From an uncultured Clostridia bacterium (GTDB lineage: Bacteria > Bacillota > Clostridia > Oscillospirales > Ruminococcaceae), in NCBI GenBank assembly GCA_947623585.1, contig CANQHA010000005.1, positions 1-64,000 of the forward strand: a stretch of DNA of 64,000 bases, written 5' to 3'. The notes under the pieces are model-generated. The model did not search any database. It was given only the letters and a program-made list of their open reading frames with translations, and was not told where the DNA came from. This document shows, one piece after another, positions 1-64,000 of the stretch (its first letter is position 1; the number at the start of each line of letters is the position of its first letter). The translations under genes were made by a program, and so were the position numbers.

Positions 1-555
1 AACGTGGAGTTTGCCAGACTTTCGGACGACGGCAGTATCTGCGGGTTGACCGCTTACGCCGATACGGAATACAAGGCTGACGGCAAGATTCTTCCGCTTC
101 GACAGAACGAAGTCATACTCGACGAGAGCTTTATGCAATCGGGCATGGTCGGAAAACTTTGCGAAAAGCGCAGATTCACCCTCGCGCATGAGTGCGCTCA
201 TCAAATTCTCTTTCGGTATGTGAGCGACAGTGAAAAGCAGTCGTTTCGCAAGATGTACTCTGAGCGCAGGACATATTCACTCCGCGATCTCAAAGATAAA
301 GAAGATTCAAACGAACGTCAGGCAAATATACTTGCTGCCGCGATAATAATGCCGCGCAGGGAAATAAACTTTGCCATGCAGAAATATGCAGGAGGCAGGA
401 AGTTGGTCAGCTATGACGGTTGGTTCGGGATTGGAGATTATAAAATCATCTGCAAGCTTGCAGAGAATCTCGGTGTATCTAAGAAAGCGTTGATAATAAG
501 GCTCAACAACTTGGGGTATGTTCGCGATGATTATATTAAGGAGGCGGCGGCATGA
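1..555 (+). CDS. ImmA/IrrE family metallo-endopeptidase (5' partial)
   Basis: The frame is open to base 1, so the N-terminus is cut by the window edge; the GTG at 4 is only the first possible start in view. Counted from that GTG, residues 62-66 are HECAH, the HExxH zinc-binding site of the ImmA/IrrE (COG2856) peptidases. In known elements these enzymes cleave an ImmR-type repressor so that the element can excise. The family-typical segment around AAAIIMPR (residues 111-118) supports the call. The stop overlaps the next ATG (ATGA at 552-555), so the two genes are probably co-translated. No ImmR-like repressor is visible; it would have to lie upstream. Confidence 0.85.
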   Translation, partial: NVEFARLSDDGSICGLTAYADTEYKADGKILPLRQNEVILDESFMQSGMVGKLCEKRRFTLAHECAHQILFRYVSDSEKQSFRKMYSERRTYSLRDLKDKEDSNERQANILAAAIIMPRREINFAMQKYAGGRKLVSYDGWFGIGDYKIICKLAENLGVSKKALIIRLNNLGYVRDDYIKEAAA

Positions 556-782
556 GCAGATACTGTAAGAGCAATGAGCCGTCCGCCGAGATGCTCATAA
601 AAATGATTCGCGCAAAAGACGAAACCTCCAATATGGAAAAGCGAACAGTCAGATGTCCGTACTGTCAGCACAGCGCACTAATCGTCTATGCGGACGCAAG
701 AGGTCATGTGCAGACAAAGTGCAAGAACTGCGGACATGAGGTTTTGTTTGATGTTGTAAGCATGAGGAGAATCAAAAGATAA
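552..782 (+). CDS. small zinc-ribbon protein of the integrative element
   Basis: A 76-aa protein whose second half has two CxxC knuckles (CPYC near residue 35 and CKNC near residue 57) about 20 residues apart, the pattern of a rubredoxin-like zinc ribbon. The rest is basic and has no membrane segment. Its start overlaps the stop of the ImmA/IrrE gene. Zinc ribbons of this size are common in conjugative and integrative elements and may bind nucleic acid or a partner protein, but the specific function is unknown. It could equally be a structural accessory of the peptidase next to it. Confidence 0.65.
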   Translation: MSRYCKSNEPSAEMLIKMIRAKDETSNMEKRTVRCPYCQHSALIVYADARGHVQTKCKNCGHEVLFDVVSMRRIKR

Positions 783-1000
783 CGGTTATCACTCCGCAAG
801 GAGATAACAAATAAAATTTAATAAGCTGTACTGTGGAGCCGCAAATGCAAGCGGTTTGTTCCCAATCGGACTTCCTCTTGGGCAAAACCTGCTTGCATGG
901 ACGCGATGTCTTCCCAAAGTCGCACGAACTGGGTATTCCCCGAAAGGGAATGCCTGTCCTCGACTTGGGTACATCGGTTCAGCGGCTTTGAGTATAAGAT
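783..1000. other. non-coding leader region upstream of the sigma-like gene
   Basis: No gene is supported here. An imperfect inverted repeat runs from GCAAGCGGTTTGTT near 850 to GGGCAAAACCTGCTTGC near 880-896. The same layout, a GGTTTTGTT left arm and an ACAAAACC right arm, recurs near 1893-1955 and 13096-13164, so this may be a structured repeat or RNA leader. Confidence 0.35.
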
Positions 1001-1040
1001 AGTCCTTTTCGCTGTTTCATGGCAGCGGAAAGGACTTTTT
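1001..1040 (+). promoter_or_regulatory. terminator-like hairpin directly before the sigma-like gene
   Basis: Bases 1001-1014 (AGTCCTTTTCGCTG) pair with 1023-1036 (CAGCGGAAAGGACT) with one wobble, around an 8-nt loop. A T-run then leads straight into the ATG at 1041. The right arm contains the GGAAAGGA that would be the ribosome binding site. The hairpin can therefore act as an intrinsic terminator/attenuator, or mask the ribosome binding site, just before translation starts. Confidence 0.65.
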
Positions 1041-1499
1041 ATGAAAACACCAAAAGATTTCGACTACGACCTTTGGACAACGGAGGACGGAAAAAACATG
1101 GTTCGTATCAAAGCGACCGGCGAGGTAACGGAGGTCAACTCTAAGGTTATGAGGTTGCTTCGTGCCGAGGAAAAAAGGCACAGACGTGAAATGGAGGGCG
1201 TTCCGATTTCGGGAAGCAAGACAGAAAAGACAACGCTTTTATCTTTAGACATTCTTAGTTTGGATAATTTCAGCGAGAATGAAAACTGCCCTTCGTGGTT
1301 AGTTGACAACGCTTCGAATCCCGAACTAATTGTGCCGTTAATAATCCTGAAAAGGGAATTAGTTGAAAGATTATCCTCTGTTCAGCGCGATGTCTACCAG
1401 AAATGTATTTGTGAAGGATTGAGCTTGCGAGAGTATGCTCGACAACGGGACATAAATGCAGCGGTAGAAGCAAGCAGGGAATACAGAAGAAATTTCTAA
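1041..1499 (+). CDS. sigma-70 region-4-like protein of the element, apparent frameshift at the C-terminus
   Basis: Start chosen at ATG 1041, preceded by GGAAAGGA; the same frame is open further upstream but that stretch looks like leader RNA. The N-terminus (KTPKDFDYDLWTTEDGK) matches my recollection of a protein family common in Firmicutes integrative elements that ends in a sigma-70 region-4-like helix-turn-helix. Here the HTH region begins (LSLREYARQRDIN) but the frame then ends at 1499. In the -1 frame the DNA continues as KQGIQKKFLKILTDED and stops at 1522, which is what the end of such an HTH should look like. A one-base frameshift around 1460-1475 is therefore likely. Probably an element-encoded transcription regulator; function not certain. 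Confidence 0.6.
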   Translation: MKTPKDFDYDLWTTEDGKNMVRIKATGEVTEVNSKVMRLLRAEEKRHRREMEGVPISGSKTEKTTLLSLDILSLDNFSENENCPSWLVDNASNPELIVPLIILKRELVERLSSVQRDVYQKCICEGLSLREYARQRDINAAVEASREYRRNF

Positions 1500-2091
1500 A
1501 AATATTAACTGATGAAGATTGAAAAGTAAAAATTCACAAAAAATTTACAATTTCATATATGGTCATTTGCCCAAAAAATGTCCGTTGTAAAGTGAGTGTA
1601 AAAAATAATTACTTTCTCGCCTGCATCTTGAAAACCGAATAGTACAGTGCTGTGAAACTTTCCGTTTTTGTCGGAGCGACTTGTTTTCTGCCGCCATGAC
1701 CTCAAACTTTTTTGAGCGAGCGATCAACAGAGAAACTCAAAAAGCGCGTGGTGCGCTTTCTCGCCAAGATGATGAAAACTATAATAATGATACTTCCGTA
1801 TGCGGCTTGAGGAGTACCCTCAAGGGGTGAGATTCCCATGATGTTCTTGCCACGAACAATTCACAGCATTCCCTATTCGGCAGGAATAAAAGCGGTTTTG
1901 TTGCCGTTCGACCGTCCACAGGACGCTCTCACAGACAAAACCCCGCGTTTATGCTTGCAGCAAATATGTCGGAAACAGAAAACACACAAACAATCATGGG
2001 CGGCAAACTGTAACTTGCCGCCCTTTTATACGAATAAAAACGACTGTAATATGCGCGTCAGCACAAGACGTGCAAGATTGGAGGAAACAAA
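1500..2091. other. non-coding stretch within the element
   Basis: No convincing gene. It is AT-rich up to about 1800. It contains a GGTTTTGTT...GACAAAACCCCGCG inverted motif at about 1893-1955 that also occurs near 13096-13164, and a clear terminator hairpin at 1998-2027. The 85-codon open frame across 1838-2095 lacks a ribosome binding site and protein-like composition. Confidence 0.4.
1998..2027 (+). terminator. intrinsic terminator or attenuator upstream of the small TTG gene
   Basis: GGGCGGCAA (1998-2006) pairs perfectly with TTGCCGCCC (2015-2023), with an 8-nt loop, followed by TTTT. It lies 65 bases before the start of the 47-aa TnpW-like gene, so it could attenuate read-through into the recombinase module. 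Confidence 0.75.
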
Positions 2092-2235
2092 TTGAAAGAA
2101 GATAAAAGAAACTCAAAAGTAAAAATTTACGGCGATGAGTTCTTCGCCGAGAACGGCAAGGACATCAAGGAAATTTTGAAAGACTTGATCAAAAGAGAAG
2201 CGCAGAATGTCAAAATATCTAAGCCTGCGGCTTGA
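2092..2235 (+). CDS. 47-aa TnpW-like small protein
   Basis: A short TTG-start gene with a strong ribosome binding site (GGAGG seven bases upstream). The protein is charged and lysine-rich; the middle reads KVKIYGDEFF and the end KEILKDLIKREA. This resembles the short TnpW-type proteins often encoded just upstream of large serine recombinases, which also end in a helix of the type LRLIEREV. The assignment comes from position, length and this C-terminal helix only. The role of these proteins is not established. The -35 box of the recombinase promoter (2232-2237) overlaps its stop codon. Confidence 0.6.
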   Translation: MKEDKRNSKVKIYGDEFFAENGKDIKEILKDLIKREAQNVKISKPAA

Positions 2236-2279
2236 CTGAGTGCTGCACCTATGTTATAATAAAACCAACATGGGTGCAG
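2232..2279 (+). promoter_or_regulatory. recombinase promoter embedded in a palindrome
   Basis: TTGACT (2232-2237) and TATAAT (2255-2260) are 17 bp apart, a near-consensus sigma-A promoter. A 13-bp inverted repeat, CTGCACCTATGTT (2243-2255) and AACATGGGTGCAG (2267-2279), brackets the -10 box with one wobble mismatch. This looks like an operator at which a repressor would block transcription of the recombinase, or a hairpin at the 5' end of its mRNA. Confidence 0.75.
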
Positions 2280-2312
2280 AATTTAAATTGTCTTGTTTTA
2301 GGAGGTAACAAA

Positions 2313-3926
2313 ATGACAAATTCTGCAACAAATGTAAGGGCAGCTCTTTATTTAAGGCTTTCAAGAGATGACGACCTTGCCGGCGACAGCTCAAGCATAC
2401 TGACGCAAAGACAGATGCTTCAAAGATACGTAAAAGACAACAATTTCTCTGTGGTTGACGAGTATGTTGACGATGGATACAGCGGAACAAACTTCAACCG
2501 TCCGAGCTTTCAGCGAATGATTTCCGACATCGACGACGGCAAGGTAAACTGTGTGATTGTAAAGGATATGTCCCGCCTCGGCAGGAATTATCTGGAAGTC
2601 GGCAAATACACCGAAATGTATTTTCCTGCAAATGACGTCAGATTCATCGCAATCAACAACGGCATCGACAGCGCAACACAGCAGGATAACGACTTCACTC
2701 CGTTTTTGAACATCATCAATGAGTGGTACGCCAAGGATACCTCAAAGAAAATCAAAGCAGCTTTGAGGACGAAATTTCAAGAGGGCGTGAGCTTTTGCAC
2801 ATATGCTCCGTTTGGATACAAAAAAGACCCGAACGACCACACGAAGCTCATCATAGACGAGGAAACCGCGCCGATTATCCGTCATATCTTCGACCTTGCC
2901 TTGCAGGGATACGGAGCAGGAAAAATTGTTAAGACCTTGATTGCCGAGCAAATTCCCACTCCGTCATGGTTCAATTATTCCAGATACGGAACCTTCGCTC
3001 AATTTTACAGGGAATCCGAGGACAGAAAATGTATCTGGACGCACGCGCAGATGAAATCAATACTTAAAAATGAGGTATACATCGGCACTATGGTCCACAA
3101 CAAGCAGTCCACGATTTCTTTTAAAAACAAAAAGAAAAAGTGCAAGGGAGCTTCCGAATGGATAAAGGTCGAGAATACGCATGAGCCTATCATTTCCCGC
3201 GATGACTTTTGCAAGGTGCAGGAGATGATTAAATCCAGACGAAAGACTACTGAAAGCGGAGAGCAGCAAATGTTCGCCGGCTTGATAAAGTGTGCAGATT
3301 GCGGCTTAGCTTTAAAGTATGCAACTGTCAAAAAGAAAGACGGCGTTCGGAGATATTTTAACTGCTCGACTTACTCGCAGTACGGCAAAGAGAGTTGCTC
3401 CATACACTACATCAATTACAGTAAACTTTATGACTACGTTCTTTCAAGGTTGCAGCACTGGTCGAAGCTGTGCGAAGCCGACGAGCAGGAGATGCTCAAG
3501 TATCTTATAAAAGACGGCGAAAAGAACTCTGCGGATTCATATGCCGAAAGGGAACTGAAAAACGCGCAAAAACGACTGAAAGAGTTGGACGGCTTATTAG
3601 CGAAGCTCTATGAGGACAGGCCTTCCGAGAGAATTACGGAGCGAAACTTTGACAGCCTTTGCACCAAATTTCAGACCGAGCAGGAACAGCTTGATAAAAG
3701 AATCATCGAGCTGACAGCAGAGGTCAACGCAAAAGCCGACAGGCAGCAGAACGTCAGGAATTGGGTTGAAACTATCAAGAAATACTCCGACCCAAAGGAA
3801 CTGACCGCTGAAATGCTGAACGCTTTGATTGAGAAGATCGCCGTTCATAACGCCGAAACGCTCGAAAACGGCGAAAAGCGCCAGAAAGTAGACATCTATT
3901 ACAGGTTTATAGGAAAAATCGATTGA
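2313..3926 (+). CDS. large serine recombinase
   Basis: A 537-aa site-specific recombinase that should catalyse integration and excision of the element. Start at ATG 2313 behind GGAGGT. The N-terminal resolvase domain begins AALYLRLSRDD, with Ser17 as presumed nucleophile, and includes the conserved VKDMSRLGRN segment. A recombinase domain follows (APFGYKKDP...; about residues 170-300), then a zinc ribbon (CADCG ... FNCSTY...SCSIHY; about 330-370) and a coiled coil (about 410-480). This is the full architecture of large serine integrases of the TnpX/Tn4451 and phiC31 type, and the length is normal. It is the last gene before the element's right boundary, where such integrases usually lie. Confidence 0.95.
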   Translation: MTNSATNVRAALYLRLSRDDDLAGDSSSILTQRQMLQRYVKDNNFSVVDEYVDDGYSGTNFNRPSFQRMISDIDDGKVNCVIVKDMSRLGRNYLEVGKYTEMYFPANDVRFIAINNGIDSATQQDNDFTPFLNIINEWYAKDTSKKIKAALRTKFQEGVSFCTYAPFGYKKDPNDHTKLIIDEETAPIIRHIFDLALQGYGAGKIVKTLIAEQIPTPSWFNYSRYGTFAQFYRESEDRKCIWTHAQMKSILKNEVYIGTMVHNKQSTISFKNKKKKCKGASEWIKVENTHEPIISRDDFCKVQEMIKSRRKTTESGEQQMFAGLIKCADCGLALKYATVKKKDGVRRYFNCSTYSQYGKESCSIHYINYSKLYDYVLSRLQHWSKLCEADEQEMLKYLIKDGEKNSADSYAERELKNAQKRLKELDGLLAKLYEDRPSERITERNFDSLCTKFQTEQEQLDKRIIELTAEVNAKADRQQNVRNWVETIKKYSDPKELTAEMLNALIEKIAVHNAETLENGEKRQKVDIYYRFIGKID

Positions 3927-3951
3927 GATTAAAAAATCGTCACCATAATGA

Positions 3952-4407
3952 AAGGAAGCAGGCGCGGGCTTTCCCGACATAAATACTTTAGAGCCTCTTG
4001 CCGAGGCGCTCGGTATAAGCGTGGTCGAGCTTATTCGCTCGGAGAGAATTGAGGGAGATATCAGCGAGGAGGCCGCCGAAAAGGCGCTTTCATACACTAT
4101 TGAGCTTGCGAATTTAAAGCGCGACAGGCGAGAATTCATTATAGCCGCCGTGGCGCTGTCTTTCATCGGGTTAATGCTCATCGCGCTCGCGGTGTTTATG
4201 CCGTCCGCCCCGACCGTTTGGACCATACCGTTTATATTTTGCACGGCTTCGGGGCTCGGCTGCCTGTTTTATGCCGTTCATAAGCGCCGCACGGGGCTTC
4301 CGTCGGCGCTGTGGTTCACAGCGGCGGGAGTGCTTCTGACGGTGCCGACAGTGCAGCTTATCATGCTTGCCGCGCTGTGCATTTTAATTAAGGAGATGAG
4401 CTTATGA
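3952..4407 (+). pseudogene. 3' remnant of an XRE-family HTH membrane regulator, split by the element
   Basis: Immediately after in-frame stops at 3946-3951 the frame reads GAGFPDINTLEPLAEALGIS, the standard end of a Cro/CI-type HTH domain (normally preceded by VSKWER), followed by VVELIRSER and a linker. Two to four hydrophobic segments follow between 4135 and 4395. The first two-thirds of the HTH are missing, replaced by the integrative element. A GTG at 4021 could still allow a truncated membrane protein to be made, but without a DNA-binding domain. The stop overlaps the next start (ATGA at 4404). Confidence 0.8.
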
Positions 4408-4895
4408 AGAAAGCGGCGGCGATTTTGCTTATCTGCCTGCTTGCAACGGTTTTGACGGCTTGCCGAAAGGACAATATCTCCACGGTTTTAGGCATAGACG
4501 TGCGCTCGGCAGAGGTGATCTCAGATACCGACACTCACGGCTGGCTCGGCGACGGCGAACGTTTTTTGGCGCTGAAATTTTCAAGCTCCGACGCTGAAGA
4601 AAAAATTTCCGAGTCGCCCGACTGGCGGCCTCTTCCGGCGAGCGAGGGCGTTATCGCGGCCGTCTGGGGGATAGAGTATGAAAAAGACGGCGAAAAATTC
4701 GGCGTGGGACCGTTCACCTCGGCAAAGATCCCGAGGGTCGAAAACGGCTGGTACTGCTATTTTGACCGCAGCCCCGAAGGTCACGCCCTCGGCGGCGACC
4801 CACGCTCCGACGGCTTTACGCCGCCGCTGAATTTCACCTTTGCGGTCTACGATTCCGATGAGGATATCCTCTATTACGTCGAGAGCGACAGCTAA
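4404..4895 (+). CDS. predicted lipoprotein of unknown function
   Basis: A 163-aa protein with a lipoprotein signal: a Lys-Lys N-terminus, a hydrophobic stretch and the lipobox LTAC with Cys20 as lipidation site. The mature part is acidic with no domain I recognise. The GGAG at about 4390 and the four-base overlap with the regulator remnant suggest the two formed an operon in which a membrane-anchored XRE regulator sat next to its surface partner. It ends at a bidirectional terminator facing the minus-strand genes. Conserved hypothetical. Confidence 0.7.
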   Translation: MKKAAAILLICLLATVLTACRKDNISTVLGIDVRSAEVISDTDTHGWLGDGERFLALKFSSSDAEEKISESPDWRPLPASEGVIAAVWGIEYEKDGEKFGVGPFTSAKIPRVENGWYCYFDRSPEGHALGGDPRSDGFTPPLNFTFAVYDSDEDILYYVESDS

Positions 4896-4922
4896 AAAAT
4901 CCCCCCAAAAGAGGGGACTTTT
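4894..4922. terminator. bidirectional terminator between convergent genes
   Basis: TCCCC at 4900-4904 pairs with GGGGA at 4913-4917, flanked by A6 on the left and a T-rich run on the right. On the minus strand the hairpin is followed by six T residues. It lies exactly between the stop of the plus-strand lipoprotein and the stop of the minus-strand gene. Confidence 0.75.
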
Positions 4923-5311
4923 CATCGCACGGCTTCCACCGAATACTTCACATAATCAAGGTCGTCCGCGAGCTTTTCGATGAGATAGGTCTTACCGTCG
5001 GCGGTAACGGCTATAATATCGCCCCGACCGTCGGGCGACGTCGTCTCATATTTTTTTGAGATCGCATAAAAATTTTCGACGTCCGAAAAATCCCCCCGCG
5101 AGAGCAGCACATAAGAGCTGTCCGAGGTCTTATACATCACCGCGGTGCGCCAAACGAGCGGGAACTCAAAGTCTTTATCGTCAACGGTCATCGTCACCGA
5201 ATCCGCCGCCCCGAAAGTCGTTTTTAGCCACGCCTTTGAGACAAACTGCGCGCCTATCGATATCGCAAGGGCGAGCGCCAGCGCCGCGCAGAGGATCGCA
5301 GATTTTTTCAT
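4922..5311 (-). CDS. hypothetical exported/membrane-anchored protein
   Basis: The 129-aa protein starts at the ATG at 5311, behind AGGAG and four bases after the stop of the upstream lipoprotein; a longer frame exists but would overlap that gene heavily. The N-terminus (MKKSAILCAALALALAISIG) is a signal peptide or single membrane anchor without a lipobox cysteine. The mature part is a short alpha/beta-looking domain with no family I recognise. The tight coupling to the lipoprotein at 5316-5813 suggests they work together at the cell surface. Confidence 0.65.
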   Translation of the reverse strand: MKKSAILCAALALALAISIGAQFVSKAWLKTTFGAADSVTMTVDDKDFEFPLVWRTAVMYKTSDSSYVLLSRGDFSDVENFYAISKKYETTSPDGRGDIIAVTADGKTYLIEKLADDLDYVKYSVEAVR

Positions 5312-5315
5312 GCCG

Positions 5316-5813
5316 TCACTCCTTTTCAATGTTAATGGTGTTAATGATATTATATGCCATGGCGAGATCGTTTTCGTCAAGGTCGAAGAATATGCACATC
5401 TCGGGAAGATCCTCAAAAACCGCGTATTCGGGCAGCCCGTCGGCGCTGATCATTCTGAGGCTATACCCCTTTGAGGTCACGAGCTTTTCCTCTGTGATGT
5501 CTTTTTCCGACGTTTCCCCAAGGCTGTCGATATAGCTTTCCGCGTGGCCGTTTGCGGCTACGGCTATAAAAAGCCTGCCGTCGTACATTTCTTTCTGCTC
5601 GGGGATATCTCCGTCAAAAAGCTGTATGCCCTGATGCTGAAGCTCGAAAACCCCGTTTGAGCGCACCGCTCGGTAATTCCAGCCCTCGGGCATATGCAGG
5701 CTGATTTTAACGCCGTCAAATTCCTCGGCGATGTCCGTTCCCGCATAGACTTTTTCGCCGCAGGCGGTGAGCAAGAACATCGCGGAAATGACAAGCGCGA
5801 TGATTTTTTTCAT
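5316..5813 (-). CDS. predicted lipoprotein of unknown function
   Basis: A 165-aa protein with a clear lipoprotein signal peptide (MKKIIALVISAMFLLTAC) whose lipobox Cys is residue 18. The mature part is mixed alpha/beta with segments such as LHMPEGW and ISADGLPEYAVFE, similar in style to small surface lipoproteins with a PsbP/DUF-like fold, but I cannot name a family. First gene of a two-gene minus-strand unit with the 4922-5311 gene. The upstream hairpin at 5832-5873 separates it from the isomerase gene. Confidence 0.7.
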   Translation of the reverse strand: MKKIIALVISAMFLLTACGEKVYAGTDIAEEFDGVKISLHMPEGWNYRAVRSNGVFELQHQGIQLFDGDIPEQKEMYDGRLFIAVAANGHAESYIDSLGETSEKDITEEKLVTSKGYSLRMISADGLPEYAVFEDLPEMCIFFDLDENDLAMAYNIINTINIEKE

Positions 5814-5831
5814 AATTTCTCCTTCAAACCG

Positions 5832-5873
5832 AAACTACCCCCGCCCCGAAATTCATCGGGGGGGGGGTAGTTT
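5832..5873. terminator. hairpin between isomerase gene and lipoprotein unit
   Basis: AACTACCCCC (5833-5842) pairs perfectly with GGGGGTAGTT (5863-5872). It lies just downstream of the stop of the minus-strand isomerase gene and just upstream of the minus-strand lipoprotein gene. The stem fits a transcription terminator, although the T-run on the minus strand is short. Confidence 0.6.
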
Positions 5874-5888
5874 TAATCGGGTAAAATT

Positions 5889-7367
5889 TTATTTGCCGAA
5901 CGGATTCTCGCCTTTATAGAGAACTCCGGCGGGCTGATTGTAAGCGATATCCTTTACGCCGAGGAACTTAAAGACCTCGAACATCGCCTTGCCGCAGTGC
6001 GCAAAGGCGACCGCGCCGTGGTGAGGATATCTCTTCTTGATGAGAACGTGGCGATAGAATCTGCCCATCTCGGGGATAGCGAAGATTCCGATTCCGCCGA
6101 ACGAGCGGGTCGCGACGGGAAGAACTTCGCCCTCGGCGATGTAGGAGCGGAGGTTGCCCTCGGAATCGCACTGGAGGCGATAGAAGGTGATCTCGGAGGG
6201 AGCAATGTCGCCCTCAAGAGTGCCTCTGGTGAAGTCAGGCTCGGAACCGGCGGGTTCAAGAAGCCTGTGCTGAATGAGCTGATACTTGACCGCCCTTGTG
6301 TCGCACATCTTGCACTCGGGGGTGTTTCCGCAGTGGAAGCCCATGAAGGTGTCGGTCAGCTTGTAATCGAACTTGCCCTTGATGTCTTCGTCATAAATGT
6401 AGCGCGGTACGGAGTTGTTGATATCCAGAAGCGTAACGGCGTCGCCGGTGATGCAGGCTCCGATATATTCGGAAAGAGCGCCGTAGATATCGACCTCGCA
6501 GGATACCGGGATTCCGCGGCTTGCAAGGCGTGAGTTGACGTAGCAGGGCTCAAAGCCGAACTGCTCGGGGAAAGCGGGCCAGCACTTGTCGGCGAAAGCG
6601 ACATATTTGCGGGCGCCCTTGTGAGCCTCGGCCCAGTCAAGAAGAGTAAGCTCGAACTGCGCCATTCTCTCCAAAAGCTCGGGATAATATCTTCCCTCGC
6701 CCATTTCCTTTGCCATGTCGGCGCAGACTTCCTTGATCCTCGGGTCGCCGGCATGAGCCTTGTAGGAGACCAAAAGGTCAAGCTCCGAGTTTTCCTCGAT
6801 CTCGACGCCGAGCTCGTAAAGTCCCTTGATAGGAGCGTTGCAAGCGAAGAAGTCCTGCGGTCTCGGGCCGAAAGTGATGATCTTGAGGTTCTTGACGCCG
6901 ATGACAGCGCGGGCGATGGGTACGAACTCTTTGATCATTTCGGCGCACTCCTCGGCGGTGCCGACGGGGTAGTCGGGTATGTAGGCGTTCAGATGGCGCA
7001 TACCGAGGTTGTAAGAGCAGTTGAGCATTCCGCAGTAAGCGTCGCCGCGGCCGTTGATCATGTCGCCGTCGCCCTCAGCGGCCGCGACATACATAACAGG
7101 TCCGTCAAAGTGTTTGCAGATGAGAGTTTCGGGGGTCTCGGGCCCGAAGTTTCCGAGGAAAACGACGAGGGCGTTGCAGCCATTTGCGGTAACGTCGGCG
7201 ACGGCTTTAAGCGCGTCTTTTTCGTTTTCAACGGTGGTCTTGCAGTTGTAAATTCCCTCGCCGTATGCCTTGACAATGGCTTCGCGGCGGGCGGTCGAGA
7301 GGGCTATCGGGAAGCAGTCTCTCGATACTGCGATAATGCCGAGTTTTACTTCAGGAATGTTTGCCAT
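5889..7367 (-). CDS. L-fucose/L-arabinose isomerase family protein
   Basis: A 492-aa protein of the COG2407 family (L-fucose/L-arabinose isomerases and relatives), which interconvert aldose and ketose sugars with a divalent metal. Start at ATG 7367 with GGAGGT just upstream; an ATG at 7382 would lie upstream of that ribosome binding site. The N-terminal Rossmann-like half contains VSRDCFPIALSTARRE; the C-terminal half contains FHCGNTPECKMCDTRAV and a family-typical end with HCGKAMFEVFK. No transporter, kinase or regulator gene for a sugar pathway is adjacent, so the substrate cannot be told from context. It has its own promoter. Confidence 0.8.
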   Translation of the reverse strand: MANIPEVKLGIIAVSRDCFPIALSTARREAIVKAYGEGIYNCKTTVENEKDALKAVADVTANGCNALVVFLGNFGPETPETLICKHFDGPVMYVAAAEGDGDMINGRGDAYCGMLNCSYNLGMRHLNAYIPDYPVGTAEECAEMIKEFVPIARAVIGVKNLKIITFGPRPQDFFACNAPIKGLYELGVEIEENSELDLLVSYKAHAGDPRIKEVCADMAKEMGEGRYYPELLERMAQFELTLLDWAEAHKGARKYVAFADKCWPAFPEQFGFEPCYVNSRLASRGIPVSCEVDIYGALSEYIGACITGDAVTLLDINNSVPRYIYDEDIKGKFDYKLTDTFMGFHCGNTPECKMCDTRAVKYQLIQHRLLEPAGSEPDFTRGTLEGDIAPSEITFYRLQCDSEGNLRSYIAEGEVLPVATRSFGGIGIFAIPEMGRFYRHVLIKKRYPHHGAVAFAHCGKAMFEVFKFLGVKDIAYNQPAGVLYKGENPFGK

Positions 7368-7416
7368 TTGTGATACCTCCAAGTAGATTTGAATGATTGT
7401 AATAAACAGGGCTTTC

Positions 7417-7434
7417 GGGTTTTGGCGAAAACCC
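7417..7434 (-). other. hairpin in the 5' leader of the isomerase gene
   Basis: GGGTTTT (7417-7423) pairs with AAAACCC (7428-7434), and CAGG/CCTG extends the pairing outward. It sits between the minus-strand promoter (7448-7476) and the isomerase start, hence within the first 25 bases of the predicted mRNA. It may protect the 5' end or serve as a regulatory target. Confidence 0.4.
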
Positions 7435-7447
7435 CTGCTATATGAAC

Positions 7448-7476
7448 ATTATACATGACCTGTCCGCATTTTTCAA
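7448..7476 (-). promoter_or_regulatory. sigma-A promoter for the isomerase gene
   Basis: On the minus strand TTGAAA (7476-7471) and TATAAT (7453-7448) are separated by exactly 17 bp. The predicted 5' leader is about 75 bases long. No recognisable catabolite-response element was seen nearby. Confidence 0.75.
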
Positions 7477-7650
7477 TAGGTTTTGTGAAATTTTTTCAAT
7501 AAAGGCTTCTCGGGGCGATTTTTGCTTCTCTGCCGGCCCCGAAAACCGCCGTCTCAAAGCGAAGCGCCCAAAATATCGGCCTTTGGCAAAACGCCCGCGC
7601 ACTTCATAGAATGTAAGAGCATTGCGCTGATTATATATGAGGTGATAGCA

Positions 7651-7878
7651 TTGACATATACATTGATATCCGTTTCATCGGTGACCTATGCGATGAAAGG
7701 CAAAAACGTTCTGAACAACATGGGCTACTACTGCGAGATCGAACGGCAGGAGCGAAACGCCCGCTCGGGCTGCGGATATACCCTGAGAGTTAAGGACGAC
7801 CCGCAGATAATCTCGGGCATTTTGGAGAAAAACGGCATAGCAGTAAAGGGCAGACAGACGGTCGAGCGGGGGAGGTGA
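7651..7878 (+). CDS. DUF3343 protein, putative Se/S carrier
   Basis: A 75-aa protein starting at TTG 7651 behind GAGGTGA. It has the DUF3343 layout: an N-terminal beta strand (TYTLISVSSVTYAMKG), then GYYCEIERQERNARSGCGYT with the conserved Cys near residues 26 and 40, and a C-terminal GIAVKGRQ. DUF3343 proteins have been proposed as selenium/sulfur carriers and commonly neighbour a cysteine-desulfurase-like gene, as here. The stop lies inside the ribosome binding site of the downstream gene (7876-7878), implying translational coupling. Confidence 0.8.
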   Translation: MTYTLISVSSVTYAMKGKNVLNNMGYYCEIERQERNARSGCGYTLRVKDDPQIISGILEKNGIAVKGRQTVERGR

Positions 7879-7882
7879 TCTT

Positions 7883-9019
7883 TTGAGACAGATATATTTT
7901 GACAACGCCGCGACCACCTTTCCGAAGCCTCCGGGCGTCGCCGAGGCAGTCAGATCGGCGGTCGAGCGCTTTGGCGGCAACCCCGGGAGGGGAGGGCATT
8001 ATTTTTCTCAGAACGCCGCCGCAAAGGTCTTTGAAACGAGGCAGCTCGCCGCGAAGATGTTCTCGGCTCAGCCCGAAAACGTCGTTTTCACTCAAAACTG
8101 CACCCACGCGCTCAACCTTGCGATAAAGGGCGTTGTGCGCCCGGGCGACAGGGTGATAATCTCCTCGATGGAGCACAACTCAGTAGCGCGGCCGGTCTAT
8201 GCGCTGACGAAGCAGGGCGTTCGCGCCGAGGTCTCGTGGGTAGGAAAAACCGACGGCGAGACCCTTGAAAACCTTAAAAAGCTGATGAAGGGCGACCTGC
8301 GCTGCGTTATTTTCACGGCGGCCTCAAACGTCACCGGAAGAATAATGCCTATTCGCGAGACGGCCTCTCTTTGCCGCGAGAGGGGAGTATGCTTTATCGT
8401 TGACGGCGCTCAGGCCTGCGGAACGCTGCCGATAAGCCTTGAAGACGGCATGAATTTTCTCTGCACAGCGGGTCACAAGGGGCTTTACGGCCCGACCGGC
8501 ACCGGGCTTCTTATATCCGACGGCGCTTACGCCCCCTCGACGATAATCGAGGGCGGAACGGGCGCCACGTCGGCCGAGCTTGAGCAGACCGGCTTTATGC
8601 CCGAAAGGCTTGAGAGCGGCACTGTCAACACCGTCGGCATTTCGGGCCTCGGCGAGGGGCTGAAATATGTCGCTCAGATAGGCGTGGATAAAATAAGGAT
8701 ATATGAAGACGAGCTTTGCGGGCTTTTCATCGACGGCTTAAAGCGCGCCGAGGGCGCAAAGGTTTACCGCCGGGGCGAAAAATTTGCGCCGATAGTTTCG
8801 TTTAACGTCGAGGGAATTCCCGCGCCGGCGCTTTCAAACGCGCTCGCCGCTCAGGGATACGCCCTTCGCGGAGGGCTTCACTGCGCGGTTTTGGCGCACA
8901 AAACGCTCGGCACTCTTCCCGACGGCACCGTGAGATTTTCGCCCTCGGTGTTCAGCTCGGAGCGCGACGTTGTTTCGCTGATAAATTATTTGAAAAAAAT
9001 TTGCAAAACGGGCCTTTAA
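7883..9019 (+). CDS. class V aminotransferase, cysteine desulfurase family (EF2568-like)
   Basis: A 378-aa PLP enzyme starting at TTG 7883, preceded by GGAGGTGA. The N-terminus YFDNAATTFPKPPGV is typical of the TIGR01977 subfamily close to NifS/SufS. The PLP lysine is in TAGHKGLYGPTGTG, and the sulfur-acceptor cysteine is in the GGLHCA loop, so Cys desulfurase or selenocysteine lyase activity is plausible. Coupled to the DUF3343 gene, it probably delivers S or Se to that carrier. No selD, yqeB/yqeC or molybdenum hydroxylase gene lies in the window to say which. Confidence 0.85.
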   Translation: MRQIYFDNAATTFPKPPGVAEAVRSAVERFGGNPGRGGHYFSQNAAAKVFETRQLAAKMFSAQPENVVFTQNCTHALNLAIKGVVRPGDRVIISSMEHNSVARPVYALTKQGVRAEVSWVGKTDGETLENLKKLMKGDLRCVIFTAASNVTGRIMPIRETASLCRERGVCFIVDGAQACGTLPISLEDGMNFLCTAGHKGLYGPTGTGLLISDGAYAPSTIIEGGTGATSAELEQTGFMPERLESGTVNTVGISGLGEGLKYVAQIGVDKIRIYEDELCGLFIDGLKRAEGAKVYRRGEKFAPIVSFNVEGIPAPALSNALAAQGYALRGGLHCAVLAHKTLGTLPDGTVRFSPSVFSSERDVVSLINYLKKICKTGL

Positions 9020-9023
9020 GCTA

Positions 9024-9052
9024 TTGTAATTTTCGGTAAAAGCTGTTAAAAT
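9024..9052 (+). promoter_or_regulatory. sigma-A promoter for cdaA-cdaR
   Basis: TTGTAA (9024-9029) and TAAAAT (9047-9052), 17 bp apart, directly after the stop of the aminotransferase gene and 37 bases before the cdaA ATG. Confidence 0.65.
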
Positions 9053-9089
9053 ATTAAAGACGATAACTTCGCGTAAGCGGGAAAGGGAA

Positions 9090-9995
9090 ATGGTTTTGGA
9101 AACGATATTTCAATTTCTTGCCGATCTCGGTTCAAGAATAATGAATATTGCGGTGTCGGTGCAGCTTGTCGATATCATCGATATCCTGCTTCTGACATAT
9201 ATCGTCTATAAAGGCTTCAAGATAATCCGCGAGACGAAGGCGCAGCAGCTTATAACCGGAATCATCATAGTCGTTGCGATATATCTTCTGGCGGCGGCGC
9301 TCAAGCTCAAGGTCATGACCTATCTCCTTGAAAACTTCTTCCAGGTCGGCTTGATCGCGATAATCGTCGTTTTCCAGCCTGAGCTCCGCAGGGTTTTGGA
9401 GCGAGTCGGCAGAGCGAACGTAAAATCCGTTTTCTCGTCGGGAGCACGAAACGATAACCTCGCTCAGAGCTGGTCGGCGACGATAGACGTTATCGGCGAG
9501 GCCGTCAGCCAGCTTTCCGATACCGCGACCGGCGCGCTGATAGTTATTGAAAGAACCAACAAGCTCGGCGAGCAGATCGAGAACGGCACGATAATGGACT
9601 GTATTCCGAGCGTGCCGACCCTCGGCAGCATCTTCTTCCCCAAAACCCCGCTTCACGACGGCGCGGTAGTTATCCGCGACGCAAGAATAATCGCCGCAGG
9701 ATGCTTTTTGCCCACCCCTCAGAAAGAAGAGCGCATAAACAAGCAGCTCGGTTCAAGGCACCGCGCGGCGATCGGAATGAGTGAGAATTCCGACGCGATA
9801 ATCATTGTCGTTTCCGAGGAGACCGGCACCGTTTCGGTCGCCGAAAACGGCGAGCTTACGCGCGGCTATACGAAGGACAGGCTTGTGCAGTATCTCCGCG
9901 CAAAGCTGATTCCCGACAACGGGCACGAGGTAAACATTTTCGGCATACTTAAATCGGGAAAGGAGCTTATCAATGGCAGAAAGAAAGACGACTAA
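9090..9995 (+). CDS. cdaA: diadenylate cyclase CdaA
   Basis: A 301-aa membrane enzyme that makes c-di-AMP from two ATP. Three transmembrane helices lie in the first 100 residues (ending AIIVVFQPELRRVLE), followed by the DAC domain with its catalytic signatures: LHDGAVVIRD (DGA motif) and GSRHRAAIGMSE (RHR motif). The length is a little above the usual 270-280 because of the C-terminus. The next gene, encoding its regulator CdaR, starts 23 bases before this one ends. In most Firmicutes glmM follows as the third gene; here it does not. Confidence 0.95.
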   Translation: MVLETIFQFLADLGSRIMNIAVSVQLVDIIDILLLTYIVYKGFKIIRETKAQQLITGIIIVVAIYLLAAALKLKVMTYLLENFFQVGLIAIIVVFQPELRRVLERVGRANVKSVFSSGARNDNLAQSWSATIDVIGEAVSQLSDTATGALIVIERTNKLGEQIENGTIMDCIPSVPTLGSIFFPKTPLHDGAVVIRDARIIAAGCFLPTPQKEERINKQLGSRHRAAIGMSENSDAIIIVVSEETGTVSVAENGELTRGYTKDRLVQYLRAKLIPDNGHEVNIFGILKSGKELINGRKKDD

Positions 9996-11283
9996 GCTCA
10001 AGCGCTCGAACATTCTTCTGATGATCGTTTCGCTGATAATCGCCGTGATAATCTGGACCGTTCTGGTCATTACCCAATATCCCGAGGTAACGGTCAATTT
10101 ACGCGACGTTCCGATAGATTTTGACATGACCGGCTCATATGCGAGCCTTGCGGGTTATTCAGTCATATCAAAGGACGCCGAGACCGTTTCGGTCTCCTTT
10201 ACCGGTCTGAGATATCTTATCGACGATTACGAGAACAGCGACATTCAGGTACGCATGAATCTTGACAACGTAAGGGCCTCGGGAACATACGATATCCCCC
10301 TTGTCGTAACGAGCGAGCGGGGCGATCAGATCAGCAACATCGAGATATATCCTCAGACGGTGCACGTCGAATTCGACCGAATTTCGACAAAAGAGCTTTC
10401 GGTCGAAGACGGCTCGCTGACAGTCGATATCTCAAACCTTCGCACCGCCGCGGGTTATGTCATCGACCCGCAGGAGATAGTTATAACTCCGTCGAGAATA
10501 ACCATTTCGGGCCCGCAGGATTACGTCGAGCAGGTGACTTCATGCGTTCTCAGGTTCGATCCGGTCAGCGGAATAAAAGCCTCGGCGAACTTCTCTCCGA
10601 GCGAAGCGGTCCTCTATAACGGCACGGCTGTTTTTGACAACAGCAGGGTCTCGCAGAGCACCGCCACATTCAACGTTTTCGTACCGGTATATACGACCAA
10701 AACTCTGCCGCTTAGGGTGACTATTCAGGGAAATCCCGATAAAATAGACACATCGACCATTCCCTATACCCTTTCGACCGACAGCATACTCGTAAGAAGC
10801 CAGAACAGCGCCATCGACGAGATCGAGGACATCAACCTCGGATATATCGACACCCGCGACATCGTTCCCGGCTATGCAAAAACCTTCATCATCGGCGAGA
10901 GCAGCTATTATACCAACGCTTCGGGCGTCGAAGAGGTCCAGGTCATGTTCGACCTCGAGGGATATGCCACAAAGAGCATAACGCTTTCAAATTCGCAGAT
11001 ATTCCTGCTCAACAAGCCCTCCGATTACAACGTTACGGTCGAGCAGGATATCCTCAGAATAATGGTGGTCGGCCCCGAGGAGGTCCTTGAAACGCTTGAC
11101 GCTTCAAACTTTGTCGCCGAGATCGACCTTTTGGCCTATCCGACCGAGACCGGAATGAGGTTTTTGACCGCCTCGGTCTATGCTCCCGATCATCCTGAGG
11201 TCTGGACGGCGGGCTTAAATCAGGTCTATGCAAGCTATGAACCCGCCGCAGACGATTTTAACGCCGAGGACGAGGGCGAATAA
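9973..11283 (+). CDS. cdaR: YbbR-domain protein CdaR, regulator of CdaA
   Basis: A 436-aa protein with one N-terminal membrane helix (ILLMIVSLIIAVIIWTVLVI) followed by extracellular beta-rich YbbR repeats, at least three by eye (starting near residues 35, 125 and 215). CdaR binds CdaA and modulates c-di-AMP synthesis. Start at ATG 9973 with AAAGGAGC upstream, inside the end of cdaA. A strong terminator follows at 11292. Confidence 0.9.
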   Translation: MAERKTTKLKRSNILLMIVSLIIAVIIWTVLVITQYPEVTVNLRDVPIDFDMTGSYASLAGYSVISKDAETVSVSFTGLRYLIDDYENSDIQVRMNLDNVRASGTYDIPLVVTSERGDQISNIEIYPQTVHVEFDRISTKELSVEDGSLTVDISNLRTAAGYVIDPQEIVITPSRITISGPQDYVEQVTSCVLRFDPVSGIKASANFSPSEAVLYNGTAVFDNSRVSQSTATFNVFVPVYTTKTLPLRVTIQGNPDKIDTSTIPYTLSTDSILVRSQNSAIDEIEDINLGYIDTRDIVPGYAKTFIIGESSYYTNASGVEEVQVMFDLEGYATKSITLSNSQIFLLNKPSDYNVTVEQDILRIMVVGPEEVLETLDASNFVAEIDLLAYPTETGMRFLTASVYAPDHPEVWTAGLNQVYASYEPAADDFNAEDEGE

Positions 11284-11291
11284 AAAATATT

Positions 11292-11325
11292 GCGGAGCGG
11301 TCAAAAAAGCCGTTCCGCTTTTTTA
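11292..11325 (+). terminator. intrinsic terminator after cdaR
   Basis: GCGGAGCGG (11292-11300) pairs with CCGTTCCGC (11310-11318, one wobble), followed by six or seven T residues. It ends only about 15 bases before the next start codon, so the downstream FAD gene's ribosome binding site lies just past the T-run. Confidence 0.85.
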
Positions 11326-11338
11326 ACGGAGGTATAAC

Positions 11339-12925
11339 GTGCCGATAATTCTTTCAAATATAAAAGTACCGGTAGGAACTCCTCACGGCGAGATATGCCG
11401 TTCGGCCGAAAAGACGCTTGGGCTGAAAGCCTCGGAGGTAGCGGGCTCGGGGATTTACAGGCAGTCGCTCGACGCAAGAAACCGAGCCGACATTCACAGC
11501 GTTTGCTCGGTGATGCTTAGGCTTTTCTCGAAAAAGCGAGAGATAACGCTTTCGGAGCGAAGAAAGGACGTTCGATATTTCGAGGAGACCGAGCCGGAGG
11601 CGAAGATCTCGACCGAAAAACGCGAGGGCAGAGTTGTGATAGCGGGCTTCGGCCCCGCCGGAATGTTCTGCGCGCTTTTGCTTTCGGAAAACGGCTACCG
11701 CCCGATAGTTCTTGAGCGGGGCGCCGACGTCGATTCACGCGAAAGCGCGGTCAGCGGCTTTTGGCGCGGCGGGGTGCTCGACGAAAATTCGAACGTTCAG
11801 TTCGGCGAGGGCGGCGCGGGCACATTCTCGGACGGCAAGCTGACCACCCGGATCGGCGACCCTCTCTGCCGCTATATATTAAAAAGGTTCTGCGAGTTCG
11901 GCGCTCCCGAGGAGATAATGTATCTTTCAAAACCCCACGTCGGCACCGACAAGCTGCGGGGCATTGTGAAAAACCTCCGCGCAAGGGTAATTGAAAACGG
12001 CGGGGAGATCAGGTTTTTGAGCCGCCTCGACGGCTTTTCAATGAGCGGCGGAAGGATCACCGAGGCGATCTCGGGCGGCGAGCACATAAAGACCTCGGCG
12101 GCGGTCCTCGCTATCGGTCATTCCGCGAGGGATACCTTTGAAATGCTTCTGAAAAACGGCGTCTGCCTTGAACCCAAGGCGTTTTCGGTCGGCGCGAGAA
12201 TAGAGCATCTTCAGAGCGACGTTGACCGAAGCCTCTACGGAAAAACATCGGACGAGCTTTCTTTGCCGAAAGGCGAATATCAGCTTTCATACCGAAACGG
12301 CGACCGAGCGGCATACACGTTTTGTATGTGCCCCGGCGGCGAGGTCGTCGCGGCTTCAAGCGAGGCGGGCGGCGTCGTCACGAACGGAATGAGCGGCTTT
12401 TTGCGAAACGGCGAAAACGCTAACTCCGCGCTCGTCGTCTCGGTCGATAAGGGAGATTTTCCCGCGGGCGCGCTCGGCGGAATGGAGTTTGCAAGAAAAA
12501 TCGAGCGCCGCGCTTTTGACCTGACAAAGGGATATTATGCCCCCGCCGAGACCGTCGGCTCGTTTTTGGACGGCGGAAGCGATAAGCCCGGAGTGGCGGC
12601 GACATATCGCCCCGGAGTAGAGCTTTGCGGCATAGAAAAGGCGCTACCCGACTTCGTTTGCAACGCCATGCGCGACGGCATAAGAAAATTCTCTCGCGAG
12701 ATGGAGTGCTTCTCAAACCGCGGCGCGCTTCTCACCGCCCCCGAGACAAGAACGTCCTCTCCGGTGAGGATAACCCGCGGCGAAAGCGGCAGCGCGCTCG
12801 GATTTGACAACCTTTATCCCTGCGGCGAGGGCGCCGGATATGCCGGCGGCATAATGTCCGCCGCCGCCGACGGACTTCGCACTGCTATGAGGATAATGGA
12901 GACCTTTGCACCTACGGAGAGATGA
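11339..12925 (+). CDS. FAD-dependent dehydrogenase family protein (COG2509-like)
   Basis: A 528-aa protein with GTG start at 11339 behind GGAGG. An N-terminal domain of about 90 residues is followed by the dinucleotide-binding motif VVIAGFGPAGMFCALLLSE (about residues 98-116) and ERGADVDSR. The C-terminus carries a second FAD-contact segment, YPCGEGAGYAGGIMSAAADG. This is the architecture of the uncharacterised FAD-dependent dehydrogenases of COG2509 common in Clostridia. The substrate is unknown. It has no obvious partner gene, being bracketed by a terminator and a repeat-rich gap. Confidence 0.85.
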   Translation: MPIILSNIKVPVGTPHGEICRSAEKTLGLKASEVAGSGIYRQSLDARNRADIHSVCSVMLRLFSKKREITLSERRKDVRYFEETEPEAKISTEKREGRVVIAGFGPAGMFCALLLSENGYRPIVLERGADVDSRESAVSGFWRGGVLDENSNVQFGEGGAGTFSDGKLTTRIGDPLCRYILKRFCEFGAPEEIMYLSKPHVGTDKLRGIVKNLRARVIENGGEIRFLSRLDGFSMSGGRITEAISGGEHIKTSAAVLAIGHSARDTFEMLLKNGVCLEPKAFSVGARIEHLQSDVDRSLYGKTSDELSLPKGEYQLSYRNGDRAAYTFCMCPGGEVVAASSEAGGVVTNGMSGFLRNGENANSALVVSVDKGDFPAGALGGMEFARKIERRAFDLTKGYYAPAETVGSFLDGGSDKPGVAATYRPGVELCGIEKALPDFVCNAMRDGIRKFSREMECFSNRGALLTAPETRTSSPVRITRGESGSALGFDNLYPCGEGAGYAGGIMSAAADGLRTAMRIMETFAPTER

Positions 12926-13231
12926 GAAAAGGGGAATAAGAGAGCAGCGCTCGCGCGTGGGGGTAAAAGGTATTCAATCTTTCCCTCTTACGAGGTAAAG
13001 ATCTCATACTATTTTAAGCCACCCCACCCCCGCCGAAAGTACAGCAGAAAGGTACATTTTGTAACGCCCCCGCCCCTTGTAGGGGCAACAGAAGCTGGTT
13101 TTGTTGCCAAACGGGCTTCGCCGCCATGCCGAATCGGCGGCTCGTCCTCTTGGACAAAACCCCGCGTCTGTGGCACAACGCCCCTGCGGGGCTTTTGTGC
13201 GCATGGAGCGTTAGGGGACATAGCGTGGAAG
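12926..13231. other. repeat-rich gap after the FAD gene
   Basis: No gene is supported. The stretch holds an inverted partial copy of the AAAAGGTAT repeat (12965-13087). A GGTTTTGTTGCC...GACAAAACCCCGCG inverted motif follows at about 13096-13164, and then a GCCCCTGCGGGGC hairpin near 13180-13192. Confidence 0.5.
12965..13087 (-). repeat. partial copy of AAAAGGTAT/ATACCTTTT repeat (R end, inverted)
   Basis: It begins with the terminus AAAAGGTAT (12965-12973), then a hairpin (ATCTTTCCCTC ... GAGGTAAAGAT), then the inner flank CATACTATTTTAAG and CACCCCACCCCC. Bases 13030-13075 are nearly the reverse complement of 35458-35522, including the stretch CGAAAGTACAGCAGAAAGG. Only this half of the element is present. 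Confidence 0.75.
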
Positions 13232-13447
13232 AAAAGGTATCCATATTTTCCTCTGCCGGAAAATATGGATACTATCGTATATCACCCCACCCCCGGCCCA
13301 CTTTTCTCGGAGAGGAGCAAATGAGCCGCCCCCGCCCCTTAAAGGGGCGGGGGCTCGCTAACTTGCCGTTCCGCAGGCAGCATAGCGGGGGTGGGGTGAC
13401 TTAAAATAGCATTCCCGTTTCCCGCAAGGGAAATGGGAATACCTTTT
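13232..13447 (+). repeat. intact copy of AAAAGGTAT/ATACCTTTT repeat (216 bp)
   Basis: AAAAGGTAT at 13232-13240 and ATACCTTTT at 13439-13447 form perfect 9-bp inverted termini. Inside the left end is the hairpin ATCCATATTTTCC...GGAAAATATGGAT; inside the right end the unrelated hairpin ATTCCCGTTTCCC...GGGAAATGGGAAT. CACCCCACCCCC and GGGGGTGGGGTG form an inner inverted pair around a central GC palindrome (CGCCCCCGCCCCTT...AAGGGGCGGGGGC). No open frame of note. Confidence 0.85.
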
Positions 13448-13496
13448 TGCGCGTCTTTTCGCTTCACTTTTCTGCGCGGACAGAAAAGTGAAGGAA

Positions 13497-13583
13497 CCCT
13501 CCCCTCGGGGAGGGACGAAAGGGTGGGGCGCTGAACGACAGCATTCATCTTCCCCTCGCGCATCGGGAAGATGAATACCTTTT
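13497..13583 (+). repeat. partial copy of the repeat, right end only
   Basis: A shortened GC palindrome (CCCTCCCCTCGGGGAGGG) and GGGTGGGG are followed by the hairpin ATTCATCTTCCC...GGGAAGATGAAT and the terminus ATACCTTTT (13575-13583). The terminus touches the stop codon of the minus-strand P-type ATPase. Confidence 0.65.
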
Positions 13584-16204
13584 TACTCCTCCTCTTTCCC
13601 CACCTTCTCCGCAAACAGCCCTATTATCCCTGCCGCAAACGGCACCGCGGCGGCGAAGATCACCGGCGGAATCAGCATTAGCGGGGCGAGCGGCGCGGTT
13701 TGCATGACAGCGGAGAGCGGAGCCCACCAGATGCAGGCGGCGGTCGCGGCGGTTGATATCGCCACCGAGACAAGAAGCGCCGGATTGCCGAACGGATTCA
13801 TCTCGAACACCGATTTTTTCTCGCTTCGGCACTCAAAAACGTGAATCAGCTGCGAGAGAATAAGCGTCACAAGCGCGGCGGTCCTCGCCGAGGGCAGGTC
13901 ATAGCCGGTTCTGAGGGCGTATGCGAAGCAGCCGAGGGTGCAGGCGCCGATAAGCGCGCCTCTCAGAGCAATTCTCGCCCAAAGCCCGCCGCTCGCAAAG
14001 CTGCCCGAAAAATCTTTAGGCTTCATCTGCATGACCGTCTCCTCGGGTTTTTCAAGCCCGAGCGCCACGGCCGGCAGACCGTCGGTGACAAGGTTCACAA
14101 GCAGAATTTGCGTCGGCAGCAAAACCACCGGCAGCCCGAGAAGTATTGACAAAAACATGACCGCGACCTCGCCGATGTTGCAGGAGATGAGATATCTCAC
14201 CAATTTTCTTATGTTCGAGAATATCGTGCGCCCCTGCCTTACCGCAAGGCAAAGTGTCGAGAAATCGTCGTCCAGCAAAATAATGTCGGCGGCCTGCTTG
14301 CAGACGTCGGTGCCGGTCTTTCCCATGGCGACGCCGATGTCGGCGGCTTTAACTGCCGGAGCGTCGTTCACGCCGTCTCCGGTCATGGCGACGGTGTTTC
14401 CTCTGGCTTTAAGAGCATTGACTATTCTCAGCTTATCCGAGGGGCTGACCCTTGCAAACACCGAAATATCCGAGACCGCGCGTTCAAGCTCGCGGTCGCT
14501 CATAGCGTCTAACTCGGCTTTCGAGATTGCTTTTCCGCCCCCGCGAAGTATTCCGGTCTCCTTTGCGACCGCCGTTGCGGTCAAAAGGTGGTCGCCGGTT
14601 ATCATGACGACTTTTATGCCCGCTTTTTTGCACTCTTTGACCGATTTTACGGCTTCCTCGCGCGGCGCGTCCATCATTCCGGCGAGGCCCAAGAACACCT
14701 CACCCTCTGTGGAGGTTTTTGACATTGCAAGAACTCTCAGCGTCGAAGAAGCCATTTTCTCATATTCCGAGATTATTTCGGAGCGTTTTTCTCGGTCGAG
14801 CCGGCATATGCCGGACGGCGTCATGATGAACGAGCAGAGCGAAAGAATGACGTCGGGAGCGCCTTTTGAGAAGGTCTCGTCGCCCTTTTCGGTGCGAACG
14901 GTAACGCTCATTTTTTTCGAGTCGCTGTCAAAGGGTATCTCGGATATTCTGCGGCAGCCCGAAATTTCACCCGATTCGGTTATGCCGCATTTTTCGGCGG
15001 CTATCAAAAGAGCCGCCTCGGTCGGGTCGCCGAAGATATCGAAGCGCCCTCGGCTTTTTCTCTCGCGCGCGTTCTCCTGCGCAAGAGGCGTTATTTTTGC
15101 GTTGTTGCAAAGGGCCGCGCAGCGAAGCGCTTCGGTCATGCAGGCTCGCGGAAGCGCTTCGACGCCGTTTTCGGTGACCTTTCCTCTGCTTGAATAGCCC
15201 GAGCCGGAAAGCTCAAGGCGCTGACCGTCGGTCCAAAGAGAGGTGACGGTCATTTTGTTTTCGGTCAGGGTGCCGGTCTTGTCGGTGCAGATAACGGTGG
15301 TGCAGCCGAGCGTTTCGACCGAATGAAGCCTGTGAACGAGCGCGTTTTGCTTGAGCATTCTTCTGACTGCAAGTGCGAGGGCGATGGTGACGGTCGCCGG
15401 AAGCCCCTCGGGGATAGCGGCTATGGCGATGGTGATTCCGGTCATAAGCATATCGAAAAGGGGTTCTCCGCGAAGGATACCCGCCGCCGCGACGAGAGCG
15501 CATACCAAAATGCAGATCGCGCAAAGGGCGCTTCCGAGCTTTGCGAGCTTTTTCTGGAGCGGCGTTTTATCCTCTTTTTCTCGGGTTATCATTCCCGAGA
15601 CCTTTCCCATCTGGGTGTTCATTCCGGTGAGGACCGTCTCGCATACCGCGCTTCCGCGAATCGCCGAGGCTCCCATATAGACCATGCCCGCCTGAGAGGG
15701 GAGGGTCGGGTCCTCGGAAGAATAGACCGACTTTTTCACCGGCTTCGATTCTCCGGTAAGAAGCGATTCGTCGCAGCGAAGGTCGTTTTGCTCGAGAATT
15801 TTGCCGTCGGCGGGAATTCTGTCTCCGGCCTCGATGATGAATATATCTCCGACCGCGATCTTTGCGGCTTCGGTCTCGGAAATTTTTCCGCCCCTGATGA
15901 GCTTTGCCGTCGGGGCGGTCATTTTTTCGAGAGCCTCAAGGGTGCGCTCGGTGCGATATTCCTGCATAAAGCCCAAGATCGCGTCCATAAGCACTATCGC
16001 TATTATCGTCACGGCGTCATAGACCTCGCCCATAAGCGCCGAAACGGCGGTCGCGGCAAGAAGTATCAGAACCATGACGTCGCGGAACTGCCCCGCAAAA
16101 ATTTTAAGAGCGCCGGGTCTTTTTTCGGCCTCGAGGCGGTTTTCGCCGTTTTTTCTCAAAAGCTGCTCGGCGTGTTCGTCTGTCAGTCCGGTATATTCGC
16201 GCAT
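13583..16204 (-). CDS. calcium-type cation-translocating P-type ATPase
   Basis: An 873-aa P2-type ATPase that should export Ca2+ (or a similar cation) using ATP. Visible in order: actuator motif TGES (150-153), M4 ion-binding segment AAIPEGLPA (262-270), phosphorylation site CTDKTGTLT with Asp308, hinge TGDGVNDAPA, and M6 NLVTDGLPA. The PEGLP and NLVTDG motifs fit SERCA/PMR1-like Ca pumps rather than heavy-metal pumps. Start at ATG 16204 with AAAGGAGA upstream. That ribosome binding site is part of a long hairpin (16206-16262), so expression may be attenuated. The stop abuts a dispersed repeat. Confidence 0.93.
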   Translation of the reverse strand: MREYTGLTDEHAEQLLRKNGENRLEAEKRPGALKIFAGQFRDVMVLILLAATAVSALMGEVYDAVTIIAIVLMDAILGFMQEYRTERTLEALEKMTAPTAKLIRGGKISETEAAKIAVGDIFIIEAGDRIPADGKILEQNDLRCDESLLTGESKPVKKSVYSSEDPTLPSQAGMVYMGASAIRGSAVCETVLTGMNTQMGKVSGMITREKEDKTPLQKKLAKLGSALCAICILVCALVAAAGILRGEPLFDMLMTGITIAIAAIPEGLPATVTIALALAVRRMLKQNALVHRLHSVETLGCTTVICTDKTGTLTENKMTVTSLWTDGQRLELSGSGYSSRGKVTENGVEALPRACMTEALRCAALCNNAKITPLAQENARERKSRGRFDIFGDPTEAALLIAAEKCGITESGEISGCRRISEIPFDSDSKKMSVTVRTEKGDETFSKGAPDVILSLCSFIMTPSGICRLDREKRSEIISEYEKMASSTLRVLAMSKTSTEGEVFLGLAGMMDAPREEAVKSVKECKKAGIKVVMITGDHLLTATAVAKETGILRGGGKAISKAELDAMSDRELERAVSDISVFARVSPSDKLRIVNALKARGNTVAMTGDGVNDAPAVKAADIGVAMGKTGTDVCKQAADIILLDDDFSTLCLAVRQGRTIFSNIRKLVRYLISCNIGEVAVMFLSILLGLPVVLLPTQILLVNLVTDGLPAVALGLEKPEETVMQMKPKDFSGSFASGGLWARIALRGALIGACTLGCFAYALRTGYDLPSARTAALVTLILSQLIHVFECRSEKKSVFEMNPFGNPALLVSVAISTAATAACIWWAPLSAVMQTAPLAPLMLIPPVIFAAAVPFAAGIIGLFAEKVGKEEE

Positions 16205-16205
16205 A

Positions 16206-16262
16206 AAAAATCTCCTTTCAAACCTGTCCTCTGGGACATGGTATGAAAAGGAGAAGATTTTT
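16206..16262 (-). promoter_or_regulatory. terminator/RBS-masking hairpin between flavin reductase and Ca-ATPase genes
   Basis: AAAAATCT..CCTTTCA (16206-16220) pairs with TGAAAAGGAGAAGATTTTT (16244-16262), and an inner CCTGTCC/GGACATGG pairing closes the loop. Read on the minus strand it is a hairpin followed by six T residues and then the ATG of the ATPase. It therefore both fits an intrinsic terminator for the upstream gene and hides the ATPase ribosome binding site. Confidence 0.65.
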
Positions 16263-16269
16263 ATGACTT

Positions 16270-16770
16270 TCAGGCCTTGTAAGCCTTGACTATCTCGCCG
16301 ATGTAAATCGTGTGAAGATCCATTTCGGGGTAAACTGTCTCGAGCACCTTTTTGTCGGTAAAGCTGTCGGCCGACATTTTTTGCGCAAAGAGTTTTTTGC
16401 AGACCAAAACGAGGTTTGCCTCTTCAAAGGTCACCGTGCCGTCGATAAAAAGCGGGGTGATGCCGGCCTCGGCGGGCTTGTTGTGATCTCTTCCCGAGAC
16501 CGAGCCGCAGAGCGCGAGCGCCTTGCGGAAGCCGTCGGGGAAGAAGGTGAGGGTGAACATATCCTCGCGGTCTACGAACTGCTTCGTATATCTCTGCGGA
16601 CGGATATAGCAGGTCGCGACCTCCTTGTTCCAGAGAATTCCCACGCCGCCCCACGAAGCGGTCATCGTGTTGAAGCTGTCCTTGTTTCCGGCGGTGATGA
16701 GGCACCAATCGTTGTTGATGCGCTCGAACGGGTTGAAACTGAGAGTTTTTACATCAAATTCCTTGAGCAT
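16270..16770 (-). CDS. flavin reductase family protein
   Basis: A 166-aa protein with the flavin-reductase-like split-barrel fold: TASWGGVGILWNKEVATCYI near residues 35-55 binds FMN in this family, and the RPQRYTKQFV segment follows. Start at ATG 16770 behind GGAGG; an upstream frame extension lies in GC-rich repeat DNA and is not used. Members bind FMN and act as NAD(P)H:flavin reductases or FMN-binding redox proteins. The partner is not identifiable here. It lies just upstream of the Ca-ATPase, separated by a hairpin. Confidence 0.85.
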   Translation of the reverse strand: MLKEFDVKTLSFNPFERINNDWCLITAGNKDSFNTMTASWGGVGILWNKEVATCYIRPQRYTKQFVDREDMFTLTFFPDGFRKALALCGSVSGRDHNKPAEAGITPLFIDGTVTFEEANLVLVCKKLFAQKMSADSFTDKKVLETVYPEMDLHTIYIGEIVKAYKA

Positions 16771-16852
16771 GGCGATTTTCCTCCTTTGCCTGCTTGCCGC
16801 GCCCGCCCGCACGTCTGCGAGGGGGGCTTTTCTGCGCGGCGCAGCCGCGCCC

Positions 16853-16901
16853 CGCCGAGGGGTGAAAAATCCCGCGGGGCGGGATTTTTCACCCCTCGGC
16901 G
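16853..16901. repeat. perfect 23-bp palindrome inside a longer inverted repeat
   Basis: Bases 16853-16875 (starting CGCCGAGGGGTGAAAAATCC) are the exact reverse complement of 16879-16901, with a 3-nt loop. Further out, GGGGGCTTTTC near 16822 and GAAAAGCCCCCGC near 16923 also pair, so the whole inverted repeat spans about 16815-16945. It fills the gap between the minus-strand prs and flavin reductase genes; as prs RNA it could form an extended terminator-like hairpin, but there is no T-run. Confidence 0.85.
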
Positions 16902-16981
16902 ACCGCCCCCTGCGGGGGCGGGGAAAAGCCCCCGCAAGATCCGCAGTCCATGGGCGCGGCGCTCATAGATTCTATTCTTTT

Positions 16982-18145
16982 TTATCTTATGATATGACTG
17001 TGCTCCTTGAGAAGCTCCCTGATCTTTTCGTGCGGGTCGAGAATGTCGCTCACCGACATATCGTGATTCAGCGCCGCGACGAAATATGAAACATACTTCG
17101 AGCAGTCAACCGTGCGGAACCATTCGCGCTCGAAAAGATCGGGGTTGAGATAGCTCAGGTTAGTGCCGTAAACTCCGCTGAGGCAGCCCTGCTCATACGC
17201 TTCGTCGAAGGCTTTGAGGCCGTTCGTGAAGATAGGGTATGTAGCATAGGCGAATATCCTTTTTGCGTTTCTCGCTTTAAGCTCGTGCGCTATGTCGAGA
17301 ACCGATTCTCCCGACGAAATAAGGTCGTCGGCAATGAAAATATCCTTTCCCGCAACGTCGTTTCCGAGGTATTCGTGCGCGACTATCGGGTTTCTGCCGT
17401 TTACGATCACCGAGTAGTCGCGGCGTTTATAGAACATTCCGAGATCTACCCCGAGCACCGAGGCATAGTACATATTTCTCGACATCGCTCCCTCGTCGGG
17501 CGAGACGACCATAAAGGTATCCTTGCTTATGTCAAGGTCCGAGACGGTGTTCACAAGAGCTTTCAACACCTGATAAGAGGGTATGATGTTGTCAAATCCC
17601 ATGAGCGGAACGGCGTTCTGAACCCTCGGGTCGTGGGCGTCAAAGGTGAGAATGTTCTCAACTCCCATCGCCGAAAGCTCCTGAAGCATCCACGCGCAGT
17701 CAAGCGATTCGCGATAGTTGCGCCGGTGCTGCCTTCCGCCATAGAGTATAGGCATGATGACGTTGATTCTGTGAGCTTTTCCGCCCGCGGCCTGAATGAT
17801 TCTTTTTAGGTCCTGATAGTGATCGTCGGGCGACATATGGTTTTCGTGCCCGAAAAGGGGATATGTGCAGCTATGGTTGCCGGTGTCGCAGATGATAAAG
17901 AGATCGAGTCCGCGAACCGTTGCTTCGATGAGAGCTTTTGCGTCTCCCGACTGGAACCTCGGGCATTTGCAGGGAATCAGGAAAGTATCGACGTCCTGTC
18001 CCGACTGACGCGCCCAAGTTACAAGATAGTTGTTGATCTTGCTGCCGAGTTCTTTAGCTCCCTCCATCGCGATGATACCGAGCGGAGCTACGCTTACTGA
18101 CGGGTTAAAGACCTGCGCGGTTTTTCTGCGTTTTGAAGTTGTCAT
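16982..18145 (-). CDS. prs: ribose-phosphate pyrophosphokinase (divergent, long form)
   Basis: A 387-aa protein, longer than the usual 310-320 aa. The family core is present: YGGRQHRRNYRESLDCAWML, then ILTFDAHDPRVQNAVPLMGF (the DxHxxxxQ metal/ribose-5-phosphate region) and the PRPP loop, here ADDLISSGES instead of the common DD(I/M)xxTAGT. About 60 N-terminal residues precede the usual start. It should form PRPP from ribose-5-phosphate and ATP for nucleotide synthesis. Such long, divergent versions occur in Clostridia. Start at ATG 18145 with AAAGGAAT upstream. Confidence 0.85.
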   Translation of the reverse strand: MTTSKRRKTAQVFNPSVSVAPLGIIAMEGAKELGSKINNYLVTWARQSGQDVDTFLIPCKCPRFQSGDAKALIEATVRGLDLFIICDTGNHSCTYPLFGHENHMSPDDHYQDLKRIIQAAGGKAHRINVIMPILYGGRQHRRNYRESLDCAWMLQELSAMGVENILTFDAHDPRVQNAVPLMGFDNIIPSYQVLKALVNTVSDLDISKDTFMVVSPDEGAMSRNMYYASVLGVDLGMFYKRRDYSVIVNGRNPIVAHEYLGNDVAGKDIFIADDLISSGESVLDIAHELKARNAKRIFAYATYPIFTNGLKAFDEAYEQGCLSGVYGTNLSYLNPDLFEREWFRTVDCSKYVSYFVAALNHDMSVSDILDPHEKIRELLKEHSHIIR

Positions 18146-18252
18146 AGCAATTCCTTTCTTTTGGCAAAGGCTTCAAAAAGCCTTTCGCCGAGACCCTTTT
18201 CGGGCGTATATTTCTCGCCGCTCACCGGCGGCGGAATAAACTTTGGCAGGAA

Positions 18253-19518
18253 TCAGAAGTTGTCGCGTTTTTTCTTTCTTGCCCTGCGGACGTTGACGAA
18301 TATCGTCGCCGCGATAAGGCATACAAGGAATATCGGCACGAACCAGACGTTTGAATTATCGACCTTGAGCTGAGTCCAAAGCTCCTGCATATAGGCGTTG
18401 GCGTCGTCGCTGAGGTTCACAAAGACCTCGGTGTTTTCAATAAGAAATTCGTCCGAGGGATATCTGCGCTCGTCCTCTTTGGCGTCGTCGTCCAAAAGCT
18501 CAAAGGCCGCCTGATTCGGCGTCGAATAGCCGACATAATCGCAGTTTGCAAGGGCGATCTCGGCCTCGCAGAGAAAGTTGATATAAGCCTCCGCGACCTC
18601 TTTGTTCTCGGGGTCCGAGGTCGTCGGAATGCAGATAGCGTCAACGAACCAGTTTGTGCCCTCCTCGGGGATAACGAATTCGAGGTCGGGGTTATCGTCA
18701 CACATCGTCACCGCGTCGCCGACGTAATAGGGCGCAACGGCAGCCGAGCCGCCCTCCATTTTGTCGAAGATCTCGTCCATGACATAGCCCTGAACTATTT
18801 CTTTCTGTTCTCTGAGAAGCTCCGCGCATCTGTCGAGCTGTTCCCTATCCTCGGTGTTAAGGCTGTAACCGAGATAAGCCTGAGCGATACCGAAAGCGTC
18901 TCGCGGGTTGTTGAACATCAGGATATTTCCGGCGTATTTTTCGTCCCAGAGCGTTTTCCACGAGGTTATCTCCTCATCGACCATGGTGGTGTTATAGATG
19001 ATGCAGACCATTCCCCAGAGATAGGGCACCGAGTATTCGTTGGTCGGGTCGTACTGAGGGTTCAAAAAGCCGCCCATTATGTTTTTGAGGTTCGGAATAT
19101 TGTCGAAATCCAGCTTTTCAAGCATTCCCTCGTTTATCATCTTCGAGATCATATAGTCCGAGGGGATAACGATGTCGTAAGTCGCTCCGCCCGAAAGCAG
19201 CTTAGAGTAAAGCGTTTCGTTCGAGGCGTAGGTCTTATAGTTTACGGTGACGCCGGTGAGAGCCTCGAAAAGCTCGTTCACGTCGGTCATCTCGTCGTCG
19301 TTTATCGACATATATTCGCCCCAGTTGGCGACGTTAAGGGTTATCTCTTCTCCGTAAAATCTTCCGTAGTCGTAATCCGAGAAAAGCTCGGGGTCAAGCC
19401 CGAATTCTTCGAGGATCTCTTCAGTCGAAGCCCTTTCGTCGCCGGCGGCGGCCTGTCCGCAGCCCGCAAGCGACAAAAGCATCACAAAAGCGGTCAGCGC
19501 AAAAATAAATCTTTTCAT
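18253..19518 (-). CDS. potD: polyamine ABC transporter substrate-binding lipoprotein with C-terminal membrane helix
   Basis: A 421-aa PotD-like spermidine/putrescine-binding protein. The signal peptide ends in the lipobox LAGC (Cys20). The mature part has PotD signatures such as NVANWGEYM, YKTYASNETLYSKL and YDIVIPSDYMISKM. Unlike usual PotD (about 350 aa), a 70-residue extension ends in a transmembrane helix (VWFVPIFLVCLIAATIFVNV) with a basic cytoplasmic tail (RRARKKKRDNF), so the protein appears anchored at both ends. Last gene of the potABCD operon; potC ends directly before its ATG. Confidence 0.9.
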   Translation of the reverse strand: MKRFIFALTAFVMLLSLAGCGQAAAGDERASTEEILEEFGLDPELFSDYDYGRFYGEEITLNVANWGEYMSINDDEMTDVNELFEALTGVTVNYKTYASNETLYSKLLSGGATYDIVIPSDYMISKMINEGMLEKLDFDNIPNLKNIMGGFLNPQYDPTNEYSVPYLWGMVCIIYNTTMVDEEITSWKTLWDEKYAGNILMFNNPRDAFGIAQAYLGYSLNTEDREQLDRCAELLREQKEIVQGYVMDEIFDKMEGGSAAVAPYYVGDAVTMCDDNPDLEFVIPEEGTNWFVDAICIPTTSDPENKEVAEAYINFLCEAEIALANCDYVGYSTPNQAAFELLDDDAKEDERRYPSDEFLIENTEVFVNLSDDANAYMQELWTQLKVDNSNVWFVPIFLVCLIAATIFVNVRRARKKKRDNF

Positions 19519-20343
19519 TCAGGCGCCTCCGTTTCTTGCGGCGCGTGAAAGCGCAAGGTCTCGCCTCAGACGGCGGTTTTCAAGCACGTTTCTTGTGATC
19601 ATTATCGCGCAGATGACGACGAAGATTATCGCCGAAAGCGCGTTGATTTTCGGGGATACTTTTACCCTCGTCATAGATTCGATAGTCACGGCAAGGGTCT
19701 CGACGTTTGTGCCCGAGGTGAAGTAAGACACTACGAAGTCATCGACCGAATAGGTCAAAGCCATCAAAAAGCCTGAGAAGATACCCGGCATGATCTCGGG
19801 TATCACGGCCTTGAAGAACGCCTGTCTCGGGTTGCAGCCGAGGTCCTGCGCGGCCTCGACGAGGTTCGGGTTCATTGCGCGCAGCTTCGGCAGAACGTTA
19901 TAGATGACATAGGGCACGTCGAACGAGATGTGCGCAAGAATCAGCGTTGCGAAGCCGAACTTGAAGTTGAAGTGGGTGACGAAGAATCTGAAAAGTATCA
20001 TCAGCGAGATACCCATGATGATCTCGGGGTTGATGACCGGGATATACGTCGCTCCCATAAGTATCGTGCGGCCGGTTTTTTTCATAGAATAAATTCCGAG
20101 CGCCGCCATTGTTCCGAGAACGGTCGCCAAAACCGACGCCGCCAGCGCGACGATAACGGTGTTCATAAGCGACGAGAGTATCCTTTCGTCCCTGAAAAGG
20201 TCGGCGTACCAGTGCAGCGTGAAGCCGGTCCAGTTTGCCCGCGATTTCGACTGATTGAACGAAAAGACTATCAGAACGAGGATCGGCAGATAGAGGAAGG
20301 TATAGAGGATATACATATAGATTTTCGAGGAAATATGTTTCAT
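19519..20343 (-). CDS. potC: polyamine ABC transporter permease PotC
   Basis: A 274-aa inner-membrane permease with about six transmembrane helices and the binding-protein-dependent transport loop EAAQDLGCNPRQAFFKAVIP (about residues 161-180), the EAA motif that docks on the ATPase. It carries polyamines together with PotB. Start ATG overlaps the potB stop by four bases (ATGA at 20340-20343); potD begins immediately after its stop. Confidence 0.93.
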   Translation of the reverse strand: MKHISSKIYMYILYTFLYLPILVLIVFSFNQSKSRANWTGFTLHWYADLFRDERILSSLMNTVIVALAASVLATVLGTMAALGIYSMKKTGRTILMGATYIPVINPEIIMGISLMILFRFFVTHFNFKFGFATLILAHISFDVPYVIYNVLPKLRAMNPNLVEAAQDLGCNPRQAFFKAVIPEIMPGIFSGFLMALTYSVDDFVVSYFTSGTNVETLAVTIESMTRVKVSPKINALSAIIFVVICAIMITRNVLENRRLRRDLALSRAARNGGA

Positions 20344-21149
20344 AGCGGCACGTCATCCTCCGATCCGAACTGATTGAAGAGGCTCATCATGAACAGCACT
20401 ATTATCATGAGAACAAGCGCCATCGCCGAGCCGAGATGCGGGTTGTATGAATTTCCCGAAAACTGCATTTCAATGATATCGCCGATGAGATCGTTTGTGC
20501 CTCCGCCGAGCATTCTTGAGATTATGAATGTCGATACCGAGGGAACGAACACCGCGATGATACCGGTTGAGATGCCCGGCATTGAAAGCGGAAAGATTAT
20601 TTTTCTGACGAGCCTCGCTTTGTTCGAGCCGAGGTCCTGCGCGGCTTCTATCACGCTTTGATCTATTTTGACCATAACGGAATAGAGCGGAAGAATCATG
20701 AACGGCAGATAGTTGTATACCATGCCCAAAATGACCGCGCCCGAATTGTTTATCAGGTTATAAGGCCCGAGCCCCACAAGCCCGAACAGCTTGTTGATAA
20801 GTCCGTTCGGCTCCAAAAGGGTCATCCATGCGTAAGTCCTCAGCAGGAAGTTTATCCACATCGGAACCATGAGAAGAACTATCAGCGTCGATTGATTTAT
20901 CGCGTTCGCGCGGGAGATTATATAAGCCGCGGGAAAGGCGATGACAAGGCATATCACCGTAGCGATTATCGCAAAAAGTATCGAGCGGAACAGCACCGAC
21001 ATATAATCCGACATCGCAAAGATGTTTTCAAGAGTGATGTTTCCGTCGGGGTCGGTCATGGCAAAGCCGACGACCAGCCCGAGCGGGACGACGGTAAATA
21101 TCAGCACCCAGACGACATAGGGGGCGGCAAGAGCTTTCGGCGCCCTCAT
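20340..21149 (-). CDS. potB: polyamine ABC transporter permease PotB
   Basis: A 269-aa permease. Start chosen at ATG 21149, which overlaps the potA stop as ATGA and has GGAGG a few bases upstream; a longer frame reading into potA is not credible. About six transmembrane helices, with the EAA loop [20 protein letters not shown]. Forms the membrane channel with PotC. Confidence 0.92.
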
Positions 21150-22195
21150 CTTTCGTCCTCCGTCCTGTGCATGATATGAATGTCCTCGGGGGTGACGTTC
21201 ATTCCGATAACCGAACCGACATCCTCGCTCCTTGTCGATTGGATTATCCATTTATACCCCAGCGCGTCCACGGTTATCTCATAGTGAACGCCCTTGAAGA
21301 CGACGTTTTCGACCACGCCGACGATAGCTCCCTCGTCCTGAGAGACCACCTTGATGTCCTCGGGGCGGATAACGACGTCGACCGGTTCGTTTTCATCAAA
21401 GCCCTTGTCAACGCAGACGAAATCCTTCCCCGCAAATTCAACAAGAAAGTCGCGGCGCATGATGCCGTCGATTATGTTCGATTCGCCGATAAAGTCGGCG
21501 ACGAAAGCGTTTTTCGGCTCGTTGTAAATGTCCTGCGGAGTGCCTATCTGCTGAATCATTCCGTCTCGCATGACTACGACGGTATCAGACATTGTAAGCG
21601 CTTCCTCCTGGTCGTGAGTGACATAAATGAAAGTAATTTCAAGGTCCTGCTGCATTCTTTTAAGCTCGATCTGCATATCCTTTCTGAGCTTAAGGTCCAA
21701 CGCGCCTAAAGGCTCGTCCAGCAAAAGCACCTTGGGACGGTTCACCAATGCCCTCGCAATGGCGATTCTCTGCTGCTGACCGCCCGAGAGAGAGTTTATC
21801 GAGCGCTTCTCATAGCCCTGCATATTAACGAGCTCGAGCATTTCGCTGACGCGTTCTCTGATCTTGTCCTCGGGCAGCTTCTGGATCCTCAGACCGAAAG
21901 CTATGTTTTCATAGATGTTCAGATGAGGAAACAGCGCATACTTCTGAAATACGGTGTTGACCTGCCGCTTATGGGGAGGAAGATTTTTGATATTAACACC
22001 GTTAAAAAATAGTTCACCGCTCGCCATTTCGGCGAAGCCCCCGATGATACGCAGGGTTGTAGTCTTGCCGCAACCCGACGGCCCCAGAAGAGTTACGAAC
22101 TGCTTGTCGATAATGTCGAGGCTGATGTTTTTGAGAATCTGTTCCCCGTCATACTCGACGACAGCGTTTCGCAAACTGATGATAGTATTTTCCAA
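21146..22195 (-). CDS. potA: polyamine ABC transporter ATPase PotA
   Basis: A 349-aa ABC ATPase: Walker [11 protein letters not shown] (residues 38-47), Q-loop [13 protein letters not shown], signature [15 protein letters not shown], Walker [13 protein letters not shown] and a C-terminal TOBE domain (about 270-349), as in spermidine/putrescine importers. The start is a TTG (22195-22193); the nearest Shine-Dalgarno-like AAAGGAG is 13 bases upstream, so initiation may be weak. First gene of potABCD, divergent from murD. Confidence 0.92.
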
Positions 22196-22256
22196 TTACT
22201 TTCTTTGTCTCCTTTTCCATTTTGAGAATATTGAACGGACAGTTACCGCCGCAAAC

Positions 22257-22285
22257 ATTATAATACTTTTTTTCCGCTATTACAA
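22257..22285 (-). promoter_or_regulatory. sigma-A promoter for potABCD
   Basis: On the minus strand TTGTAA (22285-22280) and TATAAT (22262-22257) are 17 bp apart, about 60 bases before the potA start. Confidence 0.65.
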
Positions 22286-22378
22286 TAATAAAAAAATAAT
22301 TTTTCATTTCATACAAAAAACGACTTCCCCGAGATGATTCTTTTTTGAAAATGAACAAATATTTACCTCTCGCAAAGG

Positions 22379-22407
22379 TTGAAATTTCCGAAAGAATATT
22401 ATATAAT
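22379..22407 (+). promoter_or_regulatory. sigma-A promoter for the murD-to-dnaE gene run
   Basis: TTGAAA (22379-22384) and TATAAT (22402-22407) with 17-bp spacing, about 70 bases before the murD start. No terminator is evident between this promoter and the end of dnaE, so it may drive all nine genes. Confidence 0.75.
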
Positions 22408-22479
22408 ATACGGGAGAGCGTTCCGAACGCAAAAAATCGGGGCGCAGATCCCGTGATAACTTTGAAAGGAAACCGACAT

Positions 22480-23874
22480 ATGAGCAAGACAGCGCGCTTT
22501 TTTGAGGGACTTAAAGACAAGAGGGTGGCGTTCATCGGCACCGGCGTAAGCCACAACGAGCTTATCGCCCTGTTTCTCCGCAAGGGGATAGACGTCACCG
22601 TTCTCGACAAAAAAACAGAGGAGCAGTACGACCCCGCGCTTCTGAAAGAATTAAAGGCGGCGGGCGCAAAATTCCTCACCGGCGATGGATATCTTGACAG
22701 CCTCGAGGATTTCGACGTCGTTTACCGCACCCCGGGAATGTATTACAACCACCCCGCGCTCGTTCGGGCGAGGGAGAACGGCGTGGTCATAACGAGCGAA
22801 ATGGAGAGCTTTTTCGAGCTTTGCCCCTGCCGCATTTTCGCGGTGACCGGCTCGGACGGAAAAACCACGACCACCACCGTCATCTCGGAATTTTTAAAGG
22901 CCGATGGCTATACCGTCTGGCTAGGAGGAAACATCGGAAAGGCGCTTTTGCCGCGTATCGAGAGCATATCCGAGGACGATTACGCCGTCGTCGAGCTTTC
23001 GAGCTTCCAGCTCATTTCGATGAGGCACAGCCCCGACGTCGCCGTGATAACAAACATTGCGCCGAACCACCTTGACGTTCACGGCACCATGGAGGAATAC
23101 ATCTCGGCGAAGTGCAACATTTTGGACCACCAGAGCGCGTTTTCGCGCGCGGTCTTAAACGCCGACAATGCCGAGACCCTGAAACTGAAAGACCGCGTCA
23201 GGGGAACGCTTGCCTTCTTCTCTCGGCTTGAGAAGCCCGCCGTCGGGGCGTATCTCGACTCGGACCGGGTTTTATGCTACTGCGACGGCAGAAAATCGGT
23301 GAAAATAATCCCCGCCGCCGAAATAAGGATACCCGGCGAGCACAACGTCGAAAACTATCTCGCCGCGATATCCGCGGTCTGGGGCGACGTGTCGATAGAA
23401 TCCATCCGCAAGGTGGCGCGCTCGTTCGGAGGAGTAGAGCACCGCATAGAATTCGTCCGCGAGCTCGACGGCGTGAAATACTATAACGATTCGATAGCTT
23501 CAAGTCCGACGAGGGTCATCGCGGGGCTTCGCTCGTTCGGCAGAAAGATAATCGTCATCGCGGGCGGCTATGACAAAAAAATACCCTTTGAGCCGCTTGC
23601 AGGGCCGGTAAACGAGTACGTAAAGGTGCTCGTTTTGATGGGCGCCACCGCCGAAAAGATCGAAAAAGCGGTGACCGGCACCCCGCTTTACGACCCCGAG
23701 AGCCTAAAGATACTTCACGCTTCGTCTATGGCCGAGGCGGTCAGCCTTGCGAGAAGCTCGGCAGCCCCGGGAGACATAATCTCGCTTTCGCCGGCCTGCG
23801 CGTCGTTTGATATGTACCCCAACTTCGAGGCCCGCGGGCGCGACTTCAAAGCGATAGTGAACGCGCTGAAATGA
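22480..23874 (+). CDS. murD: UDP-N-acetylmuramoylalanine--D-glutamate ligase
   Basis: A 464-aa cytoplasmic Mur ligase that adds D-Glu to UDP-MurNAc-L-Ala. Start at ATG 22480 behind AAAGGA. N-terminal Rossmann domain (VAFIGTGVSHNELIALFL), ATP loop GSDGKTTTT at residues 124-132, the NIAPNHLDVHGTMEEY segment and C-terminal SPACASFDMYPNFEARGRDF, close to the MurD-typical SPACASFDMFxNFExRG. Normal length. Its stop overlaps the next gene's start. Confidence 0.95.
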   Translation: MSKTARFFEGLKDKRVAFIGTGVSHNELIALFLRKGIDVTVLDKKTEEQYDPALLKELKAAGAKFLTGDGYLDSLEDFDVVYRTPGMYYNHPALVRARENGVVITSEMESFFELCPCRIFAVTGSDGKTTTTTVISEFLKADGYTVWLGGNIGKALLPRIESISEDDYAVVELSSFQLISMRHSPDVAVITNIAPNHLDVHGTMEEYISAKCNILDHQSAFSRAVLNADNAETLKLKDRVRGTLAFFSRLEKPAVGAYLDSDRVLCYCDGRKSVKIIPAAEIRIPGEHNVENYLAAISAVWGDVSIESIRKVARSFGGVEHRIEFVRELDGVKYYNDSIASSPTRVIAGLRSFGRKIIVIAGGYDKKIPFEPLAGPVNEYVKVLVLMGATAEKIEKAVTGTPLYDPESLKILHASSMAEAVSLARSSAAPGDIISLSPACASFDMYPNFEARGRDFKAIVNALK

Positions 23875-24641
23875 TAAGGTTACTTGACGAGTTCGACGGC
23901 TCGGGGCTTATAAGCTCGCACTGTTCGGCGCAGATACTCTCGCACCTTTCGGCATACGGCGTCGGGTTCGATTTCTGCCGCTTTTACGAGATAGTCTATC
24001 GCCGCCGCGTCGGCGTGATATGCGTTTTCAACGGCTCGGTCTCGGTCGGTCTCAGCGAGGGCGCGAAAAATCTTCGCGAGGCAAAAAGAGAGCTTTCCGA
24101 ATTCCTTGATTTTTCCAGCCCGAGCTTTTGCGAGCTTCCGCCCGAGCTTGCGCCGAGGCAGGGCTTTCAGGGCTTCGAGGCGGTTCCGCGCACTTTCTTC
24201 GAGGTTTCACGCGCCGATTCCTCCGACGGCCTTTTCGAGCCCGACCCCGCGACCGTTTTCAAAACTGTTTTTTCCTCGGAGCAGGCCGATTACGGCGTCT
24301 GGCTGACTGATACGCTAAGGCGGGTAAACTTGGGAATATCGCAGCTTTACGGCTTTGAAAGCTCGGTGCTGACGGTTCGCTTCATTTTGGACGGAAAAGC
24401 GTTTATAAGCGACGTCGCGACCCCTTATGAGGATCGCGGAAAGGGCTTTGCGCGGGAGCTTTTGGGCAGGGTCTCAAAAGCGCTTGCCGACGACGGCATT
24501 TCGGCATATCTTTGCGCCGACCCCGAAGCCGCCGGGTTTTACCGCTCGCTCGGATACCCCGAGATAGGAAGCGACAGGGCTTTTCGGCAAAGGGCAACCG
24601 ACCCTAAGCAGATTTTTAAAAACACAGGAGAGAGAAAATGA
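23871..24641 (+). CDS. GNAT family N-acetyltransferase
   Basis: A 256-aa protein whose C-terminal third is a GNAT domain: ATPYEDRGKGFARELLGRVS matches the acetyl-CoA-binding motif A (R/QxxGxG/A), and AGFYRSLGYPEIG is the usual C-terminal motif. The N-terminal 130 residues are not recognised and may bind the substrate. The start overlaps murD by four bases and the stop overlaps the next gene by four bases, so it is embedded in a wall-synthesis/housekeeping operon; the acetyl acceptor is unknown. Confidence 0.8.
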   Translation: MIRLLDEFDGSGLISSHCSAQILSHLSAYGVGFDFCRFYEIVYRRRVGVICVFNGSVSVGLSEGAKNLREAKRELSEFLDFSSPSFCELPPELAPRQGFQGFEAVPRTFFEVSRADSSDGLFEPDPATVFKTVFSSEQADYGVWLTDTLRRVNLGISQLYGFESSVLTVRFILDGKAFISDVATPYEDRGKGFARELLGRVSKALADDGISAYLCADPEAAGFYRSLGYPEIGSDRAFRQRATDPKQIFKNTGERK

Positions 24642-25906
24642 GAGATTTTTTTAACATCGACAAAAGGCTTCTTGAAAAGGCCGAGGCCGCCGAAAGGGCC
24701 TGCGAAAAGGACTTTGAGCGAATCGAGAGCATAGCCCGAGCGAACGGCGAAAAGGTGCTTGCGGCGTTCATTAACAACCGCGTTTCCGAGCCCTGCCTTC
24801 ACGGCACCACCGGCTACGGCTACGACGACCTCGGCAGAGACGTTTTGGACCGCGTTTACGCCGAGGCTTTCGGCGCCGAGGACGCGCTTGTGCGGTTCAA
24901 CTTCGTCAACGGCACTCACACGATATCGACCGCGCTTTACGGGGTTTTAAGACCGGGCGACAGGCTTCTGATGTGCACCGGAGCGCCCTACGACACTCTT
25001 GAAGAGATAGTCGGAAAGCGCGGAGAGGCCGGAAACGGCTCGCTTCGGGACTACGGAGTTTTATACGAGGAAGTCGGGCTGAAAGAGAACGGTATGCCCG
25101 ATCTTGAGCGCATCTCCGAGAGGGTGAAAGGGGCAAAAGTCGCCTATATCCAGCGTTCGCGGGGATATTCCACCCGCCCGTCCTATACCGTCTCGGACAT
25201 TGAAAGGATAATTAAAACCGTCAAGGCGGCTGAGCCCTCGGCGATAGTAATGGTCGATAACTGCTACGGCGAATTCGTCGAGGAGCGCGAGCCGACCGAC
25301 GTCGGAGCCGACCTTATGATGGGCTCGCTGATAAAAAACCCCGGGGGAGGAATAGCCTCGACCGGCGGCTATATCGCCGGCAGGCGCGACCTTATCGAGC
25401 TTTGCGCATACCGCCTCACCTGCGTGGGAATGGGGAAGGAGATAGGCGCCACGCTTCATCAGAACCGCGAGATGTATCTCGGCTTCTTCCTCGCTCCTCA
25501 GACCGTTTCAAACGCGGTGAAGACCTCGGTGTTCGCGTGCAGACTTTTCTCGTCGCTCGGGTTTGAGACTCTTCCCGCGCCGGGCGAGCCGAGGGCCGAC
25601 ATCATCGCTTCGATACTCTTGAAAAACGAGAATTCACTCTGCTCGTTCATAAGGGGCATACAGCGCGGTTCACCGATAGACGGTTTTGTCTCGCCCGAGC
25701 CGTCGGATATGCCGGGGTATGAATCCAAAGTGATAATGGCGGCGGGAGCTTTCACCATGGGCGCTTCGATAGAGCTTTCGGCCGACGCGCCGATTCGCGA
25801 GCCGTTCGCCGCATGGCTTCAGGGCGGAATAACATATCCCGCGGGCAGAATGGGCGTTATCATGGCCGCCCAGAATATGCTCGACGAAAAAACGCTTACT
25901 CTTTGA
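24638..25906 (+). CDS. methionine gamma-lyase family PLP protein (COG4100)
   Basis: A 422-aa PLP-dependent protein of the COG4100 family (annotated as aluminium-resistance or methionine gamma-lyase family). The N-terminus reads RVSEPCLHGTTGYGYDDLGRD, a family hallmark. The cofactor lysine is in MMGSLIKNPGGGIASTGGY. The activity in vivo is not established; Cys/Met catabolism is the usual guess. Lies between the GNAT and hprK genes with overlap upstream and a 14-base gap downstream. Confidence 0.88.
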   Translation: MRDFFNIDKRLLEKAEAAERACEKDFERIESIARANGEKVLAAFINNRVSEPCLHGTTGYGYDDLGRDVLDRVYAEAFGAEDALVRFNFVNGTHTISTALYGVLRPGDRLLMCTGAPYDTLEEIVGKRGEAGNGSLRDYGVLYEEVGLKENGMPDLERISERVKGAKVAYIQRSRGYSTRPSYTVSDIERIIKTVKAAEPSAIVMVDNCYGEFVEEREPTDVGADLMMGSLIKNPGGGIASTGGYIAGRRDLIELCAYRLTCVGMGKEIGATLHQNREMYLGFFLAPQTVSNAVKTSVFACRLFSSLGFETLPAPGEPRADIIASILLKNENSLCSFIRGIQRGSPIDGFVSPEPSDMPGYESKVIMAAGAFTMGASIELSADAPIREPFAAWLQGGITYPAGRMGVIMAAQNMLDEKTLTL

Positions 25907-25920
25907 AGGAGGAATAAAAA

Positions 25921-26880
25921 ATGTCAGAGGTCTACAAAGTTTCGCTGAAGCAGCTTGTCGATGAGCTTCGCCTTGAGGTGATATACACCCCGGGCGACCT
26001 TGACAAGATATATATCTACAACAACGATATAAACCGACCCGCGCTCCAGCTCACCGGCTTTTATGAATACTTCAACACCGAAAAGGTCCAGGCCTGCGGA
26101 AACACCGAGTTCGCTTATCTCAAAGAGCTCGACGATGAAACACGGCTTTTGAGGCTTGACAAGCTGTTTTCCTATAAGTTCCCCGCGCTGATAATCTGCA
26201 TGAATCACGACGTTTTTCCCGAAATGCTTTCCTCGGCGCAAAAATACGGCGTTCCGCTTTTGAGGACCACCCTCGGTTCGTCCGAGCTTTTGGCGAGGGG
26301 CATAGCCTATCTCAACGTCGAGCTCGCCCAGCGAATCACCCGCCACGGCGTTCTTATCGAAATCTACGGCGAGGGCGTACTTATTGTCGGAGAGAGCGGC
26401 GTCGGTAAATCCGAGACCGCGATAGAGCTTGTCAAGCGAGGTCACCGCCTTGTCGCCGACGACGCGGTCGAGATCAAAAAGGTCTCGGCGATATCCCTTG
26501 TCGGCTCGTCGCCCGAAAACATCAGGCATTTTATCGAGCTCAGGGGCATAGGCATAGTCAACGTCCGCCGGCTTTACGGCATGGGCTCGATAAAAACCAC
26601 CGAGCGCATCGACCTTGTCGTCAAGCTGGAGCCTTGGGACCCCGACCGTTTCTATGACCGCATGGGAGTTGACAGCGAGTTCACAAGCATTTTGGGCGTA
26701 AAGGTCCCGAGCATAACCATTCCCGTAAAGCCCGGGCGCAACCTTGCCGTCATTCTTGAAGTCGCCGCGATGAACAACCGCGAAAAGAAGATGGGCTATA
26801 ACGCCGCGCAGGAGCTTTTGGGCAATCTCGGGCTTGAAATGGAATCGAACGAGACCGTTTCAAACTGGCAGGATTTCTGA
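25921..26880 (+). CDS. hprK: HPr kinase/phosphorylase
   Basis: A 319-aa bifunctional enzyme that phosphorylates or dephosphorylates Ser46 of HPr and so controls carbon catabolite regulation in Firmicutes. P-loop GESGVGKSE at residues 157-165, followed by LVADDAVEIKK and the C-terminal signature IELRGIGIVNVRRLYGMGSI. Normal length. Start at ATG 25921 with AAGGAGG upstream. Neighbouring PHP, murB, rapZ and whiA follow the usual clostridial order. Confidence 0.96.
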   Translation: MSEVYKVSLKQLVDELRLEVIYTPGDLDKIYIYNNDINRPALQLTGFYEYFNTEKVQACGNTEFAYLKELDDETRLLRLDKLFSYKFPALIICMNHDVFPEMLSSAQKYGVPLLRTTLGSSELLARGIAYLNVELAQRITRHGVLIEIYGEGVLIVGESGVGKSETAIELVKRGHRLVADDAVEIKKVSAISLVGSSPENIRHFIELRGIGIVNVRRLYGMGSIKTTERIDLVVKLEPWDPDRFYDRMGVDSEFTSILGVKVPSITIPVKPGRNLAVILEVAAMNNREKKMGYNAAQELLGNLGLEMESNETVSNWQDF

Positions 26881-26896
26881 TAAAAGGGGATAAAAA

Positions 26897-27628
26897 GTGA
26901 CTATTCAAGCGGATCTGCATACGCACACCGTAGCTTCGACGCACGCGTACTCAACAATAACCGAAAACTGCGCTCAGGCCGAAAGGATAGGCGTAAAGTG
27001 CGTCGCATTGACAGACCACGGAACCGCCGTGCCCGATTCTCCGCACATATGGCATTTCGGCAATATGCGCGTTTTGCCGAGAAAAATCTGCGGCGTGACC
27101 GTTCTCAAAGGCGTCGAGGCGAACATAATAAATTATGACGGCGAGCTCGATATTCCTCAAAATCGCCTCGATCAGATCGAATGGGTCGCGGCTTCATATC
27201 ACCGCTATTACTTCGACGGCTTTTCTCCCGCCGACCCGAAAACCGTGACCGAGGGCTATCTCAAACTTTTTGACAGATATCTTGTCGATATCGTCGGGCA
27301 TCCGACTACGCAAAATTTTCCCGTCGATTGGGAAAGACTCGTAAAAGCCGCGAAGGAGCGCGATATCCTTCTTGAACTTAACGAAAGCTCGTTTGTCACC
27401 AAAAAAAGCCCGAAGGAGAATATCCTCGCCATGCTTGAAGCCTGCAAAAAGTACGGCTGCGAGATAGCGGTCGACAGCGACGCGCACTTTTGGACGCAGA
27501 TAGCCGAGGTTAAAAATGTTATGCGCGTTATTGAGGAGACCGGGTTTCCGCAAAGCCTCATCGCCAACCTTGAATGGGAGCGGCTTCGCGAGAAAATCTT
27601 AAAAAAGCGTCCGACGCTTGATATATAA
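26897..27628 (+). CDS. PHP-domain phosphatase (YcdX-like)
   Basis: A 243-aa metal-dependent phosphoesterase with a GTG start at 26897 behind AGGGGA. Metal-binding motifs are DLHTHTVAS near the N-terminus, TDHG near residue 37, EANI, the SYHRYY segment, GHPTTQ and AVDSDAHF near the C-terminus, the nine-ligand trinuclear site of YcdX-type PHP proteins. The substrate is not known. It sits in the conserved hprK-PHP-murB block of Clostridia. Confidence 0.88.
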   Translation: MTIQADLHTHTVASTHAYSTITENCAQAERIGVKCVALTDHGTAVPDSPHIWHFGNMRVLPRKICGVTVLKGVEANIINYDGELDIPQNRLDQIEWVAASYHRYYFDGFSPADPKTVTEGYLKLFDRYLVDIVGHPTTQNFPVDWERLVKAAKERDILLELNESSFVTKKSPKENILAMLEACKKYGCEIAVDSDAHFWTQIAEVKNVMRVIEETGFPQSLIANLEWERLREKILKKRPTLDI

Positions 27629-27645
27629 CTTAAAGGGGATAATTT

Positions 27646-28575
27646 ATGACATATCCTGAAATGCTGAGCAAGGCCGAGGCGCTCGCTTCGGATTTCGGCT
27701 GCGCCGTTTTGCGCGGCGAACCGCTTTCAAAGCATACTTCTGTCAGAGTCGGAGGGCCCTGCGACCTGATGATCTTTGCGCCCGACGCCGAAACAGCGGC
27801 GAGGCTCCACTTTGAATTCGCGGGGATTTCGCTTTATTCGATGATCTTGGGCAACGGCTCGAACTGCCTTTTTTCCGACGACGGTTTTCGCGGAGCGGTG
27901 ATAGTTCCGCTCAAAGACCCCGGCGGTATAACCGTTTCGGGAGGCCTTATAACCGCCCCGGCGGGGGCTCAGCTTTCGGCGGTCTGCTCAAAAGCCCTTG
28001 AAAGCTCGCTTACCGGGCTTGAATTCGCCTGCGGCATACCCGGAACGGTCGGCGGAGCGGTCTATATGAACGCTGGGGCTTACGGCGGAGAGATAAAGGG
28101 GATAATCGAGACCGCAAGAGCCATGGACCTCTCGGGGAAAATAAGGGATTATTCCGCCGAGGACCTCATGCTCGGCTACCGCTCGTCGAGGTTTTCTTTC
28201 AGCGGCGAGGTGATTCTTTCCGCAACGTTCAGGCTCGAAAAGGGCGACAGGGAAGCTATCGGCGCCAAAATGCAGGAGCTTCTTTCAAGAAGACGGGCGC
28301 GCCAGCCCCTTGAATATCCATCGTTCGGCTCGGCGTTCAAGCGCCCCGAGGGGACCTTTGCGGGGCTTGTGATAGAAGAGAGCGGGCTTAAGGGCAAAAC
28401 CGTCGGCAAGGCGCAGATAAGCCCGAAGCACGCGAATTTCATCATCAATCTCGGCGGAGCGACTTCAAAGGACATCGTCGGGCTTATCGAGCTTGCGCAA
28501 AAAACTGTTTTGGAGAAGACAGGTTTTGTTTTAGAGCCCGAGGTAAGGCTTATTCCGCCCGAAAAGCAACAGTAA
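27646..28575 (+). CDS. murB: UDP-N-acetylenolpyruvoylglucosamine reductase
   Basis: A 309-aa FAD enzyme of peptidoglycan precursor synthesis (enolpyruvyl to lactyl reduction). Motifs: SKHTSVRVGGPCDLM (about 29-43), ILGNGSNCLFSDDGF, ACGIPGTVGGAVYMNAGAYG, LGYRSSRFS and the catalytic ending EPEVRLIP. Type IIa/b-like, normal length. 17 bases after the PHP gene and 18 before rapZ. Confidence 0.95.
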   Translation: MTYPEMLSKAEALASDFGCAVLRGEPLSKHTSVRVGGPCDLMIFAPDAETAARLHFEFAGISLYSMILGNGSNCLFSDDGFRGAVIVPLKDPGGITVSGGLITAPAGAQLSAVCSKALESSLTGLEFACGIPGTVGGAVYMNAGAYGGEIKGIIETARAMDLSGKIRDYSAEDLMLGYRSSRFSFSGEVILSATFRLEKGDREAIGAKMQELLSRRRARQPLEYPSFGSAFKRPEGTFAGLVIEESGLKGKTVGKAQISPKHANFIINLGGATSKDIVGLIELAQKTVLEKTGFVLEPEVRLIPPEKQQ

Positions 28576-28593
28576 TTTCAAGGAGCTGACAAA

Positions 28594-29448
28594 ATGAAAA
28601 TCGTTATCGTCACCGGAATGTCCGGCGCCGGAAAATCAACCGTGCTCAACGTCTTTGAGGACCTTGACTATTATTGCATAGACAATATGCCCCCCGAGCT
28701 TCTTTCCATCTTCGCGGGGCTGATACGCAATTCCGACCCGAGGACCGAGCGCCTCTGCTTTGCGATAGACATTCGCTCGGGCGAGCTTTTCTCGAAATTC
28801 CGAGAGAGCGTTGACGCGCTTAGGGCTTCGGGAAACGACGTCACGGTCGTTTATATGGACTGCGACGACAATGAACTTGTCAAGCGATATAAAGAGACCC
28901 GCCGCAGGCACCCTCTTGAGAACGAGACCTCGGGAAATCTTCTTCGGGCGATAGAGATGGAGCGCTCAGAGCTTTCTTCTGCAAGAGTCCTTGCGGACAT
29001 CTATCTTGATTCCACCGAAATTTCCGCCTCGGCGCTAAAAACAAGGATACGCAGCCTTTTCGAGAGCGTCGGCGGCAGCATGATAATCAACGTCGTTTCC
29101 TTCGGCTATATGTTCGGCGTTCCGAAAGACGCCGATCTGATGTTTGACGTCAGGTGCCTGAAAAACCCGTTCTATGTTCCCGAGCTGAGGCTTAAAAACG
29201 GTCTTTGCGACGATGTTTTCGATTATGTTTTCGGCGAGGAGAGCGCCCGGCAGCTTTATGACAAAATAAAAGAGCTCGTCAGCTTTTTGATACCGCTTTA
29301 TATCAAAGAGGGCAAGACCCGCCTTGTCGTGGCGTTCGGCTGCACCGGCGGAAAGCACCGCAGCGTGAGCTTTGCGCGCCGCCTTTCTGAGGACTTAAAG
29401 GCCGAGGGGTTTGACGCCCGGGCCGAGCACAGGTGCGTTGAAAGATGA
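28594..29448 (+). CDS. rapZ: RapZ-type nucleotide-binding protein
   Basis: A 284-aa P-loop protein: Walker A GMSGAGKST (residues 8-16), then YYCIDNMPPELL, and the C-terminal signature FGCTGGKHRSVSFARRL. In E. coli RapZ controls glmS mRNA decay; in Gram-positives (YvjJ/YvcJ-like) the role is less clear. Most clostridial clusters insert yvcK/mgfK between rapZ and whiA; here the rapZ stop overlaps the whiA start directly. Confidence 0.93.
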   Translation: MKIVIVTGMSGAGKSTVLNVFEDLDYYCIDNMPPELLSIFAGLIRNSDPRTERLCFAIDIRSGELFSKFRESVDALRASGNDVTVVYMDCDDNELVKRYKETRRRHPLENETSGNLLRAIEMERSELSSARVLADIYLDSTEISASALKTRIRSLFESVGGSMIINVVSFGYMFGVPKDADLMFDVRCLKNPFYVPELRLKNGLCDDVFDYVFGEESARQLYDKIKELVSFLIPLYIKEGKTRLVVAFGCTGGKHRSVSFARRLSEDLKAEGFDARAEHRCVER

Positions 29449-30377
29449 ACGCTCCGCTTTTTTCTCATCGGGTCAAGGCCGAGGCCGCCTCGGGGATATC
29501 GGGGCGCAAAAAGTGCGTCGCGTGCTTAAAGGGTATGCTCGTCTCGGCGGGCTTCGTCGGAAGCGATAAGATCGTCTTCAAGACCGAAAACCCCGACGTC
29601 TGCGACCTTTTCTTCCGCCTCTGCGCCCATGCTGCGGGCGAAAGCGGCGTCGGCGTTTTTGAGCGCCGAAGCTCAAGCGGCTCGCCTCGCTTTGAAATAA
29701 CCGTCTCGGGCAAAAGCGCCGTTTCTGCGGTCTTAGAAGACGCGGGGGCAGCCGTTTCGCCAGTCGGCGGGCTTTTCGAGCCGTTCTCGGGGCTTTCCGA
29801 GGGCGACGTCGGCCCTTTTTTGGCGGGAGTTTTTTTGGGCTGCGGCACCGTCGTCGAGCCTCAGAAAAGCTATCACCTTGAATTCGTAATGCAAAGCGTC
29901 GAGCTTTGCCGCGGCCTGAGCGGGCTTTTGGAGGGTCGCATCGGCTTCGGCGGGGGAATAACTCCGCGAAAAAGCGCGAGCGTTTTATATTTCAAAGAGA
30001 GCGAGCAGATCGAGGACATACTTACGCTCATCGGTGCGCAGAAAGAGAGCCTTGAGCTGATGAACGTAAAAATATATAAGGATCTGAGAAACCACGCCAA
30101 CCGCGCAACGAACTGCGACACCGCAAACCTTGAGCGCCAGAACCGTTCGGCGGCAAAGCAGATCGAGGCGATAGAAAAGATAGCCTCGGGCGAAAAGGGG
30201 CTTTTTTCACTGCCGGACGAGCTTAGGGAGCTTTGCCGGCTGAGGCTCGAATACCCCGAAATGAGCCTTTCGGAGCTGAGTTTAAAAACAAACCCGCCGC
30301 TTTCCCGCTCGGGTATAAACCACCGCTTCGCGAGAATTCTCGCCGCGGCAGAGAAGATCGGAGGCAAAAATGCCTGA
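29445..30377 (+). CDS. whiA: DNA-binding protein WhiA
   Basis: A 310-aa protein: an N-terminal degenerate LAGLIDADG homing-endonuclease fold (FLAGVFLGCGTV and LEFVMQSVELCRGL) and a C-terminal HTH (LPDELRELCRLRLEYPEMSLSELS, split here). WhiA affects sporulation septation in actinomycetes and cell division/chromosome segregation in Firmicutes. Overlaps rapZ by four bases and dnaE by eight. Confidence 0.93.
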   Translation: MNAPLFSHRVKAEAASGISGRKKCVACLKGMLVSAGFVGSDKIVFKTENPDVCDLFFRLCAHAAGESGVGVFERRSSSGSPRFEITVSGKSAVSAVLEDAGAAVSPVGGLFEPFSGLSEGDVGPFLAGVFLGCGTVVEPQKSYHLEFVMQSVELCRGLSGLLEGRIGFGGGITPRKSASVLYFKESEQIEDILTLIGAQKESLELMNVKIYKDLRNHANRATNCDTANLERQNRSAAKQIEAIEKIASGEKGLFSLPDELRELCRLRLEYPEMSLSELSLKTNPPLSRSGINHRFARILAAAEKIGGKNA

Positions 30378-33300
30378 ATTCGTGCATATACACGTTCACA
30401 GCGAATATTCGCTGCTTGACGGCGCCTGCCGTATCAAGCGGCTCGTTTCGCGTGCAAAGCAGTTCGGCATGAAAGCGCTTGCGGTGACCGACCACGGAAA
30501 CGTCTGCGCCGCCGTTGAGTTTTACAACGAGTGCCGCGCCGCCGGAATCAAGCCGATAATCGGCTGCGAGGTATACGTCGCCCCGAGGACCCGCTTTGAC
30601 AAGGCCGGAAAAGCCGATCTTTCGCCCTATCACCTGATACTTCTCTGCAAAAACGCCGAGGGCTATAAAAACCTCTGCAAGCTGGTCTCGCTGTCCTATA
30701 CCGAGGGGTTTTACTCAAAGCCGAGAATAGATTTCGAGCTTCTCGAAGAATATCACGGCGGGCTGATTTGTATGTCCGCCTGCCTTGCGGGAGAAGTCGC
30801 CCGGCGGCTTTCGGACGGCGATTACGACGGCGCAAAAGAGACCGCGCAAAAATACCGTTCTCTTTTCGGAGAAGATTATTATATCGAAGTGCAGGACCAC
30901 GGCCTTGAGGAGCAGCGGGAGATCCTGCCATATCAGTACCGCCTCTCGCGCGAGCTCGGAATAAAGCTGTGCGCGACTAACGACTGCCACTATATCGACA
31001 GGTCCGACGCGAGGGCTCAGAAGCTGCTGATGTGCATTGCCACCAACACCACCGAAAACGACCCCGACGCCATGACCTTTAAGACCGGCGAGTTTTATTT
31101 CAAGTCGCCCGAGGAGATGACCGAGCTTTTCGCGGCTCACCCCGAGGCTATATCCTCGACGGTCGAGATAGCCGAAAAATGCGGCTTTGATTTTGAATTC
31201 GGAGTAACCAAGCTGCCCGGTTTTTCTATCGAAGGAGTTGCGGACAACGCGGCTTATCTTCGAGATCTCTGCGAAAAGGGCTTTTTTGAGAGATACGGCG
31301 AAAGCCCGCCCGAGGGCGCTCGCGAAAGGCTTGAATACGAGCTTTCGGTGATAGAGAAAATGGGCTTTGTAAACTATTATCTCATCGTCTGGGATTTTAT
31401 CCGCTATGCAAAGTCTGTGGGGATACCCGTAGGCCCCGGAAGAGGCTCGGGCGCGGGAAGCCTTTGCGCCTACTGCGTCGGGATAACCGGAATCGACCCT
31501 TTGAGATACGGGCTTCTTTTCGAGCGCTTTTTGAACCCCGAGCGCGTTTCTATGCCCGACTTTGACATTGATTTTTGCGTCGAGCGCCGACAGGAGGTCA
31601 TCGAGTATGTGAAAAGGCGTTACGGCGCCGACCATGTCGCTCAGATAATCACCTTCGGCACGATGGCTGCAAAAAACGCTATCCGCGACGTTGCCCGCGC
31701 CATGGCGCTTCCTTACAGCCTTGCCGACAGGGTCGCAAAGGCGGTGCCGTTCGGATATGACATTCAGCGCGCCATTGACGAAAACTCCGATTTCAGGGAG
31801 ATATATCAGAGCGACCCGAAGATCCGCGAGCTCGTCGATATGGCGAAGCAGGTCGAGGGTATGCCGAGGCACGCCTCGACCCACGCCGCGGGCGTAGTTA
31901 TAACCGACGGCCCGGTCAGCGATTATGTTCCGCTTCAGACAAACGACGGTCAGCCGGTCACTCAATACACCATGACGGTGCTTGAAAGGCTCGGGCTTTT
32001 GAAGATTGATTTTCTCGGCCTCAGAAACCTGACGGTCATTCGCGAGGCGCAGAACGCCGTCCAAAAGACCGACCCCGGCTTTGACATCGAAAAGATATCC
32101 TATGACGACCCAGAGGTGTTCAAAATGCTCGCCCGAGGCGACACTTCGGGAGTTTTTCAGTTCGAGTCGGGCGGAATGACCTCGACGATAATGAGGCTCG
32201 TTCCGCAAAACCTTGAAGATTTGATAGCGGTCATCTCGCTTTACCGTCCGGGGCCGATGGATTCGATCCCGACATATATCCGCAACCGCCACGACCCCTC
32301 GAAGATAGCATATAAAACTCCGCTTCTTGAGCCTATTCTCGGCGTCACCTACGGCTGCGTCGTCTATCAGGAGCAGGTCATGCAGATTTTCAGAAGCCTT
32401 GCGGGGTATTCCTACGGCAGGGCGGACGTTGTCAGGCGGGCGATGGCAAAAAAGAAGCACGACGTTTTGGAGGCCGAGCGAAAGGCTTTCGTTTTCGGAG
32501 ACGAGAACACCCCCGGCTGCCTTAAAAACGGCGTTTCCGAAAGCGTTGCGAACCAGCTTTTCGACGATATGCTTTCCTTTGCCTCCTACGCTTTCAACAA
32601 ATCCCACGCCGCGGCTTATGCGACGGTGGCCTATCAGACCGCATATTTAAAGCTGCACTATTTTAAAGAGTATATGGCGGCACTTTTAACGAGCGTTCTT
32701 GACAGCGCCTCGAAGGTCACCGAATACACCGAGGAGTGCGAGTCAAAGGGCGTAAAGATACTCGGCCCCGACGTCAATTTAAGCGGCGTGGGCTTCACCT
32801 CTGACGGCGACGGCATACGCTTCGGGCTTTTGGCGATAAAAAGCCTCGGCAGGGGAATGATAGACGGCCTCATCGCCGAGCGCGAAAGCGGAGGGCCGTT
32901 CACGTCGCTTTACGATTTCGTCGAGAGAATGTACGGCAAGGAGCTCAATTCTCGGGCGGTCGAGGCGCTGATAATGTCCGGCGCGTTCGACTGTTTTCCG
33001 AACAACCGCCGCGAGATGCTCGGAAATTACGACGTTATAATGTCGGCGGTCTCCGAATCGAAGCGCGAAAACCTTGAGGGGCAGTTCGACCTTTTCGGCG
33101 AGAGCGGAAGCGAGCCGACTATCCCCTCGGCGGCCGAATATCCTCTTTCCGAGCTTCTGGAAATGGAAAAAGAGACCATCGGAATCTATGTTTCGGGGCA
33201 TCCGCTTTCCGAGTATTCGGGCTGGCTTTTTGCGGGCGGAATGAACACCGCAAGGCAGATAATCGAGGGCGCTTCGCCCGACGTTAAGAGCTTTTCCGAC

Positions 33301-33798
33301 GGCAGCGAGGTCTCGATAATCGGGCTTTTCCGCTCAAAAAAGATGTTCACGACAAAAAGCGGCAAGCTGATGTGCTTTTCGGTTTTCGAGGACGTTTCGG
33401 GAGAAATCGAGGTTATAGTTTTCCCAAACGTTTACGGCGCGGCGAAGCAGCTTTTGCAGCCGGGCGCAAAGCTCGCGATAACCGGCAAGGTCTCGATAAA
33501 AGACGAAGAGGACCCGAAGATACTTGCAGATTCGGTCGAGCCGGTCGAGGAGCTTATCAAAAGGCTTTCAAGCCGAACGCTTTGCATAAGGCTCGGCTCG
33601 TCAGAGCGCGAAAAGATCGAAGCGCTGAGGGAATTCTGCGAAAAAAATATCGGCGAAACGCCGGTTCAGGTCTATCTGAGCGATCTTAAAAAGCTGACCG
33701 TTTTAAAGGGGGCTTCGGGCTGCCGATTAAGCGGCGCGGGGCTTTCCGAGCTCGAAAAGCTCTTCGGAAGACAGAACGTGAGGCTGAAAGGCCGCTGA
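30370..33798 (+). CDS. dnaE: DNA polymerase III alpha subunit DnaE
   Basis: A 1142-aa replicative polymerase. The N-terminal PHP domain begins FVHIHVHSEYSLLDGA. The polymerase active-site acidic residues are in MPDFDIDF (Asp399, Asp401) and KIDFLGLRNL (Asp547). Toward the C-terminus are helix-hairpin-helix and OB-fold regions (about 840-1070). Length is normal for the DnaE type. It starts within the end of whiA (30370), with AGGAG-like GGAGG at about 30360. Last gene of the nine-gene run. Confidence 0.96.
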   Translation: MPEFVHIHVHSEYSLLDGACRIKRLVSRAKQFGMKALAVTDHGNVCAAVEFYNECRAAGIKPIIGCEVYVAPRTRFDKAGKADLSPYHLILLCKNAEGYKNLCKLVSLSYTEGFYSKPRIDFELLEEYHGGLICMSACLAGEVARRLSDGDYDGAKETAQKYRSLFGEDYYIEVQDHGLEEQREILPYQYRLSRELGIKLCATNDCHYIDRSDARAQKLLMCIATNTTENDPDAMTFKTGEFYFKSPEEMTELFAAHPEAISSTVEIAEKCGFDFEFGVTKLPGFSIEGVADNAAYLRDLCEKGFFERYGESPPEGARERLEYELSVIEKMGFVNYYLIVWDFIRYAKSVGIPVGPGRGSGAGSLCAYCVGITGIDPLRYGLLFERFLNPERVSMPDFDIDFCVERRQEVIEYVKRRYGADHVAQIITFGTMAAKNAIRDVARAMALPYSLADRVAKAVPFGYDIQRAIDENSDFREIYQSDPKIRELVDMAKQVEGMPRHASTHAAGVVITDGPVSDYVPLQTNDGQPVTQYTMTVLERLGLLKIDFLGLRNLTVIREAQNAVQKTDPGFDIEKISYDDPEVFKMLARGDTSGVFQFESGGMTSTIMRLVPQNLEDLIAVISLYRPGPMDSIPTYIRNRHDPSKIAYKTPLLEPILGVTYGCVVYQEQVMQIFRSLAGYSYGRADVVRRAMAKKKHDVLEAERKAFVFGDENTPGCLKNGVSESVANQLFDDMLSFASYAFNKSHAAAYATVAYQTAYLKLHYFKEYMAALLTSVLDSASKVTEYTEECESKGVKILGPDVNLSGVGFTSDGDGIRFGLLAIKSLGRGMIDGLIAERESGGPFTSLYDFVERMYGKELNSRAVEALIMSGAFDCFPNNRREMLGNYDVIMSAVSESKRENLEGQFDLFGESGSEPTIPSAAEYPLSELLEMEKETIGIYVSGHPLSEYSGWLFAGGMNTARQIIEGASPDVKSFSDGSEVSIIGLFRSKKMFTTKSGKLMCFSVFEDVSGEIEVIVFPNVYGAAKQLLQPGAKLAITGKVSIKDEEDPKILADSVEPVEELIKRLSSRTLCIRLGSSEREKIEALREFCEKNIGETPVQVYLSDLKKLTVLKGASGCRLSGAGLSELEKLFGRQNVRLKGR

Positions 33799-33836
33799 CG
33801 GCAGGGAAAAAACTTCTCTGAAACCAATAATTGATA

Positions 33837-33865
33837 TTTACAAACAGGTTAAACTGTGATATTAT
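33837..33865 (+). promoter_or_regulatory. sigma-A promoter for nfeD-SPFH
   Basis: TTTACA (33837-33842) and TATTAT (33860-33865), spacing 17 bp, about 50 bases upstream of the nfeD start. Confidence 0.6.
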
Positions 33866-33913
33866 ATATCTGTGCGGAAAACCGCAGCAAAAATCAGCGC
33901 CGGAGGTGTTTTT

Positions 33914-34345
33914 ATGGACGTTATGATGATAGCCGCGTGGATAGCGGTGCTTATCGTCGGCATCGTCGTCGAGGTCATAACGGTGCAGTTTGTATCGATA
34001 TGGTTTGCGGCGGCTTCGCTCGTTCCGCTTATTCTTGCGGGAATGGGCGCGCCGAGATGGGCGCAGTTTGCGGTTTTTGCGGCAGTGACCGCGATACTTT
34101 TGATTTTGACCCGACCGATCGTTCAAAAGCTCCGCGGGGGATTCGTTCGCACCAACGCCGACCTCAACATCGGAAAAACCGCCGTTGTGACCGAGGCCGT
34201 TGACAACGATTCCTCAAAGGGCAGGGCGAAGATCGGCGGAGTGTCATGGAAAGCCGTCAGCGCCGACGGAACCGACATTCCGGAGGGTGAAATAGTCGTC
34301 GTCAAGGATATTGACGGAACCAAGCTGATCGTTGCAAAACGCTGA
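33914..34345 (+). CDS. NfeD family membrane protein (short form)
   Basis: A 143-aa protein with two to three membrane helices (residues about 4-70) and a C-terminal OB-fold of about 65 residues (LNIGKTAVVTEAV ... GTKLIVAKR), the NfeDShort/NfeD1b layout without a protease domain. Start at ATG 33914 behind GGAGGT. Such proteins are nearly always paired with an SPFH/stomatin gene, as here (19-base gap), and help form or stabilise membrane microdomains. Confidence 0.88.
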   Translation: MDVMMIAAWIAVLIVGIVVEVITVQFVSIWFAAASLVPLILAGMGAPRWAQFAVFAAVTAILLILTRPIVQKLRGGFVRTNADLNIGKTAVVTEAVDNDSSKGRAKIGGVSWKAVSADGTDIPEGEIVVVKDIDGTKLIVAKR

Positions 34346-34364
34346 TATTTAAGGAGGAAAAACA

Positions 34365-35321
34365 ATGGAACTGGCAGTCATCATTATCATTCTGTTTATC
34401 TTGTTCTTCATAGTCATCGCGAACTTCAAGATCGTGCCGCAGGCGCAGGTCTTTGTCGTCGAGCGCCTCGGAGCGTTCAACCGCGAGCTTCACACCGGAC
34501 CTCATATGCTTTTCCCGTTTATCGACAAGGTGGTGAAGCGCGTCTCGATAAAAGAGCAGGTCGCCGATTTCAAGCCGCAGCCGGTCATCACAAAGGATAA
34601 CGTCACCATGCAGATCGACACGGTCGTGTTCTTCCAGATAACCGACGCGAAGCTGTATACCTACGGCGTCGAGCGTCCTATCGCCGCTATCGAGAACCTC
34701 ACCGCGACGACCTTGAGAAACATCATCGGCGAGCTCGAGCTCGACTCGACCCTCACCTCAAGAGACACGATAAACGAGAAGATAACAATAATTCTGGACG
34801 AGGCCACCGACCGCTGGGGCATCAAGGTCAACCGCGTCGAGCTTAAAAACATAATCCCTCCGCGTGAGATTCAGGACGCTATGGAGAAGCAGATGAAGGC
34901 CGAGCGCGAGCGCCGCGAGAAGATACTTCAGGCAGAGGGCGATAAGAAGTCGCAGATCCTCGTCGCCGAGGGCGAGAAGCAGTCTAAAATTCTCCGCGCC
35001 GAAGCCGACAAGCAGGCTGAGATACTCAAAGCCGAGGCCGAGCGCGAAGCGATGGTTCTGCGCGCGTCCGCAGTAAAAGAGCAGAAGATACTTGAAGCTC
35101 AGGGCGAGGCCGAAGCTATCGACGCCGTTCAGACCGCACTTGCGGAAAGCCTTAAAAAGCTGAACGCCGCCAACCCCAACGAGAGCGTTCTTACCCTTAA
35201 GAGCCTTGAAGCGTTCGCCAAGGCCGCCGACGGCAAAGCCACGAAGATCATCATTCCGAGCGAGATTCAGGGCGTCGCGGGCCTCGCCGCAGGGCTTAAA
35301 GGAATAATCAAGGACGAATGA
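34365..35321 (+). CDS. SPFH/band-7 (stomatin-like) membrane protein
   Basis: A 318-aa protein: one N-terminal membrane helix (LAVIIIILFILFFIVIANF), the SPFH domain (VPQAQVFVVERLGAFNREL; about residues 25-185) and a long Ala/Glu/Lys-rich coiled coil (about 180-265) with repeated QAEI/KAEAEREA units. QmcA/stomatin-like proteins oligomerise at the membrane and are thought to organise microdomains and protease access. Forms a two-gene unit with nfeD. Confidence 0.93.
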   Translation: MELAVIIIILFILFFIVIANFKIVPQAQVFVVERLGAFNRELHTGPHMLFPFIDKVVKRVSIKEQVADFKPQPVITKDNVTMQIDTVVFFQITDAKLYTYGVERPIAAIENLTATTLRNIIGELELDSTLTSRDTINEKITIILDEATDRWGIKVNRVELKNIIPPREIQDAMEKQMKAERERREKILQAEGDKKSQILVAEGEKQSKILRAEADKQAEILKAEAEREAMVLRASAVKEQKILEAQGEAEAIDAVQTALAESLKKLNAANPNESVLTLKSLEAFAKAADGKATKIIIPSEIQGVAGLAAGLKGIIKDE

Positions 35322-35638
35322 GCGCATAGGCAATCGCGCCGAGCGCCGCCCGCTCCGCCGGGTAAAAAGGTATCCATATTTTCCTCCGCCGGAAAATATG
35401 GATGCTATCGTTTATCACCCCACCCCCGCTATACTGCCTGCGGAACGGAAACACGAATCCGCCCCCTCCCCTTTAAAGGGGAGGGGGCGTTACAAAATGT
35501 ACCTTTCTGCTGTACTTTCGCCGGGGTGGGGTGATTTAAAATAGTATGAAATCATTCCCGGCAGAGGGAATGATTGAATACCTTTTACCCTCTCAGCGTG
35601 CCTTTCGGCAAATGTAGGGATAACCCTCCTCATTTATC
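35322..35638. other. gap occupied by a dispersed repeat
   Basis: No gene; the 35365-35586 repeat fills nearly all of it. The remainder precedes the prmA promoter. Confidence 0.6.
35365..35586 (+). repeat. intact copy of AAAAGGTAT/ATACCTTTT repeat (222 bp)
   Basis: Termini AAAAGGTAT (35365-35373) and ATACCTTTT (35578-35586). Left hairpin ATCCATATTTTCC...GGAAAATATGGAT; right hairpin AATCATTCCC...GGGAATGATT. The central palindrome is CCCCCTCCCCTTTAAAGGGG plus AGGGGG, in which a T on the left and an A on the right replace the G and C seen in other copies, keeping full pairing. Confidence 0.85.
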
Positions 35639-35667
35639 TTGACTGTTTCTCTCGGATATGCTAAACT
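35639..35667 (+). promoter_or_regulatory. sigma-A promoter for prmA
   Basis: TTGACT (35639-35644) and TAAACT (35662-35667) 17 bp apart, 20 bases before the prmA ATG. Confidence 0.65.
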
Positions 35668-35686
35668 AATCCGCGGAGGGATTTTT

Positions 35687-36643
35687 ATGGACTGGAAAGA
35701 ACTGAAAATATACACGCGGCACGAGAGCGTCGAGGACCTGTCGGCGGCGCTTATTTCCGCGGGAATAACAGGGCTTGTGATAAACGACCCCGAGGATATA
35801 AAGGCGTTCGCCGCCGAGAAAAGCTCGAGCTGGGATTACATCGACGAGGAGCTGCTTAAAACTGCGGCCTCGGGCGAGGCGTTCGTCACGGTTTATATCT
35901 CCGAGGACGACGAGGGCGCCGCGATGACCGAGGCGGTCTCAGAGGCGCTTTCAAGGCTCGAGGGGCTCGGAACGCACTGCCGCGTTGAAAGCGGCAGCAT
36001 TCGCGAGGAGGACTGGGCGAACGAGTGGAAAAAGTTTTTCAAGCCGCAGCGCATCGGCGAGAAGATAATAATAAAGCCCTCGTGGGAGAACGTTTCGGAT
36101 TCGGAGCAAAGAAAAATAATAGAGCTCGACCCCGAAAACAGCTTCGGGACCGGAAGACATTATACCACTCAGCTTTGCATCGAGCTGCTCGAAAAATATA
36201 TTCATGAGGGCGACAGCGTTGCCGATTTCGGCTGCGGCAGCGGAATAATCTTTATTTCGGCGATGGCGCTCGGAGCAGGTTCGGCGGTCGGGGTGGATAT
36301 TTCGGAGGACGCCGTGAAAATTTCTCGGAGAAACGCCGCCAAAAACGGCATAGCCGACGAAAAGCTCGAGCTTTATTGCGGAGACGTTATCAGCGACGAA
36401 AAGCTGCGCAAAAAGGTGTGTAAAGGCTATGACCTTGTCGCAGCTAACATCGTGGCGGACGTGCTTCTCGGAATGAAGGACGTTTTTGCCGAGGTGCTTA
36501 AACCCGCGGGAACGCTCGTTTTATCGGGAATTATAGACGATCGGCTCGACGAAGTTATCACTGCTGTAAAGCAGAGTGGCTTTACACTCTTAGAGCAGCT
36601 TCACCGAGACATCTGGAACGCCGCGGCGTTTGTTAAGAATTAA
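35687..36643 (+). CDS. prmA: ribosomal protein L11 methyltransferase
   Basis: A 318-aa SAM-dependent methyltransferase. Start at ATG 35687 behind GGAGGG. An N-terminal substrate-binding domain (about 1-110) is followed by the catalytic domain: ENSFGTGRHYTTQ, SAM loop DFGCGSGIIFISAMALGA, GVDISEDAV and VAANIVADVLL. PrmA normally reads AFGTGxHPTT and DxGxGSG, so the R-H-Y variant is slightly unusual, but the domain order and length fit. Methylates L11 in the known enzyme; the substrate here is inferred. Confidence 0.88.
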   Translation: MDWKELKIYTRHESVEDLSAALISAGITGLVINDPEDIKAFAAEKSSSWDYIDEELLKTAASGEAFVTVYISEDDEGAAMTEAVSEALSRLEGLGTHCRVESGSIREEDWANEWKKFFKPQRIGEKIIIKPSWENVSDSEQRKIIELDPENSFGTGRHYTTQLCIELLEKYIHEGDSVADFGCGSGIIFISAMALGAGSAVGVDISEDAVKISRRNAAKNGIADEKLELYCGDVISDEKLRKKVCKGYDLVAANIVADVLLGMKDVFAEVLKPAGTLVLSGIIDDRLDEVITAVKQSGFTLLEQLHRDIWNAAAFVKN

Positions 36644-36690
36644 ATCACCGATTTTAAATCGCACTGTGCATAAAAACAGCAGGTATTTTT

Positions 36691-36757
36691 TGTCGAAAAT
36701 TCTGAATTTATTTTTCGACAAATTTCGACATTCTTGCGGGCGTCGGTGTAATATAAT
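36691..36757 (+). promoter_or_regulatory. Spo0A-box promoter upstream of the Spo0A-domain gene
   Basis: Three exact copies of the Spo0A box TGTCGAA occur here: 36691-36697 on the plus strand, and 36714-36720 and 36724-36730 as TTCGACA on the other strand, the last two one helical turn apart (10 bp). A -10 box TATAAT lies at 36752-36757. A -35-like TCGACA (36725-36730) overlaps the third box with 21-bp spacing, as in Spo0A-activated sigma-A promoters such as spoIIG, where an over-long spacer is compensated by Spo0A. Confidence 0.75.
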
Positions 36758-36821
36758 TTCAGGGCGGGGTTTTCCCCGAAAGTGAAATGACCGCAAACGC
36801 GGAAAGGAGAAATATTACATA

Positions 36822-37208
36822 ATGTTAGAAGACGCCAACCGTTTCAGACAAATAACCACCTCGCTTTTTGAGCTTGGGGTGAAGCCGCACTTCAAGGGCT
36901 TTGAATACCTCGTCTGCGCGCTGTCGCTCGTTATCGACGAGCCGCAATATCTTCAGAACGTCACAAAGCGCCTCTATCCCGAGGTCGCAAGGCTGTGCGG
37001 CGAGGGGGTCAAGCCGAGCTGCGTCGAACGCTCGATGCGTATCGCCATCGAAAACTGCTTTCTTTACGGCGACAAAGACTTTCAGTACGCCTATTTCGGA
37101 GCCTGCGTCAACCCCGAAAAGGGCAAAACCACCAACGCGGAATTCATCGCCTGCGTGGCGCAGAAGATTCGCCTCTGTGAAACCGCGAAAAAAAGCGCCG
37201 AGGTCTGA
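36822..37208 (+). CDS. stand-alone Spo0A C-terminal DNA-binding domain protein
   Basis: A 128-aa protein that aligns along its whole length with the effector domain of the sporulation regulator Spo0A: FELGVKPHFKGFEYLVCALS, LYPEVARLCGEGVKPSCVERS (recognition region) and NPEKGKTTNAEFIACVAQK. The receiver domain with its phosphorylated Asp is absent, so it cannot respond to the phosphorelay itself. It is preceded by three Spo0A boxes and a promoter with long spacer. It could compete with or replace Spo0A at target sites. The Shine-Dalgarno AAGGAG is about 13 bases from the ATG. Confidence 0.88.
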   Translation: MLEDANRFRQITTSLFELGVKPHFKGFEYLVCALSLVIDEPQYLQNVTKRLYPEVARLCGEGVKPSCVERSMRIAIENCFLYGDKDFQYAYFGACVNPEKGKTTNAEFIACVAQKIRLCETAKKSAEV

Positions 37209-37270
37209 TTTTTTCGCTTTGGCGAGCGGCGCTGCTCGAAAAAATAATAAAACCGAAAGGCGGTGCTTTT

Positions 37271-38014
37271 ATGGACATGGAAAAAATAGGACAATTCGCC
37301 GAGATGCTGAGACGCTGCAAAAACGCCGTGTTTTTCGGCGGAGCAGGGGTCTCGACCGAGAGCGGAGTTAAGGACTATCGCAGCGAGGACGGGCTTTACA
37401 ACACCGTCAGGCAGTACGGCGTGCCGCCCGAGGAGATTCTGAGCCGCACGTTTTTCTTCTCGAAGCCCGAGGTCTTTTACGACTTTTACTACAAATATTT
37501 TTTGCTGAGCACCGCAAGGCCCAACCCTGCGCATATCGCCCTCGCTGAGCTTGAAAGGCGCGGAAAGCTGAGCGCCGTCATCACTCAGAACATCGACGGG
37601 CTTCATCAGGCCGCCGGAAGCAAAAAGGTCTTTGAGCTTCACGGAACTATCGCGAAAAATCGCTGCTGCAAGTGCGGGGCGGATTTTCCGACCGAAAAAA
37701 TCAAGGCGCTCGAGGGCAAAGTCCCTCGCTGCGAGCGCTGCGGCGGGCTTGTCAAGCCCGAGGTCGTTCTTTATGAGGAGCCGCTCGACGAGCGAACCGT
37801 CAACGGCGCGGTCAGGGCGATAGCCTCGGCGGACCTTATGATAATCGGCGGAACTTCGCTCGCGGTATACCCCGCCGCGGGGCTTTTGAGGTATTTCGGG
37901 GGAGAGAGCATCGTTCTCATAAACCGCGGAGAAACAGGCTATGACAGCCGCGCCGACCTTGTTTTCAGAGACAGGATAGGCGAGGTCATGTCGGAAGCGA
38001 TGAAGCTGATATAA
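37271..38014 (+). CDS. NAD-dependent protein deacylase, Sir2 family
   Basis: A 247-aa cytoplasmic sirtuin: NAD loop GGAGVSTESGVKDYRS (the usual GIPDFRS is GVKDYRS here), TQNIDGLHQAAGS with the catalytic region ELHGT, and a four-Cys zinc site (CCKCG and CERCGG). Removes acyl groups from lysine using NAD. Start ATG 37271, ribosome binding site AGGCGGTG. Followed by a terminator. Confidence 0.9.
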   Translation: MDMEKIGQFAEMLRRCKNAVFFGGAGVSTESGVKDYRSEDGLYNTVRQYGVPPEEILSRTFFFSKPEVFYDFYYKYFLLSTARPNPAHIALAELERRGKLSAVITQNIDGLHQAAGSKKVFELHGTIAKNRCCKCGADFPTEKIKALEGKVPRCERCGGLVKPEVVLYEEPLDERTVNGAVRAIASADLMIIGGTSLAVYPAAGLLRYFGGESIVLINRGETGYDSRADLVFRDRIGEVMSEAMKLI

Positions 38015-38018
38015 AATT

Positions 38019-38057
38019 TAGGCGTCGGAGAAGATGAAAGCTCCGGCGCTGTTTTTT
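38019..38057 (+). terminator. intrinsic terminator after the sirtuin gene
   Basis: GGCGTCGGAG (38021-38030) pairs with CTCCGGCGCT (38041-38050, one wobble), followed by GTTTTTTG. Confidence 0.75.
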
Positions 38058-38119
38058 GCAATAATAAGGACGGTTTGCAGCTTTATCCTTGCCTTTGCCG
38101 CAAGCCGAACCGAGCGATT

Positions 38120-38453
38120 AAAAGGTATCCATATTTTCCTCTGCCGGAAAATATGGATGCTATCGTTTATCACCCCACCCCCGGCAAGTTGCCTGCGGGG
38201 AGGAAAGTTAGAGAGCCCCCGCCCCTCAAGGGGCGGGGGCGGGGTTGGCTCGTTTGCCTCGCTCGGCGCTCGGCAAATGGGGAACCCCCGGCGAGGGTTC
38301 CCCATGTCGCAACCGTCCACAGGACGGATTGCTCCGTCCCCTCCTGCGCTTCGCTTCGCAAAAGATTCCGCTTCTGCGGAAGCGGTGAGGGGCGCTACCC
38401 CCTCAACCCCCGCAAGCCTTTTGTATAAGGCTTGACCGAAAACTTTTAATTTT
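38120..38453 (+). repeat. long-form or chimeric copy of the AAAAGGTAT repeat
   Basis: It starts with the normal left end: AAAAGGTAT (38120-38128), the ATCCATATTTTCC hairpin, CACCCCACCCCC and the palindrome GCCCCCGCCCCTCAAGGGGC. Then, instead of the usual right end, there are further hairpins (GGGAACCC...GGGTTCCC near 38282-38304; CCGTCCACAGGACGG near 38321) and finally GCAAGCCTTTTGTATAAGGC with a run of AAAACTTTTAATTTTG to 38453. The same order occurs reversed at 56423-56753. Confidence 0.65.
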
Positions 38454-38475
38454 GTGCGCCTTGGGCGTTCCCCCA

Positions 38476-39042
38476 TCACCTCGCCCCGGTTCTTAATGTC
38501 CTGAACCCGTGAAGGTCGTATTCGCGGACAAAGCCCGAGACGTCCGCTCCCTTTGAAAGATAGTGTATCAAAAGCAGCGCGCAGGCGCGTGCGTCGCTGC
38601 CGGCGTTGTGGTGGTCAAGCTCGATGCCGAGCTCGCGGCACATGGTGTTCAGCTTGTGGTCGGGCATGGCCGCCTCGACCCGCTTTCCCATCGTGCAGGT
38701 GCAGGCATAGCGCGTTTTTTCGGCGCAGGGGATATTGTAAGCGCTGAGACACTTTGAGAGAACGCTCATGTCGAACTGGGCGTTGTGGGCAACCAAAAGC
38801 CCGCTTTTTAATATCGGGCGGATCTTCGGCCAAAGCTGCAAAAAGGTCGGCGCGTTTGCAACGGCTTCGGGCGTTATGCCGGTGAGATATATGTTGAACC
38901 TGTCAAATTCGGCCTCGGGGTTTACAAGAGAATAGAACTCCTCAGCCAAAGCGCCGTTCTCGACGACGCTTATTCCTATGGCGCTCATGCGGTCGTTGCG
39001 GAAATTCGGCGTTTCAACGTCAAAGCAGATGAACCGTGACAC
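38476..39042 (-). CDS. DnaQ-like 3'-5' exonuclease (DEDDh)
   Basis: A 188-aa exonuclease-fold protein. The start is GTG 39042 with GGAGGG just upstream; a longer frame has no ribosome binding site. DEDDh motifs: FDVETPN near the N-terminus, AHNAQFDMSVL in the middle and HHNAGSDARACALLL near the end (catalytic His and Asp). It resembles the proofreading epsilon subunit or stand-alone exonucleases of DNA repair; no polymerase domain is attached. Transcribed divergently from ruvCAB. Confidence 0.88.
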   Translation of the reverse strand: MSRFICFDVETPNFRNDRMSAIGISVVENGALAEEFYSLVNPEAEFDRFNIYLTGITPEAVANAPTFLQLWPKIRPILKSGLLVAHNAQFDMSVLSKCLSAYNIPCAEKTRYACTCTMGKRVEAAMPDHKLNTMCRELGIELDHHNAGSDARACALLLIHYLSKGADVSGFVREYDLHGFRTLRTGAR

Positions 39043-39074
39043 TTTGATCCCTCCGTTGAAATATTGCTGAAAGA

Positions 39075-39104
39075 ATAATACCACATTTTGACCAAAACCG
39101 TCAA
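39075..39104 (-). promoter_or_regulatory. promoter for the exonuclease gene
   Basis: On the minus strand TTGACG (39104-39099) and TATTAT (39080-39075) with 18-bp spacing, 33 bases from the GTG start. Confidence 0.6.
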
Positions 39105-39127
39105 CATTTTCGAGTACCATTTTTCTC

Positions 39128-39156
39128 TTGATTATTTTGAAACGTTGTGCTATAAT
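39128..39156 (+). promoter_or_regulatory. sigma-A promoter for the ruvC-to-clpE-like gene run
   Basis: TTGATT (39128-39133) and TATAAT (39151-39156), spacing 17 bp, about 40 bases before ruvC. No terminator is apparent up to 51374, so twelve genes may share it. Confidence 0.75.
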
Positions 39157-39197
39157 AAACTGAATATGTATACTGGTATCATGGGGAGGTGCGGTAT

Positions 39198-39752
39198 TTG
39201 AGGATCCTCGGCATAGACCCCGGCTATGCGACGGTGGGCTTCGGGATTTTGGATTATGACGGCAGAGAGTTCTCGGTCGTAAATTTCGGCGCGATAACCA
39301 CTACCCCCGAATCGCCTTTTGCGGAGCGGCTCATGACTATACATCGTGATATGTGCGACGTTATCGACCTCTATAAGCCCGACGCGCTTTCGATGGAAAA
39401 GCTGTTTTTTAACACAAACCACACTACCGCGATAGACGTCGCTCAGGCGAGGGGAGTTATCATGCTCGCCGCGGTGCAAAAATCGGTCTCGGTGAACGAA
39501 TATACGCCGCTTCAGGTGAAAAGCTCGGTCGTGGGATACGGCAGAGCGGAAAAACGGCAGATCCAGGAAATGGTCAGAACCATTCTTCGTCTCAAAGAGG
39601 TGCCGAAGCCCGACGATACCGCCGACGCCCTCGCGCTTGCGATAGCGCACGGACACTATGCCAGCTCGGCGGCCTATGCGGAATACTCAAAGCACAGCTA
39701 TTCGAGCGGCGACTATCAGAAATATCGCAGAGGAAAGGACGGAACAAGATGA
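39198..39752 (+). CDS. ruvC: Holliday junction resolvase RuvC
   Basis: A 184-aa endonuclease that cuts Holliday junctions. The TTG at 39198 is chosen over an earlier in-frame GTG (39189) because it gives the canonical N-terminus RILGIDPGYATVGFG and lies seven bases after GGGGAGGT. The acidic catalytic residues are visible in GIDPG, SMEKLFFN and KPDDTADALALAIAH. Overlaps ruvA by four bases. Confidence 0.93.
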   Translation: MRILGIDPGYATVGFGILDYDGREFSVVNFGAITTTPESPFAERLMTIHRDMCDVIDLYKPDALSMEKLFFNTNHTTAIDVAQARGVIMLAAVQKSVSVNEYTPLQVKSSVVGYGRAEKRQIQEMVRTILRLKEVPKPDDTADALALAIAHGHYASSAAYAEYSKHSYSSGDYQKYRRGKDGTR

Positions 39753-40357
39753 TATACAGCCTTACGGGAAAAATTCTTCTGACGACCCCCGAGCTTGCCG
39801 TCATCGAGTGCGGCGGGGTCGGATATGCCTGCAAGACCACTCTTTTTACCATCGAGCAGCTTTCGGGACGGGAAACCGCAACGCTTTACACCTTTATGGC
39901 GGTCAGAGAGGACGCGGTCGAGCTTTTCGGGTTCGCCTCGCAGGAGGAGCTTGAATGTTTCAAGCTGCTTACCTCGGTGAGCGGAGTCGGCTCAAAATTC
40001 GCCCTCGCGATACTTTCAAGCCTCACGCCCGATCAGGTCGCCCTTGCGATAGCCTCGCAGGACGCCGTCGCTTTCACAAAGATCAAGGGCGTCGGCAACA
40101 AGATAGCGCAAAGAATTGTTATGGAGCTTAAAGACAAGATCGCGAAGGACTTCGCCTTTATCGGAGCGAAATCGGGAGTTGATCTCGGGGCGGTTTCAAA
40201 CGGCTCGTCCAACGCCTCGGAGGCCGTCGCAGCGCTCGTTGTTTTGGGATATACCCAGTCCGAGGCCGCCGCGGCAGTGGCTTCGCTTGAGCAGGGGTTG
40301 AGCATTGACGAAATGATACGCAGAGCGCTGAGATATTTATCCGCGAAAAAATTCTGA
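39749..40357 (+). CDS. ruvA: Holliday junction branch migration protein RuvA
   Basis: A 202-aa DNA-binding subunit: N-terminal OB fold (YSLTGKILLTTPELAVIECGG), two helix-hairpin-helix motifs (LLTSVSGVGSKFALAIL and FTKIKGVGNKIAQRIVMEL) and a C-terminal three-helix domain (ALVVLGYTQSEAAAAV) that contacts RuvB. Typical length. Confidence 0.95.
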   Translation: MIYSLTGKILLTTPELAVIECGGVGYACKTTLFTIEQLSGRETATLYTFMAVREDAVELFGFASQEELECFKLLTSVSGVGSKFALAILSSLTPDQVALAIASQDAVAFTKIKGVGNKIAQRIVMELKDKIAKDFAFIGAKSGVDLGAVSNGSSNASEAVAALVVLGYTQSEAAAAVASLEQGLSIDEMIRRALRYLSAKKF

Positions 40358-40371
40358 GTGGGGTGCGCTGA

Positions 40372-41424
40372 ATGATCGAAACCGGTGAATTTGACTTTGA
40401 AAGCCGCCTCGTTTCGCCGCAGGTGATAGCCGAGGACAGCGAGATAGATTACTCCTTGCGCCCGAAGACCCTTTCGGAATACATCGGGCAGACAAAGGTA
40501 AAGGAGAATATGGCGGTATACATCGAGGCCGCGAAAAAACGCGGAGAGCCTTTGGACCACGTTCTTCTCTACGGGCCTCCGGGTCTCGGAAAGACCACCC
40601 TTTCGGGGATAATCGCTCACGAAATGGGCGTGAACATCAGGGTGACCTCGGGCCCCGCCATTGAGAAAAAGGGCGACCTTGCTTCGCTTCTGACAAGCCT
40701 TCAGCCCGGCGACGTTTTGTTTATCGACGAGATACACCGCCTCTCTCACGCCATCGAAGAGGTGCTTTACCCCGCGCTTGAGGACCTTGCCATTGATATT
40801 ATCATCGGAAACGGACCCGCCGCGAGATCGATAAGGATAGATCTTCCGAAATTCACGCTTATCGGCGCAACGACCCGCTCGGGTCAGCTTTCCGCTCCTT
40901 TAAGGGACAGGTTCGGAATAATTCAGCGCCTCGAGCTTTATTCGACCGAGGACCTTGCCGAGATAATTACCCGCTCGGCGGTGATACTCGGCGTTGCGCT
41001 CGACCGGGACGCGGCAGTTGAAATGGCCTCGCGGAGCAGGGGAACGCCGCGTATTGCGAACAGATTTTTAAAGAGAGTCAGAGATTACGCCGACGTTATG
41101 GGCGACGGAAGGATAACAAGGGATATCGCAAAAATCGCCCTCGACAGAATGGAGGTTGACGACCTCGGCCTCGATTCTTTGGACAAGCGTATGCTTCTTA
41201 CGATAATCAAGGGCTACGGCGGAGGACCGGTCGGGCTTGAAACGCTCGCCTCGGCTATCGGCGAGGAATCGGTCACGCTGGAGGACGTTTGCGAGCCGTT
41301 TCTTATGCAGCTCGGATTTTTGGCGAGGACCCCGCGCGGGCGCTGCGCCACCGACCTTGCATATCGGCACTTCGGGCTGAAAAGATCGGGAGACGACGAC
41401 GGCGGGCAGACCTCGCTTCTGTGA
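40372..41424 (+). CDS. ruvB: Holliday junction branch migration helicase RuvB
   Basis: A 350-aa AAA+ motor. N-terminus [20 protein letters not shown], Walker [10 protein letters not shown] (residues 68-76), Walker [12 protein letters not shown], sensor [17 protein letters not shown] and a C-terminal winged helix with the ending [20 protein letters not shown]. Drives branch migration with RuvA. 14 bases after ruvA. Confidence 0.96.
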
Positions 41425-41453
41425 CAATTCGACATGAAAGGGACGCTTTTTAA

Positions 41454-42815
41454 ATGACAAAACTCTTTAATCCTGACGGCGCGAGCGGCAGGGCGATAAC
41501 CGAATTTTCGACCGAGACCGCCATGCTGATAGGCAGAGCGCTTGCCTCGCTTATTCAGAACCGAAGCGGCAGACCCGCGAAGATACTTGTCGGGCGGGAT
41601 ACGCGCCTTTCGGGAGAGATATTGACGGCTTCGTTTGCGGCGGGCTGCTGCTCGGCAGGGGCCGACGCGCATATCCTCGGGATAATCCCGACGCCGGCGG
41701 TGTCGTATCTCACCGAGAAATACTGCGCCGACGCGGGGGTCTCGATAACCTCCTCGCGGAACACCTTTGAATTCAACGGGATAAAGATATTTGACCGCAG
41801 AGGCTACGCCCTCTCGCGGGAGGCGATTTCGGAGATAGAGCGCCTTGTCACAAAATGCCCCGAGGAGATAAGCTGCGCCGACGGCGACGGTATCGGCGCG
41901 ATAAGCTATGAAAAAAACGCCGAGTGGGACTATGTTCGGGCGCTTATGAAAAAAACCGACGCCGACCTCAACCGGATCCGCATAGCGGTTGACTGCGCAA
42001 ACGGAGCCGCCTGCGGCACAGCCGAGAAGTTCTTTCGGGGCATAGGCGCGAGCGTTACCATTATAAACAACGAGCCCGACGGAAAAAACATAAATCTTTC
42101 CTGCGGGGTGTGCGACCTTGAACCGCTTAAAAAATGCGTCGCCGAAAACCGCTGCCACGCGGGCATAGCCCTTGACGGCGACGGCGGAAGATGCGTTATC
42201 ATCGACGAAAAGGGTCAGCCGCTCGACGGAGACCGCATTATCGCCGTTTTGGCCTATTATATGAAAGCGAATCAGACGCTTAACGCAAACACCTGCGTTG
42301 TGGCTCAGAACGCAAACCTCGGCTTTTTCCGCTGGGCAAAGGAGAACGGAATAGTCGTTGCGACCTCGCAGAGCGCGGGAAGCAGGCATATCGTCGAGAG
42401 AATGCTCGTCGGGGACTATAACCTCGGCGGAAGCCCGACGGGGCATATCGTTCTTTCGGACTGCGCAAAAACCGCCGACGGTCACATCGCCGCCGCGAAG
42501 GTGCTTGAAATAATCGCAAAAAGCGGGAGAAAAATGTCGGAGCTCGCGTCTGTTTACGAGCCTTACCCGCAGGTGGCGCTGAACGTTGAGCTTCGCCCCG
42601 AATTCGCCGGGCGTTGGCAGGAGGTGCCCGCGATAGACGAAATGGTAAAATTCTGCTCGCAAAAGCTTGAGGGCGACGGCAGGGTTTTCGTCAGAGAATC
42701 CTCGACCAGCCCGACGCTTAGGATCATCGCAGAGGGCAGAGACCGCGAAACCGTCTGGCAGTATGCGCACGCCATCGCAAAGACGGTAGCGGACAACGCG
42801 GGATATCCCGAATAA
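41454..42815 (+). CDS. GlmM-like phosphohexomutase homologue with degraded motifs
   Basis: A 453-aa protein of the alpha-D-phosphohexomutase superfamily, close to GlmM (N-terminus LFNPDGASGRAI..., GRDTRLSGE). The catalytic serine is kept (Ser101) but its motif is TSSRNT instead of ASHNP. The metal loop is DGDGGR (241-246) instead of DGDGDR, the sugar-binding GGEQSGH is GGSPTGH (325-331), and the phosphate loop RPSGTEP is RESSTSP (414-420). With four altered motifs, normal phosphoglucosamine mutase activity is doubtful. It lies after ruvB rather than in the cdaA-cdaR operon where glmM is usually found. Confidence 0.75.
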   Translation: MTKLFNPDGASGRAITEFSTETAMLIGRALASLIQNRSGRPAKILVGRDTRLSGEILTASFAAGCCSAGADAHILGIIPTPAVSYLTEKYCADAGVSITSSRNTFEFNGIKIFDRRGYALSREAISEIERLVTKCPEEISCADGDGIGAISYEKNAEWDYVRALMKKTDADLNRIRIAVDCANGAACGTAEKFFRGIGASVTIINNEPDGKNINLSCGVCDLEPLKKCVAENRCHAGIALDGDGGRCVIIDEKGQPLDGDRIIAVLAYYMKANQTLNANTCVVAQNANLGFFRWAKENGIVVATSQSAGSRHIVERMLVGDYNLGGSPTGHIVLSDCAKTADGHIAAAKVLEIIAKSGRKMSELASVYEPYPQVALNVELRPEFAGRWQEVPAIDEMVKFCSQKLEGDGRVFVRESSTSPTLRIIAEGRDRETVWQYAHAIAKTVADNAGYPE

Positions 42816-42834
42816 ATAAGGAGACATTTCAACT

Positions 42835-43722
42835 ATGAGAACGGCTTCGGATTGGACCGATTACAGGCTGATCGACGCTTCGGACGGAATGAGGCTTGAA
42901 AGCTGGGGCGGAAAGACCCTCTGCCGACCCGACCCGCAGGTGATCTGGAAAACCGAGAAGAAAAATCCCCTCTGGCAGACCTGCGACGCGGTCTATCACC
43001 GCTCGGAGAGGGGCGGAGGCGAGTGGGAGTTCAGAAAAAAGCTCCCCGAAAGCTGGAAAATAAGCTATGACGGCCTCAGCTTCATCATCAGACCGACCGG
43101 ATTTAAGCACACCGGGCTTTTTCCCGAGCAGGCGGTGAACTGGCGGCTCGCCTCGGGGCTGATACGCTCGGCGGGGCGGCCGATAAGCGTTCTGAACCTT
43201 TTTGCATATACCGGCGGGGCGACCTTGGCCTGCGCAAAAGCGGGCGCTTCGGTCTGCCACGTTGACGCTTCAAAGGGCATGGTGCAGTGGGCAAGAGACA
43301 ACGCCGCGGCTTCGGGGCTTTCGGACCGGCCGATAAGATGGATAGTAGACGACTGCGCAAAATTCGTCGAGCGCGAGATCAGGCGCGGAAGAAGCTATGA
43401 CGCGGTGATAATGGACCCTCCGAGCTATGGCAGAGGCCCCTCGGGCGAGGTCTGGAAGCTCGAGGATTCGGTCTATGACCTTTTGGAGCTGTGCGTCAGA
43501 GTGCTCGGAGAAAAGCCGCTGTTCTTCATTTTAAACAGCTATACCGCGGGGCTTTCGCCCTCGGTCATGTCATATATGCTCGGGGCGCTTTTGAAGCCGA
43601 AATTCGGCGGAGAAGTCGGCGCGGACGAGATAGGGCTTTTGGTCGAGGAGAAAAATATGTCGCTTCCCGCGGGGAGCACGGCGGTTTGGACCGACGGAAA
43701 AAGATTTTCAGAGGAGTTTTAA
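42835..43722 (+). CDS. class I SAM-dependent methyltransferase (RlmI/RlmK C-terminal type)
   Basis: A 295-aa protein with the fold of the RlmI/RlmK-like catalytic domain: GFKHTGLFPEQAVNW, VLNLFAYTGGATLACAKAGA (SAM loop), HVDASKGMVQWARDN and the catalytic MDPPSYGRG. The PUA domain of true RlmI is missing. Probably methylates RNA, most likely 23S rRNA cytosine, by analogy only. It overlaps ecfA1 by one base (TAATG). Confidence 0.85.
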   Translation: MRTASDWTDYRLIDASDGMRLESWGGKTLCRPDPQVIWKTEKKNPLWQTCDAVYHRSERGGGEWEFRKKLPESWKISYDGLSFIIRPTGFKHTGLFPEQAVNWRLASGLIRSAGRPISVLNLFAYTGGATLACAKAGASVCHVDASKGMVQWARDNAAASGLSDRPIRWIVDDCAKFVEREIRRGRSYDAVIMDPPSYGRGPSGEVWKLEDSVYDLLELCVRVLGEKPLFFILNSYTAGLSPSVMSYMLGALLKPKFGGEVGADEIGLLVEEKNMSLPAGSTAVWTDGKRFSEEF

Positions 43723-44576
43723 TGGGAAATTTCATTGAGATAAAAGACGTGACGTTCAGCTATGTCAACGATTATGACGACCCGCCGACGAAAAACACCG
43801 TTATACGCGGGGTGAGCCTTGAGATTTCAAAGGGCGAATTCGTCGCGGTGCTCGGGCATAACGGCTCGGGAAAATCGACCCTTGCAAAAATGCTCAACGC
43901 GATAAACCTGCCCGAGACGGGCGAGGTGATCGTTGACGGCATGAAGACTTCGGACGAGGCGCGGCTTTACGACATAAGAAAAACCGTCGGAATGGTGTTT
44001 CAGAACCCCGATAACCAGATCGTAGCGACGGTTGTGGAGGAAGACGTCGCCTTTGCGCTTGAAAACATCGGCGTGCCGCCCGCCGAGATACGCGAAAGGG
44101 TCGATAACGCGCTTAAAACCGTCGGAATGTACGATTACCGCGAGCACGCCCCGCACAAGCTGTCGGGCGGGCAGAAGCAGAGAATAGCCATCGCGGGAGT
44201 GCTTGCCATGCAGCCCGAATGTATAGTTATGGACGAGCCGACGGCCATGCTCGACCCGATAGGCAGACGCGAGATAATGAACACGATAAAACAGCTAAAC
44301 GCCGCCGGGGTTACCATTGTTTTGATAACTCACTATATGGACGAGGCGGCCGAGGCGGGCAGAGTGATAGTTATGGACGACGGCAGGGTGATAGCGGACG
44401 ATACCCCCAAAAAGGTGTTTTCAAAGGCGGAAATGCTTAAAGCCGTCGGGCTCGACGTTCCGAACGTGACCGAGCTTACTCACAGACTGATAGACGAGGG
44501 CTTAGACCTCCCCGACGATATTATTTCCGAGGACGAGTGCGTCGAGCGCCTCTATGAGCTTTTAAAGAAAGGCTGA
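43722..44576 (+). CDS. ecfA1: ECF transporter ATPase EcfA1
   Basis: A 284-aa ATPase of the shared energising module for vitamin/metal importers. Start at ATG 43722. Walker A GHNGSGKST (residues 45-53), Q-loop GMVFQNPDNQIVATVVEED, signature LSGGQKQRIAIAGVLA, Walker B CIVMDEPTAMLDP. The NPDNQ form identifies the EcfA1 (CbiO1) type. Followed by ecfA2, ecfT. Confidence 0.95.
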   Translation: MGNFIEIKDVTFSYVNDYDDPPTKNTVIRGVSLEISKGEFVAVLGHNGSGKSTLAKMLNAINLPETGEVIVDGMKTSDEARLYDIRKTVGMVFQNPDNQIVATVVEEDVAFALENIGVPPAEIRERVDNALKTVGMYDYREHAPHKLSGGQKQRIAIAGVLAMQPECIVMDEPTAMLDPIGRREIMNTIKQLNAAGVTIVLITHYMDEAAEAGRVIVMDDGRVIADDTPKKVFSKAEMLKAVGLDVPNVTELTHRLIDEGLDLPDDIISEDECVERLYELLKKG

Positions 44577-44581
44577 AAAAA

Positions 44582-45454
44582 TTGGGAATCATCAGAACGG
44601 AAAATCTCACCTATATTTACGGCGAGGGAACGCCATTTCGCCACGTCGCCGTCGATTGCGTGAACGTCGATATCGACGAGGGCGAGATCGTCGGGATAAT
44701 CGGGCATACCGGCTCGGGGAAATCAACGCTTATTCAGCACTTTAACGGGCTTTTGAAGCCGACCTCGGGAAAGGTGTTCATCGACGGCGAGGAGCTTTTT
44801 GCCGACAAGTCAAGGCTTAAAGAAATAAGATTCAAGGTCGGGCTGGTGTTTCAGTATCCCGAGCATCAGCTTTTTGAGGAGACCGTCTATAAGGACATAG
44901 CCTTCGGACCGAAAAACATGGGGCTTTCGGACGACGAGACCGACCGCAGAGTTAAAGAGACCGCGAAAATGGTAGGTCTCGGAGCTGAGCTTTTGGAAAA
45001 ATCTCCTTTCGAGCTTTCGGGGGGACAAAAGCGCCGAGCGGCTATCGCGGGGGTAATGGCCATGGAGCCGAAGGTGCTCATTTTGGACGAGCCTACCGCC
45101 GGCCTCGACCCGAGAGGACGGGACCGGATTCTCGGCATGATAAAGGAATATCACGCCGAAAAGGGAACGACGGTGCTTTTGGTCTCGCACTCGATGGAGG
45201 ACGTTGCGAAAACGGTCTCGAAAATTCTCGTCATGAACGATTCAAAGGTGTTTATGTACGGCGATCGCTCGTCGGTCTTCGCAAAGGCCGAGCAGCTCAC
45301 CGAAATGGGGCTTACCGTTCCGCAGGTGACAAGGGTGTTCGACAGGCTGAGAGCTATGGGAATCGGCTTTGACGACGAGGTTTTCAGCATAGATTACGCA
45401 AAAGACCTTGTTATGAGGCTTCTTAAAGAAAAAAGGGGAGAGTCGGTTGATTAA
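44582..45454 (+). CDS. ecfA2: ECF transporter ATPase EcfA2
   Basis: A 290-aa partner ATPase. TTG start at 44582, five bases after ecfA1. Walker A GHTGSGKST (residues 41-49), Q-loop GLVFQYPEHQLFEETVYKD (PEHQLFE marks EcfA2), signature LSGGQKRRAAIAGVMA, Walker B VLILDEPTAGLDPRG. The stop overlaps the start of ecfT. Confidence 0.95.
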   Translation: MGIIRTENLTYIYGEGTPFRHVAVDCVNVDIDEGEIVGIIGHTGSGKSTLIQHFNGLLKPTSGKVFIDGEELFADKSRLKEIRFKVGLVFQYPEHQLFEETVYKDIAFGPKNMGLSDDETDRRVKETAKMVGLGAELLEKSPFELSGGQKRRAAIAGVMAMEPKVLILDEPTAGLDPRGRDRILGMIKEYHAEKGTTVLLVSHSMEDVAKTVSKILVMNDSKVFMYGDRSSVFAKAEQLTEMGLTVPQVTRVFDRLRAMGIGFDDEVFSIDYAKDLVMRLLKEKRGESVD

Positions 45455-46253
45455 GGATATAACCATCGGTCAGTTCTTTCCGGGAAAATCGGTGATACAC
45501 CGGCTTGACCCGCGCATAAAACTTCTTCTGACCGTAATTTATATAGTCATGCTGTTTTCCGCAAAGACCTTCGCGGGGCTTGCGGCGGGAGTGGCGTTTT
45601 TGCTCGTCAGCTTTTTGCTTTCGGGGATACCGATAAAAATGATGCTCAAATCAATCAAGCCCATTCTCCCGATAATAATTTTCACCGGAATTTTGAACCT
45701 GTTTTTCATCTCGACCGGAGAGGTGATATTCAGTTGGAAATTCATTACCGTGACGACGGGCGGCGTCAGAACGATGGTGTTTATGGCTTCGAGAATAATT
45801 CTTCTCATCTGCGGAACATCGCTTCTGACCTATACCACCTCGCCTATAACCCTTACCGACGCTATCGAGAGAATACTTTCTCCGCTTAAAATAATAAAAT
45901 TCCCCGCGCATGAGATCGCTATGATGATGACTATCGCGCTGAGGTTCATTCCGACGCTTATCGAGGAGACCGACAAGATAATGTCGGCCCAAAAGGCGAG
46001 GGGAGCCGACATGGAGACGGGAAGCCTCATTAAACGCGCGAAGGCGCTGATACCGATTCTGATACCGCTGTTCGTTTCGGCTTTTCGCCGGGCAGAGGAG
46101 CTTGCGCTTGCGATGGAGTGCCGCTGCTATCGCGGAGGAGAGGGCAGGACCCGCCTTAAACAGCTTAAAACCGCGCCGAGGGATTATGTCGCTGTTGTTT
46201 TGGCGCTGGCTTTTCTTGCGGCGGTAATTTTTCTGAACAGGGTTTGGATATGA
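45447..46253 (+). CDS. ecfT: ECF transporter transmembrane protein EcfT
   Basis: A 268-aa membrane protein with about six helices. TTG start at 45447, ribosome binding site GGGGAG. The N-terminal QFFPGKSVIHRLDPRIKLLL and the cytoplasmic coupling motifs with Ala-Arg-Gly (AQKARGADME) and RRAEELALAMECRCYRGG are family-typical and contact the two ATPases. It serves several substrate-specific S components; one candidate S component is at 55674 in the same window. Confidence 0.94.
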   Translation: MIKDITIGQFFPGKSVIHRLDPRIKLLLTVIYIVMLFSAKTFAGLAAGVAFLLVSFLLSGIPIKMMLKSIKPILPIIIFTGILNLFFISTGEVIFSWKFITVTTGGVRTMVFMASRIILLICGTSLLTYTTSPITLTDAIERILSPLKIIKFPAHEIAMMMTIALRFIPTLIEETDKIMSAQKARGADMETGSLIKRAKALIPILIPLFVSAFRRAEELALAMECRCYRGGEGRTRLKQLKTAPRDYVAVVLALAFLAAVIFLNRVWI

Positions 46254-46987
46254 GAAATTTCAGGCTTAAAATCGCTTTTCTCGGCACCGCTTATCACGGC
46301 TTTCAGCGGCAGGAGGGCGGGCTCAAAACCGTTCAGGGAGAGATCGAGCGGGCGATATTCAAACTTATCGGCGAGAAGGCCGCGATAAACGGCTGCTCGC
46401 GGACCGACGCGGGGGTTCATGCTAACGAATTTGTCATAAACGTGTTTTTGGCGGGAACGATAGACTGCCGAGGGCTTCAATACGGGCTTAACGGCGTGCT
46501 GCCGCCCGATATTTCGGTGCTCGAGGTCCAAGAAGCGCCCGAGAGCTTTCACGCAAGGTTTGACTGCAAGGGCAAGGAGTATGTCTATCTTATCCACAAC
46601 TCCGAGATAAAATCTCCCTTTTACGCCGACAGAATGTATCGAAGCTGGTATCCGATAGACGAAAAAAAGCTCGGCAGAGCTTGCAAGGATTTTATCGGAA
46701 AGCACGATTTCAAGGCGTTTTGCGCGGCCTCGTGCGAGAAAGAGGATACCGTTCGCGAGATATTCGATTATGACGTTTCGCGAATAGGAGACGTTGTGAA
46801 ATTCAGGGTCAGCGGCGACGGATTTTTATACAACATGGTGAGAATAACGGTCGGAACGCTCCTCTTTATAAACGACGGAAAGCTCGCCGAGGATTCCGTT
46901 CCGAAAATAATCGCTTCAAGGGACCGCACTCTTGCCGGAAAGACCGTTCCGCCGCAGGGGCTTTATCTGAACAGGGTGTTCTATTGA
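46250..46987 (+). CDS. truA: tRNA pseudouridine synthase A
   Basis: A 245-aa enzyme that makes pseudouridine at positions 38-40 of tRNA anticodon arms. Start at ATG 46250 overlapping the ecfT stop (ATGA). The catalytic Asp53 is in GCSRTDAGVHA, followed by DISVLEVQEAPESFHARFDC and the C-terminal FLYNMVRITVGTLL. The ecfA1-ecfA2-ecfT-truA order is the standard Firmicutes arrangement. Confidence 0.95.
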   Translation: MRNFRLKIAFLGTAYHGFQRQEGGLKTVQGEIERAIFKLIGEKAAINGCSRTDAGVHANEFVINVFLAGTIDCRGLQYGLNGVLPPDISVLEVQEAPESFHARFDCKGKEYVYLIHNSEIKSPFYADRMYRSWYPIDEKKLGRACKDFIGKHDFKAFCAASCEKEDTVREIFDYDVSRIGDVVKFRVSGDGFLYNMVRITVGTLLFINDGKLAEDSVPKIIASRDRTLAGKTVPPQGLYLNRVFY

Positions 46988-47005
46988 CTTTTTGGAGGTG
47001 AAAAA

Positions 47006-48184
47006 ATGCCGTCGGTGAATTCGTTTGAGACGGATATGCGCAAGCTGCGCCGAAAGCGCCGCACAAAGCGATATATCAAGAATCTGGCGTTTGTCTTCGC
47101 GGTGCTCATCGTCGCGGGGCTGATATATATAACAAAGGACGCGTGGCTCGATTACTTCGACGGGATCCTCGCAAAGGCTCAGACCGGCGCGGCGGTTCAG
47201 AACGACGGCGAGCTCGCCGGGGGAAACTATCCTATCGACATCTCGAAAAAGACCAACACCTCTATCGGGAAAATTCAGAAATTCTGGACGCTTTTTGCCG
47301 ACACCGCGTTTTATGTCTACGATTCGTCGGGAGATATCGTTTATTCCGAGCAGGCGTCGTATTCAAATCCTATCGTCGAGCAGTCGGAGCGCCGAACGCT
47401 CGTTTACGATCAGGGCGGATATAACTTCACGGTCTTGGGACCGAGAAAGCAGATATATTCAAAGCGCCTTAGCGATCAGATACTTTTAGGCTCGGTCGGG
47501 GCCGACGGCAGCGTTGCGATAGTCACTCAGAACGACAAATACGACTCGTATCTTACGATCTATGACAAAAACGGCTCGGAGATATATCACTGGGCCGACG
47601 GCACGATGATAATGGCGGCGGCTATCGACCAAAACGGCAAGGGCTGCATTCTTGCGAGCGTCTATGCGAGGGGCGGAGATTATAAAACCGTTCTTACGCG
47701 CCTTAACTTCGACGAGACCGAGGTCGAATTGCAGACCGCGCCGGTCGAAACGCTCGCCTTCGAGGTTGCATATTGCAGCGGGGGAATGTGGCTCATCGGA
47801 GACGACAGGCTCGTAAGATTCAATTCTGACGGCGGCGTTGAGCAGACCTTTGAATATAACTATCAGCTCAGCAGCTTCAGCCTGAGCGAAAAGCTGGCGG
47901 CGCTGGCGTTTAAAGGCGCGGGCGGAAACGGCGAGATAGCGGTCATTCAGGCCGAAAGCCAAGGTACATACGTCGCCGCGGCGGCCTATGAGATCGCCGA
48001 CGTTTACGCCTCGGACAGCAGAGTGTATATTTTGGAGAGCTCGAAGATTGACGCGCTCGACAGCGGCGGAAACCTTGTCGCGACCGCCCCGCTCGACACC
48101 GTTTATCGTGAATTCTCTGTTTTGGGAGACGAAATTTTTCTCCTCGGATATCATACCGTCGAGAAAATAGAGTTTTCGGTTTAA
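47006..48184 (+). CDS. DUF5711 family membrane-anchored protein
   Basis: A 392-aa protein: a basic N-terminus (KLRRKRRTKRYIK), one membrane helix at about residues 25-47 and an extracytoplasmic part rich in short beta repeats (segments such as FYVYDSSGDIVYSEQ and YLTIYDKNGSEIYHW), suggesting a beta-propeller. This matches the clostridial DUF5711 proteins. The function is unknown. Next to cvpA and the ClpE-like gene, a recurring neighbourhood for this family. Confidence 0.75.
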   Translation: MPSVNSFETDMRKLRRKRRTKRYIKNLAFVFAVLIVAGLIYITKDAWLDYFDGILAKAQTGAAVQNDGELAGGNYPIDISKKTNTSIGKIQKFWTLFADTAFYVYDSSGDIVYSEQASYSNPIVEQSERRTLVYDQGGYNFTVLGPRKQIYSKRLSDQILLGSVGADGSVAIVTQNDKYDSYLTIYDKNGSEIYHWADGTMIMAAAIDQNGKGCILASVYARGGDYKTVLTRLNFDETEVELQTAPVETLAFEVAYCSGGMWLIGDDRLVRFNSDGGVEQTFEYNYQLSSFSLSEKLAALAFKGAGGNGEIAVIQAESQGTYVAAAAYEIADVYASDSRVYILESSKIDALDSGGNLVATAPLDTVYREFSVLGDEIFLLGYHTVEKIEFSV

Positions 48185-48199
48185 GAAAGGAAGGCAATT

Positions 48200-49102
48200 A
48201 TGGCATCGAATCTTTATTGGTTTTATGACGTTCTGATAATCGGCATAGCGCTTATTTTTCTCTATGTCGGCGCAAAAAGAGGTCTGATGAGAAGCGTTGT
48301 GCTCGTGATACTCACCGCGGCTTCCATCGCTTTAAGCTGGCTTTGCTGCACCGTTCTTTCGCCGGTGATCTATGATAACGTTCTCAAACGGCCGATAATG
48401 AACGCTTTAAGCGACGCTTCTTCAAAAACAAGCCCCTTGAACGTCGTTTCACAGGCGGTGAGCGACGGGGGCTACGGGGTCGAGATATCGGCTCCCGAGG
48501 TCGAGGGGATAATCTCGCGCTCCGGCAATTTCTTCGAGAACATCGCGGGAGAGATCGTCAGCAACGGCGCAAGCGAAAGCTCGGAGGCCATTGAGAGCGG
48601 AATGGAGAGCTCGGTCACCGACGGAATGTTAAGAGCGCTCGTCGGCGACGTTGTCGCTCCCGAAACGCTTCAGGAGATTCTCGAATCGGTAAGAGGCGCG
48701 GAAAACAATCTGCGCTCGGCGGTGAACGTTTTCCTTGAGGGCGACCGCCAAAAGACTGCGGACGCCGTCGAAAGCTCGGTCGTCGCGCCGACGGTCAAGC
48801 TGGTGCTCAAAGGGCTTATCTGGATATCAGCGATGTTCATTTTAATGCTCGTCTCCAGAGCGGTATCGGGAGCCTTTGAAAAGCTGAATAAAATTCCGGT
48901 GATAGGTCCGGTGAATTCGCTTTTGGGCGCGGCTTTGGGGCTTGCCGAGGGCGTTGTGGTGATATACCTTATCGCCCAGACGGTCAGATTTATCTGCTAT
49001 TTCACATCAAATTCTCTGATGTTTTTGAATACCGAAACGGTGCTGAACACATATATATTTAAGTATTTGTTCTTCTTTGACATCATGACGCTTATCGGAT
49101 AA
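48200..49102 (+). CDS. CvpA family membrane protein
   Basis: A 300-aa protein with four likely helices: two near the N-terminus (DVLIIGIALIFLYVGAKRG...), and two in the last 100 residues (SAMFILMLVSRAVSGAFEKLNKIP, split here). The middle (about 75-190) is hydrophilic. N-terminal YDVLIIGIALIFLYVGAKRG and the later GAALGLAEGVVV match CvpA (colicin V production) proteins, involved in envelope stress or secretion. Substrate unknown. Confidence 0.8.
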   Translation: MASNLYWFYDVLIIGIALIFLYVGAKRGLMRSVVLVILTAASIALSWLCCTVLSPVIYDNVLKRPIMNALSDASSKTSPLNVVSQAVSDGGYGVEISAPEVEGIISRSGNFFENIAGEIVSNGASESSEAIESGMESSVTDGMLRALVGDVVAPETLQEILESVRGAENNLRSAVNVFLEGDRQKTADAVESSVVAPTVKLVLKGLIWISAMFILMLVSRAVSGAFEKLNKIPVIGPVNSLLGAALGLAEGVVVIYLIAQTVRFICYFTSNSLMFLNTETVLNTYIFKYLFFFDIMTLIG

Positions 49103-49115
49103 AAAGGGAGGCAGA

Positions 49116-51374
49116 ATGATAATGATTTGTTCAAGATGCAGAAAAAGACAGGCGGTCGTCTTTATAACGACGATGAACGGCAACGAAAAGAAAAACGAGG
49201 GTCTTTGCCTTATCTGCGCAAGAGAGCTCGGAATCCAGCAGGTTGACGACTATATGAAGCAGATGGGCATCACCGACGAGGACCTCGAGGCTTTTTCCGA
49301 GCAGCTCGCCCCGGACGGCGACAGCTTTGAGCCGGGCGGCTCGAACACCATGCCGAATTTCATCTCGAATATTTTAAACAAAATGAACGGAGGGCAGCCC
49401 AAGCAGCCCGAGGGTCAGAGCCGCGCCGAGGAAAAGCCCGACGGCAAAAATCGCAAAAAAGAGCTTAAATTCCTCTCGACCTATTGCACCGACCTCAACG
49501 CGAAAGCCGAGGAGGGCAAAATGGACAGGATCGTGGGCAGAGAACGCGAGATAGGCAGAGTTATTCAGATACTTTCAAGGCGTCAGAAAAACAACCCCTG
49601 CCTCATCGGAGAGCCGGGCGTCGGAAAAACCGCCATCGCAGAGGGAATAGCTCAGAAAATAGTCTCGAACGACGTGCCTTATCAGCTCAAGGGCAAAAGG
49701 GTATATCTTCTCGACCTTACCGCGCTCGTCGCCGGAACGCAGTTTCGCGGGCAGTTTGAGAGCCGCATAAAAGGGCTTATCGAGGAGGTCAAGCGCGAGG
49801 GCAACGTTATTTTGTTCATAGACGAGGTGCACAGCCTTGTCGGAACGGGCGACAGCGAGGGAACCATGAACGCCGCGAATATCCTTAAACCGGCGCTTTC
49901 AAGGGGAGAGGTGCAGGTCATCGGAGCGACGACCTTTAAAGAATACCGCAAGTATATCGAGAAGGATTCGGCGCTTGAACGCCGCTTCCAGCCGGTCACC
50001 GTAACCGAGCCGACAGTCGAGGAGACCGTTCAGGTGCTTATGGGCATAAGAAAATATTACGAGGACTATCACCATGTGAAGATCTCGGACGCCGCGCTGA
50101 GAATGTGCGCGGTGCTTTCGGAGAGATATATAAACGACAGATTTTTGCCCGACAAGGCGATAGACCTTTTGGACGAAGCCTGCGCGAGCGCCTCTATCAG
50201 AAGCCCCGAGCTCGGGGAATATGCCGAGCTCAAAAAAGAGCTTGAGACCCGCGAAAACGCCGTTAAAGAGCAGGAAAACGCGGAAAATCCCGATTATGAG
50301 GCTATCGCCAACGAACGCGCCGAGCTTCTTCGGGTCGAGGACAGAATAAAAGAGCTCGAGCCGATAGTCAACGCGGTGAACGTCAGCGAGGACGACCTTT
50401 CAAAGGTAATAGAGCTTTGGACGGGTATTCCCGCGAACAAGATCGTCGAGTCGGAATATGAAAAGATAAGAAGCCTGCACGACGCGCTTTCAAAACGCAT
50501 CGTCGGGCAGCCCGAGGCGGTCGATCTCGTCTGCGCGGCGATAAAGCGCTCAAGGGTTCAGCTCACCGAGAGAAAACGCCCGGCGTCGTTTATCTTCGTC
50601 GGCCCCACCGGCGTCGGAAAGACCGAGCTTGCAAAAACCCTCGCGGCGGAGCTTTTTGACGCGACCGAGCCTTTGGTGAGAATAGATATGTCGGAATATA
50701 TGGAAAAGCACACGGTCTCAAGGCTCATCGGCTCGCCTCCGGGCTATGTCGGCTATGACGAGGCGGGGCAGCTCACCGAAAAAATTCGCCGCAAGCCCTA
50801 TTCGGTCGTTTTGTTCGACGAGATAGAAAAGGCTCACCCCGACGTTATGAACATTCTTTTGCAGATACTCGACGAGGGGCATATCAACGACGCTCAGGGA
50901 AGAAACGTCTCGTTTGAAAACACCGTTATAATAATGACCTCGAACGCCGGCTCGACGGATAAATCCTTCGGCATCGGCTTTGAAAAGACCGCCGCCCAGA
51001 TCTCTCGCGACAGGGCGATAAAAGGTCTGCGCGAATTTTTGAGACCCGAGTTTATCAGCCGAGTTGACGAGATAGTCGTTTTCAACCCTCTGACAAAGGA
51101 AAATTACGCCGATATCGCGCACATCATGCTGAAAGAGATGGAAGCGCCGCTCGCGGAAAAGCTCATCATGTTCACTTATGACCGCGCCGCCGAGCTTGCC
51201 GTCGCCGACATGGCTTATGACGAAAAATACGGCGCCAGAGATATCCGCAGGGTGCTCCAAAAAGAGATAGAGGACAAAATAGCGAGCATGATAGTTGACA
51301 GCGGAGTTATCAAGCTCAGGTCGATAAACGTTACCGCCGAGGACGGAAAGATAAAGGTCGAGGGGCTGAAATAA
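49116..51374 (+). CDS. ClpE-like ATP-dependent unfoldase
   Basis: A 752-aa Clp/Hsp100 ATPase. The N-terminus has a zinc finger (ICSRCRKRQAV ... CLICARELG) as in ClpE, rather than the paired Clp-N repeats of ClpC. Two AAA+ modules: Walker A GEPGVGKTA (residues 165-173) and GPTGVGKTE (496-504), separated by a middle coiled-coil segment (about 370-430). It should unfold substrates for ClpP, whose gene is not here. ATG 49116 and ATG 49122 are both possible starts; GGAGG lies at about 49107. Confidence 0.9.
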   Translation: MIMICSRCRKRQAVVFITTMNGNEKKNEGLCLICARELGIQQVDDYMKQMGITDEDLEAFSEQLAPDGDSFEPGGSNTMPNFISNILNKMNGGQPKQPEGQSRAEEKPDGKNRKKELKFLSTYCTDLNAKAEEGKMDRIVGREREIGRVIQILSRRQKNNPCLIGEPGVGKTAIAEGIAQKIVSNDVPYQLKGKRVYLLDLTALVAGTQFRGQFESRIKGLIEEVKREGNVILFIDEVHSLVGTGDSEGTMNAANILKPALSRGEVQVIGATTFKEYRKYIEKDSALERRFQPVTVTEPTVEETVQVLMGIRKYYEDYHHVKISDAALRMCAVLSERYINDRFLPDKAIDLLDEACASASIRSPELGEYAELKKELETRENAVKEQENAENPDYEAIANERAELLRVEDRIKELEPIVNAVNVSEDDLSKVIELWTGIPANKIVESEYEKIRSLHDALSKRIVGQPEAVDLVCAAIKRSRVQLTERKRPASFIFVGPTGVGKTELAKTLAAELFDATEPLVRIDMSEYMEKHTVSRLIGSPPGYVGYDEAGQLTEKIRRKPYSVVLFDEIEKAHPDVMNILLQILDEGHINDAQGRNVSFENTVIIMTSNAGSTDKSFGIGFEKTAAQISRDRAIKGLREFLRPEFISRVDEIVVFNPLTKENYADIAHIMLKEMEAPLAEKLIMFTYDRAAELAVADMAYDEKYGARDIRRVLQKEIEDKIASMIVDSGVIKLRSINVTAEDGKIKVEGLK

Positions 51375-51412
51375 CGAAATTGTAAAATTTCTGTGAACTT
51401 TTCTTAACACGC

Positions 51413-51441
51413 TTGCAATTTTCGGGGACCTGTGGTATAAT
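51413..51441 (+). promoter_or_regulatory. sigma-A promoter for rplU-prp-rpmA
   Basis: TTGCAA (51413-51418) and TATAAT (51436-51441), 17-bp spacing, preceded by a T/A-rich stretch that could serve as UP element. Confidence 0.75.
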
Positions 51442-51516
51442 AGGCAAGCCGCTTGTTAAGGGCTTAAAGAGGCGTATTATGCCCGCCCGATCACAGCGAG
51501 TTTTATAGAAAAGGCA
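51442..51516 (+). promoter_or_regulatory. possible L21 autoregulatory leader
   Basis: The 85-base untranslated leader before rplU contains pairable blocks (GGCAAGCCGCTTGTTAAGGG, GAGGCGTATTATGCCC). Firmicutes L21 operons carry a known leader RNA in this position. The assignment rests on position and apparent structure; covariance matching was not possible. Confidence 0.45.
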
Positions 51517-51528
51517 GGTGCCGCTATA

Positions 51529-51843
51529 ATGTATGCAGTTATCGAGACCGGCGGAAAGCAGTATCAGGTTCGCGAAGGCGATATCGTTTTCATCGAAAAG
51601 CTGAACGCCGAGGCTGACGAAACAGTGAGCTTTGACAAGGTGATGGCCGTTTCGGACGGTGAAAAGGTCACCGTCGGCGCTCCTTATGTCAAGGGCGCGG
51701 CCGTTGAGGCGAAGGTCCTTAAAAACGGCAAGTCGAAAAAGATCACCGTTTTCACCTATAAGCCCAAAAAAGGCTCGACCCACCGCAAAATGGGTCACAG
51801 GCAGCCCTATACTCAGGTTCGCATTGAGTCCATCAAGGCGTAA
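51529..51843 (+). CDS. rplU: 50S ribosomal protein L21
   Basis: A 104-aa ribosomal protein: [18 protein letters not shown] at the N-terminus and [19 protein letters not shown] near the end, both L21 hallmarks. Binds 23S rRNA. Start ATG 51529 with AGGCAGGTG upstream. Its stop overlaps the prp start (TAATG). Confidence 0.97.
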
Positions 51844-52148
51844 TGATCAAAGCTGAATTCAAAAGGTCCCGTGGAAAGCTCACCGGCTTTTCCGTGACCG
51901 GACATTCGGGTTATTCAAGCTCAGGCAGCGATATCGTCTGCGCAAGCGTTTCTTCGGCGGTAATGCTCGCCTGCAACCTTGCGACCGATATCTTTAAGCT
52001 GGACGCCGACGTTAAGGTCGAGGGCGAATGCATCTCGCTTAATCAGCGCGGCGGAAGCGACGGAGTTATAAAAGGTCTTTTCGAGCACCTTAAAGCGCTC
52101 GAGGAGGAATATCCCGAGAACATAAACGTAACAGTTTCGGAGGTGTGA
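51843..52148 (+). CDS. prp: ribosomal-processing cysteine protease Prp
   Basis: A 101-aa protease that removes the N-terminal extension of L27. The active site is recognisable: His21 in TGHSGYSSSGSDIVCA and Cys33 at the end of that motif, with the typical spacing. Sits between rplU and rpmA as in other Firmicutes. The adjacent L27 carries the matching cleavage site. Confidence 0.93.
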   Translation: MIKAEFKRSRGKLTGFSVTGHSGYSSSGSDIVCASVSSAVMLACNLATDIFKLDADVKVEGECISLNQRGGSDGVIKGLFEHLKALEEEYPENINVTVSEV

Positions 52149-52151
52149 TAA

Positions 52152-52433
52152 ATGATAAGGATCAGTATGCAGTTCTTCGCCCACAAAAAGGGCGTCAGCT
52201 CAACCAAAAACGGCCGTGATTCCGAATCCAAGCGCCTTGGCGCAAAGAGAGCCGACGGTCAGTCGGTTCTTGCCGGCAACATTCTTTACCGCCAGCGCGG
52301 AACTCACATTCACCCCGGCGTAAACGTCGGAATCGGTTCGGACGATACGCTTTACGCAAAGGTTGACGGAACGGTCAAATTTGAGAGATTCGGCCGCGAC
52401 CGTAAAAAGGTCAGCGTTTACCCCGCTGAGTAA
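52152..52433 (+). CDS. rpmA: 50S ribosomal protein L27 with Prp-cleaved N-terminal extension
   Basis: A 93-aa ribosomal protein. The N-terminus [20 protein letters not shown] shows the Firmicutes extension ending in QFF; Prp is expected to cut between Phe9 and Ala10, giving AHKKG, whose tail reaches the peptidyl transferase centre. The rest ([31 protein letters not shown]) is standard L27. Confidence 0.97.
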
Positions 52434-52449
52434 TCGCAAATCGGAAATG

Positions 52450-52476
52450 ATCCCGGGTCTCAAGGCTCGGGGTTTT
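52450..52476 (+). terminator. probable terminator after rpmA
   Basis: ATCCCG (52450-52455) pairs with CGGGGT (52468-52473, one wobble), followed by TTTTCTCTTT. The stem is short, so termination may be partial and obgE could still receive read-through. Confidence 0.5.
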
Positions 52477-52487
52477 CTCTTTCGTGA

Positions 52488-53786
<1,299 letters not shown>

Positions 53787-53788
53787 AA

Positions 53789-54187
53789 ATGACGAAACGT
53801 GACGCAAACCAATACGGCGTGCCGGCGCTTGCTTTTTTGGGCGACGCCGTTTATGAGCAGCTTGTCAGAGAGCACATCGTTACCCGCGCAAATATGCCCG
53901 CCGCTAAGCTGCACAACGAGGCGGTCGGGTATGTCTGCTGCGAGTTTCAGTCAAGCGCGGTCGAGAGGATATTCGACCGGCTGACCGAGGAAGAGCAGGC
54001 GATCTATAAGCGCGGCAGAAACGCCGACGGCATCACCCCGCCGAAGCACTCCTCGGCGCAGGATTATCGCCGAGCGACCGGGCTTGAATGTCTTTTCGGG
54101 TATCTTAAGCTCGCGGGGGAGAGCGGGAGGATCGAGCAGATATTTGAGATGATTTTGGAGGGAAACGGGGAGAACGGGTGTGATTGA
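53789..54187 (+). CDS. mrnC: mini-ribonuclease III
   Basis: A 132-aa RNase III catalytic domain without a dsRNA-binding domain, which matures 23S rRNA. Active-site acidic residues are in FLGDAVYEQLVREHI (Asp19, Glu23) and around GLECLFGYLKL. Its last codons (tgt gat tga) read into GATTGAATACCTTTT, which is the terminus of the dispersed repeat, so the repeat end provides the stop codon. Two bases after obgE. Confidence 0.92.
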   Translation: MTKRDANQYGVPALAFLGDAVYEQLVREHIVTRANMPAAKLHNEAVGYVCCEFQSSAVERIFDRLTEEEQAIYKRGRNADGITPPKHSSAQDYRRATGLECLFGYLKLAGESGRIEQIFEMILEGNGENGCD

Positions 54188-54196
54188 ATACCTTTT
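54182..54196 (+). repeat. isolated right terminus of the dispersed repeat at the mrnC stop
   Basis: GATTGAATACCTTTT is identical to the last 15 bases of the intact copies ending at 35586 and 54505. No hairpin or inner flank precedes it, so only the terminus is shared. Confidence 0.55.
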
Positions 54197-54573
54197 CCCC
54201 ACGCAGCTGCCGTTGGCGCAAAAGTAACCTTGCCGTTTGCAACTTTTTACCTGCGTTTGTCGGAAACCGTGCCGACCGCTTAAAAGGTATCCATATTTTC
54301 CTCTGCCGGAAAATATGGATGCTATCGCTCATCACCCCACCCCCGCAGTACGGACTGCGGAGAGGTCGGTTTTATGAAGCCCCCGCCCCTCGAGGGGCGG
54401 GGGCGGGGCCGTGTAGTGCTTCACTACAAAGCCCAGTCGGGGGTGGGGTGACTTAAAATAGTATGAAATCATTACCTTGTGAGAGGGAATGATTGAATAC
54501 CTTTTCCCCGCTCATGGCGCTTATCCTATTCATTGAAGCAGCTTCTGCAAATCTGTCCTCTGACCTCTGTTTT
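54197..54573. other. gap between mrnC and yebC filled by a repeat
   Basis: No gene is supported. The 54282-54505 repeat takes most of the space; the rest shows no further feature apart from the palindrome and promoter that begin at 54574. Confidence 0.55.
54282..54505 (+). repeat. intact copy of AAAAGGTAT/ATACCTTTT repeat (224 bp)
   Basis: Termini AAAAGGTAT (54282-54290) and ATACCTTTT (54497-54505). Left hairpin ATCCATATTTTCC...GGAAAATATGGAT; right hairpin AATCATTACC...GGGAATGATT with one mismatch. Central palindrome GCCCCCGCCCCTCGAGGGGC, inner pair CACCCCACCCCC/GGGGGTGGGGTG. Confidence 0.85.
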
Positions 54574-54644
54574 CTTGATGTGTCCTCTTAGGGCACATCA
54601 AGATTCTGAATGGTCTTGACCCGGCGAAAATTCTGTGCTATAAT
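54574..54644 (+). promoter_or_regulatory. palindromic site plus sigma-A promoter of yebC
   Basis: CTTGATGTGTCC (54574-54585) and GGGCACATCAAG (54591-54602) form a 29-bp palindrome with a 5-nt spacer and one mismatch. 13 bases on is TTGACC (54616-54621), and 17 bp later TATAAT (54639-54644). A near-identical palindrome sits at the same distance upstream of the promoter at 56886. Confidence 0.75.
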
Positions 54645-54679
54645 AATACGTCGAATTTATTTTGATTGGAGTAATTTTT

Positions 54680-55423
54680 ATGTCCGGACATTCAAAGTGG
54701 AACAATATCAAGCGCAAAAAAGAAGCCGCCGACGGCGCAAAGGCCAAGGTCTTTACCCGCATAGGCAGAGAAATTACCGTTTGCGTTAAAGAGGGCGGAC
54801 CCGACCCCGCTTCAAACTCAAAGCTCCGCGACCTCATCTCAAAGGCTAAAGCCAACAACGTTCCGAACGACAACATCGACCGCGTTATCAAAAAAGCCGC
54901 GGGCGACAACGATAAGAACAGCTATGAAACCATGGTCTATGAGGGCTACGGCCCCGGCGGCGTCGCCGTTATCGTCGAGTGCCTGACCGATAACAAAAAC
55001 CGCACCGCCGGCGACGTCAGACACTATTTTGACAAGTTTGGCGGAAACATGGGCACCACCGGCTGCGTTTCCTTCATGTTCACGAGAAAGGGCGTTATAA
55101 TCCTCGAAAACAACGGCTGCGACGAGGATAAGCTGATGGAGGACTGCTTCGAGGCGGGCGCTTCGGACTTCAATATCGAGGAGGATTCCGTCGAGGTCAC
55201 CACCGAGCCGAACGATGTTTTTAAAGTAGCAGAGGCGCTCAAAAACCTCGGTTATTCGGTCGTTTCGGCCGACGACGCCATGGTCCCCTCGACCTATACC
55301 ACCCTCACCGACCCCGAGCACATCAGGCTGATGAACCTTTTGCTCGATACCCTTGACGACAACGACGACGTTCAGGAGGTATTCCACAACTGGGATATGC
55401 CCGAGGAGCCGGAAGAGGATTGA
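54680..55423 (+). CDS. YebC/PmpR family protein
   Basis: A 247-aa protein: MSGHSKWNNIKRKKEAADGA at the N-terminus, then the YebC-typical PNDNIDRVIKKAAGD and YEGYGPGGVAVIVECLTDNK. Members are described as transcription regulators and, more recently, as translation factors relieving proline stalling. Start ATG 54680. Single gene with its own promoter and an upstream palindrome shared with the DUF1538 operon. Confidence 0.95.
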   Translation: MSGHSKWNNIKRKKEAADGAKAKVFTRIGREITVCVKEGGPDPASNSKLRDLISKAKANNVPNDNIDRVIKKAAGDNDKNSYETMVYEGYGPGGVAVIVECLTDNKNRTAGDVRHYFDKFGGNMGTTGCVSFMFTRKGVIILENNGCDEDKLMEDCFEAGASDFNIEEDSVEVTTEPNDVFKVAEALKNLGYSVVSADDAMVPSTYTTLTDPEHIRLMNLLLDTLDDNDDVQEVFHNWDMPEEPEED

Positions 55424-55528
55424 TTCTACTTTTTGCATAAAATGCTGCTCCCAAAAAAGCAGAAATATATGCACAGTTACAAATCAGATAACTTCGTTCA
55501 TTTTCTCCTTTATATCGCTTCTTGCAAG

Positions 55529-55569
55529 ATGACCGCTTTCGGCGTTTTAAGACGTTGAATAACGGTCAT
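55529..55569 (+). terminator. weak hairpin after yebC
   Basis: ATGACCG (55529-55535) pairs with CGGTCAT (55563-55569), with partial pairing inside (GGCGTT/GACGTT region), followed by TTTTG. It could end yebC transcription, but it lies over 100 bases past the stop. Confidence 0.35.
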
Positions 55570-55610
55570 TTTGCATAAAAGTAAAAATTTTCCAGCCGTT
55601 ATTTAAAAAT

Positions 55611-55639
55611 TTGCGCCGCGGTTTTTGGGGTAGTATAAT
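55611..55639 (+). promoter_or_regulatory. promoter for the ECF S-component gene
   Basis: TTGCGC (55611-55616) and TATAAT (55634-55639), 17 bp apart, 34 bases before the start codon. No riboswitch known to me was recognised in the 250-base upstream gap. Confidence 0.55.
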
Positions 55640-55673
55640 CATATCATCAAATCACCGAAAAGAGGTTATCGGA

Positions 55674-56342
55674 ATGAAAAACAAAAAACTTGCGACGATG
55701 GTCGCGGTGGGGCTTATGGCGGCGCTTTGCTTCGTCGGGAACTATCTTCAGATAAAAATTCCGAACGGCGTGCTCATCACAAGGATCCACTTCGGAAACT
55801 CGATGTGCATTCTTGCAGGCTTGCTGTTCGGCCCTCTGGCGGGAGGGCTTGCTTCGGGCATCGGCGCGGGGCTTTACGACCTTATCGACCCGATGTATAT
55901 CATCTCGGCGCCGTTCACTTTTTTATCGAAATTCGCGATGGGATTTGTCTGCGGATATCTTGCAAAGCGCAAAAAAAGGCTCGGCAGCGAGGCTTCGCAT
56001 ATCGTTCTGAGCGGCGTTGTCGGGCAGCTCACCTACATCGTTTTGTACGTCGGCAGGACGTATATCGTTCAGCGGCTTGTTTATATGTCCGAGGTCGTTC
56101 CGGCGCTGACTGCCTCGGCGACGAATCTTATGACCTCGACGGTCAACGCGGTGATAGCCGTGGCGGTCGCAACTCCGCTTTACTTCGCACTGCTAAAGCC
56201 TCTGAAGATGACCTATTTCCGCGACATTATCGAGGAGCGCAGCGAGAGCGAATCGAAGTGGTATGTAAAATTAGGCGCGGCGGCGCTGTTCATCGCGCTG
56301 TGCGCGGCGGCGATCTGGGTCTATGCCGCGAACCACGAATAA
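55674..56342 (+). CDS. ECF transporter S component, substrate unknown
   Basis: A 222-aa membrane protein with about six helices. Start at ATG 55674 behind AGAGG. The N-terminus LATMVAVGLMAALCFVGNYL contains the small-residue helix-1 pattern with which S components contact EcfT. The inner part (GLLFGPLAGGLASGIGAGLYDL) is typical of the ECF S-component family. The substrate (vitamin or other) is not readable. A C-terminal extra helix (about 200-218) is added. It should use the EcfA1-A2-T module at 43722-46253. Confidence 0.8.
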   Translation: MKNKKLATMVAVGLMAALCFVGNYLQIKIPNGVLITRIHFGNSMCILAGLLFGPLAGGLASGIGAGLYDLIDPMYIISAPFTFLSKFAMGFVCGYLAKRKKRLGSEASHIVLSGVVGQLTYIVLYVGRTYIVQRLVYMSEVVPALTASATNLMTSTVNAVIAVAVATPLYFALLKPLKMTYFRDIIEERSESESKWYVKLGAAALFIALCAAAIWVYAANHE

Positions 56343-56367
56343 ACGCCGAGGGAGCATACATATTATT

Positions 56368-56397
56368 AAAAAGCCGTCCGTGCAGGGCGGCTTTTTT
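56368..56397 (+). terminator. intrinsic terminator after the S-component gene
   Basis: AAAAAGCCGTCC pairs with GGGCGGCTTTTT around GTGCA, with a run of T residues at the end; a textbook Rho-independent terminator. Confidence 0.9.
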
Positions 56398-56422
56398 GGG
56401 GGAGCAGCATTTTGAAAGGCGG

Positions 56423-56753
56423 GAAAATTTAAAAGTTTTCGCTCAAGCCTTTTTCAAAAGGCTTGTCGGATAGAGGAAGCAAGCACAAACGATCCGGTGG
56501 ACGATCTGTCGCCGCCATTTCGGGCGAAGGCGCAAGCCTTCGCGAAACGATGCCCACAAAAATAATCTTCCCGCAGAAAGTGCGAGCATCGTTGAGACCT
56601 GAAAGAGAGGGCGTCCCCAAACAAAGCGAACGCCCCCGCCCCTTGAGGGGCGGGGGCACTCAAACTTTCCTCTCGCAGGCAGCACGGAGGGGGTGGGGTG
56701 ATGAGCGATAGCATTCTTCTTACCCGCGTAAGCGGGGAAGAAGAATACCTTTT
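56423..56753 (-). repeat. long-form copy of the AAAAGGTAT repeat, inverted
   Basis: Read on the minus strand it starts with AAAAGGTAT (56753-56745), a hairpin ATTCTTCTTCCCC...GGGTAAGAAGAAT, then CACCCCACCCCC, the palindrome GCCCCCGCCCCTCAAGGGGC and, after about 150 bases of other hairpins, CAAGCCTTTTGAAAAAGGC and AAAACTTTTAAATTTTC. The order matches 38120-38453. It fills the gap between the S-component terminator and the DUF1538 promoter; no gene is present. Confidence 0.65.
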
Positions 56754-56844
56754 CCCCACCCATGTCGCCTATCCTCAACATTTTAAACCCTCGCCCAATT
56801 AGACCCCCCTGAACCTCTAACCTTTAATTTCTAATTTCTATCTT

Positions 56845-56914
56845 CTTGATGTGACCGCTCAGGTCACATCAAGCCCCTCTTTTCCTTGACAACGCGCAGA
56901 GATTCGGGTATAAT
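56845..56914 (+). promoter_or_regulatory. palindromic site plus sigma-A promoter of the DUF1538/PII operon
   Basis: CTTGATGTGACC (56845-56856) and GGTCACATCAAG (56862-56873) are perfect inverted repeats with a 5-nt spacer. TTGACA begins 12 bases later (56886-56891) and TATAAT follows at 56909-56914 with 17-bp spacing, a consensus promoter. The site matches the one upstream of yebC. Confidence 0.8.
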
Positions 56915-56952
56915 TTAACTGATTATTAACGCTTCGCGGGGGAGGGATCGCT

Positions 56953-58488
56953 TTGCAGCTCAGCAGGTCGAAGCTCATAGAAAAACTGCTCGAAACATTA
57001 AAAGCGGTCGCGCCTATCCTTGCGATAGTAGTTATACTCTGCTTCTCGATAGCGCCGATCTCGCCGAGCATTCTCATGACTTTTCTTATCGGAGCAGTGC
57101 TTTTGATAGCCGGTATGATACTTTTCAGCGTCGGCGTTGATCTCTCGATGACGCAGATGGGCGAGCGCGTCGGCACGACCATGACAAAAACAAAAAGTGC
57201 GCTGCTAATGTCGCTTATAGGCTTCGTAATGGGGGTCATTATAACCGCGTCCGAGCCTGATCTTCGGGTTTTGGCGGGGCAGGTGCCCTCGGTGCCGAAC
57301 GCCGTGATAATTTTTGCGGTGGCGGCGGGAACCGGTCTTTTTCTGGTGTTAGCCATTCTCAGAATGCTTTTCGGAGTGTCGCTTTCGCAGATGCTCATAG
57401 TCTTTTATATAATAGTTTTTGCGCTGACCCTTTTTGTGCCCGCTGACTTTTTGGCGGTGGCTTTCGATTCGGGAGGTGTCACGACGGGACCTATGACAGT
57501 GCCGTTCATAATGGCGCTCGGCGTGGGCATTTCGTCTATAAGAAGCGATAAACACGCCGCCGACGACAGCTTCGGACTTGTTTCGCTTTGCTCGGTCGGG
57601 CCTATCATCGCCGTTTTGATACTCGGCATGATATATCGCCCCGCTCAGACCGAGACCGTCTCGGAGACGATACCGGTCATCGACAATACCGTCGATCTCT
57701 GGCGGCTTTTCTCCTCTGAATTTCCGACATATATAAAGGAAATGGCGGGCTCGCTTCTCCCGATAGTTTTATGCTTCGGGCTGCTCGAAATTTTCAAGAG
57801 GGATATCACAAAAAAGGCGCTGATAAAAATTGCGGTCGGGCTTGGGTATACTTATGTCGGGCTGGTGCTTTTTCTCACCGGCGTAAACGTCGGCTTTATG
57901 CCGGCGGGAGATTATCTCGGCCAAACGATAGCCTCGCTGCCCTATTCATGGATAATAATTCCTATCGGTATGGTCATCGGATATTTCATAGTTCTTGCCG
58001 AGCCTGCGGTCTTCGTTCTGACAAGGCAGGTCGAGGAGATGACCTCGGGAGCGGTGACCGCCCGCGCCATGAGCCTCAGCCTGTCGATAGGCGTTTCGGT
58101 CTCGGTCGGGCTTGCAATGCTTCGGGTGCTGACCGGAATACCGATAATGTGGTTCGTTCTTCCCGGATATTTTATCGCTGTAACCCTCAGCTTTTTTGTG
58201 CCCAAGCTGTTCACGGCCATAGCGTTCGACTCGGGCGGGGTGGCCTCGGGGCCGATGACCGCGACGTTTTTGCTTCCTTTTGCTATGGGCGCCTGCAAGG
58301 TCTCGGGCGGAAACATCATCACCGACGCTTTCGGGGTGGTCGCCATGGTCGCGATGACGCCGCTTATAACCATTCAGGTCATGGGGCTTGTCTTCAGGCT
58401 TAAGGAGAACCGCCAGCACAAAGCGGCGAGAGCGGCTCAGGCGGCCGCGCTTATGGCGCTCGGAGATATGGACATAATCGAGCTTTAG
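56953..58488 (+). CDS. DUF1538 integral membrane protein
   Basis: A 511-aa membrane protein with about 12-14 helices in two homologous halves. Each half contains the motif AFDSGGV-xx-GPMT (residues about 170 and 424), which marks the duplicated DUF1538 unit. TTG start at 56953 behind GGGAGGGA. It is thought to be a transporter because of its partner PII-like protein, but the substrate is unknown. The downstream PII-like gene is 12 bases away. Confidence 0.9.
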   Translation: MQLSRSKLIEKLLETLKAVAPILAIVVILCFSIAPISPSILMTFLIGAVLLIAGMILFSVGVDLSMTQMGERVGTTMTKTKSALLMSLIGFVMGVIITASEPDLRVLAGQVPSVPNAVIIFAVAAGTGLFLVLAILRMLFGVSLSQMLIVFYIIVFALTLFVPADFLAVAFDSGGVTTGPMTVPFIMALGVGISSIRSDKHAADDSFGLVSLCSVGPIIAVLILGMIYRPAQTETVSETIPVIDNTVDLWRLFSSEFPTYIKEMAGSLLPIVLCFGLLEIFKRDITKKALIKIAVGLGYTYVGLVLFLTGVNVGFMPAGDYLGQTIASLPYSWIIIPIGMVIGYFIVLAEPAVFVLTRQVEEMTSGAVTARAMSLSLSIGVSVSVGLAMLRVLTGIPIMWFVLPGYFIAVTLSFFVPKLFTAIAFDSGGVASGPMTATFLLPFAMGACKVSGGNIITDAFGVVAMVAMTPLITIQVMGLVFRLKENRQHKAARAAQAAALMALGDMDIIEL

Positions 58489-58500
58489 GAGTTTTGACAT

Positions 58501-59178
58501 ATGGGCAGACTTTATCTTATGACCGCCATTGTTGACCGAAAAAACGGGCGGAAATATGAACGGCTTTTCAAAGAAAGCGGCTGCAAGGTCTATTTTTCCG
58601 CGCTCGGGGCGGGAACTGCAAGAGGAGATATGCTTGATTATCTTGGGCTTGAAGCCGCCGAAAAAACAGTATTTTTCTCGGTTTTGGAGGAGAATGATTG
58701 GGCCGATCTAAAGCGCGATCTTCGGCGGAAAATGCGTATCGACGCGCCGGGCGGAGGAATAGCTTTCACTGTGCCGCTCGGATCGATAGGCGGAAAAAAT
58801 ACTCTTAGATTTCTTATTGCAAAGGAAGAATATGCAAAAGAGGAGGAATCGGTTTTGAAGGAAACGGCGCATCAGCTTATCGTTGTGGTCTCGAACAGGG
58901 GATATACCGACCTTGTGATGGACGCCGCCCGGGCTGCGGGGGCTTTCGGCGGAACGGTCATATCGGCGAAGGGCACCGGAATGGCTCACGCGGAGCAGTT
59001 TATGGGCGTTTCTCTGGCCGCCGAAAAGGAAATGGTGTTCATCGTCACCAAGACCTCTCAGAAAAACAGCATCATGAAAGCCGTTATGGAGCAGGTCGGT
59101 GCGGAGACAAAGGCACAGGCGATAGTTTTTTCGCTCCCGGTAACGGATACCGCGGGGCTCAGGCTCATCGAGGACTGA
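58501..59178 (+). CDS. two-domain PII-like signalling protein
   Basis: A 225-aa protein of two PII-like (ferredoxin-like, GlnB fold) halves, about residues 1-105 and 115-225. The second half has AARAAGAFGGTVISAKGTG, matching the PII pattern in which the T-loop follows a GGxTxxxxxG stretch; the first half has SALGAGTARGDMLDYLGL. PII-like proteins bind nucleotides or metabolites and gate the transporter encoded next to them; here that is the DUF1538 protein. Confidence 0.85.
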   Translation: MGRLYLMTAIVDRKNGRKYERLFKESGCKVYFSALGAGTARGDMLDYLGLEAAEKTVFFSVLEENDWADLKRDLRRKMRIDAPGGGIAFTVPLGSIGGKNTLRFLIAKEEYAKEEESVLKETAHQLIVVVSNRGYTDLVMDAARAAGAFGGTVISAKGTGMAHAEQFMGVSLAAEKEMVFIVTKTSQKNSIMKAVMEQVGAETKAQAIVFSLPVTDTAGLRLIED

Positions 59179-59197
59179 GCAAATTTTCTCCGCGCAC

Positions 59198-59226
59198 TTG
59201 AAATATCGGAAAAAATGTGGTATCCT
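59198..59226 (+). promoter_or_regulatory. promoter for the LOG-family gene
   Basis: TTGAAA (59198-59203) and TATCCT (59221-59226), 17 bp apart, 45 bases upstream of the ATG. Confidence 0.55.
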
Positions 59227-59270
59227 ATTTTTATGGGACATTCGCATTAAAACCCGAAGGAGGTTTATAT

Positions 59271-59852
59271 ATGAAAATATGCGTTTTCGGAGCAGCGTCT
59301 CCGACAATAGACCCCGAATTCATCAGGCGGGTCGAACGGCTCGGAAAGACCATGGCCGAGAGAGGACATTCGCTTGTTTTCGGCGGAGGAGGCAACGGGC
59401 TTATGGGAGCCGCGGCGAGAGGAGTTCGCGACGGCGGCGGAAAGATAATCGGGGTGATACCGAAATTTTTTGAGAATGAAAGCGTCGAAGCGATATGCGA
59501 CTTTTGCACCGAGCTCATCTTCACCGAGACGATGCGCGAGCGCAAACAGATCATGGAGGATAATGCCGACGCTTTCATAGTCGCTCCCGGAGGTATCGGT
59601 ACCTTTGAGGAATTTTTTGAGATCCTCACCTTAAAGCAGCTTTGCCGTCACAACAAGCCCATCGCGGTCTATAACATAATGGGGTATTACGACGAGCTTG
59701 AAAACACCATCAAAAGTGCGATGAAAAAGAACTTCATCAAGAAAAACTGCTCGGAGCTTTATCTTTTCTCGGACGACGCCGAGGAGATCTTAAAATATGT
59801 CGAAGCGCCTGCGGGAACCGGACGCAGTGTTAAAGAGCTGAAGGACGGATAA
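59271..59852 (+). CDS. LOG family protein (cytokinin-nucleotide phosphoribohydrolase type)
   Basis: A 193-aa Rossmann-fold protein of the TIGR00730/LOG family. Start ATG 59271 with GGAGG upstream. N-terminal ICVFGAASPTID, then GGGGNGLMGAAARGV, the catalytic pair in MRERKQIM and PGGIGTFEEFFE. Members hydrolyse nucleoside 5'-monophosphates to base and ribose-5-phosphate; the bacterial role outside plant signalling is not settled. Confidence 0.9.
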   Translation: MKICVFGAASPTIDPEFIRRVERLGKTMAERGHSLVFGGGGNGLMGAAARGVRDGGGKIIGVIPKFFENESVEAICDFCTELIFTETMRERKQIMEDNADAFIVAPGGIGTFEEFFEILTLKQLCRHNKPIAVYNIMGYYDELENTIKSAMKKNFIKKNCSELYLFSDDAEEILKYVEAPAGTGRSVKELKDG

Positions 59853-59875
59853 AAAAGGCGCTTTGAACCAGCTTG

Positions 59876-59908
59876 CAAAAAAGCCGTCAGCTCATGTTGG
59901 CGGCTTTG
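59876..59908 (+). terminator. terminator-like hairpin after the LOG gene
   Basis: AAAGCCGTCA (59879-59888) pairs with TGGCGGCTTT (59898-59907, one wobble) around a short loop. The T-run is weak (CTTTGGTCGTTTT). Confidence 0.55.
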
Positions 59909-59929
59909 GTCGTTTTGCGCCTCGGCGCC

Positions 59930-60021
59930 GGGCGAAGCCCGGGCGCGCCCGCAGGGCGCGCCCCCGCGGCGCCAAGCGCCGCGGGCGTTCACGGCGAAGC
60001 CGTGAACCGCGGGCTTCGCCC
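59930..60021. repeat. GC-rich cluster of palindromes able to form a four-way junction
   Basis: An outer 12-bp stem (GGGCGAAGCCCG at 59930-59941 with CGGGCTTCGCCC at 60010-60021) encloses three perfect hairpins: GGGCGCGCCC/GGGCGCGCCC (59941-59963), CCCGCGGCGC/GCGCCGCGGG (59963-59985) and GTTCACGGC/GCCGTGAAC (59987-60007), each with a three-base loop. There is no coding sense. It precedes the DUF1292 promoter. Confidence 0.8.
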
Positions 60022-60070
60022 TCAGGGGCGCGAAAGTTTCCTCGGCGCAGGTTTTTTTCGCTCAAAGCTA

Positions 60071-60099
60071 TTGCGCGGGGGCTTGAACTATGCTAAAAT
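60071..60099 (+). promoter_or_regulatory. promoter for the DUF1292-GH8 genes
   Basis: TTGCGC (60071-60076) and TAAAAT (60094-60099), 17 bp apart, 24 bases before the DUF1292 start codon. Confidence 0.55.
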
Positions 60100-60122
60100 C
60101 AGTGCGGAAAGGAGAGCTGAAA

Positions 60123-60407
60123 ATGGCGGACAAGGCAATCATGACGGTAATAAACGAAAACAACGAGATAATGGACGTTGACGTGCTGTTCACATTCAAG
60201 AACACCGCGACCGGCACCTGCTATATCGTTTATACCGAGAACACGACCGACGAAAACGGCGATGCCGAGGTTTTTGCCTCGATTTTTGACCCCGATGATA
60301 AAACGCTGACGCTTCACCCCATCGAGACCGAGGAGGAATGGGCGCTTTTGGAATCTAAACTGCGCGACTATGAACGCGCTCACGGCGACGGAGGACTTAC
60401 TTCATGA
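60123..60407 (+). CDS. DUF1292 domain protein
   Basis: A 94-aa acidic protein with the DUF1292 layout: N-terminal MTVINENNEIMDVDVLFTF, then YIVYTENTTDENG and ending with EEEWALLESKL. These small Firmicutes proteins (YrzB-like) have no known role. Start at ATG 60123 behind AAAGGAGA. The stop overlaps the start of the GH8 gene (ATGA at 60404), an unusual partner for this family. Confidence 0.88.
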   Translation: MADKAIMTVINENNEIMDVDVLFTFKNTATGTCYIVYTENTTDENGDAEVFASIFDPDDKTLTLHPIETEEEWALLESKLRDYERAHGDGGLTS

Positions 60408-61543
60408 AAACTTACAGAAACGTTTTTTCCGAGCTCGGAATTTCCGAGGAAATGATCGAAAAAAAGATAGCTGATTCCTTTAACACGATGTTTTACGGAT
60501 CTGAGGAGGAGCGCGTATATCACCCCGTCGATGACGGCACGGCTTATATCGAGGACACCGGAAACATCGACGCCCGCACCGAGGGTATGTCTTACGGCAT
60601 GATGCTTTGCGTGCAGCTCGACAAAAAAGAGGAATTCGACAAAATCTGGAAATGGTCTCTTAAAAATATGTATATGACCGAGGGCAGACACGCGGGCTAT
60701 TTTGCATGGAGCTGCAAGCCCTCGGGAGAGAAGAATTCATACGGCCCCGCGCCCGACGGCGAGGAATATTTTGCCGCAGCGCTTTTCATGGCGTCGTCAA
60801 GGTGGGGCGACGGCGAGGGCGACCTTGATTATTCAAAATGGGCAAAAACCATTCTCCGCGACTGTATTCACCGAAACGGCGAGGGCGAAAAGCATGGCTT
60901 CACCATGTGGGATCTGTCAAACTGCCTCATAAAATTTGTGCCCGAGGCGCCCTATACCGACGCGTCTTATCATCTTCCGCATTTTTATGAGATATTCGCC
61001 GAGCGGGCCGACGAGCGTGACCGCGATTTTTGGGCGAAAGCCGCAAAGGCGAGCCGCGAATACCTCCACCTTGCCTGCGACCCGAAAACCGGTCTTTGCA
61101 CCGACTACGGAAACTATGACGGAACCCCCTTGGCGCACAGCTTTAACCCGCACGCGGGACTGCACTATTCCGACAGCTACCGCACCGTATACAACATCGC
61201 CCTCGACTGGTCTTGGAACAAGGCCGACCCGTGGCAGACCGACGAGTGCAGACGCGTTCAGAAATTTTTCGAGGACGCCGGCGAAAGCTGGGACCTCGTT
61301 CCGAAGCCCGACGGCGCCTTTACCGACGAAAAGGCGATGCACCCCGTCGCCGTCAAGGCAACGAAAGCCGCGGCCTCTCTTGCCGCCCTTGACGGCGCAA
61401 ACGCCGCCGAACGCGCCCTCGCCGAACGCCTTGTCAGAGAGTTCTTTGAAATGCCGCTCAGAACCGGCAAGAGAAGATATTACGACAACTTCCTTTACAT
61501 ATTCTCGCTGCTGATGCTCGCGGGGGAGTATAGGATATATTAA
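60404..61543 (+). CDS. GH8 reducing-end xylose-releasing exo-oligoxylanase (Rex-like)
   Basis: A 379-aa glycoside hydrolase of family 8 without a signal peptide, thus cytoplasmic. The presumed acid Glu60 is in DARTEGMSYGMM, a Rex signature; later segments DASYHLPHFYEIFAERA and YRTVYNIALDWSW line the active site, and the latter is near the general-base position in characterised Rex. The enzyme would remove xylose from the reducing end of imported xylo-oligosaccharides. Exact substrate inferred from the family. GH43 follows 94 bases later. Confidence 0.88.
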   Translation: MKTYRNVFSELGISEEMIEKKIADSFNTMFYGSEEERVYHPVDDGTAYIEDTGNIDARTEGMSYGMMLCVQLDKKEEFDKIWKWSLKNMYMTEGRHAGYFAWSCKPSGEKNSYGPAPDGEEYFAAALFMASSRWGDGEGDLDYSKWAKTILRDCIHRNGEGEKHGFTMWDLSNCLIKFVPEAPYTDASYHLPHFYEIFAERADERDRDFWAKAAKASREYLHLACDPKTGLCTDYGNYDGTPLAHSFNPHAGLHYSDSYRTVYNIALDWSWNKADPWQTDECRRVQKFFEDAGESWDLVPKPDGAFTDEKAMHPVAVKATKAAASLAALDGANAAERALAERLVREFFEMPLRTGKRRYYDNFLYIFSLLMLAGEYRIY

Positions 61544-61637
61544 AATCTCACCGTTAAGAAGCCGAAGCGGCTCGGCCCGAAACTTTTTTCAAGCGGGCGA
61601 GTTCGCTTAAAAACAAAAATATATTAAGGAGGCCCCC

Positions 61638-63059
61638 ATGAAACAACGTCTCACATCTGCTAACCCTTATCTTCCGCTTTGGGAACACGTTCCCGACGGA
61701 GAGCCGCGAGTTTTTGAATATAACGGCGAAAAGCGCGTTTATGTCTATGGCTCGCACGATATCGAAAAAAACTGCTACTGCGGCAGAGATCAGGTCGTTT
61801 GGAGCGCGCCGGTCTCGGACCTGACCGACTGGACCTGCCACGGTGTCTGCTATACCGCGACCGACGGCTCGATACTCTATGCGCCCGACGTCGTTCAGAA
61901 AGGCGACACTTTTTATCTTTACGCCGCCGAGGGCTGCGGCTCGAGGATAATGGTAGCTTCGTCGAAAAACCCCGCCGGTCCTTTCGAGAACCCGAGGCCC
62001 ACAAAGCTCGGTTTTGACCCCGGTATTCTGGTTGACGACGACGGCAGAGTTTACGCTTTCTGGGGCTTCTGCTCATGTTTTTGCGCCGAGCTTGAAGAGG
62101 ATATGGCCACCATCAAAGAGGGCACTCTTCACGCCCACCCGATAGGTCATGTGCCGGACGGCTGGAATCCTCATGCCGATAAAGAGCACGTTGATCTGCA
62201 CCACGCCTTCTTCGAGGCCTCAAGCCCGAGAAAAATCGCGGGAAAGTACGTTTACGTCTACTCAAAGAGATATATGACCCCGGTGCCCGAGCTCGGCGTT
62301 TATGAGCCGAACAACGGCTTTTTGTCCTATATGTGGTCAGACAGCCCGCTCGAGGGCTATCGCGACGGCGGAGACATCAGCTTTAACGGCGGCGAAATTT
62401 TAAGGCTGCCCGACGGCACCGGTCAGCAGACCTATCGCTGGGGAAACAACCACGGCGGACTCGTTGAGATAAACGGTCAGTGGTATATTTTCTATCACCG
62501 CCAGACCGGAACCGACGAATTCTCGCGCCAAGGAATGATAGAGCCGGTTGACGTTGCCCTCGCCAAGGACGGAAAGATCTATATCGGCGACATTACATAT
62601 GTCGGCGGAGAACCGGTCTCGGCAAAGCCGGTCGAGATGACCTCTTGCGGAGCAAGCGTCAACGGCATCGACGCTTATAAGATCATCTCTGCGGGCTATG
62701 CCTGCCACATCAGCCCGCTTCATCAGGCTTATATCAAGGCGGTCTATGAGCAGGTCGAGGGCGTTTCGGCGCCGGTCGTCGGAATCAAAAACGGCACCAC
62801 CGTCGGGTTCAGATATTTGCAGTTCGGCACAAACGCCCCGAAAAGCGTTACCGTTTCGGCTACCCTCACAAAGCCGATGACGGTCAGGGTGCATATCGAC
62901 GGCTTCGCCGGAAGAACGGTCGCCGAGCTTGAAATGGGCGAGGGGCAAAGCGTTTGCAGCGCTTCTCTAACCGCGGGAATCATCGGAAAAAGGGCGGTTT
63001 ACTTCGAGTTTTCGGGCGACGGCGAGGCCGAGTTCGATTGGTTCACCTTTGACCGATAA
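61638..63059 (+). CDS. GH43 family glycoside hydrolase with C-terminal carbohydrate-binding-like domain
   Basis: A 473-aa five-bladed beta-propeller hydrolase. The N-terminus NPYLPLWEHVPDGEPRVF places Asp20 as base; Asp127 (GFDPGIL) is the likely pKa modulator and Glu193 (FFEASSP) the acid. From about residue 335 a beta-sandwich resembling CBM6 follows (AELEMGEGQSV ... AEFDWFTF). No signal peptide, so it likely acts in the cytoplasm on arabinoxylo- or xylo-oligosaccharides with the GH8 enzyme. Start ATG 61638 behind AAGGAGG. Confidence 0.88.
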   Translation: MKQRLTSANPYLPLWEHVPDGEPRVFEYNGEKRVYVYGSHDIEKNCYCGRDQVVWSAPVSDLTDWTCHGVCYTATDGSILYAPDVVQKGDTFYLYAAEGCGSRIMVASSKNPAGPFENPRPTKLGFDPGILVDDDGRVYAFWGFCSCFCAELEEDMATIKEGTLHAHPIGHVPDGWNPHADKEHVDLHHAFFEASSPRKIAGKYVYVYSKRYMTPVPELGVYEPNNGFLSYMWSDSPLEGYRDGGDISFNGGEILRLPDGTGQQTYRWGNNHGGLVEINGQWYIFYHRQTGTDEFSRQGMIEPVDVALAKDGKIYIGDITYVGGEPVSAKPVEMTSCGASVNGIDAYKIISAGYACHISPLHQAYIKAVYEQVEGVSAPVVGIKNGTTVGFRYLQFGTNAPKSVTVSATLTKPMTVRVHIDGFAGRTVAELEMGEGQSVCSASLTAGIIGKRAVYFEFSGDGEAEFDWFTFDR

Positions 63060-63165
63060 ACGCGAAATTTTTTGAAACGATTTTAAAGAATCGAAGAAAA
63101 ATCAAGAGAAATCGCGCGAAATCAAGAGAAACGCAGATATATTTTAAAAAAGTTTGAAAAATGCC

Positions 63166-63194
63166 TTGACAAACCAAAATCCGGGTATTATAAT
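63166..63194 (+). promoter_or_regulatory. sigma-A promoter for rplM-rpsI
   Basis: Consensus TTGACA (63166-63171) and TATAAT (63189-63194) with 17-bp spacing. The preceding 100 bases are strongly A/T-rich, as expected of an UP-element-assisted ribosomal promoter. Confidence 0.85.
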
Positions 63195-63262
63195 AACACT
63201 CGCTGTTCCGAAATTCTCGGAAACGGCGGGTCCCGTCGGTCGGGAATTCCGCCATTAAAATT
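63195..63262 (+). promoter_or_regulatory. possible L13 leader
   Basis: The short leader has two adjacent inverted segments: CGCTGTTCCGA with TCGGAAACGGCG, and GGGTCCCG with CGGGAATTCC. L13 operons of Firmicutes carry a small leader RNA with two stems at this place, so this is a candidate; not verified by a covariance model. Confidence 0.5.
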
Positions 63263-63279
63263 ATCAGGAGGAATAAACT

Positions 63280-63714
63280 ATGTCAACATTCATGGCAAAT
63301 CCGCAGAACGTTGAGCGCAAGTGGTATCTTATCGACGCCGCCGGAAAGCCGCTCGGACGCGTTGCCGCCGCGGCTGCTTCTATCCTCAACGGAAAGAACA
63401 AGCCCACCTATACACCGCATACCGACTGCGGAGATCATGTAATAATCGTCAACTGCGAAAAAGCGGTCCTCACCGGCTCGAAGCTGCAGAAGAAGGTTCG
63501 CCGCTGGCACACCGGCTGGATCGGACATCTTAAGGAATACAAATATTCCGATATGATGGCCAAGGAACCCGAAAAGGCGATGACCTATGCCGTTCAGGGA
63601 ATGCTCCCGAAAAACAGCATCGGCGCAAATTCTCTCACCCGCCTCAGAGCCTATAAGGGCAGCGAGCATCCCCATGCTGCTCAGAAGCCCGAGACTATCG
63701 AGATCGAGCTTTAA
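63280..63714 (+). CDS. rplM: 50S ribosomal protein L13
   Basis: A 144-aa ribosomal protein with the L13 signatures KWYLIDAAGKPLGRVAAAAA, NGKNKPTYTPHTDCGDHVII and MLPKNSIGANSLTRLRAYKG. Assembles early on 23S rRNA. Start ATG 63280 behind AGGAGG; 19 bases before rpsI. Confidence 0.97.
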   Translation: MSTFMANPQNVERKWYLIDAAGKPLGRVAAAAASILNGKNKPTYTPHTDCGDHVIIVNCEKAVLTGSKLQKKVRRWHTGWIGHLKEYKYSDMMAKEPEKAMTYAVQGMLPKNSIGANSLTRLRAYKGSEHPHAAQKPETIEIEL

Positions 63715-63733
63715 TCAAGAGGAGGTTTAGATC

Positions 63734-64000
63734 ATGTACGAATCCAAGAATCCTTACTTTTACGGCACCGGCCGCAAAAAGCATTCGGTAGCGCGCGTTC
63801 GCGTATATCAGGGCACCGGTAAGATCACCGTCAACGGCAGAGACATCGACGATTATTTCGGTCTTGAGACCCTCAAGCTGATCGTTCGTCAGCCTCTCAA
63901 CCTCATCGGGGCGGCAGAGCAGTTCGACATCGTCTGCACCGTCGCCGGCGGCGGAGTTTCCGGTCAGGCAGGCGCTATCCGCCACGGCCTTTCAAGAGCC
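63734..64000 (+). CDS. rpsI: 30S ribosomal protein S9 (3' partial)
   Basis: The first 89 codons of S9 are in view: [19 protein letters not shown], then [15 protein letters not shown] and [18 protein letters not shown], which are S9 hallmarks. The C-terminal tail that reaches the P-site tRNA is beyond the window. Start ATG 63734, ribosome binding site GGAGG. Confidence 0.96.

Follow-up and report, generated by a model that had tools for sequence, protein, structure and literature searches.

A stand-alone Spo0A DNA-binding domain gene behind a spoIIG-type promoter in a Ruminococcaceae genome and in its genus

Introduction

Sporulation is governed through Spo0A, its hub, and control over this regulator is thought to act through phosphorylation of the receiver, which normally blocks DNA binding until it is phosphorylated. 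A gene that encodes only the DNA-binding domain of this regulator, behind a promoter carrying several Spo0A (0A) boxes, raises the question of whether it belongs to the circuit that Spo0A governs and in which direction it would act. Such a gene (the window gene) lies in the 64,000-nucleotide stretch analyzed here, called the window, from an uncultured gut Clostridia bacterium of the Ruminococcaceae (contig CANQHA010000005.1, positions 1 to 64,000). A chromosomal class of receiver-less Spo0A proteins under Spo0A-type promoters would add a phosphorylation-blind loop to the sporulation hub. In gut phages, the available part of PMC10294663 describes truncated Spo0A in 29 virome sequences, all with the effector domain only, and the available part of PMC6907783 reports Spo0A_C to be enriched in gut mobile elements. 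Receiver-less Spo0A is already published for phages, and what is new is a family on chromosomes behind promoters of the Spo0A type; the literature searched, which covered few subscription journals, yielded no account of short Spo0A genes in that setting.

The receiver-less protein

The features of the locus are as follows.

35684..36643, + strand: prmA, upstream neighbor; the gene after prmA differs in the relatives read (ORF list, family search)
36691..36697, + strand: 0A box 1, exact TGTCGAA (motif scan)
36714..36720, - strand: 0A box 2, exact TGTCGAA (TTCGACA on the + strand), in tandem with box 3 and lying 10 bp before it (motif scan)
36724..36730, - strand: 0A box 3, exact TGTCGAA, holding the -35-like TCGACA at 36725-36730 (motif scan)
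36752..36757, + strand: -10 element TATAAT, 21 bp past box 3 (read from the sequence)
36804..36809, + strand: AAGGAG, probable ribosome-binding site (read by eye)
36822..37208, + strand: receiver-less Spo0A_C protein, 128 aa (ORF list, Pfam, AlphaFold2, PDB comparison)
37271..38014, + strand: SIR2-family gene, 62 bp downstream, a neighbor outside the regulator (ORF list, family search)

The ORF at 36822-37208 encodes an entire Spo0A effector domain and no receiver, as the preliminary description had proposed. The Pfam Spo0A_C profile is covered over its whole length (1-104 of 104, 101.9 bits against a cut-off of 25), and because it is the sole Pfam match at E<=1, the protein has no receiver domain and therefore no phosphorylation site. 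The AlphaFold2 model has a mean pLDDT of 88.5, and its PDB matches at E<=0.001 comprise seven chains, each from 1fc3 or 1lq1. With a full-length match above the Pfam cut-off and the same fold, the protein is a member of the Spo0A_C family; it is not a Spo0A master regulator, since it lacks the receiver with its phosphorylation site and scores 94.2 bits with the full Spo0A model TIGR02875, below the cut-off of 200 bits.

The recognition helix retains E213, R214, and R217, which we take to be the base-contacting residues of Spo0A, and the protein also keeps G227, F236, and A257. Relative to B. subtilis, H218 is replaced by I, R211 by C, T208 by K, and R226 by Y, and two extra residues directly precede the recognition helix, a feature unique among the nine short proteins aligned; because of this insertion and these substitutions, the affinity or specificity of the protein for 0A boxes may be shifted. 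In the genus, the 54 receiver-less domain rows keep E213 in 52, R214 in 44, R217 in 52, and F236 in 50, with weaker retention of G227 (22/54), H218 (15/54), and A257 (33/54), so the presumed DNA-contact residues are mostly retained; in the full-length Spo0A rows E213, R214, R217, H218, G227, and F236 are each present in 13/13 and A257 in 8/13. The functional roles of H218, G227, F236, and A257 are presumed here from B. subtilis work. At S231 and S233 the full-length Spo0A of the genus also departs from B. subtilis.

The promoter of the window gene

Three exact TGTCGAA boxes lie in the 178-bp gap upstream of the window gene, boxes 2 and 3 in the same orientation with starts 10 bp apart and box 1 on the opposite strand. 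The motif scan bears out the earlier statement that two of three exact boxes lie one helical turn apart (the offset is 10 bp), and the box described as overlapping a -35-like hexamer with a 21-bp spacer reads as TCGACA at 36725-36730, 21 bp, and TATAAT at 36752-36757. This is the layout of a spoIIG-type promoter, with a 0A box over the -35 position and a long spacer to the -10 element. At least two boxes were found in a fraction of 0.00065 of 20,000 dinucleotide shuffles of the gap and three in none, and three exact boxes within 40 bp occurred in 0 of 300 window shuffles. Chance is thereby ruled out for the cluster; single exact boxes in the window stay at chance level (13 versus a mean of 10.2 in shuffles). 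The pattern TTCGACA-N18..22-TATAAT has a single match in the 2.07-Mb own assembly, at the window gene, and none in the reversed control. Given the consensus TATAAT, the promoter could also be active independently of Spo0A~P.

Sporulation genes of the source genome

Spo0A_C is found in three places in the own assembly (2,073,093 bases in 43 contigs), namely in a full-length gene, in a second stand-alone copy, and in the window gene. The full-length Spo0A, the presence of which had been named as a check, is 263 aa long with Response_reg and Spo0A_C; no exact 0A box was found within 250 bp upstream of its gene. A sporulation programme is likely, since ORFs read as spoIIGA, sigE, and sigG (identities by our assignment) are consecutive and a sigK-like gene lies elsewhere; the best sigma-E match, at 339.5 bits, is slightly below the curated cut-off of 348.6. 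The tandem TTCGACA-NNN-TTCGACA, with up to one mismatch, occurs at four places versus one in the control. The single exact occurrence is the one at the window gene; the others belong to the second stand-alone copy, to the interior of an open frame, and to the region ahead of an ORF, where TATTTT follows 21 bp beyond the boxes. At the second stand-alone copy the sequence runs TTCGACA-NNN-TTCGACG-N21-TATAAT and then reaches an ATG that lies downstream of the called start, so the copy is probably shorter than the ORF call.

The own spoIIGA promoter reads ATCGACA-N21-TAAAAT. In a strict scan with spacers of 20-22 bp, 23 of 30 spoIIGA loci matched, all with 21 bp, as did 12 of 232 control ORFs, where the spacer was 21 bp in 5 cases; with two box mismatches allowed, a count that has no separate control, 29/29 spoIIGA loci of the genus matched, 21 bp being best in each. 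A tandem box is present at 2/29 of these sites. According to the available part of PMC12090719, B. subtilis spoIIG belongs to the Spo0A regulon and depends on sigma-A. Because the spoIIGA promoters of the genus share the 21-bp spacing, homology gives good support to a predicted activation of the short gene by Spo0A~P.

Short genes across the genus

The preliminary description had suggested a search in relatives, and receiver-less copies are present in 25 of 31 genus genomes, or 26 counting one weak match in G008; none was found in G011, G012, G021, G023, or G026, and full-length spo0A was not seen in G020, a genome that is 76% complete. Among the short genes 41/50 have an exact box in the 200 bp upstream, versus 14/245 mechanically chosen neighbor ORFs. 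A scan of spacers from 17 to 25 bp at the 50 short genes gave 21 bp in 29, 20 bp in 2, and no good site in 19. When three mismatches in all were allowed with spacers of 20 or 21 bp, 39 of 47 short genes had a box, spacer, and -10 element (37 of them with 21 bp) and 8 had none; copies within one genome are related and hence not independent counts, and the -10 is poor at L075, which is among the 39. At 33 of the 39 sites a second box (up to two mismatches) lies exactly 10 bp upstream, other offsets giving 0-7. The earlier claim of a receiver-less Spo0A effector under a spoIIG-type promoter is thus supported, full-length Spo0A being present and the geometry recurring at the own spoIIGA, at 29/29 spoIIGA loci of the genus, and at 39/47 short genes. 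What the short genes carry looks like the local Spo0A-activated promoter in a stronger form.

Across the 31 genomes, TTCGACA-N18..22-TATAAT has 47 exact matches versus 30 in the reversed control, and by our matching of coordinates 20 of the 47 are at short genes. In eleven genomes (G001, G002, G006, G009, G013, G019, G024, G025, G027, G029, and G030) there are 10-17 tandem 0A boxes each, versus 0-4 in the reversed-pattern control, which rules out tandem boxes as private to short genes; in these genomes a tandem-box regulon far larger than that of the window's genome is possible. A further protein architecture was seen at L064 (40-816 and 13705-14481), where a 258-aa ORF with two tandem Spo0A_C domains and no receiver is present at both contig ends in opposite directions.

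Copies, selection, and descent

In some genomes of the genus the gene and its promoter are present in 2-4 dispersed copies. The unit alignable between copies is about 0.5-0.6 kb, consisting of the gene and 56-221 bp upstream, with unrelated flanks, and in 7 of 8 pairs examined it ends between 34 bp before and 15 bp after the stop codon. In the eighth pair (G016) the alignable span is 1.2 kb and includes a degenerate Spo0A_C-like gene, and in G020 three copies have 0.8-0.9 kb in common with more repeats around them. No terminal inverted repeats or target duplications were obvious by eye at the borders in the 8 pairs. Degenerate Spo0A_C-like genes were also seen directly upstream of a short Spo0A_C gene on the same strand in other genomes (L039:4467-4922, L036:2737-3189, and L038:4173-4598); the three scanned score 17.6-21.5 bits, below the Pfam cut-off, and the product might be a non-binding partner.

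The dispersed short-gene copies are under purifying selection: of 29 pairs, 20 from the same genome and 9 from different genomes, 28 have dN/dS of 0.01-0.20 (the window gene is outside this set), and the 20 within-genome pairs have dN/dS of 0.01-0.15, except one recent pair at 0.38, with dS of 0.1-1.07. In G016, four copies have 96-99% identical residues at dS of 0.35-0.50. Recent duplication is ruled out as the origin of the window copy, as there is no DNA alignment between the two short genes of its genome. In the short-gene tree the genus falls into a group of 34 rows, which is an open fork, and another of 19, and few deep forks are resolved. The window gene clusters there with a single copy from G015 and another from G022 (98/84), at 47 and 49% identity, and since it also has no alignable sister it is an old, lineage-specific copy.

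Neighbors and viral relatives

Judged on its two immediate neighbors, prmA and the SIR2 gene, the window gene does not look phage- or prophage-borne. Comparison with an empty site is uninformative, as the gene after prmA varies among the 15 prmA loci listed (the own locus and 14 relatives, one at a contig end). No + strand terminator-like site is listed in 37209-37270, between the Spo0A_C and SIR2 genes, so the SIR2 gene is possibly co-transcribed by read-through from the Spo0A-type promoter.

In viral loci, 38 of 43 Spo0A_C ORFs are short. Of these 38, a few of which start at a contig end so that upstream DNA is absent, 3 show an exact 0A box in the 250 bp considered. The combination of box, spacer, and -10 element occurs in weak form at 2 of the 38, of which one has a 21-bp spacer and two mismatches, and in exact form at none. 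Leaving deep ancestry apart, phage origin is ruled out as the main reading, as the viral short ORFs mostly lack the promoter. An unannotated stretch encoding Spo0A_C was also seen on a 215-kb Subdoligranulum plasmid record (OY725880.1, 196679-197020; L357).

Proposed role and alternatives

The window gene is probably a Spo0A~P-induced gene for a phosphorylation-blind 0A-box binder, a judgment that applies to this core and not to the sign of the effect. As a gene for a stand-alone Spo0A DNA-binding domain, it would belong to the early part of the Spo0A~P regulon. Spo0A~P would bind the two tandem boxes and reach over the 21-bp spacer to contact RNA polymerase with sigma-A, and since the boxes and the -10 element match consensus, the gene would be switched on at low Spo0A~P. 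Because the receiver, normally inhibitory until phosphorylated, is missing, the product is expected to bind 0A boxes unphosphorylated, both in front of its own gene and in other promoters that have them. The preliminary description had likewise expected binding to the same boxes without phosphorylation, and this is consistent with the kept contact residues and with the available part of PMC3485338, where the DNA-binding domain of Spo0A, when isolated, binds legitimate targets and 0A boxes without phosphorylation, but the two-residue insertion before the recognition helix calls for caution. It is plausible that the short protein feeds back on the decision to sporulate, and such feedback becomes probable because its promoter resembles in design the ones activated by Spo0A. 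The product may compete with Spo0A~P and so, with some uncertainty, act as a brake that would slow or damp the entry into sporulation and also repress its own gene. The brake is somewhat favored over an amplifier, because the presumed DNA-contact residues are kept, the dimerizing receiver is missing, and there has been drift at some of the presumed activation residues, a leaning that rests on B. subtilis genetics; S231/S233 and F236 are uninformative here, since F236 is kept in 50/54 and S231/S233 are altered in full-length Spo0A too.

The amplifier has the same core with the opposite sign: the stand-alone domain would activate spoIIG-type promoters, its own included, without phosphorylation and lock in sporulation. 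Promoter geometry identical at its own gene and at spoIIGA, retention of F236 (50/54 rows) and A257 (33/54), and the binding of the isolated domain without phosphorylation in the available part of PMC3485338 all agree with it. An always-active product behind a consensus -10, in up to four close copies per genome, would however be expected to fire constantly, and G227 (22/54) and H218 (15/54), whose roles are presumed, are poorly kept compared with 13/13 full-length rows for both, so that this sign is a serious but doubtful alternative. That the boxes serve the short protein alone, with no role for Spo0A~P, would accord with a pattern found once in the own genome and at short genes in 20 of its 47 genus matches (reversed control 30); the shared 21-bp spacing of spoIIGA promoters and the many tandem boxes elsewhere in 11 genomes (10-17 each versus 0-4) speak against such pure autoregulation, which we regard as unlikely.

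A further alternative is a vestige or cargo of phages or other mobile elements, a truncated Spo0A that would serve the element and would have been inserted here by chance. The gut phage proteins and the enrichment of Spo0A_C in gut mobile elements (available parts of PMC10294663 and PMC6907783), the 38/43 short viral ORFs, and the dispersed copies in several genomes would suit it. The neighbors prmA and SIR2, the exact box at 3/38 viral versus 41/50 genus short genes, the exact box-spacer-(-10) arrangement in 0/38 viral ORFs, and the purifying selection on short genes all make it improbable. That the boxes are accidental or the gene decayed would accord with single boxes at chance level in the window, but is scarcely credible beside the cluster test, the genus-wide conservation, and the dN/dS of the relatives (the window gene itself being outside that set).

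Extended to the genus, the preferred reading of a Spo0A~P-induced, phosphorylation-blind binder leads to a speculative and rather unlikely proposal: a distributed feedback circuit in which a promoter-plus-gene unit of about 0.5-0.6 kb (a phosphorylation-blind Spo0A domain behind a low-threshold Spo0A~P promoter) would be copied to many chromosomal places, with several near-identical copies kept under selection in some species and copy number setting the developmental threshold.

Comparison with known systems

With phage truncated Spo0A (available part of PMC10294663; phrog_24603) the window protein shares the restriction to the effector domain, but the window gene lies between prmA and SIR2 and has a Spo0A-type promoter, and an exact 0A box is found at 41/50 genus short genes (within 200 bp) versus 3/38 viral short ORFs (within 250 bp). 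Spo0A itself (TIGR02875; C-terminal domain 1lq1, 1fc3) has in common with the window protein the whole DNA-binding domain, the fold, and E213/R214/R217, while the window protein has no receiver or phosphorylation site, reaches 94.2 of 200 bits, and carries two more residues before the recognition helix. The spoIIG (spoIIGA-sigE) promoter, in the same genome and across the genus, shares with the short genes a 0A box, a 21-bp spacer, and a sigma-A-like -10, to which the short genes add a tandem box (33/39 versus 2/29 sites) and, mostly, a better -10.
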